This document shows positions 1 to 64,000 of a stretch of 64,000 nt of DNA, piece after piece (position 1 is the stretch's first letter; each line of letters begins with the position of its first letter). The stretch is from Oscillospiraceae bacterium. Lineage in GTDB: Bacteria; Bacillota; Clostridia; Oscillospirales; Ruminococcaceae. The notes beneath the pieces were generated by a model. It searched no databases and was not told where the DNA came from. It saw only the letters and a program-made list of their open reading frames with translations. The stretch is from the NCBI GenBank assembly GCA_017481565.1, contig JAFUOZ010000019.1:1-64000 (forward strand). Reading direction: 5' to 3'. A program made the position numbers and the translations under genes.

Positions 1-3
1 ATT

Positions 4-363
4 TTATTTTCCTCTTAATTTTTTTCTTATTGCTTGAAATTCCTCAGGCAATTCTTCTATAGCCATATTTCTGGGAACATCTGTTGTGCCGTTTGCCTTT
101 GCAGTTTCATAATACCACTTCTTGAAATCAAGTGTGGCAAAAGTTTCCTGTAAATCGGCAATCTGCTTTTTCACTGCTTCACGCTGTTTTATAATCAGCT
201 CCAGACGTTCATCAATAGTGGAGTCGCCTTCCATTGCCATTAAAATAAATGAGCGGATACCTCCCTCGGAACGTTCAACAAATGGCAAAATCGTCAAGGT
301 TGACGAGTTTTCAGAAGAGGGCGAAAAGCCCTCTTTACATAAAAAATCCCGAATATTTCGCAA
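4..363 (-). pseudogene. Remnant of a MerR-family regulator (C-terminal dimerisation part only)
   Basis: The last ~80 residues read like the effector/dimerisation end of a MerR-type regulator: EGDSTIDERLEL, then a coiled-coil-like stretch (REAVKKQIADLQETFATLD) and a WYYETA segment. The N-terminal winged-helix DNA-binding domain (about 55-60 residues) that every functional MerR has is absent. The first ~38 codons have no MerR character; they come from a hairpin-rich stretch (arms at 316-322/328-334) that may be a repeat inserted into the gene. No good ribosome site precedes the ATG. I call it a decayed gene; a small stand-alone protein is possible but less likely. Confidence 0.55.
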
Positions 364-426
364 GCTGCACAGGCTGCTCTTAAGTAAGAGTTTCGCTCAC
401 TGCGGCTGATGTAAGATAATATTAAG

Positions 427-461
427 CCTCCCTGTTCCGTACGGAATGGGGAGGATTTTTT
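427..461 (+). terminator. Rho-independent-like terminator
   Basis: Near-palindromic stem CCTCCCTGTTCCGT / ACGGAATGGGGAGG (one bulge or mismatch) followed by a run of six T. It would end rightward transcription entering from before 420; the gene it served is not evident. Confidence 0.6.
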
Positions 462-596
462 GATCTGTTACTTTTATCCTACGTCTGATTTAAACCGGTA
501 TCAGAAATAATTATCCGCTCCCTTAATCAATATACAATGCAAAGCAGTGTAACGTATTTTTGTTATAAATCACCACACTGAAATTATTACAAATCA

Positions 597-625
597 TTGA
601 CAAAACAGAAACAATATGGTATAAT
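597..625 (+). promoter_or_regulatory. SigA-type promoter of the diguanylate cyclase gene
   Basis: Perfect TTGACA (597-602), 17-bp spacer, TATAAT (620-625) with an extended -10 TGG. It lies 50 bp before the ATG at 675, and its -35 box overlaps the in-frame upstream TTG at 597, which argues against that earlier start. Confidence 0.85.
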
Positions 626-674
626 AATATATGTAGAAAAATATCCGCCTCAGAACAAAAAAGGGTGTGACGCT

Positions 675-1757
675 ATGAATAAAAAGGAAATGTCACTAAG
701 AGACTATATTTACAAGGGAGTATCCTTTGAAAGCGAGGAAAGTCAGTTTCTGCTGATGATGAGAATGTATTATCTTATCACAGCCGCATATATTATTGCT
801 TTTTACATATTCGGAGCGATAAGCGGAATACTGATGAAGGTTCCTATCCTGCTTTGCTGGCTGCCATTGCATATTGGCTGCTTCTTTACCACCTACCGAT
901 GTGACCGACGGGTCGTATTCCATATCTTTTCGGGAGGAATACTTACATGGCTTATCTATTCGGTATATCTTATGGGTGAGGATTACGGAGCCCATTATTT
1001 CATATATCCGCTTATGGTCATATCGTTTTTTGCTACCTACCGTAATTTTAAAGGTAAGGTCATATATATGAGCTTTCTGCTTGCGCTTAATATCGGCGTG
1101 TATTACTTCGGAAAGACACATATTCCCGTTATTGAAATCACGGAAACTCAGGGCGATATAATTAATATCATGTATACGGTCACCCTGTTTTTATGTATGT
1201 TTGTGATATGCTTTATTTTCAGCAATACCAATCAGTCTGCGCTTGAAAAGCTTAACGAATATAATGCACGGCTTAAAAGAGAGGCTGAAACAGACGCTCT
1301 TACGGGACTTATGAACCGCCGATGCATGTACAAGGCACTTGAAGAAAATATGCTGGTACAGAAATCGGTATTTTCGGTTGCTATCGGTGATATTGACTTC
1401 TTCAAGAAAATAAATGATACAAAGGGTCATAATTTCGGCGATGAGGTACTGAAGGTTATTTCAACATATTTCAACGAGTTTATGGAGGATAAGGGTATTG
1501 TATGCCGCTGGGGCGGTGAGGAATTCTTATTTTTATTCCCCTCTCATAAGCTGGACGAGGCTTATGAATATGTTCTTGAAATGAAGGAGCATATTGAAAA
1601 GCTGCCCGTCACCTATAACGGTGAGACTATTTCAGTTACTATGACCTTCGGCGTTGAGGAATACAAAGCCGAAACCATGGTCACCGAGCTTATCAATAAA
1701 GCAGACGACAAGCTTTATTCGGGAAAAACAAGCGGACGAAACAGAGTTATAAAATAA
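675..1757 (+). CDS. Membrane-anchored diguanylate cyclase (GGDEF domain)
   Basis: A 360-residue protein expected to make cyclic di-GMP from two GTP at the membrane. The N-terminal ~190 residues hold several hydrophobic segments (probably five or six membrane helices). A GGDEF domain follows, opening with TDALTGLMNRR near residue 205 and carrying the active-site signature GGEEF near residue 280, a catalytically competent variant. The RxxD inhibitory site usually found just before the signature is not visible, so product inhibition may be missing. The start at 675 is preferred over an upstream TTG because a perfect promoter covers the latter. The gene is monocistronic, ended by a strong hairpin. 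In a flagellated cell c-di-GMP typically opposes motility, but no direct link is shown here. Confidence 0.9.
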   Translation: MNKKEMSLRDYIYKGVSFESEESQFLLMMRMYYLITAAYIIAFYIFGAISGILMKVPILLCWLPLHIGCFFTTYRCDRRVVFHIFSGGILTWLIYSVYLMGEDYGAHYFIYPLMVISFFATYRNFKGKVIYMSFLLALNIGVYYFGKTHIPVIEITETQGDIINIMYTVTLFLCMFVICFIFSNTNQSALEKLNEYNARLKREAETDALTGLMNRRCMYKALEENMLVQKSVFSVAIGDIDFFKKINDTKGHNFGDEVLKVISTYFNEFMEDKGIVCRWGGEEFLFLFPSHKLDEAYEYVLEMKEHIEKLPVTYNGETISVTMTFGVEEYKAETMVTELINKADDKLYSGKTSGRNRVIK

Positions 1758-1758
1758 C

Positions 1759-1794
1759 AAAAAGCCTTGCGGTTTTAAAATCGCAAGGCTTTTT
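1759..1794. terminator. Bidirectional terminator between convergent genes
   Basis: AAAAAGCCTTGCG / CGCAAGGCTTTTT stem with a short AT loop; T-runs on both strands serve the diguanylate cyclase gene and the convergent NifX-like gene. Confidence 0.9.
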
Positions 1795-1808
1795 ACATGA
1801 ATCAGCTT

Positions 1809-2219
1809 TTATTTACAGCTGTGGCTTCCGCATGAGTGACCGTTCTCATGGCTTCCGCAGGTATGACCCTCACCATGCTCATGTTCATGATGACTGCACT
1901 TTACATCCGGATCATAGACAAGACGATTTTCAAGAAGAGCCTTTACCGCATCGTCTGCACTGCCTGAAACACCGCCGTAAACGGTGATGCCTGCCTGTGC
2001 AAGTGCATTCTTTGCTCCTCCGCCTATACCTCCGCAGATAAGAGTATCAGCTCCGTTTGCTGAAAGAAAGCCTGCAAGTGCGCCGTGTCCGCTGCCCATG
2101 GTAAATACAAGCTCTTCCTTTGTTACAGCGTTATTCTCCACATCGTAAAGCTTGAACTGTTCTGTATGTCCGAAATGCTGAAATATCTGTCCGTTTTCAT
2201 AGGTTACTGCAATTTTCAT
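1809..2219 (-). CDS. NifX/NifB-domain protein with His/Cys-rich tail
   Basis: A 136-residue protein whose first ~105 residues match the dinitrogenase iron-molybdenum cofactor domain: MKIAVTYENG start, FGHTEQF, and the loop GGIGGGAKNALAQAGI. Non-nitrogen-fixing anaerobes carry many such proteins, thought to handle Fe-S or metal clusters. The tail is crowded with His, Cys and Gly (HHEHEHGEGHTCG, then repeated CGSH units), which suggests metal binding. The ATG at 2219 is chosen because AGAAAGGATC precedes it and similar proteins start MKIA; an upstream in-frame Met adds 19 non-conserved residues. No nif genes are nearby, so the exact role is unknown. Confidence 0.8.
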   Translation of the reverse strand: MKIAVTYENGQIFQHFGHTEQFKLYDVENNAVTKEELVFTMGSGHGALAGFLSANGADTLICGGIGGGAKNALAQAGITVYGGVSGSADDAVKALLENRLVYDPDVKCSHHEHEHGEGHTCGSHENGHSCGSHSCK

Positions 2220-2249
2220 GATATAGATCCTTTCTTCTTTTATAGATTT

Positions 2250-2361
2250 AAGGAACCGCTGATTAAATCGTTTCAAGACCCATTCAGTAAATTTTGCCGC
2301 TGCGGCAAAGGCATTTTCAAGGGTCTGAAACTATGCCTATGGCTTTAATCAGGGCTTCCTT
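2250..2361. repeat. Small interspersed repeat, copy A
   Basis: A 112-bp non-coding element with terminal inverted repeats AAGGAACCGCTGATTAAA and TTTAATCAGGGCTTCCTT (16 of 18 positions complementary) plus an internal GCCGCTGCGGC palindrome. Related sequences occur at 5310-5402 (opposite orientation) and, truncated, at 25076-25152. It resembles a MITE or other mobile, structure-forming repeat. Confidence 0.7.
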
Positions 2362-2421
2362 GACTATTTACATTATATCATACTTTAACAGAATTGTAAA
2401 GTGAACTGCTATTCAAAATTC

Positions 2422-2450
2422 TTGCATTATGTCAGATAATCTGCTATAAT
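2422..2450 (+). promoter_or_regulatory. Promoter of the LysR-family gene
   Basis: TTGCAT (2422-2427), 17-bp spacer, TATAAT (2445-2450) with an extended -10 TGC; 20 bp before the ATG. Confidence 0.75.
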
Positions 2451-2470
2451 AAGAAAAAGGCGGTGAATAT

Positions 2471-3367
2471 ATGGAAATAAGAAATCTGAGGACATTTCTG
2501 CAGGTTGCGGAACGAAAAAGCTTTACACAGGCGGCACACGCTTTGAATTATACACAGTCTACCGTATCTGCGCAGATAAAACAGCTTGAAAATGAAATAG
2601 GCGCACAGCTTTTCGAGCGTATTCATCATAAGGTAATACTGACCGAAAAGGGCGAACTGCTTTTAAAGCATGCATATAAAATTATAAATATCTTGGAGGA
2701 AATAAACAGCACCGATACAAATTCCGATGACTGTGAAGGAATAGTCCGCTTTGCAATGGCACCCTCGGTATGCAATTTCATGATGGGAAAAACATACATG
2801 ACCTTTCATAAAATGTACCCCAATATACGTGTAAATATCCTTGAAGCCAACACCGAGGATATGCTTGATATGCTTGACAGAAATGATGTTGACCTGATTT
2901 TTACCGTTGACCGTCACATCTATAACAAGGACTATATGATAATTTCCGACCGTCCTGTTTCGATGCATTTTGTTACGGGAAAGGATTTTGACCTTAAAGG
3001 AAAAAGAAGTTTCAGTATTCAGGAATTATCTGAATATCCCTTTGTCCTTACCGAAAAGGATTTAAGCTACCGCAGACTTTTTGACGAAAAGCTTTCCTCT
3101 CTTTCTCTTGATGTATCTCCCGTAGTGGAAATAGGCAATACAAATCTTCTGTTGGAGCTTATCGAGCTTGGCGCAGGTATATCATTTCTCCCCGATTATG
3201 TTACAAAAAAATCATACGAGCAGGGAAATATAATATATCTTGATGTACCCGATTTTGAAATTGATATATGGCGGCAGCTTATCTATCATAAAAATAAATG
3301 GGTATCTCCTGCCATGAAAAGAGTCGTTGACTACTGTGCGGGAGTTTCCGATAATCAGAATTGGTAA
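2471..3367 (+). CDS. LysR-family transcriptional regulator
   Basis: A 298-residue protein of standard LysR length. Residues 1-60 form the winged helix-turn-helix (MEIRNLRTFLQVAERKSF, then TQAAHALNYTQSTVSAQIK and FERIHHKVILTEKG). Residues ~90-295 form the periplasmic-binding-like effector domain. GGCGGTG five bases before the ATG serves as ribosome site, and an extended -10 promoter lies just upstream. Such proteins bind a small metabolite and regulate a nearby, often divergent, gene; here the neighbours are a convergent-facing NifX-like gene and a downstream ArsR operon, so the target cannot be assigned. A UUCG-loop terminator closes the gene. Confidence 0.93.
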   Translation: MEIRNLRTFLQVAERKSFTQAAHALNYTQSTVSAQIKQLENEIGAQLFERIHHKVILTEKGELLLKHAYKIINILEEINSTDTNSDDCEGIVRFAMAPSVCNFMMGKTYMTFHKMYPNIRVNILEANTEDMLDMLDRNDVDLIFTVDRHIYNKDYMIISDRPVSMHFVTGKDFDLKGKRSFSIQELSEYPFVLTEKDLSYRRLFDEKLSSLSLDVSPVVEIGNTNLLLELIELGAGISFLPDYVTKKSYEQGNIIYLDVPDFEIDIWRQLIYHKNKWVSPAMKRVVDYCAGVSDNQNW

Positions 3368-3385
3368 ATTTATTCAGCTTTATCA

Positions 3386-3410
3386 GGACAGACTTCGGTC
3401 TGTCCTTTTT
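3386..3410 (+). terminator. Terminator after the LysR gene
   Basis: GGACAGAC-TTCG-GTCTGTCC perfect 8-bp stem with a UUCG tetraloop and a TTTTT tail. Confidence 0.95.
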
Positions 3411-3441
3411 GTATAACTTCAATAAAAAGAACTGCACAATT

Positions 3442-3521
3442 CTATTTAAAAATATTTTTAAATACCTATTGACAGCAGATACAAACTATGCTATAATCTA
3501 TTTAAAGAAATTTTTAAATAG
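3442..3521 (+). promoter_or_regulatory. Paired operators flanking the arsR/sdpR promoter
   Basis: Two near-identical AT-rich dyads, CTATTTAAAAATATTTTTAAAT at 3442-3463 and a 24-bp relative at 3498-3521 with arms CTATTTAAA and TTTAAATAG. One sits just upstream of the -35 box and one overlaps the expected transcription start. This is the layout of an autorepressor; the likely binder is the ArsR-type protein encoded 29 bases downstream. Confidence 0.7.
3469..3497 (+). promoter_or_regulatory. Promoter of the arsR-sdpI-yhfC operon
   Basis: Perfect consensus TTGACA (3469-3474), 17-bp spacer, TATAAT (3492-3497), placed exactly between the two dyad operators. Confidence 0.9.
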
Positions 3522-3549
3522 TATTTTCAATAAAACAAGAGGTGATAAA

Positions 3550-3825
3550 ATGGGACTTGCAGAAACCTTTAAGGCTCTTTCAGATCCGCAGAGAAGAGAG
3601 CTTCTGACTGTACTTCGTGAGGGGCGAATGAATGCAGGAGAGCTTGCAGAAAAGCTGAATATAACTCCTGCTGCACTTTCATATCATCTTAAGCTGCTGA
3701 AAAAAGCTGAGCTTCTGATGGAATATAAGGAAAAGAATTTTGTTTACTATGAGCTTAATACCACAGTATTTGATGAAATGATAATGTGGGTAAAGCAATT
3801 CGGAGGTAATGATGATGAAAAATAA
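3550..3825 (+). CDS. ArsR/SdpR-type autorepressor
   Basis: A 91-residue winged-helix protein of the ArsR superfamily: FKALSDPQRRELLTVLREG followed by the recognition helix region ITPAALSYHLKLLKKAELL and a wing ending KNFVYYELN. It lacks the metal-binding Cys pairs of ArsR/SmtB sensors. Its size and its SdpI-like partner point to the SdpR subgroup, which represses its own operon. AGAGGTGAT sits a few bases before the ATG at 3550. Two dyad operators flank the promoter. Its 3' end overlaps the next gene, so the two are translationally coupled. In Bacillus the SdpR/SdpI pair answers a killing factor; here the inducing signal is unknown. Confidence 0.9.
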   Translation: MGLAETFKALSDPQRRELLTVLREGRMNAGELAEKLNITPAALSYHLKLLKKAELLMEYKEKNFVYYELNTTVFDEMIMWVKQFGGNDDEK

Positions 3826-4501
3826 CAGGCTTATATGGATAATTACAGTATCTTCCTTTATAACAACGGCAGTGGGAATAAATTTTCTCCCCGATACTGT
3901 CCCCGTACATTTCGGTATTGACGGAAATCCCGACCGTTTCGGCTCGAAATATGAAATGTTCATGATTCCTCTGGTCATGCTTCTGCTGGCGTCGAGCTTT
4001 CAGTTCTTTATATATAAGCTTAATAATAAGGCTGATAATACAGACAGTGAAAAGACCACTCAGGAGACAAAAACAAATATAAAGGTATCGAGAATAACCG
4101 CTCTTATGGTGCAGATAACCCTTTTCTTTACAAATCTTTCTATGATGTTCAATGCCTTTGAGGACAACTATATAAAAAAGGATATCGGATTTGATATGTT
4201 TTCCATGCTGACACTTATCATGGGTATCATGTTCATAGTTGTGGGAAATGTAATGCCTAAAACAAAGCTTAACGGCGGAATAGGTCTGCGTACTATGTGG
4301 AGTATGGAAAATGATAAGACATGGCTTGCTTCAAACCGTTTCGGAGGAAAAGCCATGGTCATATCAGGAATAATTTCCGTTATCCTCGGATTTGCCGTCA
4401 GGGGTATTGCTTCCACCATAATAATGACAGTACTTCTCCTGATTGCCACAACAGTATCGGTAATATATTCCTATCATGCATATAATAAATACAAGGAGTG
4501 A
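3815..4501 (+). CDS. SdpI-family membrane protein (DUF1648 plus SdpI domain)
   Basis: A 228-residue integral membrane protein with about six hydrophobic helices. The N-terminal part has the DUF1648 pattern PDTVPVHFGIDGNPDRFGSK; the C-terminal part has the SdpI pattern, including GNVMPKTKLNGGIGLRTMWS and a nearby NDKTW. In Bacillus, SdpI gives immunity to the SDP toxin and, when toxin is bound, recruits the SdpR repressor to the membrane. The ATG triplet run at 3809-3817 leaves three possible starts; 3815 has the best spacing from GGAGG. The gene overlaps the repressor gene by 11 bases. No toxin gene of SdpC type is seen, so an orphan immunity or stress-sensing role is likely. Confidence 0.87.
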   Translation: MKNNRLIWIITVSSFITTAVGINFLPDTVPVHFGIDGNPDRFGSKYEMFMIPLVMLLLASSFQFFIYKLNNKADNTDSEKTTQETKTNIKVSRITALMVQITLFFTNLSMMFNAFEDNYIKKDIGFDMFSMLTLIMGIMFIVVGNVMPKTKLNGGIGLRTMWSMENDKTWLASNRFGGKAMVISGIISVILGFAVRGIASTIIMTVLLLIATTVSVIYSYHAYNKYKE

Positions 4502-4508
4502 ATTCAAT

Positions 4509-5315
4509 ATGAAATTTGAAACAGGCGCAATAGCAGGATTATTAACAGAGGGTATACTTATAATACTTATCCCCATAATTCTGCTTATAGTATGGAAAAA
4601 GAAATCGGGTGCGGCTTTAAAGCCTGCAATAACAGGAATGATAATTTTCCCTGTTTTCGGTGTATTATTAAAGCTTATACCATCATATTTCCTGCTTATT
4701 GCAGATAATCCGCTTTCGAGAGCGATAAACGGAAATGTATGGCTTTATCACCTTATCGGCGGAGGACTTTTAGCAGGTATATTTGAAGAGGGCGGACGCT
4801 TCTTTGCATTCAAAACCATACTTAAAAATAATACAGACAAAAAGGACGCTATATCCTACGGAATAGGACACGGCGGAATCGAGAGCATTTATTTAGGCTT
4901 TTCCGCAGCACTCAGCTTTGCATTAATGGGTATCATCATAAACACAAACGGCATTGAATCAATAACCGCAGGACTTGACCCAATAACAGCGGAAACGGCA
5001 ATAGCACAGCTCAGCGCATACAGCACATCACCCTTTTATGTTCCTGCTGTTTTAGGAACACTGGAGCGTATAACGGCAATAATTTTACATACCTCACTGT
5101 CGGTATTTGTATTCACCGCAGCAAATAAAAAGGGCTACGGATATTTATTCCCCCTTGCGATAGTTCTTCATACTCTGATGAATTTTTCCTCAGTATTTTA
5201 TAATACGGGAATGATATCTGTCGCAGTACTTGAAATATTCATGCTGATATATGCTCTTATAGTTGCATTCTTTGCAAAAAAGCTTCTTAAGCTTCATGAT
5301 CAAGTCACAAGGTAA
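4509..5315 (+). CDS. YhfC-family intramembrane protease-like protein
   Basis: A 268-residue polytopic membrane protein with about seven hydrophobic segments. It carries the motif triad of YhfC/CPBP-like glutamic intramembrane proteases: FEEGGRF (EExxR type), GIGHGGIES, and LHTLMNF (HxxxN type). That family includes CAAX-processing enzymes and proteins linked to bacteriocin self-immunity, which fits its place behind an SdpI gene, seven bases apart with AAGGAG before the ATG. The function is inferred from motifs only. The stop codon coincides with the start of a small repeat element. Confidence 0.8.
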   Translation: MKFETGAIAGLLTEGILIILIPIILLIVWKKKSGAALKPAITGMIIFPVFGVLLKLIPSYFLLIADNPLSRAINGNVWLYHLIGGGLLAGIFEEGGRFFAFKTILKNNTDKKDAISYGIGHGGIESIYLGFSAALSFALMGIIINTNGIESITAGLDPITAETAIAQLSAYSTSPFYVPAVLGTLERITAIILHTSLSVFVFTAANKKGYGYLFPLAIVLHTLMNFSSVFYNTGMISVAVLEIFMLIYALIVAFFAKKLLKLHDQVTR

Positions 5316-5402
5316 GCGCTGATTAAAGGCGTAGCCATAGATTACGCCGCTTGAAAACCTGTTACTGAGCGAGGCGATAATAGATTTGATCAGCAATTCC
5401 TA
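5310..5402. repeat. Small interspersed repeat, copy B
   Basis: About 93 bp with ends GGTAAGCGCTGATTAAA and TTTGATCAGCAATTCCTA, imperfectly inverted. Its reverse complement aligns in patches with copy A (GCTGAT, AAATC, CTCAGTAA, TTTAATCAG). It begins within the yhfC stop codon. Confidence 0.6.
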
Positions 5403-5403
5403 A

Positions 5404-5438
5404 GGTATCCGCCGATTTATCTGACGGATACCTTTTTT
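5404..5438 (+). terminator. Terminator after the arsR-sdpI-yhfC operon
   Basis: GGTATCCG / CGGATACC stem with a 13-base loop and a TTTTTT tail. Confidence 0.9.
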
Positions 5439-5445
5439 ATAATTA

Positions 5446-5474
5446 TTGACATATAAACATTTTAGATATATAAT
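5446..5474 (+). promoter_or_regulatory. Promoter of the MIF-family gene
   Basis: TTGACA (5446-5451), 17-bp spacer, TATAAT (5469-5474): full consensus, immediately after the preceding terminator. Confidence 0.9.
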
Positions 5475-5510
5475 ATATTATATCTTATATAAATTAAGGA
5501 GTGTATTTTC

Positions 5511-5852
5511 ATGCCATTTATCAACGTTAAAACAAACAGAGAAGTAACAAAGGAAAAATCCGAGCTTATCAGAACCGCTCTCGGAAAGGACATATCCGCT
5601 CTTCCGGGAAAATCGGAAATGTGGCTCATGATATCCATTGAGGATAACTGCAATATGTATTTCAGAGGAACGGACGAGCCTGCCGCTATGGTTCAGGTGA
5701 GTATATACGGAAATGCTCCCTCCGATGCAAAAAATGACCTTACTTCAAGAATAACCGATATGCTTTCATCAACACTTGATATATCTCCCGACAGAATATA
5801 TGTAAGCTATGCTGAAACTCCCGACTGGGGCTGGAACGGCAGTAATCTTTGA
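5511..5852 (+). CDS. MIF-superfamily tautomerase (phenylpyruvate tautomerase-like)
   Basis: A 113-residue protein with the length and layout of macrophage migration inhibitory factor homologues. The catalytic N-terminal proline directly follows Met (MPFINVKTN). The strand near residue 45 reads MWLMISIEDN, and the end has RIYVSYAETPDWGWNGS, matching the MIF C-terminal pattern. The family forms trimers and catalyses keto-enol tautomerisation of phenylpyruvate-like compounds. It is monocistronic, with its own consensus promoter and AAGGAG before the ATG. In a gut anaerobe the substrate is unknown; host-directed activity is conceivable but unsupported here. Confidence 0.93.
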   Translation: MPFINVKTNREVTKEKSELIRTALGKDISALPGKSEMWLMISIEDNCNMYFRGTDEPAAMVQVSIYGNAPSDAKNDLTSRITDMLSSTLDISPDRIYVSYAETPDWGWNGSNL

Positions 5853-5877
5853 TATTATATATATATATAATATAGCA

Positions 5878-5911
5878 AAAAACGCAGAAGCTTTGTTCTT
5901 CTGCGTTTTTC
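5878..5911. terminator. Bidirectional terminator between convergent genes
   Basis: AACGCAGAAG / CTTCTGCGTT stem, 7-base loop, A-run before and T-run after; serves the MIF gene and the convergent lyase gene. Confidence 0.93.
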
Positions 5912-5934
5912 TATATCATATTTTAATACAAATA

Positions 5935-7383
5935 TTACTGATCGTCACCGAAATCAGCCTTGAATGCTGCAACAAGCTTCTCGGGCCAATCGGAAACAGG
6001 CTCAAGTCTTCCTGTGAAGAAACGGAGTGTCTTAGGCTCATGAACAAATCTTAAGCCGCCGATAAGGTCTCTGTGGTCATAGAGCCACTTTACTCTGTCG
6101 ATAACATACTCTGTCTGAGAAAGTGTAAATACTCTTCTGGGGAATGCAAGACGTACCATTTCAACAGATGCGATACGCTCACTGCCGTCAGGATTACGCT
6201 CCTCGGAAAGTGTACCTCTCTCCATTCCTCTGATGCCGCCGCAAAGATAAAGTGCAGCAACAAGTGAACCGGCAGGATACTGCTCGGAAGGAATATGATC
6301 AACAACTGCTCTTGCGTTAATATGTGCACCGAGACCGCCGCCGGGGGTGATCATAGGAACACCATAGCTGTCAAGAACATCTACACAGTGCTGGATAAAC
6401 TGAGGTCCCTGAGAAATAACATCAAAGTCCATTGACTCTTCAAAGCCGATAGTCATAGCTTCCATTTCCTTAACAGACATACCGCCGTATGTAAGGAAGC
6501 CCTCATACATTGTGATATAGTCTTCCATATCGTGGAACATTGCTTCGTCTCTTACGAGGATTCCGCCGCCGCGGCTGAAGCCGAACTTTCTTGCGGAGAA
6601 GTAGATGATATCAAAGCAATCTGCGATCATTCTTGTGATCTCACGGATAGACTTATCCTTCATGGATTCTTCTCTGATCTTGATGAAATAAAGGTTATCC
6701 TGAAGAAGTGATGCATCAAGGATTGTAACGATATTATAGCTCTTTGCAAGCTCGGTAACAGCTTTCATATTCTCATAGGATATAGGCTGACCGCCGATAA
6801 GGTTTGTACCTGCTTCAATACGGAGATACGCAATATTTTCAGCGCCTTCCTTTTCAATGCACGCCTTTACCTTATCAAGATCGATATTTCCCTTGAAGGG
6901 GAGTGTGCTCTTCTCGATAAGTCCTTCGTCCTTTACAAGCTCTTCAACATGACCGCCGAGAGTGATGACATGAGCCTTTGAGGTTGTGAAGTGATAGTTC
7001 ATGATAACACAGTTACCGGGCTTTACAAAATGCTTTGCAATGATATGCTCACAGGCACGGCCCTGATGTGTGGGGAGAAGGTGCTTGATACCGAAGATCT
7101 CGGTAAGCTTATCGTTCATGCGATAGAAGGTCTCACTTCCTGCATAAGCGTCATCTGCTCTGAGCATTGCGGACTGCATCTCGTCACTCATGGCATTTAC
7201 GCCTGAGTCTGTAAGCATATCCATGAAGATATCGCCGTTATGGAGAAGGAATGTATTGAATCCTGCTTCCTTCATCTTTACAAGTCTTTCTTCAGCGGGA
7301 AGAAGGTTGAGCTTCTGTACGATCTTAACCTTATGCATTTCCATAGGAAGGGGATCGTGTTTATAAAATTTAATTTCAGGCAT
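5935..7383 (-). CDS. Beta-eliminating lyase: tryptophanase / tyrosine phenol-lyase family
   Basis: A 482-residue PLP enzyme of the family that cleaves tryptophan to indole, or tyrosine to phenol, with pyruvate and ammonia. Conserved marks include AYAGSETFY, PTHQGR (Arg109), TNLIGGQP, the PLP aspartate at 223 and the Schiff-base lysine at about 266 in SARKFGF. IRGMERG and FPRR near the end resemble tyrosine phenol-lyase more than tryptophanase. Two cofactor-pocket positions differ from both references: the Arg after the PLP aspartate is Leu226, and the Lys-Lys pair is Arg-Lys. Substrate is therefore uncertain. The ATG at 7383 has AGAAAGGA before it; the longer frame adds 31 residues with no homology. 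Confidence 0.82.
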   Translation of the reverse strand: MPEIKFYKHDPLPMEMHKVKIVQKLNLLPAEERLVKMKEAGFNTFLLHNGDIFMDMLTDSGVNAMSDEMQSAMLRADDAYAGSETFYRMNDKLTEIFGIKHLLPTHQGRACEHIIAKHFVKPGNCVIMNYHFTTSKAHVITLGGHVEELVKDEGLIEKSTLPFKGNIDLDKVKACIEKEGAENIAYLRIEAGTNLIGGQPISYENMKAVTELAKSYNIVTILDASLLQDNLYFIKIREESMKDKSIREITRMIADCFDIIYFSARKFGFSRGGGILVRDEAMFHDMEDYITMYEGFLTYGGMSVKEMEAMTIGFEESMDFDVISQGPQFIQHCVDVLDSYGVPMITPGGGLGAHINARAVVDHIPSEQYPAGSLVAALYLCGGIRGMERGTLSEERNPDGSERIASVEMVRLAFPRRVFTLSQTEYVIDRVKWLYDHRDLIGGLRFVHEPKTLRFFTGRLEPVSDWPEKLVAAFKADFGDDQ

Positions 7384-7447
7384 TTTAATTTTCCTTTCTT
7401 TTTGTAAAATATCACTGATTTTTTTGCACAAAATACATATCAATATC

Positions 7448-7476
7448 ATTTTATAACAAAATTCAACATTTGTCAA
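7448..7476 (-). promoter_or_regulatory. Promoter of the lyase gene
   Basis: On the minus strand TTGACA (7471-7476), 17-bp spacer, TAAAAT (7448-7453). No tnaC-like leader peptide was recognised between it and the gene. Confidence 0.65.
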
Positions 7477-7579
7477 ATTGATGTTATAAATGATTATTAT
7501 TGTTTTTTTCGATGTTTATTGTATTATTTCTGATATTTTTTGTTCATGATTTGTTGTCAATAAGTTGCATTTTCATATA

Positions 7580-7608
7580 TTAACTTATGCATGATTTTAT
7601 GTTATAAT
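7580..7608 (+). promoter_or_regulatory. Probable promoter of the chemoreceptor gene
   Basis: TTAACT (7580-7585), 17-bp spacer, TATAAT (7603-7608). This is SigA-like; no sigma28 signature (TAAA, GCCGATAA) was seen, although the product belongs to chemotaxis. Confidence 0.55.
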
Positions 7609-7657
7609 ATAGGTGTATTATTATACATATTAACCAATAAAGAAAGGATGTTACATA

Positions 7658-9031
7658 ATGAAAGAAAAAGATAATACTATAAAAATAGTACAGGATATGG
7701 TAACAGATAAAATCGTCGGTATACATACAAATACCGTGCTTGGCGTATGTCTTGCATTCGGAATTATCAATATAATCTCCGGAACTGTTGTAAACGGTGC
7801 ACTTATTATTGTTTTAGGATTATCTGTTTTGGGAATAATCAAGGCTTGCAAGAATAAAATTTCACGAACACATCAGGGATATATACTTGCAGTTGTACAG
7901 CTGTTGATAATTCTTTTCATGTCAATAGCAAAGGCTGAGTTGAATATCATGTTTCCTCTGATAACTGCTTCAATGGCTATTACGGGAATTTATTTCTATA
8001 AAAAGGCTCTTGTCACTCATTGGATACTTATGGATATCGCCTCGCTGCTGGGTCTTGTTTTTAAAACTCAATTCTACGGCGACAGTGACATGGCAGGTAT
8101 TATAAAGGGTATTCTTGGTATTAACATTGCAGGCGCACTTATAATGTATCTTGTAAACTGCTGTATCAAGTTTATTTCTTCTTCCGTTGATGAAAGCAAA
8201 AAGGCTGAGGCTCTTTTAAATCAGGTCAACGATCAGATGGAAAAGACAAATATTCTTATGGATCAGCAATCGGGAGTTGTTTCGGATATTTCCGAGATTT
8301 CCGAAAAGCTCGGCGGAACAGCTGCTCTTATGGAACAGGCTGCAGATTCTATCAACCGTGCGGCAGATGAACAGGATAAGGCTATTTCCGATATTTCAGA
8401 GGCTATCATCTCTATTACCGGAGAAATGCAGAGAAGTATCGAAGAAGCTGAAAATGCTTCCGATGCGGCACAGAAAAGCTCTGATATGCTCGTTTCAAGC
8501 AATACCGAGGTCAAGAATCTTGTTGCGGCAATGGAGGATATTTCAAATTCCTCACAGCAGATTGAAACTATTATCATGACTATTGAGGACATTGCATTCC
8601 AGACAAATATTCTTGCTCTCAATGCGGCAGTCGAGGCTGCACGTGCAGGCGAAGCAGGCAAGGGATTTGCGGTAGTTGCTGATGAAGTAAGAAATCTTGC
8701 TACAAAATCAGCCGAAGCCGCAAACAATACATCGGCACTTATTCAGGCATCTATTGAGGCTGTAAACAAGGGTACTGCACTTGCAGGAAATGTTGAAGGT
8801 ATCATGCAGTCGGTAATTGATATTTCAAAAACAAGTGCAAAGCACTCAAAGAAGATCGCCGAGCTTACCGAAAATCAGACACGTTCTGTAAATTCCGTAA
8901 GAGAGCGTATGGGTGAGATCTCTGCTGCAGTTGCAAGGAGTACTCAGACTGCTGCAGAATGTACAGATACAGCACGTGCAGTTTCCGATGAAGTCCGCCG
9001 AATGAATGAGATAGTTACAAACAATATTTAA
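7658..9031 (+). CDS. Methyl-accepting chemotaxis protein
   Basis: A 457-residue chemoreceptor. Residues ~25-180 hold four to six hydrophobic segments with little between them, so the sensory part appears membrane-embedded instead of a periplasmic loop domain. The cytoplasmic part is a long coiled coil whose hairpin tip has the invariant signalling sequence [18 protein letters not shown] followed by [15 protein letters not shown]. These tips bind CheA and CheW, which are not encoded in this window. The ATG is preceded by AGAAAGGATG. Two strong hairpins follow the gene. The ligand is unknown. Confidence 0.95.
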
Positions 9032-9034
9032 AAC

Positions 9035-9073
9035 TAAGGGTGCATGGATAAATTCCATGCACCCTTAATTTTA
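9035..9073 (+). terminator. Terminator after the chemoreceptor gene
   Basis: TAAGGGTGCATGGA / TCCATGCACCCTTA perfect stem with a 5-base loop, then ATTTT. Confidence 0.9.
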
Positions 9074-9089
9074 CTCATTACAATATACA

Positions 9090-9122
9090 AAAAAAGGCAC
9101 TGTCTGATGCAGTGCCTTTTTT
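9090..9122. terminator. Second, bidirectional terminator
   Basis: AAAAAGGCACTG / CAGTGCCTTTTTT stem; also ends the convergent SGNH lipoprotein gene. Confidence 0.9.
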
Positions 9123-9127
9123 ATAAT

Positions 9128-9143
9128 TGTTCCACATGGAACA
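9128..9143. other. parS-like site 1
   Basis: TGTTCCACATGGAACA, one base from the palindrome TGTTCCACGTGGAACA and close to the Bacillus parS consensus TGTTTCACGTGAAACA. ParB spreads from such sites to organise and segregate the origin. It lies between a terminator and the end of the SGNH gene. Confidence 0.8.
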
Positions 9144-9153
9144 TTTTTCGACA

Positions 9154-10404
9154 TTAATCTATCTTTTCGTTACTTCTGATGATTTCATCAAGAACTATCT
9201 TATATGCGGACGCTGAAAGATGAATACCGTCTCCGCCTGTGTTATTATCATCCAGAGCACCATATTTATTAAGAAGTGCATCATGGATATTTATATAATC
9301 AATATAAGGCTTTGTTGAACAATATTCCTCACAGTATGCATTGAATTCATTTACGACATTATTTCCGTCAAGCTCAACATTCCAGTTGTGCCATGAACAC
9401 ATAGGAGAAATTGAAACGATATGTATTCTGCTTTCATTGGAAAGCTTAAGAAACTCCTGTGCAAGATCGCACATATTTTTTGCATATTTTTCCTTGCTTA
9501 CAACATAAAGATCATTCATACCCATCCAGATATAAATATCCTTTGGCTGATAAAGCTCAACAATACTGTGAGCGTCAAGTTCATCGGCAGAATTTGTTTT
9601 GTACTGGAAGGTATATTTATGAAGTCCCCATGTGGAAACATTTATCCTTGCGGCAACGTTTTCGGTTTTAAGAAGTCCGTTATATATCTTAAGACCACTG
9701 CATATTGAGTCACCTACAAACAGGCTTTCGGAAAAATATTCACTGTAATCCACATCTAAAAGTTCTCTGGGCTGAGGATATGTTCCTTCGGTAACCAATT
9801 CAGTTTCAATAGGAACTGTCACAATACTCTCATCGCCTGTAAAATCATCGGAGGACTTGGGAATTTTTTCACTGCTTATAGTCATAGATGTTGAGGGCGG
9901 TTCTGCTGAAACAGTGTTTTCAACAGTTGATTCACTTACAACAGATGTTACAGTAACAGGCTTTGTTTCGGCAGATGTAACAGAAGTGATCGTCTCTGAT
10001 TCAGTAGTTTCGGGAACTGCTGTTACTGTCGATATTTTTGTTATTTCAGAGGTTTCTGTAATTGTTTCACGTGGAACATCAGATATTGTCGTAACTGTAG
10101 TTGTTACAGGTAATGTTACACCTGAAGTAATTACAGAAGATTGTTCTGTTGCCGTCTCTGTTGTTACAGTTGATGTTTCTGTTGTTGTGGTAATTTCAGA
10201 GGATAATAATTCGGAAGAAATTTCCGTTTCAGATGTTGCCTCTGAAACAGTTTCCTCTGTTTCCCATATTATAGTATGCTCGGCAGTTGTACCTGCACTT
10301 GCAGTATCTGTATTGATATCGGGGGCAGTGGTATCCTTTTCGGAACAGCCGCATAATAATAACGCAGCAGCAATGGCTGCAACAAATCTGTTATACTTTC
10401 TCAT
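9154..10404 (-). CDS. SGNH/GDSL-family hydrolase lipoprotein with long Ser/Thr linker
   Basis: A 416-residue exported protein. The signal peptide ends in the lipobox-like LLCGC, predicting a lipid-anchored Cys20. A ~190-residue low-complexity region rich in Thr, Ser, Val and Glu follows, typical of wall-spanning linkers. The C-terminal ~190 residues carry SGNH hydrolase blocks: FVGDSIC (nucleophile Ser), the WMGMNDLYV block with oxyanion Asn, and DGIHLSASAY (catalytic Asp/His). It likely removes acyl groups from a cell-surface or extracellular glycan. The ATG at 10404 is preferred over 10410 because it sits seven bases from GGAG. A parS-like palindrome lies within the linker-coding part. Confidence 0.88.
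   Translation of the reverse strand: MRKYNRFVAAIAAALLLCGCSEKDTTAPDINTDTASAGTTAEHTIIWETEETVSEATSETEISSELLSSEITTTTETSTVTTETATEQSSVITSGVTLPVTTTVTTISDVPRETITETSEITKISTVTAVPETTESETITSVTSAETKPVTVTSVVSESTVENTVSAEPPSTSMTISSEKIPKSSDDFTGDESIVTVPIETELVTEGTYPQPRELLDVDYSEYFSESLFVGDSICSGLKIYNGLLKTENVAARINVSTWGLHKYTFQYKTNSADELDAHSIVELYQPKDIYIWMGMNDLYVVSKEKYAKNMCDLAQEFLKLSNESRIHIVSISPMCSWHNWNVELDGNNVVNEFNAYCEEYCSTKPYIDYINIHDALLNKYGALDDNNTGGDGIHLSASAYKIVLDEIIRSNEKID
10063..10078. other. parS-like site 2, inside a coding sequence
   Basis: TGTTTCACGTGGAACA, with the full CACGTG core. It is embedded in the Ser/Thr linker-coding segment of the SGNH lipoprotein gene. Confidence 0.82.
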
Positions 10405-10470
10405 TGACATTCTCCGTTTGGTTGCTTTTTCATGATATTTTTTCTATTTATACATATCATGACATCTATA

Positions 10471-10499
10471 ATTATACTATATTTTATCTGTAAAGTCAA
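10471..10499 (-). promoter_or_regulatory. Promoter of the SGNH lipoprotein gene
   Basis: Minus strand TTGACT (10494-10499), 17-bp spacer, TATAAT (10471-10476). Confidence 0.85.
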
Positions 10500-10552
10500 C
10501 GATTTATAAGAACTGTAACTAAAAGGATATAATGATTACAATTCGGTAAAAA

Positions 10553-10587
10553 TAAAAAAAGCTGCTATTCAAGAGAGAATAGCAGCT
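10553..10587 (-). terminator. Terminator of guaB
   Basis: AGCTGCTATTC / GAATAGCAGCT perfect stem with a T-run on the minus strand. Confidence 0.93.
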
Positions 10588-10605
10588 GAAATATTATATT
10601 ATTTA

Positions 10606-12105
<1,500 letters not shown>

Positions 12106-12125
12106 TTAAATTGATTATTTTTTCT

Positions 12126-12154
12126 ATTTTACCTCTTTTAGCTATTCTTTTCAA
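12126..12154 (-). promoter_or_regulatory. Promoter of guaB
   Basis: Minus strand TTGAAA (12149-12154), 17-bp spacer, TAAAAT (12126-12131). Confidence 0.65.
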
Positions 12155-12216
12155 GTATAAATTATGAATTTATATGTAGATTTTTCAGTGCCATAAATAT
12201 CCGTTTTTGTGTATTT

Positions 12217-12927
12217 TTACATATCGGCATTACTGTTCATATATTCCTCAAAATCAGGAAAATCTTCACCCGAAAGGACCATTTCAACTATATTATACTG
12301 TCCCTTTTTTCTTGCGTCATTTAAGATCACCTTAAGCTTATTATACAATCTGCGCTTTTTCTGAAACTCCCTGAATTTATTCATGAGGGCTGTGTTATAA
12401 TCTGAACTGTTTATTTTATACATAACGTTCATCAGCGTTTTTGCGTCATCAAGTGCGTTATGATAATTCTCTGAGGGACATCCACACAGATATGCCATAT
12501 CCTTAAGGCATACAGGTTCGATCATTCCCAGCCTTGTGACAACACTTTCCATTACGTCCTTAAGCTTATGAACAATAATTCTGTATTTTGATATTTCGGA
12601 TCTTCTTAAAAAATTCCACTCAAAAGCTGTCTTATCATAATCACCGTAATGATATATGCTTTTTATTCTGTATTTCTTTATAAGTTCAAGAAGATCATCA
12701 CCTGCATGAGCAAGAGATTTTCCTTTATCTATATCAGACTGTTCAATATTAGTAAGCTCCTTTATCCTCGGATAAATTTTTCCCTTATTGAGTTTCGGCT
12801 TTACAAAGGTATGATAAATTTCAACCGGTTCATTTGATCTGCTGTCCTCACAGACAATCACAGCAATTTCAATAAGGCTTTTATCATCGCCACAGCAGTT
12901 ATATTCTGCGTCCATGTATGCTATCAT
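12217..12927 (-). CDS. DnaQ-like 3'-5' exonuclease (DEDDh family)
   Basis: A 236-residue protein with the three exonuclease motifs in order: DAEY (Exo I, Asp and Glu metal ligands), YGDYDKTAF (Exo II Asp), and HNALDDAKTL (Exo III His and Asp, the DEDDh pattern). Such enzymes trim single-stranded DNA or RNA ends; without a polymerase domain the substrate cannot be told. The C-terminal ~60 residues are basic. The ATG at 12927 is preferred to an in-frame GTG nine bases upstream because AGAAGG lies eight bases before it. It sits alone between guaB and serS. Confidence 0.85.
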   Translation of the reverse strand: MIAYMDAEYNCCGDDKSLIEIAVIVCEDSRSNEPVEIYHTFVKPKLNKGKIYPRIKELTNIEQSDIDKGKSLAHAGDDLLELIKKYRIKSIYHYGDYDKTAFEWNFLRRSEISKYRIIVHKLKDVMESVVTRLGMIEPVCLKDMAYLCGCPSENYHNALDDAKTLMNVMYKINSSDYNTALMNKFREFQKKRRLYNKLKVILNDARKKGQYNIVEMVLSGEDFPDFEEYMNSNADM

Positions 12928-13017
12928 TAATAACACCTTCTTTTATATCCATTATAACACGGCTTTTCTGTTTTTTCAATAGATATCTTATAATAATTTC
13001 AGCCGCTGTTCCCACAA

Positions 13018-13086
13018 AATAAAAACAGCCGCTTTTGATAAATTTCAGTACATCAGATATACCGTAACAAATCAAAAAGCGACTGT
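13018..13086 (-). terminator. Long-stem terminator of serS
   Basis: On the minus strand ACAGTCGCTTTTTGAT pairs with ATCAAAAGCGGCTGT across a ~35-base loop, then TTTTTATTTT. Confidence 0.7.
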
Positions 13087-13094
13087 AAAAACTT

Positions 13095-14381
13095 TTAGTT
13101 ATTAACCGAAATTACTTTCTTTCCGCCCATGTAAGGTCTTAATACCTCAGGAATACGGACAGAACCGTCCTCGTTAAGATTGTTTTCAAGGAATGCAATA
13201 AGCATACGGGGAGGTGCAACAACGGTATTGTTAAGTGTATGTGCAAAGTATTTTCCGTTTTCACCGTTTACTCTTATCTTAAGACGTCTTGCCTGTGCAT
13301 CGCCTAAGTTGGAGCAAGAACCAACCTCGAAATATTTTTTCTGCCTGGGTGACCATGCCTCAACGTCATAGCTCTTTACCTTAAGATCGGCAAGATCTCC
13401 GGAACAGCACTCGATAGTACGAACGGGAATATCCATTGAACGGAAAAGATCAACTGTATTCTTCCAGAGCTCATGGAACCAATGCATACTGTCCTCAGGC
13501 TTACAGATAACGATCATTTCCTGCTTTTCAAACTGATGGATCCTGTAAACTCCTCTTTCTTCAATGCCATGTGCGCCCTTTTCCTTTCTGAAACAGGGTG
13601 AATAGCTTGTAAGTGTGTGAGGAAGTGTGTCTTCCTGAACGATAGTATCAATATATTTACCGATCATGGAATGTTCACTTGTGCCGATAAGATAAAGATC
13701 CTCGCCCTCTATCTTATACATCATAGCGTCCATTTCAGCAAAGCTCATAACGCCGTCAACAACAGCACTTCTTATCATAAAAGGAGGAATGCAGTATGTG
13801 AATCCTCTCTCGATCATAAAATCTCTTGCATAGGAAATAACTGCGGAATGGAGTCTTGCAATATCTCCCATAAGATAATAGAATCCGTTTCCTGCAACCT
13901 TTCCTGCAGCATCAAGATCAATTCCGTTGAGCTTTTCCATAATATGAGTATGATAAGGAACCTCAAAATCAGGTACAAATGGCTCGCCGAATTTTTCAAG
14001 TTCAACATTTTCGCTGTCGTCCTTGCCTACAGGTACAGAATCATCAATGATATTTGGGATAGTCATCATGATAGTTCTTACCTTTTCGGAAGATTCACCT
14101 TCAAGCTTTTCAAGCTCGGCAAGTCTTGCGGCATTTGCTGCAACCTGCTTCTTTACTTCCTCAGCCTCGTCCTTTTTGCCCTGTCCCATAAGAGCACCGA
14201 TCTGCTTTGAAAGCTTATTTCTTGAACCTCTTAAATTATCAGCTTCCTGCTTTGCCTCTCTCGATTTCTTATCAAGCTCAATCACCTCATCAACTAAAGG
14301 CAGCTTATTATCCTGAAACTTCTTCTTAATGTTTTCTTTTACGATCTCAGGATTTTCTCTTACAAATTTAATATCAAGCAT
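13095..14381 (-). CDS. serS: Seryl-tRNA synthetase
   Basis: A 428-residue class II synthetase that charges tRNA-Ser. Residues ~1-105 are the antiparallel coiled-coil tRNA arm (RGSRNKLSKQIGALMGQGKK region). Class II motif 2 is seen as FRKEKGAHGIEERGVYR and motif 3 as NNTVVAPPRMLIAFLEN. Length is standard. No T-box leader was seen upstream, where a SigA-type promoter with a 16-bp spacer lies within 65 bp. A location close to dnaA is common in Firmicutes. Confidence 0.98.
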   Translation of the reverse strand: MLDIKFVRENPEIVKENIKKKFQDNKLPLVDEVIELDKKSREAKQEADNLRGSRNKLSKQIGALMGQGKKDEAEEVKKQVAANAARLAELEKLEGESSEKVRTIMMTIPNIIDDSVPVGKDDSENVELEKFGEPFVPDFEVPYHTHIMEKLNGIDLDAAGKVAGNGFYYLMGDIARLHSAVISYARDFMIERGFTYCIPPFMIRSAVVDGVMSFAEMDAMMYKIEGEDLYLIGTSEHSMIGKYIDTIVQEDTLPHTLTSYSPCFRKEKGAHGIEERGVYRIHQFEKQEMIVICKPEDSMHWFHELWKNTVDLFRSMDIPVRTIECCSGDLADLKVKSYDVEAWSPRQKKYFEVGSCSNLGDAQARRLKIRVNGENGKYFAHTLNNTVVAPPRMLIAFLENNLNEDGSVRIPEVLRPYMGGKKVISVNN

Positions 14382-14417
14382 AACTATTCTCCATTCTGAA
14401 TTTCTGTATAATATACT

Positions 14418-14445
14418 ATTATATCACATATTCCAAAAAAATCAA
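14418..14445 (-). promoter_or_regulatory. Probable promoter of serS
   Basis: Minus strand TTGATT (14440-14445), 16-bp spacer, TATAAT (14418-14423). Confidence 0.6.
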
Positions 14446-14462
14446 GTATAATATTTCAAATA

Positions 14463-14478
14463 TGTTCCACGTGGAACA
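14463..14478. other. parS-like site 3
   Basis: TGTTCCACGTGGAACA, a perfect 16-bp palindrome ending one base before the parB stop codon region. Confidence 0.88.
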
Positions 14479-15378
14479 TTATTCTTCACCATTTTCCATA
14501 GAGGACAAAATTTCGGCAATATAATTAAGATCGTCACGGTCAAAGAAATCAATAACTATACTTCCTTTTCCGTCCTTGCCTGCATTTATCTTTACACGTC
14601 TGCCAAGCTGATTTTTAAGACTTAATTCCATTTCGGTATAGTAATTGAGAACACGTCTTGCAGCCTGCTTTTCAGCGGTATCCTCCTCGTATTCTTCCTC
14701 TTCTTCCTCATAATCGGTCTGATATTCCGCTGCAATTTTTTCAATGGCACGTACCGTTAAAAGTCCTTCTGCGGCTCTCTTTGCCACCTCTATCATAAAT
14801 TCTTCATCATTGATAGCAGCAAGTGCCTTTGCATGACCTACGGAAATACTGTTTGTACGGAGCATATCCTGTACCTTTTCGGGCAGATTTAAAAGTCTCA
14901 CCGCGTTTGCAATTACTGAACGTGATTTACCTACGAGACGTGCAATCTCCTCCTGTGTAGCGCCGTACTGCTCCATAAGCTGCTTATAGGCTGTAGCTTC
15001 TTCTATAGGATTAAGGTCCTCACGCTGAACATTTTCTATAAGTGCTATTTTGGCAGTTTCCTCATCGGAAAGCTCCTTTACTATAATAGGAATTTCACTT
15101 ACTCCTGCCATTTTGCACGCTCTCCAGCGGCGTTCACCTGCAACGATCTGATATCGTCCATCGGTAATGGAACGCACCGTTATAGGCTGAATAAGTCCAT
15201 GCTCTCTTATTGAATCGGCGAGATTCTGTATCTCAGCCTCATCAAATCTTTTTCTAGGTTGATTTTTATTCGGTTCAACATCTGTAAGCCTGACACGTCT
15301 GATATTATCCTTTTCTTCAAGGGTGTTATCATCAAAAATTGCGTCAAAGCCCATTCCCAGACCGCCTTTTTTTGCCAT
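14479..15378 (-). CDS. parB: Chromosome partitioning protein ParB (Spo0J)
   Basis: A 299-residue CTP-dependent DNA clamp that loads at parS. Visible: the N-terminal NKNQPRKRFDE segment, CTPase box AGERRW, second box ENVQREDLNP, and the helix-turn-helix VGKSRSVIANAVRLLNL. Specificity positions that separate ParB from Noc read Arg, Ala, Asn and Gly (the last in SVGHAKAL), so it is of the parS-binding type with two unusual residues. An acidic run (EEEEEYEED) precedes the C-terminal dimer domain. GAGAGGTGAT precedes the ATG. It follows parA by 30 bases and is surely co-transcribed. A parS site abuts its 3' end. Confidence 0.97.
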   Translation of the reverse strand: MAKKGGLGMGFDAIFDDNTLEEKDNIRRVRLTDVEPNKNQPRKRFDEAEIQNLADSIREHGLIQPITVRSITDGRYQIVAGERRWRACKMAGVSEIPIIVKELSDEETAKIALIENVQREDLNPIEEATAYKQLMEQYGATQEEIARLVGKSRSVIANAVRLLNLPEKVQDMLRTNSISVGHAKALAAINDEEFMIEVAKRAAEGLLTVRAIEKIAAEYQTDYEEEEEEYEEDTAEKQAARRVLNYYTEMELSLKNQLGRRVKINAGKDGKGSIVIDFFDRDDLNYIAEILSSMENGEE

Positions 15379-15408
15379 TTTATCACCTCTCTGTATATGC
15401 TGAAAATA

Positions 15409-16209
15409 TTATTTTTTCTTTTTCTTTTTTCGTATCTTCTTTGTATTACCATGACGGTCGGTAATTTCCCTTGCTAACTTTTCATAAGCTTCCGAGCCTT
15501 TCGATACTCTGTCATAATAATAAACAGGCATACCATAGCTTGGTGCTTCCGAAAGACGTACATTCTTAGGAATAACAGTCTTGAAGGTTTTCTGCGGAAA
15601 ATGCTTACGAACCTCCTCTGTGACCTGATTTGTCAGATTAAGTCGGGGGTCATACATGGTAAATAGAATGCCCTCGATATCAATGGAAGGATTATATCTT
15701 TGCTTCACACTTCTGATAAAGTCAATAAGCTGACTGAGACCCTCCAGTGAATAATATTCACACTGCATGGGAATAAGCACCGTATCACAGGCAGAAAGAG
15801 TATTTACCGTTACCAAAGAGGTAGAAGGAGGACTGTCGATAAGTATGTAATCATAATCCTCTTTGATAGAAAGCAGCTGCATTTTCAGACGGTTTGCACG
15901 GTCGTCCATATCAATAAGCTCAATATCAGCACCTGTCAGATTATTATTTGAGGGAAGTACCCATATATTATCAAATTCAGTTTCGATAATACATTCATGT
16001 GCACGTTTTGTTCCGATAAGTACATCATAAACAGAGGACTCGATTTTTTTCTTTTTTATACCGAGTCCGCTTGTAGCATTTCCCTGCGGATCCATATCGA
16101 TAACAAGAACCTTTTGCCCCTGTACACCGAGAGATGCAGCAGTATTAACTACAGTAGTAGACTTACCTACGCCGCCTTTTTTATTGGCGACTGTAATTAC
16201 AATAGCCAT
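15409..16209 (-). CDS. parA: Chromosome partitioning ATPase ParA (Soj)
   Basis: A 266-residue deviant Walker ATPase: ANKKGGVGKSTT (P-loop with signature lysine), DMDPQGNATSGLG, and IDSPPSTS. It binds DNA nonspecifically as an ATP dimer and is displaced by ParB, driving origin movement and, in Bacillus, controlling DnaA. The ATG at 16209 lies six bases from GGAG; an in-frame TTG 12 bases upstream overlaps that site. The C-terminus ends in a striking basic tail (KKIRKKKKKK), which may strengthen DNA binding. It is the middle gene of noc-parA-parB. Confidence 0.97.
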   Translation of the reverse strand: MAIVITVANKKGGVGKSTTVVNTAASLGVQGQKVLVIDMDPQGNATSGLGIKKKKIESSVYDVLIGTKRAHECIIETEFDNIWVLPSNNNLTGADIELIDMDDRANRLKMQLLSIKEDYDYILIDSPPSTSLVTVNTLSACDTVLIPMQCEYYSLEGLSQLIDFIRSVKQRYNPSIDIEGILFTMYDPRLNLTNQVTEEVRKHFPQKTFKTVIPKNVRLSEAPSYGMPVYYYDRVSKGSEAYEKLAREITDRHGNTKKIRKKKKKK

Positions 16210-16302
16210 AGTATTCTCCAATCTTTCAAGAAAAATATTGTCTTATTATATTATACCACAGCTTTCCGACATTATCAAGTGTCAAACAACATAAAATACC
16301 AT

Positions 16303-16318
16303 TGTTCCACATGGAACA
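16303..16318. other. parS-like site 4
   Basis: TGTTCCACATGGAACA, in the 166-bp gap between noc and parA. Confidence 0.82.
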
Positions 16319-16339
16319 ATTCTACAATTTTTATATGCA

Positions 16340-16371
16340 AAAATTCCGCACAGTCCGATGACCATGCGGAA
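16340..16371 (-). terminator. Terminator after noc
   Basis: TTCCGCA / TGCGGAA stem with a 14-base loop and a TTTTT tail on the minus strand; it separates noc from parA-parB at least partly. Confidence 0.7.
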
Positions 16372-16375
16372 AATT

Positions 16376-17197
16376 TTACTCGTACATATTTTCTGTAGGA
16401 ACTCTTATAACAAATTCAACGAACTTATCACCGTTTACTCTTTTGGATTCACATTCCACACCTGCCGCTTTCATTATATCAACAGCATGATTTATTGAAT
16501 TTGCAAACAGACTGATGTGACGGAAAAGTCCGCTTCTTTTTCTGATCTTTTCATTGCGTTCATTCTCGGAGATCAGTTTTTCAATATATTTTTCTGTTCT
16601 TTCCACATTCATTTTAGCCTTTCCAATCGTTTCAATAGCCTCTTTTCGCTTATTTCCTTCCAATTTTAAAAGTACTCGTCCGTGACGTTCGGTAAGCTCA
16701 TATTCCATTATTTTATCACGTTCATCCTCGGTAAGACGAAGCAGTCTCAGCTTATTTGCAACGGTAGATTGAGTTTTTCCCAGTCTGACAGCTGCCTCCT
16801 CCTGAGTAAGACCATAATGCTGTATCATCTTGAAAATTGCTTCTGCCTCTTCAAAGAAATTCAGATTTTTCCGCTGAATATTTTCAACCAAAGCCATTAC
16901 AGCAGATTCACATTCATCAATATCCATGATTATACACGGAACATATTCCATGCCGCACGACTTAGCCGCAATAAGCCGTCTTTCGCCTGCCACAAGTTCA
17001 TAATAATAATCCGTCTGACGAACCGACAAAGGTTGAATGATCCCGTTCTCCTCAATACTTGCGGAAAGAGCTGCAATATCATCGGCATTGAAAATATGTC
17101 TCGGCTGATTCGGATTAGGCTTGATTCTTTCAACAGGGATATTAAGTACCTTTGCGATCACCTTTTCTTTTGGAGTTACACAAAACGGCAGTTTCAT
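16376..17197 (-). CDS. noc: Nucleoid occlusion protein Noc (ParB paralogue)
   Basis: A 273-residue ParB-family protein in the position noc holds in Bacillus (between rsmG and parA). It has NPNQPRHIFN, CTPase boxes AGERRL and ENIQRKNL, and HTH LGKTQSTVANKLRLLRL followed by TERHGRVL. The four positions that switch specificity read Gln, Lys, Arg and Arg, close to the Noc set (Gln, Lys, Lys, Arg) and unlike ParB. It should therefore bind a Noc site and block division over the nucleoid, not bind parS. The N-terminus (MKLPFCVTPK) is short compared with the membrane-targeting helix of Bacillus Noc. AAAGGACG precedes the ATG. Confidence 0.9.
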   Translation of the reverse strand: MKLPFCVTPKEKVIAKVLNIPVERIKPNPNQPRHIFNADDIAALSASIEENGIIQPLSVRQTDYYYELVAGERRLIAAKSCGMEYVPCIIMDIDECESAVMALVENIQRKNLNFFEEAEAIFKMIQHYGLTQEEAAVRLGKTQSTVANKLRLLRLTEDERDKIMEYELTERHGRVLLKLEGNKRKEAIETIGKAKMNVERTEKYIEKLISENERNEKIRKRSGLFRHISLFANSINHAVDIMKAAGVECESKRVNGDKFVEFVIRVPTENMYE

Positions 17198-17287
17198 TTT
17201 ATATCGTCCTTTCTTTTGCTTTACACATTTATATTATTTCTGTAGATACATATTATCATATTTCCCTGCATAAGTAAACAAAAAAAA

Positions 17288-17335
17288 TAAAACGTCTTAT
17301 GACATATCATTTTATAATATATCATAAGACGTTTT
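17288..17335 (-). terminator. Terminator of the mnmE-mnmG-rsmG unit
   Basis: AAAACGTCTTATGA / TCATAAGACGTTTT perfect 14-bp stem; T-run on the minus strand. Confidence 0.9.
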
Positions 17336-17338
17336 AAA

Positions 17339-18043
17339 TTATAGACTTTTCTTGCTTATCTGACCGCTGTTTCTTGGATATTTTGACGGAGTATGCGATA
17401 TTTTTTTCACGGTTATTATCATTCTTCCGTCACCATTCAATGTATACTCATAAATATTTTCAATTTCACCGCCGAGAATTTTTACCGCATTTTTTGCGGC
17501 GGATATATCCTCATTAGGTCCTTTCATTGCGGCGAATATTCCTCCTACCTTTACAAATGGCAGACAGTATTCGCACAGAACAGGCATTGCAGCAACAGCT
17601 CTTGCCGTTGCAAAATCAAAATGCTCTCTTAGTTTTTCGTTACGTCCTCCCTCTTCCGCACGGGAATGGATACATTCCATAGGAAGAGATAATTCATCAG
17701 AGACAGTTTTCAGAAAATTTATCCTTTTATTAAGGCTGTCAAGAAGTGTTACATTTATATGGTTACGATAAATTTTCAAGGGAATTGCCGGAAAACCTGC
17801 TCCTGTTCCTACATCAATAAGTGAATTTCCGTCCTTTATATCCGCATATTTCAGAAGCATTACAGAATCAAGAAAATGCTTTACAGATATTCCCTCAGGG
17901 TCGGTAATTGCCGTCAGATTTATCTTTTCATTCCACTCACATAAAAGTTCGGAATACTTATCAAAATTATCATAACAGCTGTCATTTACCGAAAAGCCCT
18001 GCTCCGCAAACAATTCACGGAATTTTTCTTTTTCTAATATCAT
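17339..18043 (-). CDS. rsmG: 16S rRNA (guanine527-N7)-methyltransferase RsmG
   Basis: A 234-residue SAM-dependent methyltransferase that modifies G527 of 16S rRNA in the 530 loop; loss gives low-level streptomycin resistance in several species. Visible: EWNEKINLTAITDPEG near residue 40, the SAM motif IDVGTGAGFPAIPLK near residue 75, and FDFATARAVA. AGAGGTAAT precedes the ATG. It is the last gene of the mnmE-mnmG-rsmG group; the gap to mnmG contains parS-like site 5. Confidence 0.97.
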   Translation of the reverse strand: MILEKEKFRELFAEQGFSVNDSCYDNFDKYSELLCEWNEKINLTAITDPEGISVKHFLDSVMLLKYADIKDGNSLIDVGTGAGFPAIPLKIYRNHINVTLLDSLNKRINFLKTVSDELSLPMECIHSRAEEGGRNEKLREHFDFATARAVAAMPVLCEYCLPFVKVGGIFAAMKGPNEDISAAKNAVKILGGEIENIYEYTLNGDGRMIITVKKISHTPSKYPRNSGQISKKSL

Positions 18044-18063
18044 ATTACCTCTTTCTTCGTTAT

Positions 18064-18079
18064 TGTTCCACGTGGAACA
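18064..18079. other. parS-like site 5
   Basis: TGTTCCACGTGGAACA, a perfect palindrome directly abutting the mnmG stop codon and 20 bases upstream of the rsmG start. Confidence 0.88.
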
Positions 18080-19960
18080 TTATTTTTCATTATTTTGCGA
18101 CAGCCATATAATAAGCACGCTTACATCTGCAGGAGATACGCCGCTTATTCTGCTTGCCTGTCCTATATTCTCAGGATGTACCTTATTCAGCTTTTCAGTT
18201 GCTTCAAGGCTAAGTCCGCTGATAGTCTTATAATCAATTTCACAGGGAAGCTTTTTTTCTTCAAGCTTACGTACATGTTCAACCTCCATAAGCTGCTTTT
18301 TGATATATCCCTCATACTCTATCTTAAGTTCAACCTGTTCACGTACTTCATAAGAAAGCTCAGGTCTTTCCTTATCAAAAGGTGCAAGATCATCATAGCT
18401 TATCTGGGGACGCTTTATCAATTCAGACATTCTTATTCCCTTGGTTATTGCAGATGTACCCTTTTCCTCAAGCAGCTTATTTAGCTCATCCGATACCGAA
18501 ACAGTAGTTTTTTCGACTCGGCGTATTTCCTTTTTGATAAGCTCATATTTATTGAGAAATTTCTCATATCGCTCATCGGAAATAAGTCCCACCTCATGAC
18601 CTATGGGAGTAAGTCTTTCATCAGCATTATCCTGTCTTAAAAGCAGACGATATTCACTTCGGGAAGTCATCATACGATAAGGGTCGGTAACTCCCTTTAT
18701 AACAAGATCATCTATCAGCGTACCTATATACGATGAGGATCTTTCAAGTGTTATCCCATTCTTTCCATATACAGAACGTGCTGCATTTATTCCTGCAATA
18801 AGTCCCTGTGCGGCTTCTTCCTCATAGCCTGATGTACCGTTGAACTGTCCTGCACCGTACAGTCCCTTTATTTTCTTGAATTCAAGCGTATGCTTAAGCT
18901 CCTGAGGATCACAGCAGTCATACTCAATAGCATAGGCATTTCTCATTATTTCAACATTTTCAAGTCCCTTTATTGACCTAAGAAAAGCGATCTGTACATC
19001 CTCAGGCAGAGAAGAACTCATACCCTGAAGATAATATTCATCGGTATCAAGTCCCATAGGCTCAATAAACAGCTGATGTCGTTCACGCTCGGCAAAGCGC
19101 ATTATCTTATCCTCAATAGACGGGCAATATCTGGGTCCTACTCCTGTGATCCTTCCCGAATATAAAGGCGAACGATATATATTATCCCTGATGATCTTAT
19201 GTGTTTCCTCATTTGTATACGCAACATAACAGGAAACGATATTCTTCATTCCGTTTCTGTCAGATTCAAATGAAAAAGGCTGAATAAAATCATCGCCCTT
19301 CTGTTCTTCAAGCTGAGAAAAATCTATGCTTCGTTTATGCACACGGGATGGAGTTCCTGTTTTGAACCTACGTATAGTTACTCCCGCTTTTTTCAGACTT
19401 TCCGACAAGAAGGTTGCAGGCAATGTTGCATCAGGTCCGCTGTCATAGGAAACCTGTCCCACATGGATAGTTCCCTTTAAATATGTTCCTGTGCATATTA
19501 CGGCACACTTTACCGCATATCTTGCACCAAGAGACGTAACAACGCCTTTGACTTCACCGTCTTCAACAATTATTTCCGCAATTTCAGCCTGTTTTAATTC
19601 AAGACCCTCCTGCATTTCACAAGCCTTTTTCATACGATTATGATATCTGACTCTGTCTGCCTGAACACGCAGACTATGCACTGCAGGACCTTTTCCTCTG
19701 TTCAGCATTCTGCTCTGAATAAAACATTCATCAGCAGCCTTACCCATTTCGCCGCCCATAGCGTCTATTTCACGTACAAGATGTCCCTTTGCAGTTCCTC
19801 CGATAGACGGATTACAAGGCAGATTTGCCACAGCGTCAAGGGATATTGTAAACAATGCTGTTTTTGCTCCCAGACGTGCCGCCGCAAGTGCAGCTTCCAC
19901 ACCTGCATGGCCTGCACCTACAACAGCAACATCAAATTCTCCCATAAAATATTTTTCCAA
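18080..19960 (-). CDS. mnmG: tRNA uridine-34 carboxymethylaminomethyl modification enzyme MnmG (GidA)
   Basis: A 626-residue FAD protein that, with MnmE, installs the cmnm5 group on wobble U34 of several tRNAs. The FAD motif VVGAGHAGVEAALAAARLG lies at the N-terminus, with GTYLKGTIHVG and the family Cys-rich segment PCNPSIGGTAKG. The helical C-terminal tRNA/MnmE-binding domain is complete. The start is ambiguous: TTG at 19960 has AAGGA ten bases upstream, ATG at 19945 a weaker site; the TTG is given here. It sits downstream of mnmE, with two parS-like sites in the gap. Confidence 0.97.
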   Translation of the reverse strand: MEKYFMGEFDVAVVGAGHAGVEAALAAARLGAKTALFTISLDAVANLPCNPSIGGTAKGHLVREIDAMGGEMGKAADECFIQSRMLNRGKGPAVHSLRVQADRVRYHNRMKKACEMQEGLELKQAEIAEIIVEDGEVKGVVTSLGARYAVKCAVICTGTYLKGTIHVGQVSYDSGPDATLPATFLSESLKKAGVTIRRFKTGTPSRVHKRSIDFSQLEEQKGDDFIQPFSFESDRNGMKNIVSCYVAYTNEETHKIIRDNIYRSPLYSGRITGVGPRYCPSIEDKIMRFAERERHQLFIEPMGLDTDEYYLQGMSSSLPEDVQIAFLRSIKGLENVEIMRNAYAIEYDCCDPQELKHTLEFKKIKGLYGAGQFNGTSGYEEEAAQGLIAGINAARSVYGKNGITLERSSSYIGTLIDDLVIKGVTDPYRMMTSRSEYRLLLRQDNADERLTPIGHEVGLISDERYEKFLNKYELIKKEIRRVEKTTVSVSDELNKLLEEKGTSAITKGIRMSELIKRPQISYDDLAPFDKERPELSYEVREQVELKIEYEGYIKKQLMEVEHVRKLEEKKLPCEIDYKTISGLSLEATEKLNKVHPENIGQASRISGVSPADVSVLIIWLSQNNEK

Positions 19961-19978
19961 TACAAATCATTCCTTAAT

Positions 19979-19994
19979 TGTTCCACATGGAACA
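19979..19994. other. parS-like site 6
   Basis: TGTTCCACATGGAACA, in the mnmE-mnmG gap; it faces site 7 as an inverted copy 39 bp away. Confidence 0.82.
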
Positions 19995-20017
19995 TTTTTT
20001 ATTATTTTCCGACAAAA

Positions 20018-20033
20018 TGTTCCATGTGGAACA
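20018..20033. other. parS-like site 7
   Basis: TGTTCCATGTGGAACA, the exact reverse complement of sites 1, 4 and 6. Confidence 0.82.
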
Positions 20034-20046
20034 TTTTGATTAAATA

Positions 20047-21423
20047 TTACTTACCCACACAAAAATGTGAGAACACTTCATTTACAACAGCTTCCGAGGT
20101 ACGTTCACCGGTAAGCTCCAGCAGATAATTTTCAGCTTCATCAAGTACAATATTCACCGCATCGGTGGTCATACCGAATGCAACAGCGTCAACAGCCTCA
20201 CCCATAGCCTTTATTGCATTGTCAAGACATTTTTTCTGACGTTCATTCGCAACAGTAACATTATCCTGAGCATCGAGAACTCCTATATACTTATTATATA
20301 ACAGCTTTGTAAGTTTTTCAATACCTTCTCCGTTTTTTGCCGAAATTTCTATAATATCATCAAAAGCGGAAGATATTTTTCCGATATCAAGAAGCTTTTC
20401 CTTATCCGATTTATTCACAAGAGCAATTTTATTTTTGCACTGTGAGCATTTTTCTATCATTCCAAGATCGTCATCATCAAGAGCAGATGAGCCGTCGAAA
20501 ACAGCCAGAACAAGCTCCGCATTTTTTATACGGTCAACTGCACGTTCAACGCCTATACCCTCTATAATATCATCGGTAGAGCGTATTCCGGCAGTATCGG
20601 AAACCCTCAGAACAATATCACCCAGTCTGACTGATTCTTCTACAATATCACGGGTAGTACCTGCAATATCGGTAACTATACTTCGCTCACAGCCTGCAAG
20701 CAGATTCATAAGCGTACTTTTTCCCACATTAGGCTTGCCGACTATAGCAGTGTCGATACCCTCACGGATAATTTTTCCGTATCTGTAGGTTTCGGAAATT
20801 GCCTTAAGCTCGGAATATATTTCATTGACTGTATTTTTAAGATTTTCATCATCCACCTCAGGAATATCGTCCTCAGGATAATCTACCCATGCGGCAATTT
20901 CACCCAGCAGATGAATAAGCTTATCTGACACAGCACTTATTTTTTTAAACAAGCGTCCCTCACGTAAAGCGGAAGCACACTTATGATAAGCCTCACCCTC
21001 AGCGGAAATAATATCCATAACTGCTTCCGCCTGAGTGAGATTCATTTTTCCGTTAAGGAATGCACGCTTTGTAAATTCTCCTGCCTGAGCCGGTGCAGCA
21101 CCGCATGAATATATCTGCTGCAAAAGCTTTTCGGTAACAAATATACCGCCGTGACATGAAAGCTCAGCAACATTTTCACCTGTATATGATTTAGGTGCAC
21201 GGAACACAGAAACTATCCCGTCATCAATTCGGTTATTGTTTTCGTCATGATATATACCGTATGCACAGGTATATCCGTCCATATGTGATGGCTTTTTTCC
21301 CGATGCGGAGGAAAATACCATATCTGCAATTTCAAGAGCCTTTTCACCTGAAATTCGTATAACTGAAATTCCGCCTGCCGCATGAGGCGTTGATATAGCG
21401 GCAACGGTTGAATTTAAATTCAT
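20047..21423 (-). CDS. mnmE: tRNA modification GTPase MnmE (TrmE)
   Basis: A 458-residue G protein, partner of MnmG. The N-terminal folate-binding domain begins STVAAISTPHAAGGISVIRI. The G domain has GKPNVGKSTLMN (G1), DIAGTTRD (G2) and DTAGI (G3), with NKSD (G4). The protein ends in FCVGK, the conserved C-terminal motif whose Cys is needed for activity (usually CIGK). AGAGGTG lies before the ATG. It begins the mnmE-mnmG-rsmG run. Confidence 0.98.
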   Translation of the reverse strand: MNLNSTVAAISTPHAAGGISVIRISGEKALEIADMVFSSASGKKPSHMDGYTCAYGIYHDENNNRIDDGIVSVFRAPKSYTGENVAELSCHGGIFVTEKLLQQIYSCGAAPAQAGEFTKRAFLNGKMNLTQAEAVMDIISAEGEAYHKCASALREGRLFKKISAVSDKLIHLLGEIAAWVDYPEDDIPEVDDENLKNTVNEIYSELKAISETYRYGKIIREGIDTAIVGKPNVGKSTLMNLLAGCERSIVTDIAGTTRDIVEESVRLGDIVLRVSDTAGIRSTDDIIEGIGVERAVDRIKNAELVLAVFDGSSALDDDDLGMIEKCSQCKNKIALVNKSDKEKLLDIGKISSAFDDIIEISAKNGEGIEKLTKLLYNKYIGVLDAQDNVTVANERQKKCLDNAIKAMGEAVDAVAFGMTTDAVNIVLDEAENYLLELTGERTSEAVVNEVFSHFCVGK

Positions 21424-21496
21424 ATAATTACACCTCTTTTTTGATTTGCTATTGATTATATATAACTATACGGTTATTTTTCTTCCTTGGATTTAC

Positions 21497-21690
21497 AACG
21501 GAGCGAGCCTATCGGCTCGTGCAATAAAGACGCTCCGCTTTTTATGTAACATTTCATTTTTAACTTTTCCGCTTAGAATTAGCATTTGTTACGTGCTAAA
21601 GGGGATTTCGCTGTCTGCGGACAGCGACAAGGGGCGCTGCCCCCTTGACCCCCGCAAGCCTTTGTAAAGGCTTGAGCGAAACTTTTATAT
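21497..21690. repeat. Hairpin-rich non-coding repeat (REP-like)
   Basis: Between jag and mnmE, with several GC-rich hairpins in series: GAGCGAGCC/GGCTCG, CTGTC/GACAG, AAGGGGC/GCCCCTT and CAAGCC/GGCTTG. It contrasts with the AT-rich surroundings. The composition and the CGCTGCCCCCTTGACCCC stretch resemble dispersed intergenic repeats of clostridial genomes, but only one copy is in this window. Confidence 0.5.
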
Positions 21691-21715
21691 TTAGTTACTG
21701 ACAGGTATTTTTACT

Positions 21716-21748
21716 AAAAAAATGCTGCCGTACTTATGGTACAGCAGC
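21716..21748 (-). terminator. Terminator after jag
   Basis: GCTGC-GTAC / GTAC-GGCAGC stem with a bulge, T-run on the minus strand; it ends the rpmH-to-jag group. Confidence 0.8.
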
Positions 21749-21754
21749 TTATTT

Positions 21755-22585
21755 TTATATGTCGATCTTTCCGTAAAGCTCTCCTGTGAACATTGTGTCC
21801 TCAGGCTTAGGCTTTTTATAATCCTTCTCAAAGGAAGTCTTCATCAGATCCATCGGACGAGGCTTATACTCACTCTTGTCAGCTCCTCTGCCCTTTCCGC
21901 CGTATCTGCCCTTACCGCCTTTTCCGTAACTGTTCTTTCTGTCATACTTTCTTTCGGATCTCTCGGGTCTGCCGTTTACAGATGAGATAACTACCTTTCT
22001 GTAAGGTTCCTCTCCCACACTCTTTGAAGTAACACCCTCGATCTCAGATACTGCGGAATGGATTATTCTTCTCTCATAAGGATTCATAGGCTCTAATGTG
22101 CTTGTTCTTCCTGTGCGCAGTACAGTCTTTGCGATTTTTCCTGCAAGCTCCTCTAAAATAGCCTTTCTCTTCTCACGATATCCGCAGGAATCAACACTGA
22201 TTCGATAATATTCCTTATCGCTTCTGTTAGCCGCCATTGATGCAAGATACTGAATAGCATCAAGGGTTTCGCCTCTTCTTCCGATAACTGCACCTGTTGT
22301 ATCTCCGCCGATATCGATAACAGCGCCCTCTTCGTTTTCAGTCACTGTAAGCTCAGCTTCAATACCCATTTTTGAAAGTACATCTCTGATATAGTCAGCG
22401 GCAATTTCTGCCTTTGTTTTGTTGTATTCCGCAGAGATCTTTGCCTCGGAAGCACCTATTCCGAGAAATCCCTTCTTAGGCTCTTCAAGAACCTCAAAGG
22501 TGATCCTGTCCTGCGATACTCCGAATTCGGAGATAGCAAGCTGAATAGCTTCTTCAACAGTCTTTGCTGTAAATTCCTTTTTCAT
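21755..22585 (-). CDS. jag: RNA-binding protein Jag/KhpB (SpoIIIJ-associated)
   Basis: A 276-residue cytosolic RNA-binding protein. The N-terminal Jag_N domain has KTVEEAIQLAISEFGVS; a KH domain follows with GAVIGRRGETLDAIQYLA (GRRG loop); then an R3H domain with PYERRIIHSAVSEI. The last ~55 residues form a Gly/Lys/Arg-rich tail (GKGGKGRYGGKGRG), longer and more basic than usual, perhaps an extra RNA-binding arm. It lies directly downstream of yidC, as in most Firmicutes, and such proteins affect cell-wall growth and small RNA biology. A ribosome site AGGGGAG precedes the ATG. Confidence 0.95.
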   Translation of the reverse strand: MKKEFTAKTVEEAIQLAISEFGVSQDRITFEVLEEPKKGFLGIGASEAKISAEYNKTKAEIAADYIRDVLSKMGIEAELTVTENEEGAVIDIGGDTTGAVIGRRGETLDAIQYLASMAANRSDKEYYRISVDSCGYREKRKAILEELAGKIAKTVLRTGRTSTLEPMNPYERRIIHSAVSEIEGVTSKSVGEEPYRKVVISSVNGRPERSERKYDRKNSYGKGGKGRYGGKGRGADKSEYKPRPMDLMKTSFEKDYKKPKPEDTMFTGELYGKIDI

Positions 22586-22633
22586 TATCTGTTTAACTCC
22601 CCTCTGTAAGGTGATATATAATATACATTAAGA

Positions 22634-23812
22634 TCAATCAATACTTCCGTCGTCGTTTTCATCATATTCCTCGCCGTATTTTTCCGCTTGTCTGCGACGT
22701 GCCTCAGCGATTATTTTTCTTTCATACTCCTTCTGCTTTGACTTTGAAAGTCTCACTTCGGAAGCATTATCATCAGATGAAGCCGACTTTGAAATTGTTC
22801 TGCCCTCTGCCTGAACAACACCGTTCTGCTGAGCCATCATCTCCTGATATCTCTGCATCATGTTGGGCTTGTTCTTCTTTTTTCTTTTAAGCTTATCCTT
22901 TTCAAGAAGCTTTGCAACATAATCTGCTGTATATACCTTGTGAAGTATCACACTCTGAATAAATCCCAATATACCTGAGATAGTCCAGTAAAAGCTTACT
23001 GCGGCAGGCATATTGAAATATACCGGCAGGAATAAAAGAGGAAGTGCATACATCATTACGTTTGTGCTGTTCATTGCTGCGGAAGATGCACTGTCAGGAT
23101 TCATCTTCTTCATTCTGCGGTTTGAAAGGAATGTTGATACTATCTGTACAAGTACTGACATTACAGGTATAGCTGCAAGTATAAGTGCAGCAGGTGTCCA
23201 GCCGCCTGCAGGACTTAAGGTAGGAGTATTTGCAAGCTCTACAAATCCGAAAAGAAAACTGTTGTATTCAGATACCTGAGTAGTAAACTCTGCAGATATT
23301 CCGCTGAAAAGATCTCTGTATTCGGGATTTTTCACTGCTTCGATAATAAACAGCTCTCCTCTGTATTTCAGATCCTGTGAAGAAAGAGCTGAATATTCCT
23401 CAATGCTTGTAAGAATTTCTGTTGCCTTTGCTATCATATCCTTATCGATCCTGAGAATATGCGTAAGCGGATAATATACAACGTCCATGATACCGTAAAG
23501 TATTGGAAGCTGTATCAGCATAGGCGAACATGACGCCATTGGGTTTACGTCCTCTTCGGCATAAAGCTCCATAGTCTTTTCGTTGAGCTTTTCGGGATTG
23601 TTTGCATACTGCTTTTTCAGCTTGTCAAGCTTTGGCTGAAGAGCCGTTATTGCAGCCTGATTTTTCTGCATCTTGACTGAAAACGGAAAGAGAAGTATCT
23701 TGCTTATAAGAGCAAAAATAATGATCGCCAACGCATAATTCGGAAGCACCTTATAGATAAGATACATTATCCAGCCAAGGGGCGTACCAATTAATCTGCT
23801 TAAAAAACCCAT
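22634..23812 (-). CDS. yidC: Membrane protein insertase YidC
   Basis: A 392-residue YidC/Oxa1-family insertase that folds proteins into the membrane, alone or with Sec. It starts with a hydrophobic helix and no lipobox Cys, unlike Bacillus SpoIIIJ. The hydrophilic hairpin MQKNQAAITALQPKLDKLKK follows the first core helix, and later core helices include PMLIQLPILYGIMDVVYY and the segment before NRRMKKMNPD. The charged C-terminal tail (~90 residues) is rich in Lys and Glu. Size is large for a Gram-positive YidC because of an inserted ~60-residue segment after the hairpin. GGAGG lies before the ATG. Confidence 0.96.
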   Translation of the reverse strand: MGFLSRLIGTPLGWIMYLIYKVLPNYALAIIIFALISKILLFPFSVKMQKNQAAITALQPKLDKLKKQYANNPEKLNEKTMELYAEEDVNPMASCSPMLIQLPILYGIMDVVYYPLTHILRIDKDMIAKATEILTSIEEYSALSSQDLKYRGELFIIEAVKNPEYRDLFSGISAEFTTQVSEYNSFLFGFVELANTPTLSPAGGWTPAALILAAIPVMSVLVQIVSTFLSNRRMKKMNPDSASSAAMNSTNVMMYALPLLFLPVYFNMPAAVSFYWTISGILGFIQSVILHKVYTADYVAKLLEKDKLKRKKKNKPNMMQRYQEMMAQQNGVVQAEGRTISKSASSDDNASEVRLSKSKQKEYERKIIAEARRRQAEKYGEEYDENDDGSID

Positions 23813-23904
23813 TGTTTAACCTCCGTATCTAAGGAAGCCAAAAGCATAACCTTATTCAATTTTTTCACATACTATTATAAATATTCCAAATTTCAGACGG
23901 AATA

Positions 23905-24153
23905 TTATTTCCCTTTTTTTATAAAATAGGACCATGTAAATTCATCGGGGACATGGTCAACACCCCCAAGGCTCCAGGGATTGCACCTGATAAGCCGCCA
24001 TACAGACAGAATAAGCCCTTTTACTGCCCCATGCTTCGTAAACGCTTTTACGGCGTAGGTCGAACAGGTGGGATAATACTTGCAGCAGGGCGGAAATAAC
24101 GGTGAGATAAATTTTCTGTACAGCTTCAGCAAAAGCAAAAATATATGCTTCAT
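23905..24153 (-). CDS. yidD: Membrane protein insertion efficiency factor YidD
   Basis: An 82-residue protein with the YidD signature: [33 protein letters not shown], and [16 protein letters not shown]. It is an inner-leaflet amphipathic protein thought to help YidC-dependent insertion. Its start codon overlaps the rnpA stop (ATGA), so translation is coupled. It stands between rnpA and yidC, as in most bacteria. Confidence 0.96.
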
Positions 24154-24515
24154 TTCTTCTTGTTTTTACCGTTATCAACGGTATTTTTCATCATAAACGG
24201 CAAAGCCTTTTTTCTGATAAAACCTGTTATATGATATGTTTTACACTCGGTAGACGGTTGTCTTGCAGTAAATACTATATCATATCCAACAGGAAAAAGC
24301 TCTTCGGTCTCACGGTAAGCCTGACGGATAACACGCCTTGCACGGCTTCTTTTAACGGCATTACCAATCTTTTTGCTTGTGGATATGCCCACACGATTGA
24401 ATTTTCTGCCGTTTTTTCTGAAATAGAGAACGCAGTTTGCGCCTGCTATGAATCTTCCCTTTTTATAAAGAGAAGTAAAATCCTTGTTGGAATTAAGCTT
24501 AACAGTATATTTCAT
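24150..24515 (-). CDS. rnpA: Ribonuclease P protein component
   Basis: A 121-residue basic protein that assists the RNase P RNA in maturing tRNA 5' ends. The conserved RNR region is seen in [21 protein letters not shown] minus its last residues, and [10 protein letters not shown] stands near the N-terminus. The ATG at 24515 has AGAGG upstream; a longer frame would add 15 residues that overlap the terminator hairpin. The gene follows rpmH across a hairpin that may set the protein-to-ribosomal-protein ratio. Confidence 0.97.
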
Positions 24516-24529
24516 AAAAAACCTCTGCT

Positions 24530-24562
24530 TAAAAAATATGACCACATAAATTGTGGTCATAT
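24530..24562 (-). terminator. Hairpin between rpmH and rnpA (attenuator-like)
   Basis: ATATGACCACA / TGTGGTCATAT perfect 11-bp stem followed by six T on the minus strand. Partial read-through would lower rnpA-yidD-yidC-jag expression relative to rpmH. Confidence 0.85.
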
Positions 24563-24593
24563 TTCAAATCAAGCATTAATACACTGTGCAGGA

Positions 24594-24728
24594 TTAGTAA
24601 GTGAGTCTCTTTCTACCCTTTGCACGTCTTCTTGCGAGAACCTTACGGCCGTTTCTTGTTGACATTCTCTTCATAAAGCCGTGTTCTTTTTTTCTGTGAA
24701 GCTTCTTAGGCTGGTATGTTCTTTTCAT
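24594..24728 (-). CDS. rpmH: 50S ribosomal protein L34
   Basis: A 44-residue, highly basic protein translated from the minus strand: it begins [18 protein letters not shown] and ends [12 protein letters not shown], the textbook L34 pattern. GGAGGAG lies upstream of the ATG. It is the first gene of the leftward origin-proximal operon, diverging from dnaA across 1.1 kb. Confidence 0.98.
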
Positions 24729-24816
24729 TACGATTTCTCCTCCTTTACCGTACTTTATACGAAAGCGGACATTTTCTTATCCTTATCGCAGGGCATAAAT
24801 ACCCCATCAATAATAC

Positions 24817-24846
24817 AGTATAACTTATATAGTACCATTCTGTCAA
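24817..24846 (-). promoter_or_regulatory. Promoter of rpmH
   Basis: Minus strand TTGACA (24841-24846), 18-bp spacer, TATACT (24817-24822). Confidence 0.7.
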
Positions 24847-24954
24847 GTGTTTTTTCAAATTTTTTTCAAATTGTAATCTTTTTACCCATTATAAAAGCGG
24901 GGTTTTGTTGATTTTGTTACATAATATGTATTTATTCCGCAATTTAAGACACAT

Positions 24955-25075
24955 TATTACTTCGGCAATAATATAATTTGATTGCTCGGTGATTGATTTT
25001 TCAAAAAAGTCGCAGATACGACAATTATTGTAATTTAGAAATAGTTAATCAAACTGTTTAATTGCCGAAGTAATA
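24955..25075. mobile_element. MITE-like element, copy 1
   Basis: A 121-bp non-coding element with perfect 15-bp terminal inverted repeats TATTACTTCGGCAAT, each beginning with TA, as expected for an IS630/mariner-type TA target duplication. An internal GTCGCAGATACGAC palindrome marks the centre. A second copy in opposite orientation lies at 36417-36536 and differs at only about five positions. It encodes no protein. Confidence 0.85.
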
Positions 25076-25152
25076 AATCGTTTCAATATCCACTCAGTAA
25101 AGGCTTTTCGTTTATCTGAAACTATGCCGAGACTTTGATGATTGCTTCAATA
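25076..25152. repeat. Truncated small interspersed repeat, copy C
   Basis: Aligns with the interior of copy A: AAATCGTTTCAA, CAGTAAA, TCTGAAACTATGCC and a degenerate GATTGCTTC right end. Its left inverted end is missing exactly where MITE copy 1 ends, so the MITE probably replaced or truncated it. Confidence 0.55.
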
Positions 25153-25338
25153 TACATGCATCGATCAGATAATTCCAACCAAATAATTATAACCTGTTTT
25201 ACGGATAAAATCAAGTAAAAGTTAATAGAGATAACTAATAACCGATAAAAAATAGTTATCAGTATCCACCTCAGTAAAAATATGACCGTATTATTCCGCA
25301 CCGGTTCAACTGAATTCATTTCCGCAAAAATACATTGC

Positions 25339-25368
25339 TTTCAACACAAAAAACAGTTGATGTTGAAA
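25339..25368. promoter_or_regulatory. Inverted TTTCAACA pair upstream of dnaA
   Basis: CTTTCAACA and TGTTGAAAG, perfect 9-bp inverted arms with 22 bp start to start, ~165 bp before the dnaA promoter. The same arrangement recurs at 27221, 29229 and 30919. Candidate DnaA or regulator binding site. Confidence 0.5.
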
Positions 25369-25502
25369 GTACTGTATTTTCTCAGCCTGTAATTTGATAT
25401 TTTTCAAGGTCATTTTTTCTTAATATATAATATTAAACATATGTTTAACATCATACTATTATATAATGAATATTGTTTCATAAAAATTAATGGTTTTGAC
25501 CC

Positions 25503-25531
25503 TTGATTTTATTTGCATTATGTGCTATAAT
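25503..25531 (+). promoter_or_regulatory. Probable dnaA promoter
   Basis: TTGATT (25503-25508), 17-bp spacer, TATAAT (25526-25531) with an extended -10 TGC. It gives a ~290-base leader before dnaA. An 87-codon frame across this leader shows no protein character and was not annotated. Confidence 0.65.
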
Positions 25532-25790
25532 GTATTAGTGATATTGTCTGCTTTTGCAGATAACCGTCTGCTATATAATACCATAACAGCAGCTATTCAG
25601 ATGCAATATATATTTTTATATCAAGATATCATAAAAAAGTATCAAAGGCTGTTTTATAAAATAATAACTGCATCAGGAATATCTGTTATATGTATATTAT
25701 ATACAAAAAATGATAAAGGAAACGCTGTCATTCCATTCAAATATACCATATAACGTTTCAACTCAGCTTAGATCCGGCTTATTAATCAGG

Positions 25791-25831
25791 AAAGGAGAGA
25801 TCTGCTCTGAACGCAGATCAAATGAAAAATG
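25791..25831 (+). promoter_or_regulatory. dnaA ribosome site separated from its ATG by a hairpin
   Basis: AAAGGAGA (25791-25798) is followed by a perfect hairpin, GATCTGC / GCAGATC (25799-25819), then AAATGAAAA and the dnaA ATG at 25829. In sequence the spacing is about 31 bases, far too long; folded, the effective gap is about 10. An out-of-frame ATG at 25822 opens a 10-codon frame (MKNEFIYRGL) overlapping the dnaA start. Confidence 0.6.
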
Positions 25832-27160
25832 AATTCATTTACCGAGGTCTTTGAAAATGTCCTCAGATATATTGAAAAAAAAGTACATGACGGTCAACTG
25901 ACCGATGTTGCTTACAATACATGGATAAAACCTGTAACACCTCAGAAAATGGACGGTAATACCGCATACTTCTCGGCTAAAACCCAGTTTCATGTTGACT
26001 GTATCAAAAATAATTACAGCTCACTTCTTAAGGAAGCTTTCTACAATACTCTCGGCTTTGAAGTAGATATAGTCCTTGAAGTTGAAAATACCGATATATC
26101 CCCTGTCAGCACACCTGTTTCCAACGTAAAAACAGACAGCGATGACTATGAATATACCTTTGATACATTTATCACAGGTAGATCCAATGAATTTGCTTAC
26201 GCAGCCTGCACAGCGGTTGCAAAGTCAGACCATACGGATATGACATATAATCCTCTGTTTATTTACGGTCCCTCAGGACTTGGAAAAACACATCTGCTTA
26301 ACGCTATATACAGCGAAATAAAAGCCCGTACTCCCGATAAAAAGGTTATTATCGTAACAGGTGAAAACTTCGCCAGTGAGCTTATCGACATGATTGCCAA
26401 AAAGGATACCATGCCATTTAAGCAGAAATACCGTAATACAGATGTACTACTTATTGACGATATCCACTTTATCGCAGGCAAGGACTCAACTCAGGAAGAA
26501 TTTTTCCATACCTTCAATGAACTGAGAGATAACGGCAAGCAGATAGTTATCACCTCGGACAAGCCTCCGAAGGAAATAAAAACTCTTGAAAGCCGTATCA
26601 GAACACGCTTTGAATCTGGCATTATCGCCGACATCTCATATCCCGAATATGAAACAAGAGTTGCTATCATCAAGAGAAAGGCCAAGCTTATGGACTTTCA
26701 TCTTCCCGATGATGTTATCGAATGTATTGCAAACAGACTTAAGACAAGCATCCGTTCTCTTGAAGGCTGCGTAAAGAAGCTTAAGGCTTATCAGGATCTT
26801 GTGGGAACTCCTCCCACTATAGTACAGGCTCAGAATACTATCAGAGAGATACTCTCCGATGAACAGTCCGAGCCTATAACTCCTGACCGTATCATAAACG
26901 ATGTTGCAAGCGTTTACGGTGTAAAGCCCGATGATATACGCTCCAAAAAGAGAGCCTCTACCGTTTCAACCGCAAGAAAGATCAGCGCATATGTTATGAA
27001 ACAGGTCCTTCAGCTTTCACATAAGCTTATAGGTGCGGAAATAGGCGGCAAGGACCACTCCACCATAGTTTATTATCTTGAGGATGTTGAAAAAATGATG
27101 AATAACGACAGCAGAGCCAAGGATACTATCGAGGATATCATCAAGAACCTGGGCGCATAA
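25829..27160 (+). CDS. dnaA: Chromosomal replication initiator DnaA
   Basis: A 443-residue AAA+ protein that opens the origin. Domain I (1-~85) is followed by a short linker (~90-105, acidic), so domain II is brief. Walker A is GPSGLGKT at 147-154, Walker B LLIDDIHFIAG. Domain IV (~340-443) has the DnaA signature in a modified form: GGKDHSTIVYYL, where GRDHTTV is usual, and ARKISAY where PRQIAM is usual. The ATG at 25829 is the only in-frame start, with its ribosome site behind a hairpin. Strand polarity flips here, as expected for an origin. Confidence 0.98.
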   Translation: MNSFTEVFENVLRYIEKKVHDGQLTDVAYNTWIKPVTPQKMDGNTAYFSAKTQFHVDCIKNNYSSLLKEAFYNTLGFEVDIVLEVENTDISPVSTPVSNVKTDSDDYEYTFDTFITGRSNEFAYAACTAVAKSDHTDMTYNPLFIYGPSGLGKTHLLNAIYSEIKARTPDKKVIIVTGENFASELIDMIAKKDTMPFKQKYRNTDVLLIDDIHFIAGKDSTQEEFFHTFNELRDNGKQIVITSDKPPKEIKTLESRIRTRFESGIIADISYPEYETRVAIIKRKAKLMDFHLPDDVIECIANRLKTSIRSLEGCVKKLKAYQDLVGTPPTIVQAQNTIREILSDEQSEPITPDRIINDVASVYGVKPDDIRSKKRASTVSTARKISAYVMKQVLQLSHKLIGAEIGGKDHSTIVYYLEDVEKMMNNDSRAKDTIEDIIKNLGA

Positions 27161-28057
27161 CAGCGCATCTCCGTGATTTTCAGCCTGTCACGGGAAATGT
27201 ATTTTCAATGTTTTTCTTACATTCAACAATTCCACTGTAAAATGTTGAATTATGTCCATACGAACAGCTTTACAAATGTAAATATCTCAGGAATGAGTAT
27301 ACCAAAAGTTATAAACATCTATTTCAACACTATGTTGAAAACTTTGTGGAATTCTCAAACCTTAATTTTTCCGTGTTTTTTCGTGTCATTTACCGAAAGT
27401 ATAAACATCTTTTTCAACAAAGCGTTGAAAAAGAGTTTGATTTCCACACTTTCAACCGAATTTTGCACATTTATTTAACATTAAACATTTTGTTTTCAAC
27501 TATTTTCCAATCTGTAACCGTTTGAGTAATGAGTTTGTTACTTTTTTAAACTTTATAACAAAAATTCAACAATGAGTATGTTGATTATAAATCCTTGTAT
27601 CTGCGAGGTTTGAACAGGTTTTCAAAAGTTTCAACACTACTACTACTGTAACTATTTTGTAATTATATTTATTTTTATTATACCTTTTTGTAACCAAGAA
27701 TATCTAAGCTTGTAAACATCAAGTCTGTTGAAACAGGATTTTGTAATACTTCTGCATTGAAAGTTGCTTATTGATTACATAATTTTTCCTGTTTTGTATT
27801 AATTATGCAGAATATTCCAATAATAATATTATCATAATCAGATATAATATCGTTCAGTATTATTGTGAATTGTATATTCCGCGTATTATTCAACACACTG
27901 TATATTATTTTATCAGAACGAGTTTGTAACCTATTTTTAATTATTGATATAGCATTTTCTCATTAGTTACAATTATATTACAGATCAACAGTTGAAATGT
28001 CACTTATTTACATTATGTAATATTTATGATTTATATACTGAAAGGAATGTATACAAT
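27161..28057. other. oriC: Probable origin of replication (dnaA-dnaN gap)
   Basis: About 900 bp of AT-rich DNA without convincing genes. TTCAACA-type motifs occur at 27222, 27243, 27322, 27333, 27412, 27565, 27629, 27726 and 27889, several in inverted pairs (TTTCAACA-CTA-TGTTGAAA at 27322-27340; arms of CTTTTTCAAC at 27409-27433). A 10-bp word ATAAACATCT precedes two of the pairs. The motif at 27629 abuts CTACTACTACT (27637-27647), then AT-rich DNA, like a box plus DnaA-trio unwinding element. I found no TTATCCACA. Gene polarity diverges around this area. Confidence 0.75.
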
Positions 28058-29176
28058 TTGAAATTTATATGCAGTCAGACAAAGCTTATGGAAGCACTTA
28101 ACAATGTAACAAGAGCAGTTCCCCCGAAATCTACAATACCTGCCCTTGAAGGCATAAAGCTTATGATAGACAAAAACGTTCTGGAGCTTACAGGATATGA
28201 TCTTGAACTGGGAATACAGACAAAGATAGAAGTCAGCTCCGATGATTACGGCGAGGTCATAGTAAATGCAAAATTATTTACAGAGATCGTGCGTAAAATG
28301 GACAGCGACACCATAACCATATCCATAGATGATAAATTAAAAATGACTATAAGCGGAGCTACAGCTGAGTATAATATTCTTGCACTTTCCGCAGATGATT
28401 ATCCTGCGCTTCCCGATTATGATACAGGCGACAGCTTCAATCTGCCACAGTCTCTTTTAAAGAATATGATAAATCAGACCATATTCGCAGTTGCGGTAGA
28501 TGACAAGAAGCCTGTTTTGATGGGTGAATTATTCGATATTCAGGACGGAAGCTTCAATCTTGTAGCTATTGACGGATATCGCCTTGCAGTAAGACACGAA
28601 AAGCTGGATACCGACAACAGATATAATTTTGTTGTAAAGGGCAAGGCACTGCAGGAGGTCGCAAAGCTTTTAAAGGACGATGACAAGAGCGAGGAAAAGC
28701 ATGAGGTAATACTCCATGTTTCAAAGAGACATGTTATCTTTGAGGTAAACGGATATATGGTGATCTCACGTCTGCTTGAGGGTGATTTCCACAATTACAA
28801 AGCCTCTATACCTCAGAACCATACTACAGAAATAGTATTAAAGACGAAGGATATAATCAGCAGTCTTGAAAGATGCTCACTTCTCATCAATGAAAAGATG
28901 AAAGCCCCTGTGAAGTGCTTATTCGATGCGGGACAGGTAAAGATCAGCTGTTCTACCGCACTGGGAAAATTATCCGATGAGTTTGATGTTGAGATCAGCG
29001 GAAATATGGTTGAGATAGGATTCAACTGCAGATATCTGCTTGAAGCGATGAAGGCAACGGAATCCGATAAAGTAAAGCTGTATCTGAACGGCGGACTTGC
29101 TCCCATGAAGGTATTACCCTTAGAGGGCGATGCATATACGTTCTTGGTTCTCCCCGTAAGACTTAAGACAGAGTAA
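28058..29176 (+). CDS. dnaN: DNA polymerase III beta subunit (sliding clamp)
   Basis: A 372-residue clamp protein with three repeated clamp domains. The conserved start KFICSQTKLMEALNNVTRAV follows a TTG codon at 28058, with AAAGGA 11 bases upstream; the frame is open for 22 more codons but that part has no clamp similarity. The family end TFLVLPVRLK is intact. It lies downstream of dnaA across the origin gap. Weak initiation (TTG, long spacing) may keep its level in check. Confidence 0.97.
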   Translation: MKFICSQTKLMEALNNVTRAVPPKSTIPALEGIKLMIDKNVLELTGYDLELGIQTKIEVSSDDYGEVIVNAKLFTEIVRKMDSDTITISIDDKLKMTISGATAEYNILALSADDYPALPDYDTGDSFNLPQSLLKNMINQTIFAVAVDDKKPVLMGELFDIQDGSFNLVAIDGYRLAVRHEKLDTDNRYNFVVKGKALQEVAKLLKDDDKSEEKHEVILHVSKRHVIFEVNGYMVISRLLEGDFHNYKASIPQNHTTEIVLKTKDIISSLERCSLLINEKMKAPVKCLFDAGQVKISCSTALGKLSDEFDVEISGNMVEIGFNCRYLLEAMKATESDKVKLYLNGGLAPMKVLPLEGDAYTFLVLPVRLKTE

Positions 29177-29228
29177 AACAGATACTGTTTCAAAGCGGAC
29201 AGTTCTGTTACTCATACAAAAATAATCA

Positions 29229-29258
29229 TTTCAACATTCCGAAGTGAATATGTTGAAT
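29229..29258. promoter_or_regulatory. Inverted TTTCAACA pair between dnaN and yaaA
   Basis: TTTCAACA at 29229 and TGTTGAAT at 29251: 22 bp start to start, inside the 112-bp dnaN-yaaA gap. Confidence 0.5.
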
Positions 29259-29288
29259 TACAATTCGTGATCTTAAAAGGAAAAAAAT

Positions 29289-29504
29289 ATGGAAAAAATA
29301 TCGATACATACAGAATTCATAAAGCTGGATCAGCTTCTGAAATTTGCAGGGATATGCGCTATAGGTTCTGAGGCAAAGGCTATTGTTGCAGACGGAAAGG
29401 TTACCGTAAACGGTGAGGTCTGCACAATGCGCGGAAAAAAGATACGCCCCGGAGATACCGTTTCAGCATTGGGAACAACAGTGCTTATCGAAGCTGAATC
29501 ATGA
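29289..29504 (+). CDS. yaaA: S4-domain RNA-binding protein YaaA
   Basis: A 71-residue S4-domain protein: [40 protein letters not shown] and KKIRPGDTV. Small S4 proteins of this type bind rRNA or ribosomes (RlbA/YaaA) and are found between dnaN and recF across Firmicutes. AAAAGGAAA precedes the ATG. Its stop overlaps the recF start by four bases, so the two are coupled. Confidence 0.95.
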
Positions 29505-30625
29505 ATATAACCCATATATGCGCAGACGGATATAAAAATCTTGACGGTGTGGATATATCCGCAGACAGCTCACTTAATGTTATCTGCGGAAGTAATGCTC
29601 AGGGAAAAACAAATCTGATAGAGGCTGTATGGCTTTGTACAGGCTGTAAATCCTTCCGTCTTGCAAGGGACAGGAGTTTTATAGGCTTTGATAAGGATAA
29701 AGCTGCTGTTTCCGTTGAGTTTGAAAACAGCTTCCGTACTCAGAAAATATGCTTTGAGGCTAAAAAAGGCAGCGTAAAGGATAAAAATATCACCCTTAAC
29801 GGAGTAAAGGTCCCTCTTATGTCAAGGCTTTTCGGTCAGCTTAAGTGCGTTGTTTTTACTCCCGATGACCTTTCTCTGCTGAAGGGCTCTCCCGAAAACA
29901 GACGCAGCTTTGTTGATTTATCCTCATCTCAGCTTAAGCCGTCCTTTGTGTCTGCGCTTAATAAATATAATAATCTTATCGCTCAGAGAAATGCCGCTAT
30001 TAAAAATATCAATTTCGGTATTTCCGTACCCGATGATCTTGATGTATGGGATAAACAATTAGCCCAGACAGGCGCTTATATTTCTGTTATTCGTTATACT
30101 TATTGTAATAATCTTAATGATTATACAAAGAAGCTGTATTCAGAAATTACCGGCGGTAATGAAGAATTAGAATTATACTATTCGTCAACCGTTTTCAATA
30201 GCCTTGAAAACAAAACCGATTATGCAGGCGAGCTTGCGGATATTTATTATAATAAGCTGCTCCGCTCCCGTAAGGACGATATCCGTGTGGGATATACCCT
30301 GTCGGGTGTGCATCGTGATGATGTGGTCACTAAGATAAACGGTCTTGATGCAAGGGAATTCGGGTCACAGGGGCAGCAGCGAAGTGTGGCTATTGCCATG
30401 AAGATAGCTCAGGCTCAGGTGCTGCGTGACCAGACAGGAGACTCTCCCGTTATGCTCCTTGATGATGTTTTAAGCGAGCTTGATGATTCACGGAAAAGCT
30501 TTATTTTAGGAAATATAAAGGATATTCAGGTGTTTATTACCTGCTGTGATGAAAGCTTTATCGAGAAAAATTGCTCAAACGGGAAAATTTTCCGTGTGTC
30601 AAAGGGAAAAATTACAAGCGGTTGA
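29501..30625 (+). CDS. recF: DNA replication and repair protein RecF
   Basis: A 374-residue SMC-like ATPase that helps load RecA at gaps and stalled forks. Walker A is [15 protein letters not shown] near residue 30; the ABC signature lies in [18 protein letters not shown], and Walker B is [12 protein letters not shown]. Length is standard. It starts within the end of yaaA. Confidence 0.97.
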
Positions 30626-30643
30626 TATTCGGCGGTGATTTTT

Positions 30644-30889
30644 ATGTATATTCATTTGGGCGGCGATGTTGTCGTACCCGATAATGAAATAATAGGCGTT
30701 TTCGATATAGAAAATACCTCCGTAAGCAAAAGGACAAAGGAATTCCTTGCGGCAGCGGGAAAAAACGGCGATATCATCAACGTAAGCTATGAAATGCCGA
30801 AAGCCTATGTTCTATGTGAGAGGAACAAGCGTCAGCAGGTATATATCACACAGGTATCACCGCTGACTATACGCAAAAGAAGTGATTAG
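30644..30889 (+). CDS. remB: Extracellular matrix regulator RemB (DUF370)
   Basis: An 81-residue DUF370 protein: YIHLGGDVVVPDNEIIGVFD, then SVSKRTKEFL and QVYITQVSPLTIRKR. It is the YaaB/RemB type found between recF and gyrB in Bacillus, where it affects matrix gene expression. The ATG at 30644 has GGTGA five bases upstream; an in-frame GTG nine bases earlier overlaps that site. Confidence 0.92.
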   Translation: MYIHLGGDVVVPDNEIIGVFDIENTSVSKRTKEFLAAAGKNGDIINVSYEMPKAYVLCERNKRQQVYITQVSPLTIRKRSD

Positions 30890-30891
30890 CT

Positions 30892-32982
<2,091 letters not shown>

Positions 32983-32996
32983 GGAGACTGTAATAA

Positions 32997-33713
32997 ATGC
33001 TTGATAAAATGTTTGATGAGGATATATACGACGACGGGAGATCAAATCATACGGAAGAGCTGCTTGCAAAGGGTCAGTATGAAAGCGACCCTGAGCAGAT
33101 ACTTAACGGGTTTAAGGTATTCCAGAAAAAATATGTTTATAAGGGAGTTGTTTTTCAGCTGGTGCTTGTTGCACTTGCAATAGCGTCACAGGTGCTGGCT
33201 ATCATATCCGATACAACGGGAGATATAATGATGCCTGTTGTGCTTATAATCGTATGTGTATTTCTTGGAGTGAACCTTGCCTTAAGACCCTTCAATACAA
33301 TGAAAAATCTCCGCAAGGGTATTCAGTACCTTACGGGGACTATATACGAAGCTGAAATATACAACGACAAAATAAAGATAATTACCGTTTATGATGCACC
33401 GCTGGAAAACGGTGAAACGGTGGATACGGAAAAGCTTGCCGAATCGGATAAAAAGGGTCTTGAAGCCGTTGAGGAAGCAAGAATCGACAATACTGACGAT
33501 GAGGAGGAATATGACGGTCCTCCCGCAACCATAATCCATCTGGACAGTCATCTTGCGGAAATTATCGAAACAGATGAGCTTTACATCGTTTATGTAAAGA
33601 AGGTAAACATATTCGTCATACCCAAGAACGCCTTCAAGCCCTATGAGGTACAGGCGGTCAACGAAAAGCTTTCAAATATTATGGGTGTGCGTTTTAAAGG
33701 ATTGGAGTGTTAA
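32997..33713 (+). CDS. YcxB-like membrane protein between gyrB and gyrA
   Basis: A 238-residue protein with two adjacent membrane helices (about residues 50-70 and 82-100) and a C-terminal region resembling YcxB-like domains (ETDELYIVYVKKVNIFVIPK). Between them lies a ~50-residue acidic, probably disordered insert (DNTDDEEEYDGPP). The N-terminus is acidic and cytosolic. It is translated from AAGGAGA 14 bases after gyrB and ends three bases before gyrA, so all three are co-transcribed. Its function is unknown; a link to gyrase is suggested only by position. Confidence 0.75.
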   Translation: MLDKMFDEDIYDDGRSNHTEELLAKGQYESDPEQILNGFKVFQKKYVYKGVVFQLVLVALAIASQVLAIISDTTGDIMMPVVLIIVCVFLGVNLALRPFNTMKNLRKGIQYLTGTIYEAEIYNDKIKIITVYDAPLENGETVDTEKLAESDKKGLEAVEEARIDNTDDEEEYDGPPATIIHLDSHLAEIIETDELYIVYVKKVNIFVIPKNAFKPYEVQAVNEKLSNIMGVRFKGLEC

Positions 33714-33716
33714 ATT

Positions 33717-36293
33717 TTGACCAGTGATACTGAAAAGCTGCTTCATGTGGATATTGAACAGGAAATGAGAAAATCCTTTATGGAATATTCAATGTCCGTT
33801 ATTGTTTCAAGAGCGCTCCCTGATGTAAGAGACGGTCTTAAACCCGTTCACAGAAGAATTTTATATACGATGCACGAAAACGGACTTACTCCCGATAAGG
33901 AGTACCGTAAGTGCGCCGATACAGTCGGTGCGGTGCTGGGACGTTACCACCCCCACGGTGACGCCTCTGTTTACGATGCACTTGTACGTCTTGCACAGAA
34001 TTTCTCATTAAGATATCCTCTGGTAGACGGTCACGGAAACTTCGGTTCTATCGATGGTGACCCTGCCGCTGCTTACCGATATACAGAGTCCAAGATGTCG
34101 AAAATTTCTCTTGAAATGCTGACCGATATCAATAAGGACACTATCCCCTATGCGCCTAACTATGACGATCGTCTGCAGGAGCCTGTTGTACTCCCCTCAC
34201 GTTTTCCGAATCTTATGGTAAACGGATCAACAGGTATCGCTGTAGGTATGGCGACAAATATTCCCCCTCACAATCTTACCGAGACTATAAATGCTATACA
34301 GGCACTTATAGGTAATCCCGATATACCTGTTGAAGAGCTGATGAATCACGTAAAGGGACCTGATTTCCCTACAGGCGGTATCATCATGGGAAGAAGCGGA
34401 ATAAGAGCCGCTTATGCAACGGGACGTGGAAAGATAACTCTCCGTTCAAGAACAAGGATCGAGGATATAAGAGGCAGAACAGCTATTATTGTAGACGAGC
34501 TGCCCTATATGGTCAACAAAAAGCGCCTTATCGAGCATATGGCAGAGCTTGTCAAGGATAAGAGGATCGACGGAATACACTATATCCGCGATGAATCGGA
34601 CAAGGACCATGCGGTAAGGATCGTTATCGAATTGAAGCGTGACGCAAATGCACAGGTAGTATTGAATCGTCTTTTCAGCTATACACAGCTTCAGGATACC
34701 GTAGGCGTTATCATGCTTGCCCTTGTTGACGGCGAGCCTAAGATACTTACTCTCAAGCAGATGCTGGAGCAGTATCTGAAATTCCAGAATGAAGTTATCA
34801 GAAGAAGAACGGAATATGATCTTAACAAGGCGGAAGCAAGAGCTCATATTTTAGAGGGCTTGGTAATTGCAGCGGATAATATTGACGAGGTAGTAAATAT
34901 ATGCCGTACATCAGCCAATGTTCAGGAGATCAGGGAACGGCTCATGAAGCGTTTCGAGCTTACCGAGGTACAGGCTGACGCTATTGCACAGATGAGACTT
35001 TTCCAGCTTTCCAACATGGAAAGAAGCAAGATCACCGATGAGCTTGAAGGTCTTAAGATAAAGATAACCGAATACAAGGAGATACTTTCCGATGACGGAA
35101 GAGTTATGCAGATAATCTCCGATGAGCTTGAGGTTATCAAGAATAAATTCGGCGATGAAAGAAGAACAGAGATACAGTCCGTAAGCGGAGAGGTGGATAT
35201 CGAGGACCTTATCCCCGTTGAAGAATGTGTTGTTACTCTTACCAATAACGGATATATCAAGAGACAGCTTTTAAGCGTATATAAGACACAGAACCGCGGC
35301 GGCAGAGGTGTATCGGGCATGAAGCAGCGTGAAGAGGATTTCGTAAGTGAAATGTTTGTTGCTTCAACACATGACCATGTGATGTTCATAACAAATAAGG
35401 GTATCATGTACAAGCTTAAATGCTTTGAGATAGCCGAGGGTTCAAAGCAGTTCAAGGGCATTAATATAGTGAATATGCTTCCTCTTGCCGAGGACGAGAA
35501 GATAGCAGCCATGATAAAGACAGATAATTTTGACGCCGGAAAGTATATCATCATGGTTACAAAGAACGGCAAGATAAAGCGTACACCCCTGGAGATGTAC
35601 AAGAATGTGCGCAAGAACGGACTTCGTGCGGTAGGACTTGACGAAGGCGATGAAATTGCGGGAGTACGTCTTACCGACGGAACAAATCAGCTTATAGTTG
35701 CCACAAGAAACGGCAGAGCGATACGTATTGACGAGAACGAGCTTCGTCCCATGAGCAGAACAGCACATGGTGTCAAGGCGATAAAGCTCCGTGAGAGTGA
35801 CTATGTAGTATCCATGGCGAGAGTAAGAGAGGGTGCAAGCGTAATTACTGTCACCGATAAGGGTCTTGGCAGAAGAGCGCCTCTTGAAAGCTACAATGTA
35901 CAGCGCCGCGGCGGATACGGTATGCTTAATTATAAGGTAAATGATGAAAAGGGATATGTGTGCGGAATCAAGGTAGTTGACGAGGACGATGACCTTATCA
36001 TCATATCCAATGACGGAGTTATCATTCGCATCAGGGTAAGTGATGTAAGAATGATGAGCAGATATGCTACAGGCGTAAAGGTAATGAGAGTTGCCGATGA
36101 TGTAAGGATCGTTGCATTTACAAGAAGTGAGCATGAAGAGGGAGCGGAAACAGCTGAGGTTGAACAACTCACCGATGAGGAAGCTCAGAGGGAGATGGAA
36201 GCGGCAGCTAAGGAAGAAAGTGAAGAAGTAGTGACAGATGAAGCTCCCGATGACGAAAATGAAGAAGACACAGAAGAAAATACAGAGGAATAA
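33717..36293 (+). CDS. gyrA: DNA gyrase subunit A
   Basis: An 858-residue breakage-reunion subunit. The N-terminal [33 protein letters not shown] and the catalytic tyrosine 122 in YRYTES are present. C-terminal pinwheel repeats include the GyrA box region [12 protein letters not shown]. The start is a TTG nine bases after GGAG. Position 83, a serine in quinolone-sensitive enzymes, is alanine; Asp87 is kept. The last ~45 residues are strongly acidic ([14 protein letters not shown]), as in gyrases whose tail tunes supercoiling. A strong terminator follows. Confidence 0.98.
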
Positions 36294-36298
36294 AAAAT

Positions 36299-36330
36299 GG
36301 GGAGACGCAAAAAAAGCGTCTCCCTTTTTT
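36299..36330 (+). terminator. Terminator of the gyrB-gyrA operon
   Basis: GGGAGACGC / GCGTCTCCC stem, 7-base loop, TTTTTT tail. Confidence 0.95.
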
Positions 36331-36416
36331 GAAAAAAAGAGGAAGGTTTATATACAAAGGTTTCGGTAAATTCTATATTGCAGAATAAACGGACAGGCTT
36401 TTATTGACAATGATAT

Positions 36417-36536
36417 TATTACTTCGGCAATTAAACAGTTTGATTAACTATTTATAAATTACAATAATTGTCGTATCTGCGACATTTTTGAAAATCAAGC
36501 ACCGAGCAATCAAATTATATTATTGCCGAAGTAATA
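36417..36536. mobile_element. MITE-like element, copy 2 (inverted relative to copy 1)
   Basis: A 120-bp element whose reverse complement matches 24955-25075 over its full length with about five differences. It has the same 15-bp ends TATTACTTCGGCAAT. It lies between the gyrA terminator and the cca promoter. Confidence 0.87.
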
Positions 36537-36571
36537 TTATATCGTTCCCACTAAAAATTAACTAAATTCCC

Positions 36572-36600
36572 TTGAAAAAGCACATAATATATGATATAAT
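36572..36600 (+). promoter_or_regulatory. Promoter of cca
   Basis: TTGAAA (36572-36577), 17-bp spacer, TATAAT (36595-36600), 33 bp before the ATG. Confidence 0.8.
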
Positions 36601-36633
36601 AAAAAGATATAATAGGCTCGGGAGGAAAAAGCT

Positions 36634-37986
36634 ATGGATATAACAATACCCGAAAAGGTTAAATTTATAATAAACAGACTTGAAAGCAGGGGCTATGAAG
36701 CCTATATTGTAGGCGGCTGCGTAAGAGATTCTCTGCTTGGAATAAAACCCAATGATTATGACATAGCTACAAATGCTCTTCCCGAACAGACAAAGAATTG
36801 CTTTAACGATAAAACGGTAGTGGAAACAGGTATACAGCATGGTACTGTAACAGTAGTTCATGAAGGTGAAAACTTTGAGATAACCACATACCGTATCGAC
36901 GGTGAATATAAGGATAAACGCCGTCCCGACAGCGTTTCCTTTACAGATGACCTTACCGCCGATCTTTCACGCCGTGATTTTACCATAAATGCAATGGCAT
37001 ATTCCGACAGAACAGGTATCATCGACCGTTTCGGAGGACAAAAGGATCTTTTCAATCACCTTATAAGATGTGTAGGCGAGCCGAAGGAGCGCTTCAACGA
37101 GGACGCTCTCCGTATACTCCGTGCTATCCGCTTTGCCGCACAGCTGGGCTTTAATATGGAAAGTCTGACTGCACTTGCAGTACATGATATGAAAAGAAAT
37201 CTCCGTGATGTTTCCGCCGAAAGAATACGTGATGAGCTGATAAAGCTTATCTGCGGAATATCTCCTGCCGAGATAATGATAGAATTTTCCGATGTTTTTG
37301 AGATAATTATTCCCGAAATAAGACGTTCTGTAGGCTTTGATCAGCACAGCAGATATCATATCTATGACGTATGGGAGCATACAGCTTATTCTGTTGAAAA
37401 CTCAAAAAGTGAACGTGATGTACGCCTTGCGCTGCTGCTTCATGATATAGAAAAGCCCTCCTGCTTCAGATTTGACGAGGAAGGCTGCGGACATTTCCCC
37501 AACCATGAGAAAAAGGGTGCGGAAACTGCCGAAAATATTATGAAAAGACTTCGCTTTGATAACGAAACTATCAGAAATGTATCTGAAATAATAAAATATC
37601 ACTATGTAACGCCTGTAGATGATCATGTAGTGGTAAAGCGTCTGCTTTCAAAGCTGGGTGAGAAAAATCTGGGTAAGCTTATTGAGGTAATGAAGGGAGA
37701 CAGCCGTGCAAAGCAAAGCTTCTGCCTTGAAAGAGTGGCTGTTCTCGATTCAATGAAAATAAGAGTTTATGAGATAATAAACAATAATGAATGTTATTCC
37801 CTAAAGCAGCTTGCGGTAAACGGTACAGATGCCGAAAATGCAGGTCTTTCGGGAAAGGAAATAGGTTCGGCATTAGAATATCTTCTTTCGGGAGTTATCG
37901 ACAACCGGTTTGAAAATACCCGTGAAGCACTTCTTGCTGCACTATCCGATCATGCCGTAAGGATCAGACATCAAGCTCATTTATAA
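36634..37986 (+). CDS. cca: CCA tRNA nucleotidyltransferase with HD domain
   Basis: A 450-residue class II nucleotidyltransferase that adds or repairs the 3' CCA of tRNAs. Head-domain motifs: YIVGGCVRDSLLG, NDYDIATNA and RRDFTINAMAY. The neck includes NEDALRILRAIRFAAQLGF. An HD phosphohydrolase domain follows (LALLLHDIEKP, then HFPNHEKKGAE), which in some Cca proteins removes terminal phosphates. GGAGG precedes the ATG. Its 3' end overlaps the convergent nrdR gene by 23 bases. Confidence 0.95.
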   Translation: MDITIPEKVKFIINRLESRGYEAYIVGGCVRDSLLGIKPNDYDIATNALPEQTKNCFNDKTVVETGIQHGTVTVVHEGENFEITTYRIDGEYKDKRRPDSVSFTDDLTADLSRRDFTINAMAYSDRTGIIDRFGGQKDLFNHLIRCVGEPKERFNEDALRILRAIRFAAQLGFNMESLTALAVHDMKRNLRDVSAERIRDELIKLICGISPAEIMIEFSDVFEIIIPEIRRSVGFDQHSRYHIYDVWEHTAYSVENSKSERDVRLALLLHDIEKPSCFRFDEEGCGHFPNHEKKGAETAENIMKRLRFDNETIRNVSEIIKYHYVTPVDDHVVVKRLLSKLGEKNLGKLIEVMKGDSRAKQSFCLERVAVLDSMKIRVYEIINNNECYSLKQLAVNGTDAENAGLSGKEIGSALEYLLSGVIDNRFENTREALLAALSDHAVRIRHQAHL

Positions 37987-38413
37987 GACTGATAAAGCTT
38001 TCCGCATCAGAAAAATCATGATAAACGGAAGCAAACCGTATATATGCCACAGGGTCAAGCTTTTTAAGCGAGTCAAGGACCATTTCACCTATCTGTGCAG
38101 AGGTTATATGCGACATCATATTTGCGCTGCAATAGCTTTCAATCTCATCAACTATACTGTTGATATCCATAATTGAAACAGGACGTTTTTTAACGGCTAT
38201 AGACATACTCTGAATAAGCTTTGCCCTGTTGAAGCGTTCAAAGGTGTTGTCCTTTTTGTTGACTAAAAGCTCAGGCATTTCAGTCTCTATGGATTCAAAG
38301 GTGGTAAACCTTTTTTCGCATTTGGTACATTCTCGTCTGCGGCGTATTTTCAGGTCAAAATGGCGTGAATCAATAACCTTTGAGTCATCAAATCCACAGT
38401 ATGGACACAGCAT
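37964..38413 (-). CDS. nrdR: Transcriptional repressor NrdR
   Basis: A 149-residue repressor of ribonucleotide reductase genes. The N-terminal zinc ribbon has CPYCGFDDSKVIDSR and RRRECTKCEKRFTTFE (two Cys pairs); the ATP-cone domain follows (VNKKDNTFERFNRAKLIQS) and senses ATP/dATP. It ends with the typical IRFASVYHDFSDAESFI. AAGGAGGATA precedes the ATG. No nrd genes lie in this window; the gene converges on cca with overlapping 3' ends. Confidence 0.97.
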   Translation of the reverse strand: MLCPYCGFDDSKVIDSRHFDLKIRRRRECTKCEKRFTTFESIETEMPELLVNKKDNTFERFNRAKLIQSMSIAVKKRPVSIMDINSIVDEIESYCSANMMSHITSAQIGEMVLDSLKKLDPVAYIRFASVYHDFSDAESFISLINELDV

Positions 38414-38449
38414 AAGAATATCCTCCTTTTAAAGTTGTTGTCTGTATTA

Positions 38450-38478
38450 ATTATATATTATTTGTCAAATAAAGTCAA
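38450..38478 (-). promoter_or_regulatory. Promoter of nrdR
   Basis: Minus strand TTGACT (38473-38478), 17-bp spacer, TATAAT (38450-38455). Its -35 box ends a few bases before the ribosome site of the divergent VanY-type gene. Confidence 0.75.
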
Positions 38479-38496
38479 TAAAGGAAGGTAATAATT

Positions 38497-39486
38497 TTGA
38501 ATGGAATAAAATATTTCATATCAGCGACAGCAGTGCTTATCATGTCGGTTTTCGGACTGACAAGATGCGGTGCCGAGCCTGTAAGCGAGGAAACGGAGGC
38601 TCCCACAGAAACTGCCGACAGTATATCGGATACATCTATGACATCCGATACGTCGGGTACATCGGGTACGTCTGATACATCCGTATCATCGCAGGAAACC
38701 ACAGAGACCTCATCAGAGCCTGTTTCCGACCCTGAGGAAGCGGATAATACATGGGCGATGTTCCTTGTGAATGATATGAATCCCCTGCCGAAAAATTACG
38801 ATGATGTTATCGAGACCGAGCTTGTAGATGATACCACCTACAGAGATTATTATATGGACAGCCGTATGGCTGAATATATGATAGATCTTTTAGCGGCTGC
38901 CAAGGAGGACGGCGTACAGCTTACCGTTGTATCCACCTACCGCACCTATGATTATCAGAAAAACAATTTTGATACAAGTGTGGAATACCGCATGGAAAAG
39001 GGTATGTCCTATGAGGAAGCCTATAATGATACCTTGGGCGAGGTACAGATCCCCGGTCACAGCGAGCATAATGCAGGTCTTGCGGTGGACATACTTTCCG
39101 ATGAATACAACAGCATGGAGGATGACGGCTTTGAGGATACTGAGGCTTTCAGGTGGTTAAGTGAAAATGCCTCCGATTACGGCTTTATCCTCCGTTATCC
39201 CAAGGGAAAGAAGGATATAACGGGTATAGTATATGAGCCGTGGCATTATCGCTTTGTGGGTGTATATTATGCAAAGGATATCGAGGAAAGCGGACTTTGC
39301 TTAGAGGAATATTTTGAAGAAAAGGGCTGGCTTGACGAAAACGGCATAGCTGTTGCTCATACTATTTACGATCAGAATCCCGATATGCTTCTTGATGAAC
39401 AGGAGCCTGTTTTCATAAAAGAAGAAGAAACAGAAGCTGAATCGGAACAGACGGACAGTGAAGATGAAGAAACGACTGCTGAGTAA
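38497..39486 (+). CDS. VanY-family D-alanyl-D-alanine carboxypeptidase
   Basis: A 329-residue exported zinc peptidase of the M15B family that trims the terminal D-Ala of peptidoglycan stem peptides. A signal segment ends at LTRC (Cys24), a poor lipobox because of the Arg, so anchoring is uncertain. A Ser/Thr/Asp-rich linker (~30-75) leads to the catalytic domain: STYRTYDYQ, zinc motif GHSEHNAGLAVDI (His and Asp ligands), and EPWHYRFVG (catalytic Glu, third His). The C-terminus is a ~40-residue Glu-rich tail. The start is a TTG eight bases after AAGGAAGG. No vancomycin resistance genes are nearby; a housekeeping wall role is likely. Confidence 0.9.
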   Translation: MNGIKYFISATAVLIMSVFGLTRCGAEPVSEETEAPTETADSISDTSMTSDTSGTSGTSDTSVSSQETTETSSEPVSDPEEADNTWAMFLVNDMNPLPKNYDDVIETELVDDTTYRDYYMDSRMAEYMIDLLAAAKEDGVQLTVVSTYRTYDYQKNNFDTSVEYRMEKGMSYEEAYNDTLGEVQIPGHSEHNAGLAVDILSDEYNSMEDDGFEDTEAFRWLSENASDYGFILRYPKGKKDITGIVYEPWHYRFVGVYYAKDIEESGLCLEEYFEEKGWLDENGIAVAHTIYDQNPDMLLDEQEPVFIKEEETEAESEQTDSEDEETTAE

Positions 39487-39503
39487 TAAAAAAATCATAT
39501 ACT

Positions 39504-39552
39504 AAAAAGCTCTCTGCCGATAGGTTATAAACCGAAAGGCAGGGAGCTTTTT
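39504..39552 (+). terminator. Terminator after the VanY-type gene
   Basis: AAAAAGCTCTCTGCC / GGCAGGGAGCTTTTT stem with one mismatch and a ~19-base loop; T-run follows. Confidence 0.88.
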
Positions 39553-39711
39553 GATTTGATAAATATTTATATAATGTAAAATAAATATGTATAAAGCAAG
39601 GGTCGATTTCCTTGATTGTCGACTGAAAGAGCAGTGGATATCATATGGATAATAAAGGAAATTTGTTTAGCATATATTTACCGTCTGTATATTTTAAAGG
39701 AGGTTTTTATA

Positions 39712-39759
39712 TTGTTTTACATTAAAGTATTTTTTGTATACCAAATAATATACAGATAG
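39712..39759 (+). CDS. Possible 15-codon leader peptide upstream of the flagellar operon
   Basis: AAAGGAGG, a full match to the anti-Shine-Dalgarno, lies eight bases before a TTG that opens a 15-codon frame (LFYIKVFFVYQIIYR, then TAG). The product would be short, hydrophobic and aromatic. No homologue is known to me. It may be a regulatory leader, a remnant, or chance; the strong ribosome site is the only support. The rest of the 590-bp gap between the VanY gene and flgB is AT-rich with several possible -10 boxes and nothing else I could recognise. Confidence 0.25.
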   Translation: MFYIKVFFVYQIIYR

Positions 39760-39952
39760 TATAATTTTGGTGTAAAATAAAATGTTTGTATAATATTACA
39801 AAAGAGTTACAGCACATGCAAAAGTTACAAAATGTCATAATTTTTTCGGAAAAATATTGGATAAGCGGCTGTTTTTTATAAAATTTATAGAAAATAAATA
39901 TATTTCAGCGTGAAATTTTGGTGGTGTTTTTTATAAATATTGACGTAAACTC

Positions 39953-39981
39953 TTGTATTTTTTGATAAAAAGTAGTATAAT
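39953..39981 (+). promoter_or_regulatory. Candidate promoter of the flagellar operon
   Basis: TTGTAT (39953-39958), 17-bp spacer, TATAAT (39976-39981), ~100 bp before flgB. Other TATAAT boxes at 39760 and 39789 have poor -35 partners. SigA-like, not sigma28. Confidence 0.5.
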
Positions 39982-40077
39982 TAATTTAAGACTATAAAAT
40001 ATTATAGGTATGCTATGTACCGAATAATATTAATAATATGTTAATGAGATATAAAATTTAAGAAAGGATTGACCTTT

Positions 40078-40440
40078 ATGGGACTTTTTGACGGCGCAGC
40101 TTTTAAAATAACCGAACAGGGTCTTGACGCTTCATGGTATCAGCAGACAGTTATCAGCAATAATATCGCAAATATGGATACTCCCGAGTATAAGGCAAGG
40201 ACCGTTTCCTTCGGTCTTGTGCTGGACAAGGCTATCGGTGCAAGAAACAGCGATAACGGAAGGCTTAACGTGAGAATATCCGAAACCTACGAAACCGATA
40301 CAGATCAGACCCTGAACGGAAATAATGTGGATATCGAAAAGGAATCAAATGCACTGGTAGACGCTCAGTATCAGTACAGCACAATGGTCGATTACCTTAA
40401 CAGCAGATATTCAATGATAAGGACCGCTATCGGCAAGTAA
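40078..40440 (+). CDS. flgB: Flagellar proximal rod protein FlgB
   Basis: A 120-residue rod protein, first gene of the motility operon. It has the axial-protein N-terminal pattern QQTVISNNIANMDTPEYKAR and a C-terminal heptad region (YQYSTMVDYLNSRYSMIRTA). It forms part of the rod that crosses the wall and is exported by the flagellar type III system without a signal peptide. The ATG at 40078 lies nine bases from AGAAAGGA. Confidence 0.96.
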   Translation: MGLFDGAAFKITEQGLDASWYQQTVISNNIANMDTPEYKARTVSFGLVLDKAIGARNSDNGRLNVRISETYETDTDQTLNGNNVDIEKESNALVDAQYQYSTMVDYLNSRYSMIRTAIGK

Positions 40441-40456
40441 TCAAAGGAGCAGGCTT

Positions 40457-40942
40457 ATGTCATTTTTAAATTCGCTTGATATCAGCTATTCGGCTCTTTC
40501 CGCCGAAAGACTGAGAATGGATATAATCTCCCAGAATATCGCCAATCAGAATTCCTATAACACTGCCGACGGTGATCCATACCGCAGACAGATGGTAAGC
40601 TTTGAAACAAAGCTCAAATTCTCCGATGTGATGGACAGATACACAGCAGACAGAGAATCTACCCACGCAAGAGGCGTTTATTACATGGGAAACAACAATA
40701 AATTCAGCTTTGCGGGCGTTGAGGTCGCAGAGGTGGTGGAGGACGATGCACCCTTCGTTCCCGTTTACGATCCCGATAATCCTCTGGCAGATGAAGAGGG
40801 TTATATCTATCAGACAAATGTTGACAATACAAAGGAGCAGATAGATCTGCTGGCGGCTCAGCGTTCATACGAGGCAAACGCATCCGCCGCATCCGCTATC
40901 AAGGCTATGCTGACAAAGGCTCAGGAATTAAAAGGAAGATAA
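40457..40942 (+). CDS. flgC: Flagellar proximal rod protein FlgC
   Basis: A 161-residue rod protein with the axial motif LRMDIISQNIANQNSYNTADG and the C-terminal QIDLLAAQRSYEANASAASAI minus its last residues, both typical of FlgC. It is 16 bases after flgB with AAAGGAG before the ATG, so the two are translated together. It assembles next to FlgB in the rod. Confidence 0.97.
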   Translation: MSFLNSLDISYSALSAERLRMDIISQNIANQNSYNTADGDPYRRQMVSFETKLKFSDVMDRYTADRESTHARGVYYMGNNNKFSFAGVEVAEVVEDDAPFVPVYDPDNPLADEEGYIYQTNVDNTKEQIDLLAAQRSYEANASAASAIKAMLTKAQELKGR

Positions 40943-40964
40943 TTAAAAGAAGGAGAATGAGAGC

Positions 40965-41270
40965 ATGTTTATCGTACCGCTGAATTCATCAATAACACCT
41001 CTTGATACAATGTCGCAGAATATACAGCCTGCGGCACAGAATACAGACCACCCCTCCTTTGCCGATGTTTTTACAGAAGTTATCGGCGAGGTACAGGCAA
41101 CTCAGGCAGACCTTGATCTTAAGGCTGCTCAGGTGGTCATGGGCGATATTGATGATCTTCACTCGATCTATAACAGCATAACAAAGGCAGAGATATCCCT
41201 TCAGACTATGGTCGCTATCAGGGACGCAGGACTCCAGAGCTACAGAGAAATAATGCAGATGACAGTATAA
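40965..41270 (+). CDS. fliE: Flagellar MS ring-rod junction protein FliE
   Basis: A 101-residue protein that joins the MS ring to the rod. The family pattern is seen in FADVFTEVIGEVQATQADLD, DDLHSIYNSITKAEISLQTM and the end RDAGLQSYREIMQMTV. The length is standard, and AGAAGGAGAATG precedes the ATG. It is the third gene in the usual flgB-flgC-fliE order. Confidence 0.96.
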   Translation: MFIVPLNSSITPLDTMSQNIQPAAQNTDHPSFADVFTEVIGEVQATQADLDLKAAQVVMGDIDDLHSIYNSITKAEISLQTMVAIRDAGLQSYREIMQMTV

Positions 41271-41330
41271 TGAGTATATATTTGTTATACTATACAGAAA
41301 AATAAATTATGGAAGGGACATATATAAAAT

Positions 41331-43001
41331 ATGGCTACACCTATGGAACAGTCTGCAAAGGTTCTGGATTCCTTCAAGCAGTTCTGGTCAAGGCAGGAAA
41401 AGAAAAATAAAATAATGTACATAGTCGGTCTTGTAGCGGCAGTGCTTATTGCAGTTATCATCGCAGTGGCTGTGAACCGCAAGGACTATGTGGTACTCTT
41501 TGAGGGGCTTGAAACAGCTGAGGCTGCCGAAATGGTCGCTATCATTGAGGACGCAGGCTATGAATACAGTCTGAACGGAGGTACTATCACCGTTCCCAAG
41601 GGTACGGAAAATGCTCTTACGATGACGCTTGCCCAGCAGGGCTATCCCAAGAGTACCCTTACATATAATCTTTATACGGAAAATATCGGAATGTTCTCTA
41701 CAGAGTCGGAAAAGAGAGAATATCAGAGAATGGCGCTGGAAAGCCGTCTCTCCGCTATTATCGGCTCACTTGACAATGTTGAGGACGCTACGGTAACTCT
41801 TTCCATACCCGAGCAGAAGAATACCGTTATCGCCGCTTATGTAGACGATCCCGGAGCATCTGTTGTGGTAACTCTTAAGGACGGTACTTCCCTTTCCACA
41901 AAGCAGATAAAGGGTATTACTCATATCGTTCAGCAGAGTGTTGCGGGTCTGGAAGAGGAAAACATCTCTATTGTTGACAGCTTTGGTATACTTCAGATCG
42001 CAGATGAAAGCGATATTGATGTTATAGCTCAGGAAACAAGAAAGCTGCAGTTCAAGACAAATCTTGAAAATCAGATAAAGAACAAGATCATTGAGCTTTT
42101 GGCGCCTGCTTACAATGAGGACGGTCTTTCCGTTGCGGTAAATATGGTGCTCAACTTCGACGCAAAGGTTTATGAGGACGTTAAGTATACTCCCTCTACC
42201 GAGGACGAAAGAGGAATGCTCCAGCACGCGCAGTCCAAGAATGCAACAGGCTATGCAGTTGCAGACGGCGGCGTTGTAGGCGTTGAGGTAAATGCTGATG
42301 ATACATATCCCACAGGTACAACAGGCAATGACGGCTCATGGAGCGAGTCTGCCGTTGACAATACATATCTTGTAAACACCTACAAGGAGCAGGTTGAAAA
42401 GGAAGGCTATACTATAGATAATCTTTCCGTTTCGGTAATTATCTATACGGATTATCTTCCCGAGGCTACAAAGCAGGAGCTTGTTTCTGTTGTAGGAAAT
42501 GCGGCTTCTATCAATCCCCTGTTCATTCAGGACGTTGTTACGGTAACAAGTCTGCCCAAGTTCGGCGATATGGTCGAGGATGTTGAAACACCTACCTATA
42601 TCTTCGGTCTTACTCTCAATCAGCTTGTTATTCTCGGAGCTATCCTTCTTGCACTGCTTATCATACTTATCGTTATACTTGTTGTTGTATCCAACAAGAC
42701 AAAGCAGAAGAGAAAGAAGTTCGAAAGAGAGCTTCTTGCGGCAAACGGCGGAAATTCCGACGAGCCTCTGGTTCAGGATTTCTTCTCCTTCGAGGAGCCG
42801 GGTGCAGAAAGAATCGATATTCCAAGTCTTCTGGATACAGAGGGCGAAGAGTCCAAGGAAGTTGTTATCAGACGTGAAATTGCTACATTTGCCCGTCAGA
42901 GACCTGAGATCGTGGCTCAGCTTCTCCGTTCATGGATGCTTGAGGACGACAATGTAAAGAAGACCAAGAAATCCAAGAAGGAGGGAAAGTCAAGTGAGTG
43001 A
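41331..43001 (+). CDS. fliF: Flagellar MS-ring protein FliF
   Basis: A 556-residue membrane protein, about 34 copies of which form the MS ring at the base of the motor. One helix lies near residues 25-47 (IMYIVGLVAAVLIAVIIAVA) and a second near 430-455 (QLVILGAILLALLIILIVIL). Ring-building motifs between them include YPKSTLTYNLYTENIG and the family VTLSIPEQ. The C-terminal cytoplasmic tail, which binds FliG, is present. It overlaps fliG by eight bases. Confidence 0.97.
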   Translation: MATPMEQSAKVLDSFKQFWSRQEKKNKIMYIVGLVAAVLIAVIIAVAVNRKDYVVLFEGLETAEAAEMVAIIEDAGYEYSLNGGTITVPKGTENALTMTLAQQGYPKSTLTYNLYTENIGMFSTESEKREYQRMALESRLSAIIGSLDNVEDATVTLSIPEQKNTVIAAYVDDPGASVVVTLKDGTSLSTKQIKGITHIVQQSVAGLEEENISIVDSFGILQIADESDIDVIAQETRKLQFKTNLENQIKNKIIELLAPAYNEDGLSVAVNMVLNFDAKVYEDVKYTPSTEDERGMLQHAQSKNATGYAVADGGVVGVEVNADDTYPTGTTGNDGSWSESAVDNTYLVNTYKEQVEKEGYTIDNLSVSVIIYTDYLPEATKQELVSVVGNAASINPLFIQDVVTVTSLPKFGDMVEDVETPTYIFGLTLNQLVILGAILLALLIILIVILVVVSNKTKQKRKKFERELLAANGGNSDEPLVQDFFSFEEPGAERIDIPSLLDTEGEESKEVVIRREIATFARQRPEIVAQLLRSWMLEDDNVKKTKKSKKEGKSSE

Positions 43002-44004
43002 TATTAAAGAGCTTACCTCATCGGAGCGTGCGGCGGTGGTCATTACCGCTATCGGCACTGATAATGCCGCCGACGTTTTCAAGCACCTTAACGATGATGA
43101 GGTGGAAAGACTTACCCTGGAGGTTTCCAGCCTTCCTTATATGGACGGTACTACTGTAGAAGCAGTGCTTAATGATTTCTATGAGCTTTGTCTTACACAG
43201 AAGGTCATTACCGACGGCGGTGTGGATTATGCGAGAGTTGTTCTGGAAAAGGCTTTCGGTATCGAAGCGGCAGAACGTCTTATGCACAAGATATCCCATA
43301 CTATGCAGCAGAAGTCCCTTGCATTCGTGCGGAAGTCCGACTACAAGAATCTGCTTGCTATCGTACAGAACGAGTATCCTCAGACTATCGCACTTATCCT
43401 TTCCTATGCTACCGCAGAGCAGGCATCCGCTGTGCTCTCGGAGCTGCCTAAGGAAAAGAGAGTTGACGTTGTTGAAAGAATGGCGAAAATGGACGCTGCG
43501 TCCCCCGAAACCATCAAGGCTATCGAAACAACTCTGGAAAGAAAGTTCTCCGCTGTTGTTTCTATGGATACCACAGAGGTTGGCGGCGTAAATTACGTTG
43601 CAGACGTTCTGAACAAGGTGGACAGAGCTACCGAGAAGTTCATCTTCGACGAGCTGACTATAAGAGATCCTGCTCTCGTAGAGGAGATCAAGAAAAAGAT
43701 GTTCGTATTCGAGGATATTCTCAGTCTGGATTCTATGGCTATCCAGAGATTTATCAGAGAGTGCGAGATCAAGGATCTTGCTATCGCTATCAAGGGTTCA
43801 AATTCGGACGTTGCGGCTACGCTTTATGCGAATATGCCTCAGCGTATGCAGGAGTCCATTCAGCAGGAAATCGAATATATGCATAACATTCGTATGCGTG
43901 ATGTTGAGGAAGCTCAGCAGAGAATTGTCGGTATCATTCGTCACCTTGAGGAAGAGGGCGAGCTTGTTATCGGCAAGGGCGGAGATGATGAGATAATTGC
44001 TTAA
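42994..44004 (+). CDS. fliG: Flagellar motor switch protein FliG
   Basis: A 336-residue rotor protein that couples stator ion flow to rotation. The N-terminal FliF-binding domain, the middle EYPQTIALILSYATAEQAS segment and the C-terminal torque helix region (FEDILSLDSMAIQRFIREC) with its charged residues are intact. The start is GTG within the fliF end, and its own end overlaps fliH by eight bases, so the three genes are tightly coupled. Confidence 0.97.
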   Translation: MSDIKELTSSERAAVVITAIGTDNAADVFKHLNDDEVERLTLEVSSLPYMDGTTVEAVLNDFYELCLTQKVITDGGVDYARVVLEKAFGIEAAERLMHKISHTMQQKSLAFVRKSDYKNLLAIVQNEYPQTIALILSYATAEQASAVLSELPKEKRVDVVERMAKMDAASPETIKAIETTLERKFSAVVSMDTTEVGGVNYVADVLNKVDRATEKFIFDELTIRDPALVEEIKKKMFVFEDILSLDSMAIQRFIRECEIKDLAIAIKGSNSDVAATLYANMPQRMQESIQQEIEYMHNIRMRDVEEAQQRIVGIIRHLEEEGELVIGKGGDDEIIA

Positions 44005-44848
44005 AATCGGACAATATACATATAATTACGGCGGCGCTCCCGTTGAACTCAATAATAAGATAAATATCCCCGTTCCCGAAACGGAGGACGAATTATCCGA
44101 AGAGGAAAAGGAGCGTATTGCCGAAGAAAAGCGTAAGGAAGAGGAAAAGATCCGTTTCAACAATGCGGTTGAAGAGCGTGTGAATTCATTTATCACCGCT
44201 CAGCGGGCTGCAATAAACAAGGAGGCGGAAAGGATCCTTGCCGATGCAAACGCTCAGGCTCAGAAGTTGACCGAGGATACAAGAGCAGCTGCAAAGAATG
44301 TTCTTGATAAGGCGGCGGCAGAAGGCGAAAAAATAAAGGAGCAGGCTCAGAAGGACGGCTATGCTGCAGGCTTTGAGCTGGGTAAATCCGAGGCTAAAAA
44401 GAAATGCGAAAGCTATCTTGAAGCGGCAGGACAATTCCTTGGAGAGATAAACTCCAAAAAGGAAGCGTACTTTATTTCAAATGAGCATGAGCTGAGAGAG
44501 ACTGTCTATACGGTTGCCGAAAAGATAGTGCTTGCTCAGCTTGACAAGGACGACAAGGTGATAGACAGGATCGTGGGGAATGCCGCAAAGGCATTCAGAA
44601 ATTCCGATTATATCAAGGTCTCCGTCATGGGCGGAGAGGTCTCGAAGGAATTCAGGACAGACGCTGATTATGTAAAGGGTCTGGTAATGAATATACCTGA
44701 CATTGAGGTTGAATATCTTGATAAGGAGGAATATCCGAAAGGTACTGTTATTCTTGACAATGACCACGAGATCGTGGACGCTTCCGTTCCTACTCAGCTT
44801 GAATTCCTGAAGGAAATTTTAAGAAGAACGAGAGGCTCGGAGGAATAA
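43997..44848 (+). CDS. fliH: Flagellar export regulator FliH
   Basis: A 283-residue, highly charged protein that regulates and docks the FliI ATPase. A long coiled coil (about residues 30-140, Glu/Lys/Ala rich) contains the glycine spaced segment GYAAGFELGKSEAKKKCE. The C-terminal part matches the FliH/YscL V-ATPase-like domain (VAEKIVLAQLDKDDKVIDRI). It starts with TTG inside the end of fliG. Assignment rests on position, coiled coil and the C-terminal pattern. Confidence 0.88.
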   Translation: MLKIGQYTYNYGGAPVELNNKINIPVPETEDELSEEEKERIAEEKRKEEEKIRFNNAVEERVNSFITAQRAAINKEAERILADANAQAQKLTEDTRAAAKNVLDKAAAEGEKIKEQAQKDGYAAGFELGKSEAKKKCESYLEAAGQFLGEINSKKEAYFISNEHELRETVYTVAEKIVLAQLDKDDKVIDRIVGNAAKAFRNSDYIKVSVMGGEVSKEFRTDADYVKGLVMNIPDIEVEYLDKEEYPKGTVILDNDHEIVDASVPTQLEFLKEILRRTRGSEE

Positions 44849-44899
44849 AAGGATACACTGTTTATAGTATATCAAAACTCAGGGAAAAGGTGTTCAGCT

Positions 44900-46207
44900 A
44901 TGGATTTTGCTGCTGTAAGAGACGCTGTCAAGCATACCGATCTTTACAGATATCAGGGTAAAATTGAAAAGATCATCGGTATGACTATCGAGGCAAGCGG
45001 TCCGTTATGTAACATCGGCGATGTGTGCCGTATTTACAAAAAGGGCAGCAAGGAGCAGTTCATCTTTGCCGAGGTAGTAGGCTTCAATCACGGAAAGGTC
45101 ATGCTGATGCCATATACCGATATTGAGGGTATAGGTCCCGGCTCTATCGTTGACAATACGGGCGACAAGCTTTATGTAGGTGTAGGCGAGGGTCTTATCG
45201 GCAGAGTTATAAACGCTGTGGGCGAGCCTATTGACGGAAAAGGCCCTGTAAAAACTATTGATACATATTCTATCGCAGGTGAGCCTGTCAATCCCCTGAC
45301 AAGACCTGCCATAAAGGATATAATCCCCTTCGGAGTAAAGGCTATCGACGGACTTCTTACTATCGGACGAGGTCAGCGTATGGGTATCTTTGCCGGCTCG
45401 GGTGTAGGAAAATCCACACTTCTGGGCATGATCGCACGAGAGGTACAGGCTGATATCAACGTTATCGCACTGGTTGGCGAGCGTGGCCGAGAGGTTCTGG
45501 AGTTCATCGAAAGAGACCTGGGTCCTGTGGGAATGGCAAGATCGGTGCTGGTGGTCGCTACATCAGATCAGCCTGCCATGATGAGAAATAAATGTCCTCT
45601 GACTGCAACGGCTATTGCCGAGTATTTCAAGGACAGAGGAAAGAACGTCCTTCTTATGATGGATTCACTTACAAGATTTGCAATGGCTCAGCGTGAGATC
45701 GGTCTTGCGGTAGGTGAAGCGCCTATTGCAAGAGGTTATACGCCTTCCATATATACTCAGATGCCAAAGCTGCTTGAAAGAGCGGGTAATTTTGAAAACG
45801 GCTCGATTACGGGAATATACACCGTACTGGTTGAGGGTGACGATACCAACGAGCCTATTTCCGATACCGTAAGAGGTATTATCGACGGACATATCATTCT
45901 TTCAAGAAAGGTTGCGGCGAGAAACCACTACCCTGCTATCGAGATAGGAGACAGTGTATCCCGTCTTATGTCCGAGATCGCTCCAAAGGAGCATAAGCAG
46001 GCGGCAGCCAAGATGCGTAATCTGCTGTCTACTTACTATGCAAACTATGACCTTGTATCTATCGGTGCATATAAAAAGGGTACAAACAAGGCGCTTGACG
46101 AGGCACTGAGAAAGATAGACAAGATAAACGGTTTTCTTACTCAGGCTACAGATGAGGCGTTTTCATTTGATGATACGGTGAAAATGCTGATGGACGCTGT
46201 TAAATGA
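44900..46207 (+). CDS. fliI: Flagellum-specific ATPase FliI
   Basis: A 435-residue F1-beta-like ATPase of the flagellar type III export apparatus. Walker A is GIFAGSGVGKSTLLG, Walker B VLLMMDSLTRFA, and the export-ATPase signatures PARGYTPSIYTQMPKLLERA minus a few residues and DGHIILSRKVA are present. Length is normal. AGGGAAAAGG precedes the ATG. Confidence 0.98.
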   Translation: MDFAAVRDAVKHTDLYRYQGKIEKIIGMTIEASGPLCNIGDVCRIYKKGSKEQFIFAEVVGFNHGKVMLMPYTDIEGIGPGSIVDNTGDKLYVGVGEGLIGRVINAVGEPIDGKGPVKTIDTYSIAGEPVNPLTRPAIKDIIPFGVKAIDGLLTIGRGQRMGIFAGSGVGKSTLLGMIAREVQADINVIALVGERGREVLEFIERDLGPVGMARSVLVVATSDQPAMMRNKCPLTATAIAEYFKDRGKNVLLMMDSLTRFAMAQREIGLAVGEAPIARGYTPSIYTQMPKLLERAGNFENGSITGIYTVLVEGDDTNEPISDTVRGIIDGHIILSRKVAARNHYPAIEIGDSVSRLMSEIAPKEHKQAAAKMRNLLSTYYANYDLVSIGAYKKGTNKALDEALRKIDKINGFLTQATDEAFSFDDTVKMLMDAVK

Positions 46208-46227
46208 TTATTTTTTTTAACCTGAAA

Positions 46228-46249
46228 GTGTGTATCACGTGTGTATCAC
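46228..46249. repeat. Perfect 11-bp tandem duplication in the fliI-fliJ gap
   Basis: GTGTGTATCAC occurs twice back to back, followed by CGCACC. It lies in the 104-bp fliI-fliJ gap. It may be a slipped-strand duplication or a protein-binding pair. Confidence 0.7.
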
Positions 46250-46311
46250 GCACCGATGTTTTTGGTAAGATATTTTAATATATCCCCGATGAATGAAAGG
46301 AAGATTTTTGC

Positions 46312-46755
46312 TTGAAGCGTTTTAAATTTACACTTGATAAGCTCAAGGATTATAAGGATCAGGTGCTTTCAAAGGAGAAAAACGAACTTGCACAGCTTCG
46401 CAGCAGTCAGCAGAAGGCTTTTTCCGAAAAGGAGGAGCTTGAGGAAAGACTGAGATTATCGGGACAGGAATTCAATGAAAAGTCCTCACGGGGTATGTCT
46501 ATAATGGAAATCACCGTGTTCAAGGGCTTTCACAATGCACTTATTGATCAGATACGTCTTAAGGAAAAGGAGATCGCCGAATTCGATAAGAAGATCGAAA
46601 AGCAGTTAGGCGTGGTGGTACAGATATCCAAGGACGTAAATTCCCTCGAAAAGCTCCGCGATAAGCAGCTGGAAGAGTATAATTTCAAGGTGCAGAAAAG
46701 CGAAGAGCAGTTTATTGAGGAATATGTTTCGGGAGTTGCTTTCCGAAGAACTTAA
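46312..46755 (+). CDS. fliJ: Flagellar export chaperone FliJ
   Basis: A 147-residue, almost entirely helical protein (FKFTLDKLKDYKDQVLSKEK at the start) with heptad repeats along its length, as expected for FliJ, the coiled-coil stalk in the FliI ring. TTG start eight bases after GAAAGGAAG. Its place between fliI and fliK supports the call more than sequence identity, which is low in this family. Confidence 0.88.
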   Translation: MKRFKFTLDKLKDYKDQVLSKEKNELAQLRSSQQKAFSEKEELEERLRLSGQEFNEKSSRGMSIMEITVFKGFHNALIDQIRLKEKEIAEFDKKIEKQLGVVVQISKDVNSLEKLRDKQLEEYNFKVQKSEEQFIEEYVSGVAFRRT

Positions 46756-46817
46756 AATACGGTCATTGCGGATAATTCCGTTATGATATAATACTATAAC
46801 GAAGGGAGGTTATAAAA

Positions 46818-48383
46818 ATGGACGCTTCATTAAGCGCAATGATAAGCAATATGCAGGCTATGGCGGCAGGAAATGCGGCTGCTCCCGTTAATACGGCGGC
46901 TCAGGGTACTGCGGCAGAGGGCGGAGAATCCTTCGGCGGAATTTTAGGCGGAATGATGAATGTATCGGCGGCTGAGGTCGTTACGGCACAGGCTATCCCC
47001 GAAAAAGCTGAGGAAGAAGCTGCGGCTGATATGATCATGTCTCCGCAGACGGAAAATGCTCTTAAGAACTTCATAAGTATGTATCTTGCGGCTAAAAAGG
47101 ACGGCAGCTTCGTTAATGCTGACGGTACCGAAATGACAGCCGAGCAGATCCTTGAAGGACTTACGGAAAGCTTCGGAAGCTTAGGCTCAGGCGAGATCAC
47201 AAAGCTGGCTTCATTCTCTATGGAAATGGAAACGGCACTTTTCGGCGGCAGCAAAAACGATGATGAAAAGGATTCGGCAGGAGATGTTCTTGCAGGTCTT
47301 ATTACCAACATCGACATGGAACGCTTCAAGCTTTCTCTTGAAGAAGAGAACGATTCCGTAAAGTCTATGTATGCGGCATTCTCGTCGGTCATCATTACAA
47401 ATGATACAAGTGATGTGCAGTTCACACTTTCCCCCGAAACAGAGCAGCTTATTGCCGATATCAGAAACGCCGAGGAAACAGTCATCACAGAGCTTTCGGA
47501 GGATCTTAAGAATACTCTTGAGGCTATTATGGCTGATATGCCCGAGGAGGACGCTCAGACAGTCAGAAGCTTTATGAATGAGCTTGAAAATGCACAGGAT
47601 AAGCTTTCGGATATGCCCGATACTTCCGAAGTACAGGTGGTTTCCGTTAAGGAAAGCGGTGCGGAAAATGCAGAGGGTCAGACAGCTGAAAATGATCTGA
47701 GGGATATGTTCGGCTTCGGCAGATTTGTCAGACAGACAGATACAGAAAAGGCTGTACCGAAGATAGATCTTTCGTTGGGAACCGATAACGCATCACAGAC
47801 TGTTGATGCAAATGCAGCTGATGCTGCAGCGGCAGAGCTGCAGAATGTACCTGTTGAGACAGATCCCGTAACAGTGTTCGGTTCTGAGGAAAATGCAGCG
47901 GATAATATCTGCAGACAGACTACAGAACAGATCATGGATAAGCTTATGGGCAGGATCAATGAAAACGGTACAAAGGAGCTTGTGTTCAGACTTGATCCCG
48001 AGGGATTGGGTCAGATCGCGGTAAAGCTTACAAAGGATACGGACGGTAATTTATCTGTTACCCTTGCGGCACAGAATGATTCGGTTGCCGAGCTTCTTAC
48101 AAAGAATACAGATTCACTTTCATCAATGCTCACCGATAAGGGCAGCAATGTGACAAGTGTGAATGTAGTCAATGCGGCTGAGGCAGGTCAGTATCTTGAT
48201 TTTGACATGAACGGCGGACAGAATATGTTCTTTGCAAACGGCACACAGCAGAGAAACGGCAGAAGAGGCGGCTTCTCACTTTCGTCAGAGGGTGAAGAAG
48301 ACAATATCGCTGAAATAAGCGGCATTGAGACCGCAGCAGATGATTATATTGCTAAGGAGGCAATGTTATGGACAACAGCTTAA
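46818..48383 (+). CDS. fliK: Flagellar hook-length control protein FliK
   Basis: A 521-residue, Ala/Glu/Asp-rich secreted ruler protein. The first ~370 residues are low complexity and poorly conserved, as usual. The C-terminal Flg_hook domain is clear: ELVFRLDPEGLGQIAVKL, then LSVTLAAQNDSVAELLTKN. This domain switches the export gate from hook to filament substrates when the hook is long enough. AGGGAGG lies before the ATG. It overlaps flgD by 16 bases. Confidence 0.93.
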   Translation: MDASLSAMISNMQAMAAGNAAAPVNTAAQGTAAEGGESFGGILGGMMNVSAAEVVTAQAIPEKAEEEAAADMIMSPQTENALKNFISMYLAAKKDGSFVNADGTEMTAEQILEGLTESFGSLGSGEITKLASFSMEMETALFGGSKNDDEKDSAGDVLAGLITNIDMERFKLSLEEENDSVKSMYAAFSSVIITNDTSDVQFTLSPETEQLIADIRNAEETVITELSEDLKNTLEAIMADMPEEDAQTVRSFMNELENAQDKLSDMPDTSEVQVVSVKESGAENAEGQTAENDLRDMFGFGRFVRQTDTEKAVPKIDLSLGTDNASQTVDANAADAAAAELQNVPVETDPVTVFGSEENAADNICRQTTEQIMDKLMGRINENGTKELVFRLDPEGLGQIAVKLTKDTDGNLSVTLAAQNDSVAELLTKNTDSLSSMLTDKGSNVTSVNVVNAAEAGQYLDFDMNGGQNMFFANGTQQRNGRRGGFSLSSEGEEDNIAEISGIETAADDYIAKEAMLWTTA

Positions 48384-50089
48384 GTATCGACAGCGCCCTC
48401 AATTCAGGCGCAACGCTGAAATATTACTCCACTAAGATCGACACTGATGCTGATATGGAGAAAAGCAGTTACCTTAGCTTCGACAGCTATCTCCAGCTTC
48501 TTTCGGCTCAGATGTCAAATCAGGATTTCAATAATCCTATGAGTGACTCGGAGTTCCTCGGTCAGATGGCAAACTATTCCATGATGGAAGCTATCGGCAC
48601 AATGAACAAGCAGTCACAGGTGTCCTATGCTACTTCACTGGTAGGCAAGGCTGTTACCGTAAACAACGGTTCTATGGTTGACACAGGCTTTGTTGAAAGT
48701 GTTATCATCGAGGATGACAAATTCTTCCTTTTGGTAAACGGCGATAAGTATACCACAGACACTGTTACAGATGTTATTGATTCAGATGTATTCGCTAAGC
48801 TCAACAGCTTCGTGGGTCAGGAATGTGTTATCAAGGACGCTGTTGCAGGCGAGATAAAGGGCGAGATCTCAAATGTTATCGTTCAGGACGGAAACGGCTT
48901 CGTTGTTGTTGACGGTCAGCTTTATTCGGTAACCGAGGTCACATCTATCGGTAAGCAGAATGATACTGCGGCTGATGAAGTGACTGAGGAAAACACGGAA
49001 GCAGCTGAAAATGTACAGTCCGCAAGTGTTCAGGGCTCTGATGCAAAGGCATATATGCCCGATGACGGTGAAGATGTGGATATGTATTATTACGGCTACA
49101 ACTACAATGACGGTTCATCAGGTATGTATCTTAACGATGAGCTTACTGAGGATCTTTCAAATATCACAAATTATCTGAGCAACAGCAAATCAATAGCTGC
49201 AAGTCAGGCTCTTGATCCCGATGAAAGCACAGCTGATGCTGTAGTAAATCAGACAGGTCCTGTAGTAAATCCTGCTCCTGCGGAAGAATCCGATTCAGAT
49301 GCTATTCTTGATTCCATAATGAGCGAAATGGACGCAGTTTCAAAGACAAGCGGCACAACTGCAGTTGCGGAAGCTGACAGCGGTTTTGAAACAGCAGTGG
49401 TAAGCGCAGTTATGGCTAACGGCGGCAAGGGCAACAATGAGGAAGAGGACGAAGGCGTTATAACAAGAGCAACCTTTGAAAATGCCAGTGTTGAAGCTTC
49501 TGAGGCTACAAGTACAGCTCATATCACAGAAAATCCCGCAGCTACATGGGAAACCGAAATGTTCAAGTTCCCTTCAAGCAGTGATGGACTTGTTTACGGA
49601 ACCAACAGCTATTACGGTGATGAGCTTCCCACAGAAAGAGCTTTCGGCAGCGTTTATAAGGATGAAGCTGAAAAGGCAAATACCTACGGCACAAAAATGT
49701 TTGATATCAGATTTATTGATAACCGTGCTATCACAGGCAGGGTCGATACAGACGAAATAATCGGCTTCACAAGAGAAGGTAAGGCATTCACATATATAGG
49801 CTACAGCGGTAAGGGTATGCTGGGCGAAGTAGTTACATGGGCAGACGGTACACAGAGAGTTGAGGTCATCGGATCTAACGGCTCAACATGGTTTACTACA
49901 ACAGGCAAGTATTCTCTGGATCAGATATGTGATTTTTCAAGTAATTATGATCTTGCAGGCAAGCTTACTCCCTTTGAGCAGGCTATAAGAGCAGCTGCAA
50001 AGGAATATACAGAGGATCAGCAGGCTGTTATGAATCATTATATGGCACAGTATATCGATCATGCCAAGAAATACGGACTGGCTGAATAA
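48368..50089 (+). CDS. flgD: Hook-cap protein FlgD, unusually long
   Basis: A 573-residue protein; typical FlgD is 140-260. Residues ~30-85 carry the FlgD core (SFDSYLQLLSAQMSNQDFNN and EFLGQMANYSMMEAIGTM). Residues ~90-200 form two beta-rich repeats (VTVNNGSMVDTGFVESVIIE, later EISNVIVQDGNGFVVVDGQ). A ~200-residue acidic, Ser/Thr/Ala-rich stretch follows, then a C-terminal block from ~440 (FDIRFIDNRAITGRVDTDEI and onwards) I cannot match to a family. The cap role is secure; the extension is unexplained. It overlaps fliK. Confidence 0.9.
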   Translation: MDNSLSIDSALNSGATLKYYSTKIDTDADMEKSSYLSFDSYLQLLSAQMSNQDFNNPMSDSEFLGQMANYSMMEAIGTMNKQSQVSYATSLVGKAVTVNNGSMVDTGFVESVIIEDDKFFLLVNGDKYTTDTVTDVIDSDVFAKLNSFVGQECVIKDAVAGEIKGEISNVIVQDGNGFVVVDGQLYSVTEVTSIGKQNDTAADEVTEENTEAAENVQSASVQGSDAKAYMPDDGEDVDMYYYGYNYNDGSSGMYLNDELTEDLSNITNYLSNSKSIAASQALDPDESTADAVVNQTGPVVNPAPAEESDSDAILDSIMSEMDAVSKTSGTTAVAEADSGFETAVVSAVMANGGKGNNEEEDEGVITRATFENASVEASEATSTAHITENPAATWETEMFKFPSSSDGLVYGTNSYYGDELPTERAFGSVYKDEAEKANTYGTKMFDIRFIDNRAITGRVDTDEIIGFTREGKAFTYIGYSGKGMLGEVVTWADGTQRVEVIGSNGSTWFTTTGKYSLDQICDFSSNYDLAGKLTPFEQAIRAAAKEYTEDQQAVMNHYMAQYIDHAKKYGLAE

Positions 50090-50123
50090 CCGCTGCAATT
50101 AAGCAGATGAATGGAGAATTGAA

Positions 50124-50588
50124 ATGCTGATAAGCGAATATTTACAGCTTCGGAATATCGCTTCTTCGGTAAATACCCCTGTTTCATCGGAAAGAAGTCA
50201 GTCCCCTGAACTGAGGACAGACAATGGCACTGCACAGGGTTCACCCTTTGCGGCAGAGCTTCAGAGACAGCTTGCGGCAGCTTCGGCGAAGCAGTTTCCG
50301 CAGGTAAGCGCAGAACAGCTTGAAGAGCAGTCTGCAGTGAAATTCTCAAAGCATGCTATCGAAAGGATAAACGAAAGGCAGATAGATCTTTATTCCGACG
50401 AAAGACTTGACAGGCTTAACAGGGCTGTGGAGCTTGCAGGTGAAAAAGGCTCCAGCGACGCTCTTGTGTTTATTGACTCCACCGCTTTTCTGGTAAGCGT
50501 CAAGAACAACAAGGTTATTACTACTGTTACTGCAGGCGATATGCAGGGCAACATTTTTACAAATATCGATGCAACAGTCGTTATGTAG
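50124..50588 (+). CDS. Flagellar operon protein of the TIGR02530 family
   Basis: A 154-residue protein whose C-terminal ~80 residues match the small protein that sits between flgD and flgE in many Firmicutes: KFSKHAIERINERQIDLYS, SSDALVFIDSTAFLVSVKNN and GNIFTNIDATVVM. The N-terminal half is variable and rich in Gln/Ser/Ala. The role is unknown; the location implies hook assembly. GGAGAATTG precedes the ATG. Confidence 0.9.
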   Translation: MLISEYLQLRNIASSVNTPVSSERSQSPELRTDNGTAQGSPFAAELQRQLAAASAKQFPQVSAEQLEEQSAVKFSKHAIERINERQIDLYSDERLDRLNRAVELAGEKGSSDALVFIDSTAFLVSVKNNKVITTVTAGDMQGNIFTNIDATVVM

Positions 50589-50623
50589 GCTTATAAAAGG
50601 TTCGGACCCTCACGGGAGAGCTT

Positions 50624-50648
50624 CCGTCCCGACTGACCTGACGGACGG
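50624..50648 (+). other. GC-rich hairpin between TIGR02530 gene and flgE
   Basis: CCGTCC / GGACGG stem with a 13-base loop but no T-run. It is an RNA-stability or partial-termination element within the operon, not a clear terminator. It may protect the abundant flgE message. Confidence 0.5.
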
Positions 50649-50703
50649 GATATGCTTATATATAATTGTTGCTTATACCTATTAAAAAGGAGAAATAAGC
50701 GCT

Positions 50704-52017
50704 ATGATGAGATCACTCTATTCGGGTGTTGCAGGCCTTACGTCCCATCAGACAAGAATGGACGTTATCGGTAACAACATCGCGAATGTAAACACATACG
50801 GCTTCAAGGCTTCAAGAACAACATTTTCTGATATCTACTATCAGACAAAGAAATCCGCAACAGGCGGACGTGCTGCATTTGCAGGTAACAACGAATCCGC
50901 TATCGGTTACGGCGTTGAGGTAAGCTCGATCGACAAGGATATGTCAACTTCCTCATTCCAGACAACAAACCGTACTCTCGACCTTGCTATCAGCGGTGAC
51001 GGCTTCTTCATGACAGCAGGCGTTAATGAGATCGGTATGATCGCTGATGTTGCATATACACGTTACGGCAACTTCGGTGTTGACTCCTTCGGTAACCTTG
51101 TAAATACACAGAATAAGTTCGTTCTCGGTACAGAGAATGACGGAGATTTCTCCACACTTATCATGAACCAGAAGGTTCCCTCCGATAATCCCAACGAGCT
51201 TGATATCATCAATGTAAACACACTTGTATGGGACGCATTCAGAAATGAGTGTAAGGTAAACTGGGAAGAGGTTCCCGATACTGTAAAGTTCTCCTCAGAC
51301 GGAACAACAGCAAACCCCAATGTAAAGGCTTCCGATGAGAACGACCCCGATACAGGCAAGCCCGTATTAATGGACAAGGATGACAATATCCTTTACTATG
51401 TTGACGGTAACTATGTAAACGAAAACGGCGTTGAGTATGATGTAAATACAGGCTACTATCTTGATGAAGACGGTAATCAGTATACATTTGAGATCCAGCA
51501 GGATCCTACAACAGGCGATCCTATCTATACATACACCTGCGAGAGCGAGGGTCCCTACAACGGTCTTACATTTACATATAACAACATCGAAAAGACATAT
51601 GAATATACAGATGAAAACAATGTTACAACCTACACACAGATGACCGACGGCGCACTTAAGTACAGCGACCTGAATGGCTTTACAGTAGGTACTGACGGTG
51701 TTCTTACAGCTACATACGCAAGTGAGATCAAAGCTCTTGCAAGAATCGAGCTTGCTACCTTTGATAATATCGAGGGTCTTACACAGCTTGGTGAAACTAC
51801 CTTCGGTGAATCTACCGCTTCGGGTACTCCCAATATCAAGGTTCCCGGTGCTTCAGGTGCAGGTACTGTACAGTCCGCAAAGCTTGAAATGTCCAACGTA
51901 AACCTTGCAAGTGAGTTCTCCGATATGATCATCACACAGAGAGGCTTCCAGGCTAACTCACGTATCATCACGGTTTCTGACTCAATGCTTGAGGAGCTTA
52001 CAAACCTCAAGAGATAA
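50704..52017 (+). CDS. flgE: Flagellar hook protein FlgE
   Basis: A 437-residue hook subunit. The N-terminal axial motif is RSLYSGVAGLTSHQTRMDV and IGNNIANVNTYGFKASRT; the C-terminus has the matching SNVNLASEFSDMIITQRGFQ and NSRIITVSDSMLEEL. The middle is Tyr/Thr/Asp/Asn-rich and variable, containing an Asp/Gly/Tyr-rich stretch. Two adjacent ATG codons exist at 50704 and 50707; either could be used after AAAGGAG. Codon use here is strongly skewed (for example TAC and AAC rich), fitting a highly expressed gene. Confidence 0.96.
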   Translation: MMRSLYSGVAGLTSHQTRMDVIGNNIANVNTYGFKASRTTFSDIYYQTKKSATGGRAAFAGNNESAIGYGVEVSSIDKDMSTSSFQTTNRTLDLAISGDGFFMTAGVNEIGMIADVAYTRYGNFGVDSFGNLVNTQNKFVLGTENDGDFSTLIMNQKVPSDNPNELDIINVNTLVWDAFRNECKVNWEEVPDTVKFSSDGTTANPNVKASDENDPDTGKPVLMDKDDNILYYVDGNYVNENGVEYDVNTGYYLDEDGNQYTFEIQQDPTTGDPIYTYTCESEGPYNGLTFTYNNIEKTYEYTDENNVTTYTQMTDGALKYSDLNGFTVGTDGVLTATYASEIKALARIELATFDNIEGLTQLGETTFGESTASGTPNIKVPGASGAGTVQSAKLEMSNVNLASEFSDMIITQRGFQANSRIITVSDSMLEELTNLKR

Positions 52018-52041
52018 TTTTTGAATTTATTTATATCGTGT

Positions 52042-52065
52042 CCCCTGTTCTTTCGGGGGCAGGGG
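52042..52065 (+). other. GC-rich hairpin between flgE and flbD
   Basis: CCCCTG / CAGGGG stem with a 12-base loop and no strong T-run; like the hairpin before flgE, it may flank and stabilise the flgE message. Confidence 0.5.
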
Positions 52066-52098
52066 CATGATAATACTTTTAATAGGATTGATAATAAT

Positions 52099-52284
52099 AT
52101 GATTAAGCTTACAAGACTTAACGGAACAGTTATTCTCGTTAATGAAAATTTTATTGAAACAGCTGAGGAAACACCCGATACTGTTGTTACTATGCAGAAC
52201 GGTCACAGATATTTCGTGGCTGAGGGTGTTGATGAGATCTATAGCAAGACTATTGCTTTTATCAAGGAAAAAAATGCGGAATGA
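52099..52284 (+). CDS. flbD: Flagellar protein FlbD
   Basis: A 61-residue FlbD-type protein: MIKLTRLNGTVILVNENFIE, then TPDTVVTMQNGHRYFVAE. It is commonly found just upstream of motA; its role is unknown but it is co-conserved with motility. The ATG at 52099 lies after AGGATTG; an earlier in-frame start would put the flgE-downstream hairpin inside the gene. Confidence 0.93.
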   Translation: MIKLTRLNGTVILVNENFIETAEETPDTVVTMQNGHRYFVAEGVDEIYSKTIAFIKEKNAE

Positions 52285-52359
52285 GCCTTATGGCTTACGC
52301 TGAAATATAATATTACTATGTAATATAATAAATAAACAAGGGAAAGGAATGCTCTTAAT

Positions 52360-53157
52360 ATGAATATAACACTGATCATAGGTATGATTATTGCATTCGG
52401 CTTCACTATCTTCGGTATGATGTCGGGCGGTCAGCTCAGCTGGTTCTGGGACGTACCGTCGGTTGCAATCGTTGTGGGAGGTACTATAGGTGCGGTTATC
52501 GCCAACTTCCCCGCAAGCACGCTCAAGCACATGGGCAAGCTTATGGGACTTGCATTCAAGTCGCCGAAGTATGACCCTGAGGATTATATCGAGCAGATGG
52601 TAGATTATTGTAAGACTGCAAGACAGAAGGGTATCCTTGCACTTGAAGAACAGGCTAATGCTTGTACGGATAATTTCCTTAAGGCAGCACTTATGCTTAT
52701 TGTAGACGCAAACGATTCTGAAAAGGTAAAGTCAATGCTTGATGACTCGATCGACTTTATGTGCGACCGTCATGATGCAAATACTGCGATCTTTTCAAGA
52801 GCATCAGGAGTTGCTCCCGCATTCGGTATGATCGGTACACTCTGCGGTCTTATCGGTATGCTTAAGGAAATGGACCCTACAAACCCCGATTCAGCCGCAA
52901 ATCTCGGAGGTGCTATGGCTACGGCGCTGGTTACCACATTCTACGGCTGTCTCCTTGCACACTGTATCTTTACTCCTATCGGAAATCAGCTCAGCTATGT
53001 ACATAATAAAGAAATGCTCTGCATGCAGATCATTGAAGAGGGTACTCTCGCTATCATTTCGGGTGCTAATCCCAGATATGTTGAAGAAAAGCTGAGAATG
53101 ATGCTGCCTATGAACCAGAAGCCAAAGGCTAAGGCTAAGGCAGAGGCTAAATCATAA
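52360..53157 (+). CDS. motA: Stator protein MotA
   Basis: A 265-residue membrane protein with four helices (first MNITLIIGMIIAFGFTIFG; last pair around residues 150-205) and a large cytoplasmic loop holding the charged residues that touch FliG. The proline-bearing segment SGVAPAFGMIGTLCGLIGML is typical. With MotB it forms the ion channel. The C-terminus ends in a Lys/Ala tail (KPKAKAKAEAKS). GGGAAAGGAATG precedes the ATG. Confidence 0.97.
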   Translation: MNITLIIGMIIAFGFTIFGMMSGGQLSWFWDVPSVAIVVGGTIGAVIANFPASTLKHMGKLMGLAFKSPKYDPEDYIEQMVDYCKTARQKGILALEEQANACTDNFLKAALMLIVDANDSEKVKSMLDDSIDFMCDRHDANTAIFSRASGVAPAFGMIGTLCGLIGMLKEMDPTNPDSAANLGGAMATALVTTFYGCLLAHCIFTPIGNQLSYVHNKEMLCMQIIEEGTLAIISGANPRYVEEKLRMMLPMNQKPKAKAKAEAKS

Positions 53158-53232
53158 GCTAAACGTACAAATGTACTAAATAAATAGTAGAAATATTTAT
53201 ATAGAAATTTGTAAATAAATTATTAAATAGGG

Positions 53233-53261
53233 TAGAATTATTCATCTTTATATGGTATAAT
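53233..53261 (+). promoter_or_regulatory. Possible internal promoter before motB
   Basis: TATAAT at 53256-53261 with an extended -10 TGG and a weak TAGAAT 17 bp upstream, in the 151-bp motA-motB gap. Confidence 0.4.
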
Positions 53262-53308
53262 ATATAGACGGTTGAATTTATCCTCTTTTATAAGGGAGTG
53301 ATGAACAA

Positions 53309-54250
53309 ATGGCACGCAGAAAAAAAGGCGGCGGCGGTGAAGGCGGTGCAAACTGGATGGACACCTACGGCGACCTTGTAACACTGCTCCTGTGCTTTTT
53401 CGTACTTCTGTATTCCATGTCAAATATGGATATAACCAAATGGCAGTATATCGCACAGGCGTTTTCTGCAGGCAAGGGTGAGATAATCAATGTTGTAGTT
53501 GATGAAAAACCCAATAAGGAAAACGACCCGAAGGCTGTTTATGTTGATGAAGAGGTACAGCAGGAAAATCAGGAAATAGATTTTGATGACTTTTATATGT
53601 ATCTTAAGGAGGCTGTTGCTTCCGAGGGACTTGAAGACAGTGTAAGCGTCGAAATGAGTCAGACAGGCGTTTATATGAAATTCAGAGACAGCGTTTTCTT
53701 CAAGGGTGACTCGGCAGAGCTTCTTGAAGAGGGACAGTATATACTTGAAGTTATATGCGACGGTCTGAGAGCTGTTGATAAGCACGTAATGTCCATAAAG
53801 GTAAGCGGACATACTGCGGAAAGCGGTACCTCAGACGCAAATGAATGGGATCTTTCTTCGGGAAGAGCCGATTCGGTAGTAAAGTTTATGCTCAGTCTTG
53901 ACTGCTCCGAGCCTGCAAAGTTCTGGGCAGCCGGCTATGGCAAATACAGACCCGTAAACGGTAACGATACGGAAGAGGACAGAAAAATAAACAGACGTGT
54001 TGAAATTCTTTTCGTAAGAAATGACATTGATTTTAATGACCCTGCCGTTGTAAAGGAGCTTATTGAAGCTGAATACGGCTCCACATTTGTACAGTATTCT
54101 GACGAGGACGGCGAAGTAAACGAACAAATGGAAGCCGCTGAGGAAAAGGAAAGCGTTTCCGAAACACCTTCCCGTTCTGACCCCGACAGAGAATATGTCT
54201 CCAAGGAGGAGGCTATGCGCGAGGCTAAGGAAAACCCCGTCGCCGAATAA
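53309..54250 (+). CDS. motB: Stator protein MotB
   Basis: A 313-residue stator subunit. A basic N-terminus (RRKKGGGGEGG) leads into one helix containing the ion-binding aspartate Asp22 in TYGDLVTLLLCFFVLLYSMS. The C-terminal OmpA-like peptidoglycan-binding domain has VSGHTAESG and SSGRADSVVKFML, with NRRVEILF. A Glu-rich tail follows. H+ or Na+ use cannot be fixed from sequence here. GGGAG lies before the ATG. Confidence 0.96.
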   Translation: MARRKKGGGGEGGANWMDTYGDLVTLLLCFFVLLYSMSNMDITKWQYIAQAFSAGKGEIINVVVDEKPNKENDPKAVYVDEEVQQENQEIDFDDFYMYLKEAVASEGLEDSVSVEMSQTGVYMKFRDSVFFKGDSAELLEEGQYILEVICDGLRAVDKHVMSIKVSGHTAESGTSDANEWDLSSGRADSVVKFMLSLDCSEPAKFWAAGYGKYRPVNGNDTEEDRKINRRVEILFVRNDIDFNDPAVVKELIEAEYGSTFVQYSDEDGEVNEQMEAAEEKESVSETPSRSDPDREYVSKEEAMREAKENPVAE

Positions 54251-54293
54251 AAGCAATATAAACTATACTATATAAAATGAGGGTGAAACGTAT

Positions 54294-55301
54294 ATGGCTG
54301 ACGTACTGTCGCAGCAGCAGATCGATGAACTGCTGAACAGCTTCAGCGCACAGGGCACAAAAGCATTCGAGGAAATAGAAGAAGAAAAGAACGACAAAAA
54401 AATCAAGAATTATGACTTTAAGATGCCTAAGAAATTCACTAAGGAAAAGCTTAAGGTCATTGACAGTATCTTTGAAAGCTATGCACGAGTGCTTTCCTCA
54501 TACCTTACAGGTCTTATGAGAATATACTGCAAGGTTGAGGTGCTCCAGATCGAGGAGCAGCGGTATTATGAATTCAATAACGCTCTTCCCGATTATGTTA
54601 TAATGGCGCTGGTCAATATGGGGATCTCCGATGAGGATATTCTCGAAACGGTTGGAATTTTACAGATCTCCAATCCCATTACCTTTACGATTATGGACAG
54701 ACTCATGGGCGGCGGCGGATTGTATTCCGAAGTCAACCGTGACTTTACAGAAATTGAAGTCGGTCTTATGACCAATGTACTTACCAAAATGGCGTCCCTT
54801 TTCAAGGAACCCTGGGGACAGTATATAGATCTTGACCCTGCACTTACAAAAATTGAGACAAATTCCCGAGTTATGCAGTCCATGCCCCCCGATGAAGTTA
54901 TTATTCTGGGCATGCTTGAAATTGAGATCAAGGATATCAAGAATACTATGTCAATATGTATTCCTGCTATGAACCTTGAATCTATGATGAACAAATTCGG
55001 TGACAGATGGTCCAGAAGCACAAAGCGTATGGATCAGGCAAGGGAAAACGAACGGAGACAGGGAATTCTTGAAAATCTTAAGGATTCTACCCTTGATATC
55101 AAGGCTGTTCTCTGCGATACACAGGTCGATCTGTATGACATTCTCACTCTTCAGGTTGATGATGTTATACCGCTTAATATGCCTATTGAAGACAATATAT
55201 CCGTCAGGATCGGTAATAATAAATGGTTTGACGGTAAGCTTGGCGTTATGAACAGTAAAAAGGCTATTAAAATAGATAATATTTACAAGGAATTGAGGTA
55301 A
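54294..55301 (+). CDS. fliM: Flagellar motor switch protein FliM
   Basis: A 335-residue C-ring protein. Its N-terminal CheY-P-binding motif is LSQQQIDELLNSF, followed by a CheC-like middle domain (including GGGGLYSEVNRDFTEIE) and a C-terminal SpoA domain (LQVDDVIPLNMPIEDNISVR). Binding of CheY-P switches or biases rotation. It follows motB directly; no fliL lies between them. AGGGTGAAACG precedes the ATG. Confidence 0.97.
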   Translation: MADVLSQQQIDELLNSFSAQGTKAFEEIEEEKNDKKIKNYDFKMPKKFTKEKLKVIDSIFESYARVLSSYLTGLMRIYCKVEVLQIEEQRYYEFNNALPDYVIMALVNMGISDEDILETVGILQISNPITFTIMDRLMGGGGLYSEVNRDFTEIEVGLMTNVLTKMASLFKEPWGQYIDLDPALTKIETNSRVMQSMPPDEVIILGMLEIEIKDIKNTMSICIPAMNLESMMNKFGDRWSRSTKRMDQARENERRQGILENLKDSTLDIKAVLCDTQVDLYDILTLQVDDVIPLNMPIEDNISVRIGNNKWFDGKLGVMNSKKAIKIDNIYKELR

Positions 55302-55309
55302 GGTAGATA

Positions 55310-56689
55310 ATGAGCGACGAAAACGTTATGCTTAGTGGATTCGGCGATCTGGAAAAGGACGCCATTGGTGAAGTAATGAATATCACCATGGGTTCTGCAG
55401 CCACTGCCGTATCCAATATGCTCAGCGCAAAGGTCTGGATCACTACTCCCCAGGTCAGCGTTGTTAAATCAGGCGACCTCAGCTATCCTGAGCTGGAGCC
55501 GTCCATAAGAGTAAAAATCGAATATACAATGGGCGTTGAGGGACAGAATGTTCTCATTCTCAAGCAGAATGACGTTCAGCTTATTCTTAATCAGCTTATG
55601 GGACTTCCCCTTGAGGTCACAGATGATTTTGAATTCGATGAAATGAACATCTCCGCTGTCTGCGAGGTAATGAATCAGATGATGGGTGCTTCCGCAACAG
55701 CTCTCTCCGAGCTTATTGATACCCCCATTGATATTTCAACTCCTCAGGCAACAGTAAGAAACAGCGATGATGAAGGTGCAATATATTCCGATGACGCTGA
55801 TGAATATGTAGTTCAGGTAAAGTTTAACCTTACTATTGACGGTGTTATCAATTCCGAGTTCATGTCGGTGCTTTCTATCGGACTTGCAAAGGAAATGGCT
55901 TCAAAGATGCTGGCAGGCTACAATGCAGCCGAGCCCGATCCCGCACCTGCTGCAAGCGGCGGCGATATGATGAGTCAGGACGATATTGCAGCACTTTTAA
56001 ACGGCGCAGGCTCAGGCATGATGCCCGAACAGCCGGCAGCTCCTGCTCCTTCCTCGGGAGGAACAATGAGCCAGGACGAAATAAATGCTCTGCTTAACGG
56101 CGGCGGTGCAGCTGCACCTGCTCCTGCTCCTATGGCAGCAGCTCCTCAGGCGGATCCCAATATGGCAATGGCTCAGGGACAGGCTATGATGGGTATGGCT
56201 CCTCAGGGTCAGCCTATGATGCAGCAGCCGATGATGAACGGACAGCCCTACGGTATGCCTATGCAGCAGCCGATGATGAACGGACAGCCTTACGGTATGC
56301 CTATGCAGGGTATGTATGGTTATCCTCAGGGTGCAATGGCTCCTCAGAGACCACCCGTAAATGTACAGGCGGTACAGCTTCAGAGCTTTGATACATATAA
56401 TAATAAGACTCTCAGCGAGGAACAGAATGACAACCTTAAGCTTCTTATGGGAGTTCCTCTGGATGTAACCGTAGAGATCGGTTCGACCAAGAGAAAGATC
56501 AAGGATATCCTTGAATTTACTCAGGGTACGATCATTGAGCTTGAACGTCAGGCAGGCGCACCTGTTGACGTTATAGTAAACGGTCATCTGATAGCAAAGG
56601 GCGACGTTGTTGTTATCGACGATAACTTTGCAGTCAGAATAACCGAAATAATCAGATCCAAATTTTTAGATAATTTAGGTAAGGAGTAA
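55310..56689 (+). CDS. fliY: Flagellar motor switch phosphatase FliY (CheC-FliN fusion)
   Basis: A 459-residue FliY. Residues ~1-205 are a CheC-like CheY-P phosphatase with both active sites intact (two EVMN helices, each leading to a TTP/STP proline). A ~150-residue linker holds two motifs resembling the FliM CheY-binding peptide, [12 protein letters not shown] (~221) and [12 protein letters not shown] (~253), then a Gln/Met/Pro-rich stretch with a 14-residue tandem repeat. Residues ~370-459 are the FliN SpoA domain ([14 protein letters not shown]). It starts eight bases after fliM and precedes cheY. Confidence 0.96.
56222..56305 (+). repeat. 42-bp tandem repeat in the fliY linker
   Basis: Two back-to-back 42-bp units (56222-56263 and 56264-56305) differing at one base, each encoding [14 protein letters not shown]. 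In-frame expansion or contraction would change linker length without breaking the protein. Confidence 0.9.
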
Positions 56690-56695
56690 TGGACA

Positions 56696-57058
56696 ATGGA
56701 TAAGAAGATTTTACTTGTGGATGACGCTGCTTTCATGAGAATGATGATCAAGGACGCTCTCACAAAGAACGGCTATACTAACATTATTGAGGCGGCAGAC
56801 GGCGAAATTGCCTGCAATACCTATGCCTCTGAAAAGCCCGACCTGGTTATTATGGATATCACAATGCCCAATAAGACAGGTATCGAGGCACTCCGTGATA
56901 TCAAGAAGTCTGATCCCGGTGCAAAGATAGTAATGTGCTCCGCTATGGGTCAGGAAGCAATGGTTGTCGAGGCTATCAAGCTTGGTGCGCTTGACTTTAT
57001 CGTTAAGCCCTTTAAGCCTGACAGAATCATTCAGACTGTTCAGAAGATAATCGGCTAA
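56696..57058 (+). CDS. cheY: Chemotaxis response regulator CheY
   Basis: A 120-residue single receiver domain: KILLVDDAAFMRMMIKDAL (acidic pair), phosphorylated Asp in DLVIMDITMPNKTG, and the switch Ser/Lys in VMCSAMGQ and FIVKPFKP. Phospho-CheY binds FliM and, by inference, the FliY linker motifs. It sits six bases after fliY. The kinase CheA is not in this window. Confidence 0.97.
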   Translation: MDKKILLVDDAAFMRMMIKDALTKNGYTNIIEAADGEIACNTYASEKPDLVIMDITMPNKTGIEALRDIKKSDPGAKIVMCSAMGQEAMVVEAIKLGALDFIVKPFKPDRIIQTVQKIIG

Positions 57059-57073
57059 TATACATAATCTAAG

Positions 57074-57157
57074 GGGAAGTTTTAATGGGGTGGTTATGCA
57101 TATATATGTATAACTCTGTTTAAGGCTTCCCTACAGGTTATCCCCTGCTTTGGCAGG
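57074..57157 (+). other. Nested hairpins between cheY and fliO
   Basis: GTTATGCATA / TATGTATAAC inner stem (57093-57114) enclosed by GGGAAG / CTTCCC arms, followed by a CCTGC-TTTG-GCAGG hairpin. No T-run. It fills most of the 137-bp gap between cheY and fliO and may be an attenuator or RNA-processing site that separates the switch genes from the export genes. Confidence 0.5.
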
Positions 57158-57195
57158 CGGTAAACGCTGTTAATACGGCAGAACGGATAATATTT

Positions 57196-57567
57196 ATGCA
57201 GGAAATAATCACTATTCTGATATCACTTATAGCAGTTATCGGTATCATGGTACTTTCAATGTTTGGCTTGAAAAAGCTGATGAAGAAATTCAATTTTCAG
57301 AATCAGTTCGGAAGCGGCATGAAGATAATCAGCTGTATGGGGATAGGTCAGGATAAGTCCTTAGCTGCAGTCAGTGTAGGGACAAAAAAGCTTCTTTTAG
57401 GCATAACCGCAACGGAAATAAAGGTGCTTACCGAGCTTTCCGATGAGGATATTGAAATGCTTATGCCTCCCGAACAGGCACAGCCCGACGGCAGAAGCTT
57501 TGCTGAAATTTTGGCTGAAAATATGAAGAATACCTTCGGCGGCAATAAAAAAGGCGGTAGTAAGTAA
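57196..57567 (+). CDS. fliO: Flagellar biosynthesis protein FliO (FliZ-type)
   Basis: A 123-residue protein with one N-terminal membrane helix (ITILISLIAVIGIMVLSMFG) and a small cytoplasmic FliO domain (CMGIGQDKSLAAVSVGTKKL). FliO helps assemble the FliP ring of the export gate. Its stop overlaps the fliP start (TAATG). Position directly before fliP supports the call. Confidence 0.92.
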   Translation: MQEIITILISLIAVIGIMVLSMFGLKKLMKKFNFQNQFGSGMKIISCMGIGQDKSLAAVSVGTKKLLLGITATEIKVLTELSDEDIEMLMPPEQAQPDGRSFAEILAENMKNTFGGNKKGGSK

Positions 57568-58433
57568 TGGGTGTATTAAAGGCTTTAAAGGGTATATGCT
57601 GTGCGGCTTTATGCGGTGCGGTTATGCTTGTGTCACCTGTTTCGGGAAATGTCGTTTATGCCGAGGAATCGTCCGCTGCAGTTACAGAGGCGGTCACCGA
57701 GCTGCCCTATGAGGTGGAGGAACAGGAAGAGGAAGGCGTGCTGACTGCTGAAGAGCAGTCAATTCTTGACTATCTTGATGTGAATAACAGTACAAATACT
57801 ATTGATCTGGTATTGCTTATCACTATTATTTCAATAGCACCGTCATTACTTGTAATGATGACCTGCTTCACACGACTGATAATCTCCTTTTCGCTGCTGC
57901 GAAATGCTATGGGTATCGCAACAACTCCCCCTAATCAGGTGCTTGTGGGACTTGCTTTATTTATGACACTTTTTATCATGAATCCCGTATTGACCGAAAT
58001 GAACGAAACAGCTTATGTTCCGTATAAAAACGGTGAATATACCACTATGGAGGCAGTTAAGGCAGCCTCTGTTCCCCTTAAGGAATGGATGCTGAAAAAT
58101 ACAAGCAACGAATCAATGTCGTTCTTTATCAATCTGACGGACAGCGCAGAGGAACTGGAATCTGCAACAGATGCTGAATTTCTTGAAAAGGTGCCATTTA
58201 CTACGGTAGTACCTGCGTTTATACTCAGTGAGCTTAAGATAGGTTTTCAGATCGGATTTATGCTTTACATACCCTTCCTTGTTATCGACGTTGTAGTTGC
58301 GTCGGTGCTTATGTCAATGGGTATGATGATGCTTCCGCCTGTTACTATCTCAATGCCATTCAAGCTGATGCTGTTTGTTCTGGCTGACGGCTGGTCGCTG
58401 CTTATCGGTTCACTTGTTACGGGCTTTAACTGA
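57567..58433 (+). CDS. fliP: Flagellar export gate protein FliP
   Basis: A 288-residue gate protein with a cleavable signal peptide (LCGAVMLVSPVSGNVVYAEE region) and four membrane helices. Signature segments: SLLVMMTCFTRLIISFSLLR, GLALFMTLFIMNP and the C-terminal LPPVTISMPFKLMLFVLADG. Five copies assemble with FliQ and FliR into the export gate. A ~30-residue acidic insert follows the signal. Confidence 0.97.
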   Translation: MGVLKALKGICCAALCGAVMLVSPVSGNVVYAEESSAAVTEAVTELPYEVEEQEEEGVLTAEEQSILDYLDVNNSTNTIDLVLLITIISIAPSLLVMMTCFTRLIISFSLLRNAMGIATTPPNQVLVGLALFMTLFIMNPVLTEMNETAYVPYKNGEYTTMEAVKAASVPLKEWMLKNTSNESMSFFINLTDSAEELESATDAEFLEKVPFTTVVPAFILSELKIGFQIGFMLYIPFLVIDVVVASVLMSMGMMMLPPVTISMPFKLMLFVLADGWSLLIGSLVTGFN

Positions 58434-58454
58434 TGATGAAAGGAGACGGACCGC

Positions 58455-58742
58455 ATGACCGAAGAAACAATATTGCAGATTTTAAAGGAAGCGATCTTTG
58501 TTATCTTTAAGATTGCCGGACCGCTTCTTATAATAAGTATGCTTGTGGGTATGGTTATCGCTATTCTTCAGGCGGCAACTCAGGTACATGAGCAGACTCT
58601 TACATTTGTACCTAAAGCACTTACTATGGTCGTTATCCTGTTTATTCTAGGATCATTCTTTACAGAGGTGCTGGAGGAATTTATAAACTATATCTTTGAT
58701 ATTATAGCTCAGATAGGCAGTCAGGCAGGAGTAATTGAATAG
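58455..58742 (+). CDS. fliQ: Flagellar export gate protein FliQ
   Basis: A 95-residue protein with two membrane helices, FKIAGPLLIISMLVGMVIAI and ALTMVVILFILGSFFTEVLE, joined by the conserved QAATQVHEQTLTFVPK loop. AAAGGAGACGG precedes the ATG. It lies in the usual fliP-fliQ-fliR order. Confidence 0.97.
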   Translation: MTEETILQILKEAIFVIFKIAGPLLIISMLVGMVIAILQAATQVHEQTLTFVPKALTMVVILFILGSFFTEVLEEFINYIFDIIAQIGSQAGVIE

Positions 58743-58756
58743 CAGGAGGTTACTTT

Positions 58757-59545
58757 ATGGATGACGGCTTCTGGGAGCTTCTTTTAAGCAACTTTGACGT
58801 TAAGCTGCTGGTATTTGCACGTATTTCAGGTGCATTTGCCTTTACCCCTATCCTTTCAAGACAGAACTTCCCTATGATGATGAAGGCAGGTCTTTGTCTG
58901 CTGATAACATATATCGTCAGTCTTACTCTCGGTGTTACAGAGGTGGACACAGGCGGAACAATGGGAGGATATGTGCTTGCGGTGATACATGAGCTGTTTA
59001 TCGGCTTTGTTATCGGCTTTATTATGGATATGCATATCCTGTCGATACAGATCGCAGGTGAAATAATGGACTCTCAGTCAGGTCTTGGTATGGCTAAGAT
59101 CATGGACCCGTCAACAAGGATACAGATGTCCATTTATGCAACCTTTATGTTGTTTATACTTTATATGTACTTCTTTGTGTCAAATTGTCATCTGACACTT
59201 ATCAGCATATTCATAACATCCTTTGATATAATTCCTCTGGGGCAGGGTACGCTGAATCCTGAGCTTGGCTGGATAATCGTCAGCTTTTTCAGTCAGATAT
59301 TTATTATGATGCTGAAGCTTGCACTGCCGATAATTCTGGTTGAAATGATAATCCACTTCTGTATGGGCGTTCTTATGAAGGCAGTTCCGCAGATACAGCT
59401 GATGGTCATCAACATTCAGCTGATGGTCATTATGGGTATGGTAACGCTTCTTGCGATAGCAGCACCTATGGCAGATTATATCGAAAAATATGTTAATGGT
59501 ATGATGGAAAGTGTGTATAATATAGTTTCGCACATATATGTATAA
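58757..59545 (+). CDS. fliR: Flagellar export gate protein FliR
   Basis: A 262-residue protein with about six membrane helices. Family patterns: FARISGAFAFTPILSRQNFP near the start, and QIAGEIMDSQSGLGMAKIMD in the middle. It caps the FliP5-FliQ4 gate. AGGAGG lies before the ATG, 14 bases after fliQ. Confidence 0.96.
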   Translation: MDDGFWELLLSNFDVKLLVFARISGAFAFTPILSRQNFPMMMKAGLCLLITYIVSLTLGVTEVDTGGTMGGYVLAVIHELFIGFVIGFIMDMHILSIQIAGEIMDSQSGLGMAKIMDPSTRIQMSIYATFMLFILYMYFFVSNCHLTLISIFITSFDIIPLGQGTLNPELGWIIVSFFSQIFIMMLKLALPIILVEMIIHFCMGVLMKAVPQIQLMVINIQLMVIMGMVTLLAIAAPMADYIEKYVNGMMESVYNIVSHIYV

Positions 59546-59566
59546 CCTGTTGTCCGCCGTGAAAGT

Positions 59567-60694
59567 GTGGTGGTTGAATTGGCAAAGGACGAGAACGAAA
59601 ACGGTGAAGCGAAAACCGAAAAGCCTACCGGTAAACGTCTGAAGGAAGCACGAAAAAACGGTCAGGTGGTTAAAAGTCAGGACGTTGTTTCGGTTTGTTT
59701 TGTTATCGGAACCTTCGCTATAATGAGAGTTTATGCTCCGTACACCTATACCGCACTTATGGATAACCTTAAATTCTGGCTTGGAATATGCGGAAAGGGA
59801 TTTCAGAAGGGCGGACTTATAGACGGTGACCCGATATATAAAACAATGCTCACCGAAATCGTGACCACAGTAATTGTTGCGGCAGGAGTTACCATGCTTG
59901 CGGCAATGGGATTTACAATTATTGCAACGGGAGTTCAGACAAAATGGCTGTGGACTACTAAAAATCTGAAATTTGACTTAAAAAAGCTTAATCCCCTGTC
60001 GGGAATAAAAAAGCTTTTTTCGGGAAGATCGGTCTTTGAATTTGCAAAATCACTGCTGAAATTTATTATAATCGGTGCAGTAGTGGTCAATGAGCTTAAA
60101 AGCAGATATCCCGATATTATAAAGATTCTGGATATGGAGCCGCAGAAAACACTGCTGTATATGGTAAAAACAGTTTATGATATAACAATGAAGGTGGGAA
60201 TCATTTTCATTGCGGTAGCTGCTGTTGATTATATGTATCAGAAATTTACCTTCGATAAGGACATGAAAATGACCAAGCAGGAGGTAAAGGACGAATACAA
60301 GAATACTGAGGGTGACCCCAAGATCAAGAGCAAACGCAGACAGAAGCAGTACGAGCTGCATTATATGATGATGCAGAACGTAAAGAACGCCGATGTTGTT
60401 ATCAGAAACCCTACTCATTATGCAGTTGCAATAAAATATGAGCCTGAAAAAAACGGTGCACCTATTGTTGTTGCCAAGGGCATTGACGGTGCTGCACTGA
60501 GAATTATAGACCTTGCAGAAGAAAATAACGTTTCACTTGTTGAAAACCGTCCTCTTGCAAGGGCACTTTATGAAAAAACAGAGGTGAATTATGAAATTCC
60601 CTTTGAGTTTTACCGTGAGGTGGCAGAGGTGCTTGCCTTTGTTTATGACCTTAAAAAGCTTGGTCCCAACGGACAGAAAAAGAATGTCTGGTAG
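59567..60694 (+). CDS. flhB: Flagellar export switch protein FlhB
   Basis: A 375-residue export-gate protein with four membrane helices and a C-terminal cytoplasmic domain that cleaves itself at NPTH (Asn281-Pro282 in RNPTHYAVAIKYEP) to switch from hook to filament export. The N-terminus has EKPTGKRLKEARKNGQVVKS, typical of FlhB. The start is uncertain: GTG at 59567 or 59570, or TTG at 59579 with GGTGG five bases upstream. It partners FliK in length control. Confidence 0.97.
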   Translation: MVVELAKDENENGEAKTEKPTGKRLKEARKNGQVVKSQDVVSVCFVIGTFAIMRVYAPYTYTALMDNLKFWLGICGKGFQKGGLIDGDPIYKTMLTEIVTTVIVAAGVTMLAAMGFTIIATGVQTKWLWTTKNLKFDLKKLNPLSGIKKLFSGRSVFEFAKSLLKFIIIGAVVVNELKSRYPDIIKILDMEPQKTLLYMVKTVYDITMKVGIIFIAVAAVDYMYQKFTFDKDMKMTKQEVKDEYKNTEGDPKIKSKRRQKQYELHYMMMQNVKNADVVIRNPTHYAVAIKYEPEKNGAPIVVAKGIDGAALRIIDLAEENNVSLVENRPLARALYEKTEVNYEIPFEFYREVAEVLAFVYDLKKLGPNGQKKNVW

Positions 60695-60731
60695 GAGCCT
60701 GATATTCCGGTAAGGAGGTTACGGAACTGTT

Positions 60732-62807
60732 TTGAATTTTAATCCGAAAAAATTTTTAACTGACAATTTCGTTACGGTATTCGTAATCCTTGCAGTATTC
60801 CTTATCATTATCCCACTTCCTGTGTGGATACTTGATGCAATGTTTGCTTTGAATATTGCAATTTCTATTCTGATACTTCTTATTACAATGAATATAAAGG
60901 AGTCGCTGGAATTTTCCATATTCCCATCGCTGCTCCTTATCACAACCATTTTCCGACTGGGTCTTAACATTTCTTCAACAAGATCCATTCTTTCAAACGC
61001 AGGTGATGCGGGTGCTATTATCGAGGCATTCGGTACCTTCGTTATGCAGGGTAACGCCCTGGTCGGATTTGTAGTATTCATACTTATTACAGTCGTTCAG
61101 ATGACCGTTATTACAAAGGGTGCGGAAAGAGTTGCGGAAGTTACCGCAAGATTTACTCTGGACGCTATGCCCGGTAAGCAGATGGCTATTGATGCCGATC
61201 TTAATCAGGGAATGATCGATGATGCAGAAGCAAAGCGACGCAGAAACAACATTCAGCGTGAAGCAGACTTCTTCGGAGCTATGGACGGTGCTGCCAAGTT
61301 CGTAAAGGGAGACGCAACATTCTCTCTTATTGCTGCAGGTGTAAACCTTCTGGGCGGTGCTGTCATGGGTCTTGTATTTGAGGGCATGGATTTTATGACT
61401 GTCCTTAATACATACGCTATTGCGACAGTCGGTGACGGTCTTTGTTCACAGGTTCCTTCACTTTGTATTTCGGTATCAATGGGTATGATCGTAACAAGAG
61501 CGGCTTCCGAGGAATCCCTCAATGCCGATGTTACGGGACAGTTCACCGCACAGCCCAAGGCACTTCAGATAGGCGGCGTTGTAATTATTGCAATGATGCT
61601 TATCCCCGGCTTCCCCAAGCTTCAGCTTATCGTTATCGGTGCTGCACTTGTTGCGCTTGGTAATCTTATGGCGAAGAAGATCACTACCGCAGATACCACT
61701 GTTGAAGAACAGCAGAAGGAAATGGCGGAAAACAAGGAAGCACTTTCCGAAATGGAATACTACAAGAATATCGACAATGTATATAAGCTGCTGAATGTTG
61801 AGCCTATTGAAATGGAATTCGGTTATTCTCTTATTCCGCTGGCAGACGAATCGGCAGGCGGAACGCTTATCGAGCGTGTAGTTATTTTCAGAAAACAATT
61901 TGCACTGGAAATGGGTATGGTTTTCCCATCTATCAGAATGAGGGATAATCAGCATATCAACCCTAACCAGTATATAATCAAAATGAGAGGCGAGGTCATC
62001 GCTCAGGCGGAGATCCTTATGGACCATTACCTTGCCCTTGACAGCGGAAGTGTTACCAGAGAGATAGACGGTATTGATACTATCGAGCCGGCATTCCAGA
62101 TCCCAGCAAAATGGATATCCAACGAAAACAAGATCGCTGCGGAAATTGCGGGATATACACTTATCGACCCTACATCTGTAATGATAACTCATCTTTCAGA
62201 GGTAATCAAGAATCATGCCCATGAGCTGCTTTCCAGACAGGATGTAAAGACCATGCTGGAAAAGCTCAAGGAAACAAATCCTACTATTGTAGAGGATACT
62301 GTTCCCAATATCGTTTCAGTGGCATATCTGCAGAAGGAGCTTTGTATGCTTCTCAGAGAAAATATTCCTATCAGGGATCTGCAGACTATTCTGGAGACCC
62401 TTGCGGATAATCAGGGCAATATGAAGGATATGGATATTACCAATGAATATGTGCGTCAGGCGCTTAAGAGAACTATAACTCATCGTTTTGCAGACGCAGG
62501 ACAGATCAGAGTTCTTACTCTCGATGCCGAAACGGAAAACAAGATAGTTGCTTCCGTAAAAAAATCCGAGCAGGGCTCGTACCTTGCAATGGAGCCGCAG
62601 GCTATCCAGAGTCTTATTGCCGCACTCAATGAGCAGATCGAGATCGTTAAGGACGTTATCCCGACTCCGATCGTGCTTACATCGCCCATTGTACGTATCT
62701 ACTTCAAGAAGATGATAGATCAGTTTATGCCTAACATTACCGTTTTAAGCTTTAATGAGATAGATAATTCGGTACAGATACAGGCAGTCGGAAATATTGC
62801 TATATAG
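60732..62807 (+). CDS. flhA: Flagellar export protein FlhA
   Basis: A 691-residue protein forming the nonameric export ring. Eight membrane helices span residues ~15-310, enclosing the conserved cytoplasmic loop MPGKQMAIDADLNQGMIDD and following RR motif. The C-terminal domain (~350-691) binds chaperone-substrate complexes. The start is TTG 13 bases after AAGGAGG, an unusually long spacing. In Bacillus flhF and flhG follow flhA; here the sigma factor gene follows directly. Confidence 0.98.
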   Translation: MNFNPKKFLTDNFVTVFVILAVFLIIIPLPVWILDAMFALNIAISILILLITMNIKESLEFSIFPSLLLITTIFRLGLNISSTRSILSNAGDAGAIIEAFGTFVMQGNALVGFVVFILITVVQMTVITKGAERVAEVTARFTLDAMPGKQMAIDADLNQGMIDDAEAKRRRNNIQREADFFGAMDGAAKFVKGDATFSLIAAGVNLLGGAVMGLVFEGMDFMTVLNTYAIATVGDGLCSQVPSLCISVSMGMIVTRAASEESLNADVTGQFTAQPKALQIGGVVIIAMMLIPGFPKLQLIVIGAALVALGNLMAKKITTADTTVEEQQKEMAENKEALSEMEYYKNIDNVYKLLNVEPIEMEFGYSLIPLADESAGGTLIERVVIFRKQFALEMGMVFPSIRMRDNQHINPNQYIIKMRGEVIAQAEILMDHYLALDSGSVTREIDGIDTIEPAFQIPAKWISNENKIAAEIAGYTLIDPTSVMITHLSEVIKNHAHELLSRQDVKTMLEKLKETNPTIVEDTVPNIVSVAYLQKELCMLLRENIPIRDLQTILETLADNQGNMKDMDITNEYVRQALKRTITHRFADAGQIRVLTLDAETENKIVASVKKSEQGSYLAMEPQAIQSLIAALNEQIEIVKDVIPTPIVLTSPIVRIYFKKMIDQFMPNITVLSFNEIDNSVQIQAVGNIAI

Positions 62808-62853
62808 CAATTTGCTATATAAAGCAATACAACTGTGACAGGAGGTGAAGCTG

Positions 62854-63630
62854 ATGCATGAAGCCGTAAGGGAAACGGAAGAATTATCCGCCGAATCCTT
62901 ATTTGCAGCCTACAGAATTTCGGGAAGTGCGGAAATACGCAATAAAATAGTTCTCAGGTTTATGAATATCGTCAATTATGCGGCAATATCCACAAGAAAT
63001 ATGTATCAGAAGTTCGCCGAGGCTGAGGATATCGTAAACGAGGCTACCATTGCTCTTATGAAAGCGGTGGACAGCTATAATCCCGATAAAAATACAAAGT
63101 TTGAGACATATGCGTCTATCAGAGTAAGAGGTGCGGTAATAGATTTTATACGCCGACAGGATATGCTCCCCCGTAATGTGCGCAAGTTTGCACAGGAATA
63201 TGACAAGGCATACGGAATACTCTATTCAAGGCTGGACAGAGAGCCTACTCCTCAGGAAATGGCTGATGAAATGGGGATAACCCTTGAACGTCTTGAAAGC
63301 TATACCGTAAAGGCGGCATCGGCACAGGTACTCTCCTTTGAAGAAATGGTCTTTGAAAACGGCTATGACCTTCCCGATGGTACGGTGACCTCGCCTACAG
63401 CAGGCTGGGAGCCTGAAAAAAATCTTCTCAAGGACGAAATGAAGGAATATCTTGCCGCCGCTATAGATAAGCTTACCGAAAAGGAACGGCTTGTGGTGAC
63501 GCTTTATTACTATGAAAAGCTTAAATATTCGGAAATCGCTCAGGTAATGGATATTTCCGAATCAAGAGTCTGCCAGCTTAATTCGGCGGCAGTCATAAAG
63601 ATGAAAAAGCATCTTAAGGACTATCTGTAA
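62854..63630 (+). CDS. fliA: Flagellar sigma factor (sigma28, FliA/SigD/WhiG type)
   Basis: A 258-residue sigma-70-family factor lacking region 1. Region 2 has AEDIVNEATIALMKAVDSYN and FETYASIRVRGAVIDFIRRQ; region 3 has REPTPQEMADEMGI; region 4 has LTEKERLVVTLYYYEKLKYS and the helix-turn-helix MDISESRVCQLNSAAV. It directs late flagellar and chemotaxis genes. The ATG at 62854 lies eight bases from AGGAGG; an in-frame GTG nine bases earlier is inside that ribosome site. Confidence 0.95.
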   Translation: MHEAVRETEELSAESLFAAYRISGSAEIRNKIVLRFMNIVNYAAISTRNMYQKFAEAEDIVNEATIALMKAVDSYNPDKNTKFETYASIRVRGAVIDFIRRQDMLPRNVRKFAQEYDKAYGILYSRLDREPTPQEMADEMGITLERLESYTVKAASAQVLSFEEMVFENGYDLPDGTVTSPTAGWEPEKNLLKDEMKEYLAAAIDKLTEKERLVVTLYYYEKLKYSEIAQVMDISESRVCQLNSAAVIKMKKHLKDYL

Positions 63631-63657
63631 GTTTAGATAAAGAAAGGAATGAGCATT

Positions 63658-64000
63658 ATGCTCCGCGGATTTTATACTTCGGCAAATGCTATAATCAACG
63701 AAAACAGAATACTCAACGTGCTTTCAAACAATATTGCCAATGTTAAAACAGCAGGCTATAAGGCAGACGAGGTCATTCCCACTACCTTTGCGGAAAGTAT
63801 GCTGCTTATCAACGGTGAAACCTCCGAAACAGGCACAATACGCTACCGTACACTTCAGGATACATATACATCTCTGGAGCAGGGTACTATGGAAAATACA
63901 AACTCGGCTCTTGACATGGCTATAATCGGTTCGGTATATTTCAATATCGAAAATGATGTTACGGGTGAGATACTTCTTACAAAGAACGGTCAGTTCGATA
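63658..64000 (+). CDS. Flagellar rod/hook basal-body protein of FlgF/FlgG type (partial)
   Basis: The first 114 codons of a gene cut by the window edge. It starts MLRGFYTSANAIINENRILN and continues VLSNNIANVKTAGYKADEV, the axial-protein N-terminus shared by FlgF and FlgG. The ALDMAIIGSVYFNIEN segment is the FlgF/G beta region. In Firmicutes two such genes (flhO, flhP) often follow the sigma factor, so FlgF and FlgG cannot be told apart here. AGAAAGGA precedes the ATG. Confidence 0.9.
   Translation, partial: MLRGFYTSANAIINENRILNVLSNNIANVKTAGYKADEVIPTTFAESMLLINGETSETGTIRYRTLQDTYTSLEQGTMENTNSALDMAIIGSVYFNIENDVTGEILLTKNGQFD

What the first reader, a model, noticed from the sequence alone, without database searches (positions are those of the whole stretch)
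55960..56305. FliY with two CheY-binding-like motifs in its linker plus a tandem repeat
[12 protein letters not shown] and [12 protein letters not shown] mirror the FliM N-terminal motif LSQQQIDELLNS and lie 34 residues apart between the phosphatase and FliN domains. Bacillus FliY has a single such motif at its N-terminus. Together with FliM this gives three possible CheY-P sites per FliM-FliY pair, which could sharpen the switch or concentrate CheY-P near the phosphatase. The adjacent 42-bp repeat could tune linker length.
Basis: partly seen in the sequence, partly recalled or inferred. Interest (0 to 1): 0.62.

Follow-up and report, generated by a model that had tools for sequence, protein, structure and literature searches.

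The report
Flagellar FliY with two relocated CheY-binding-like motifs
In this gut bacterium's flagellar switch, the short peptide that FliM-type proteins normally carry at their front end to catch the signal protein CheY-P appears twice inside the flexible middle of the phosphatase FliY; the arrangement recurs in dozens of related species and occurs almost only where the assembly factor FlhG, which uses FliY's front end, is missing.

Summary
Confirmed. FliY (55310-56689) has two FliM-type motifs, [12 protein letters not shown] (residues 221-232) and [12 protein letters not shown] (253-264), in its linker between an intact two-site CheC phosphatase and the FliN domain. They are 32, not 34, residues apart. 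The 42-bp repeat is real but species-specific.
It is a lineage trait. Of 164 FliYs in the first survey, 53 carry one motif at the N-terminus, 69 carry 1-4 in the linker, 42 none, none both. A wider sample gave one FliY with both and one with three N-terminal copies. The motifs are far better conserved than the linker around them.
Linker motifs occur where FlhG is absent. The N-terminal motif is in 113 of 115 FlhG+ genomes but 9 of 55 FlhG- ones. FlhG binds FliY's N-terminal 36 residues in published work. The window genome lacks FlhF and FlhG, so FlhG docking is unlikely here. The association rests on about six independent contrasts and is not statistically secure.
Best reading: relocated, multiplied CheY-P docking peptides feeding the adjacent phosphatase. 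CheY binding is inferred; an AlphaFold test with tethered CheY gave no support. Motif-free relatives exist, so the motifs are not essential. New variant of a known kind.

The parts
55310..56689 (+). fliY: flagellar motor switch phosphatase FliY (CheC - linker - FliN), without an N-terminal EIDAL motif
   Evidence: NCBIfam NF005995 over cut-off (319.8 vs 218), match starting at model position 33; Pfam CheC + FliMN_C; Foldseek top hit T. maritima FliY 4HYN
55358..55450 (+). CheC active site 1: D17-x3-E21-x2-N24-x22-P47
   Evidence: pattern match; intact in 77/77 linker-motif FliYs
55652..55744 (+). CheC active site 2: S115-x3-E119-x2-N122-x22-P145
   Evidence: pattern match
55925..56374 (+). 150-residue Pro/Ala/Gln/Met-rich linker, predicted disordered except for the two motifs
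   Evidence: AF2: most of 211-365 under pLDDT 50; only helices are 223-231 and 255-262
55970..56005 (+). motif 1, [12 protein letters not shown] (residues 221-232)
56066..56101 (+). motif 2, [12 protein letters not shown] (residues 253-264)
   Evidence: differs only by L->M at its first residue from the N-terminal FliY motifs of L184 and L187
56219..56308 (+). 42-bp tandem repeat, 2.1 copies, 14-aa unit [14 protein letters not shown]; not conserved in congeners
   Evidence: TRF; alignments
56375..56686 (+). FliN (SPOA) domain of FliY
   Evidence: Pfam FliMN_C 378-448; TIGR02480 over cut-off
54294..55301 (+). fliM, retaining the N-terminal motif LSQQQIDELLNS
   Evidence: TIGR01397 over cut-off
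56696..57058 (+). cheY, directly downstream (presumed ligand)
   Evidence: Response_reg; closest solved structures are T. maritima CheY, including 4IGA
60732..63630 (+). flhA (60732-62807) followed directly by a FliA/WhiG-type sigma factor (62845-63630): flhF-flhG, which follow flhA in N-terminal-motif species, are absent here
   Evidence: genome-wide absence

Best explanation
The two linker peptides are displaced and multiplied copies of the FliM/FliY N-terminal CheY-binding motif. As FliY sits in the C-ring, its flexible linker presents two short amphipathic helices beside the two CheC active sites. CheY-P that reaches the ring is caught by FliM's N-terminus and by these helices and handed to the FliY phosphatase, so signal termination happens at the switch, with docking valency set by motif copy number (1-4 in relatives). 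In lineages with FlhG the motif stays at FliY's N-terminus, where FlhG also docks; this lineage lacks FlhF/FlhG, which would release that constraint. Shown: motifs, conservation, copy-number turnover, intact active sites, absence of FlhF/FlhG. Inferred: CheY-P binding, hand-off to the phosphatase, causal link to FlhG.
For: Motif residues match FliM's and N-terminal FliY's: S, Q and I nearly invariant in 134 linker motifs. Motif columns 82% vs other linker columns 37% pairwise identity among six close species. Window copies differ silently at 7 of 12 identical codons, i.e. an old, constrained pair. Two or more copies, mostly 25-46 residues apart, in 42 of 69 linker-type FliYs. Both CheC sites intact in 77/77 linker-type FliYs. 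cheY directly follows fliY in the window and most relatives; this CheY is closest to T. maritima CheY, which has been crystallised with the FliM N-terminus (4IGA; title cited in PMC6946799). FliM keeps its motif in these genomes. FlhG, the other known ligand of such N-termini, is absent. AF2 makes the two motifs the only helices of the linker.
Against: No binding data. Tethering CheY to FliY in AF2 did not raise motif confidence (residues 221-230: mean pLDDT 75 without CheY, 69 with; vs 56). The residue after Ile (D in FliM) is A or N in the window motifs and E in most linker motifs. 42 of 164 FliYs have no motif at all, including L024, a congener of a motif bearer. T. maritima FliY is reported to show no preference for activated CheY (PMC7355467). 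The FlhG link rests on few independent events.
Confidence: 0.55

Rival explanations
1. The motifs bind CheY-P mainly to raise its local concentration at FliM and sharpen or bias switching, not to feed the phosphatase.
For: FliM keeps its motif beside a multi-motif FliY; FliM-tethered CheY is thought to be passed to secondary sites on the ring (PMC7355467).
Against: All linker-type FliYs keep both phosphatase sites, and a phosphatase-linked tether would lower, not raise, CheY-P at the ring. CheY binding at the C-ring is reported as non-cooperative (PMC7355467).
Confidence: 0.13
2. The linker helices bind another partner or fold back on FliY's own CheC or FliN domain as a regulatory lid.
For: AF2 gives motif 1 a fairly confident helix without CheY (pLDDT 75).
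Against: The motif is retained as a near-copy of the FliM N-terminal signature, and copy number varies 1-4, which a fixed intramolecular lid would not easily tolerate.
Confidence: 0.17
3. The motifs are FlhG docking sites for C-ring assembly, like the N-terminus of Bacillus FliY.
For: FlhG binds the FliY N-terminal 36 residues (PMC12327844).
Against: FlhF and FlhG are absent from the window genome and all members of its family tested, and from 44 of 44 linker-type or motif-free operons, but present in 15 of 15 N-terminal-type operons.
Confidence: 0.03
4. The motif marks an internal translation start that makes a short FliN-like protein with an N-terminal motif, as in Spa33/YscQ and perhaps T. 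maritima FliY.
For: Motif 2 starts with ATG preceded by GGGAGGAACA in the window; internal initiation in T. maritima fliY is suggested (PMC4832279).
Against: At the first motif position, 78 of 134 codons are Leu, with TTG no commoner than elsewhere (6 of 78 vs 10%); SD-like sequence in only 32 of 134; congeners lack it.
Confidence: 0.04
5. Decaying relics of an old duplication with no present role.
For: Some relatives have lost all motifs.
Against: Conservation contrast 82% vs 37%, silent divergence between copies, repeated retention in distant clades.
Confidence: 0.08

Closest known systems
Bacillus-type FliY (CheC-FliN with a single N-terminal EIDAL motif)
   Same: Same family, domains, phosphatase sites, fliM-fliY-cheY gene order; motif nearly identical
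   Different: Motif absent from the N-terminus, present twice in the linker; no FlhF/FlhG in the genome
Thermotoga maritima FliY (4HYN)
   Same: Closest solved fold; CheC-FliN architecture
   Different: Comparison was by fold only; the motif content of T. maritima FliY was not examined here, and no linker motif is described in the papers read
FliM N-terminal CheY-binding peptide (FliM-N)
   Same: Same short helical motif (LSQ..ID.LL)
   Different: In FliM at the extreme N-terminus in front of the non-catalytic middle domain; here internal and behind a catalytic phosphatase domain
[quoted passage not shown]
   Same: Recognises that EIDAL motifs occur outside FliM
   Different: 12 bacteria; linker copies, multiplicity and the FlhG association are not mentioned in the passages read

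Membership tests
FliY (flagellar motor switch phosphatase) | CheC-type domain followed by FliN/SPOA domain; NCBIfam NF005995 over cut-off | tested here: met
FliY (flagellar motor switch phosphatase) | CheC active-site signature [DS]xxxExxNx22P, two copies | tested here: met
FliY (flagellar motor switch phosphatase) | fliM-fliY-cheY operon order | tested here: met
FliY (flagellar motor switch phosphatase) | Hydrolyses CheY-P | not testable with these tools
   needs biochemistry
Bacillus-type FliY | N-terminal EIDAL/CheY-binding motif | tested here: not met
   FliY begins [21 protein letters not shown], no motif
FliM-type CheY-binding peptide | Sequence signature [LM]SQxxIxxLL, helical | tested here: met
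FliM-type CheY-binding peptide | Acidic or amide residue after Ile (D in FliM) | tested here: inconclusive
   A in motif 1, N in motif 2; N also occurs in 16 of 53 N-terminal FliY motifs
FliM-type CheY-binding peptide | Docks on the CheY output face | tested here: inconclusive
   AF2 with tethered CheY: no CheY-dependent confidence gain; only pLDDT and secondary structure were available, no coordinates
FlhG-dependent FliY | FlhF/FlhG encoded in the genome | tested here: not met
   no FlhF over cut-off; best FlhG-profile hit 97 bits vs 236-531 in Clostridia bearers

The most novel reading that the evidence does not exclude
FliY's N-terminal motif serves two masters, FlhG in assembly and CheY-P in signalling, and FlhG pins it at the N-terminus. 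Where FlhF/FlhG are missing, the motif moved into the FliY linker and multiplied into a tunable multivalent CheY-P docking array beside a phosphatase, so loss of FlhG uncoupled ring assembly from chemotactic signal termination.
Probability: 0.3. Interest if true: 0.68.

Novelty: new variant of a known kind. Interest (0 to 1): 0.52.

Why it matters
It gives a natural copy-number series (0 to 4 CheY-binding-like motifs on one switch phosphatase) in otherwise comparable motors, useful for asking how docking valency shapes CheY-P turnover and switching. It also proposes a testable division of labour: the same peptide binds FlhG during assembly and CheY-P afterwards, and its place in FliY depends on whether FlhG exists. 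Many gut Clostridia carry this architecture, and it did not turn up in the papers I could search.

Tried and rejected
FlhG docking as the role of the linker motifs: rejected for this lineage. Internal translation start at the motif: rejected as a general explanation by start-codon and SD tallies. Chance match: rejected. Linker repeat tuning length: the 42-bp repeat is not conserved in congeners. AF2 test of CheY docking, using the in-frame fliY-TAA-cheY read-through as a tether: no support (vs 57); the tool returns no coordinates, so contacts could not be inspected. FliO 'LSDEDIEMLM' looked like another motif but is not conserved. The early result that N-terminal and linker motifs never co-occur (0 of 122 motif bearers) had to be softened: G693 has both and G589 has three N-terminal copies. 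The automatic calls for G805, G799, G688 and G608 were corrected by eye to N-terminal; G805 and G799 are degenerate (LNQEEIDLLM, LSPEEIDALL). G711, G595 and G791 were left out of the final tree and counts.

Full report
WHAT IS THERE. The window holds a Clostridia-type flagellar operon in the order fliM (54294-55301), fliY (55310-56689), cheY (56696-57058), fliO..., flhB, flhA, FliA/WhiG-type sigma factor. FliY is a bona fide switch phosphatase by NCBIfam NF005995 (319.8 bits, cut-off 218), with Pfam CheC and FliMN_C. Foldseek on the predicted model gives T. maritima FliY 4HYN first. Both CheC active-site signatures are intact: D17-E21-N24-P47 and S115-E119-N122-P145. The NCBIfam match starts at model position 33, i.e. 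the usual N-terminal stretch is missing. Inside the 150-residue linker lie [12 protein letters not shown] (221-232) and [12 protein letters not shown] (253-264), 32 residues apart. FliM retains LSQQQIDELLNS.

MORE THAN CHANCE. A PSSM built only from FliM N-termini scores the two motifs 13.8 and 19.5; shuffled linkers of 164 FliYs (200 rounds) reached 12.1 at most. In the window and its five nearest species motif columns are 82% identical pairwise and the rest of the linker 37%. Over 17 residues around each motif the two window copies share 12, and 7 of those 12 codons differ silently, so the pair is old and constrained. The DDIAALL/DEINALL distinction between motif 1 and motif 2 recurs in L109 (DDIAALL/DEINAML) and L006 (DEIAALL/DEINALL).

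RELATED SEQUENCES. I collected 164 FliYs. By motif position: N-terminal 53, linker 69 (one copy 27, two 21, three 19, four 2), none 42, both 0. Successive linker copies are 25-46 residues apart (one 58). Linker length rises with copy number (medians 123, 163, 180 for 1, 2, 3). Many copies are recent tandem duplications (up to 100% DNA identity), others old (57-67%). On a tree of the CheC and FliN domains (linker left out) linker motifs occur in two separate groups, the window's own (records named Ruminococcus or Oscillospiraceae) and one of Oscillibacter/Intestinimonas/Mediterraneibacter-like genomes; N-terminal motifs form a third. The 'none' state is scattered, so loss is common; motif-free L024 and motif-bearing L020 are congeners. 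The second group includes records labelled Lachnospiraceae (e.g. Mediterraneibacter), which may reflect horizontal transfer of the operon; not tested.

FLHG. Published work shows that FlhG binds the N-terminal 36 residues of FliY, which are necessary and sufficient (PMC12327844), and describes an EIDAL element in Bacillus FliY (PMC12826062). I therefore asked whether motif place follows FlhG. In operons that reach past flhA, flhF and flhG are found in 15 of 15 N-terminal-type loci and in 0 of 44 linker-type or motif-free loci, the window included (one faint 45-bit FlhG-like hit elsewhere in the window is a ParA-type protein). Genome-wide in Clostridia the FlhG profile separates cleanly: 236 bits or more in bearers, 108 or less in the other genomes tabulated; FlhF by TIGR03499 agrees. 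The window genome (87% complete) and three congeners (91-98%) lack both. In 119 genomes with FliY from the class and the window's family, N-terminal motif: 74 of 74 FlhG+ vs 5 of 45 FlhG-. Adding other classes of the phylum (FlhG threshold E 1e-35), with hand-checked exceptions: 113 of 115 FlhG+ vs 9 of 55 FlhG-. All 18 linker-only FliYs in that set are in FlhG- genomes. Caveat: this is strongly structured by descent. Six independent contrasts on supported branches give agreement in 2.7 on average, disagreement in 0, no difference in 3.2, and cannot reach p 0.05 (3 contrasts). G428 has FlhF but no FlhG and its FliY has no motif, a hint that FlhG rather than FlhF matters. The direction of change is not resolved.

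MECHANISM. FlhG being absent, the remaining known ligand of this peptide type is CheY(-P). This CheY is closest in sequence to T. maritima CheY, including the crystal with the FliM N-terminus (4IGA). All 77 linker-type FliYs keep both phosphatase sites. I therefore favour docking peptides that retain CheY-P beside the FliY active sites. AlphaFold makes the two motifs the only helices of the linker (223-231 and 255-262). Adding CheY as an in-frame tether did not raise motif confidence (motif 1 block pLDDT 75 without, 69 with; motif 2 block 52 vs 49), so docking has no computational support here. The test was a single-chain model without access to coordinates, and I count it as inconclusive to mildly negative.

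ALTERNATIVES. FlhG docking fails for lack of FlhG. Internal initiation fails as a general account because the first codon is often CTT, CTC or TTA, although the window's motif 2 does have GGGAGGAACAATG. A switch-sharpening role or another ligand cannot be excluded. Motif-free relatives show that the motifs are not essential for keeping a flagellar operon.

NOVELTY. [quoted passage not shown] Linker placement, 1-4 copies, conservation and the link with FlhG were not found in the open-access library with the searches made. Sircar's FliY paper was not held and older subscription papers on CheC-type phosphatases could not be read, so prior mention cannot be excluded. Verdict: new variant of a known kind.

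Noticed in passing
L282 (G589): FliY with three tandem N-terminal motifs (LSQEEIDALL, LSQEDIDAML, LSQEDIDAML, 27 residues apart) in an FlhG+ genome: motif multiplication at the N-terminus too.
   Followed up: partly
L340 (G693): The only FliY seen with both an N-terminal motif and a linker motif (LSQDEINNLL).
   Followed up: partly
L037, L284, L290: FliY-like proteins with two CheC domains in tandem; L284 and L290 lack any motif although FlhG is present.
   Followed up: no
L013, L025: An extra repeat ([LM][TS]QEEIEAE[IM]ARMRG) keeps the front of the motif but replaces its LL end; possibly a motif turned to another use.
   Followed up: no
L094 (G428): Genome with FlhF over the cut-off but no FlhG, and a FliY without any motif.
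   Followed up: partly
window 57436-57465 (FliO): LSDEDIEMLM in FliO resembles the motif but is not conserved in relatives.
   Followed up: yes
window 56056-56068: GGGAGGAACAATG directly at motif 2 looks like a ribosome-binding site and could start a 207-residue FliN-like product in this species; congeners lack it.
   Followed up: partly
window 56687-56698: fliY and cheY are in the same frame, separated only by TAA TGG ACA; similar 6-9 nt gaps in several relatives.
   Followed up: yes
window about 14479-36293: ParA/ParB-like, gidA/trmE-like and dnaA/dnaN/recF/gyrB/gyrA-like genes by eye: the replication-origin region lies next to the flagellar cluster.
   Followed up: no
L133, L136, L138, L161, L165: Records labelled Lachnospiraceae, Mediterraneibacter, Coprococcus or Blautia carry the FliY type without an N-terminal motif, and none of the operons that could be checked has flhF/flhG, unlike Roseburia-like relatives; possible transfer of the operon.
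   Followed up: no
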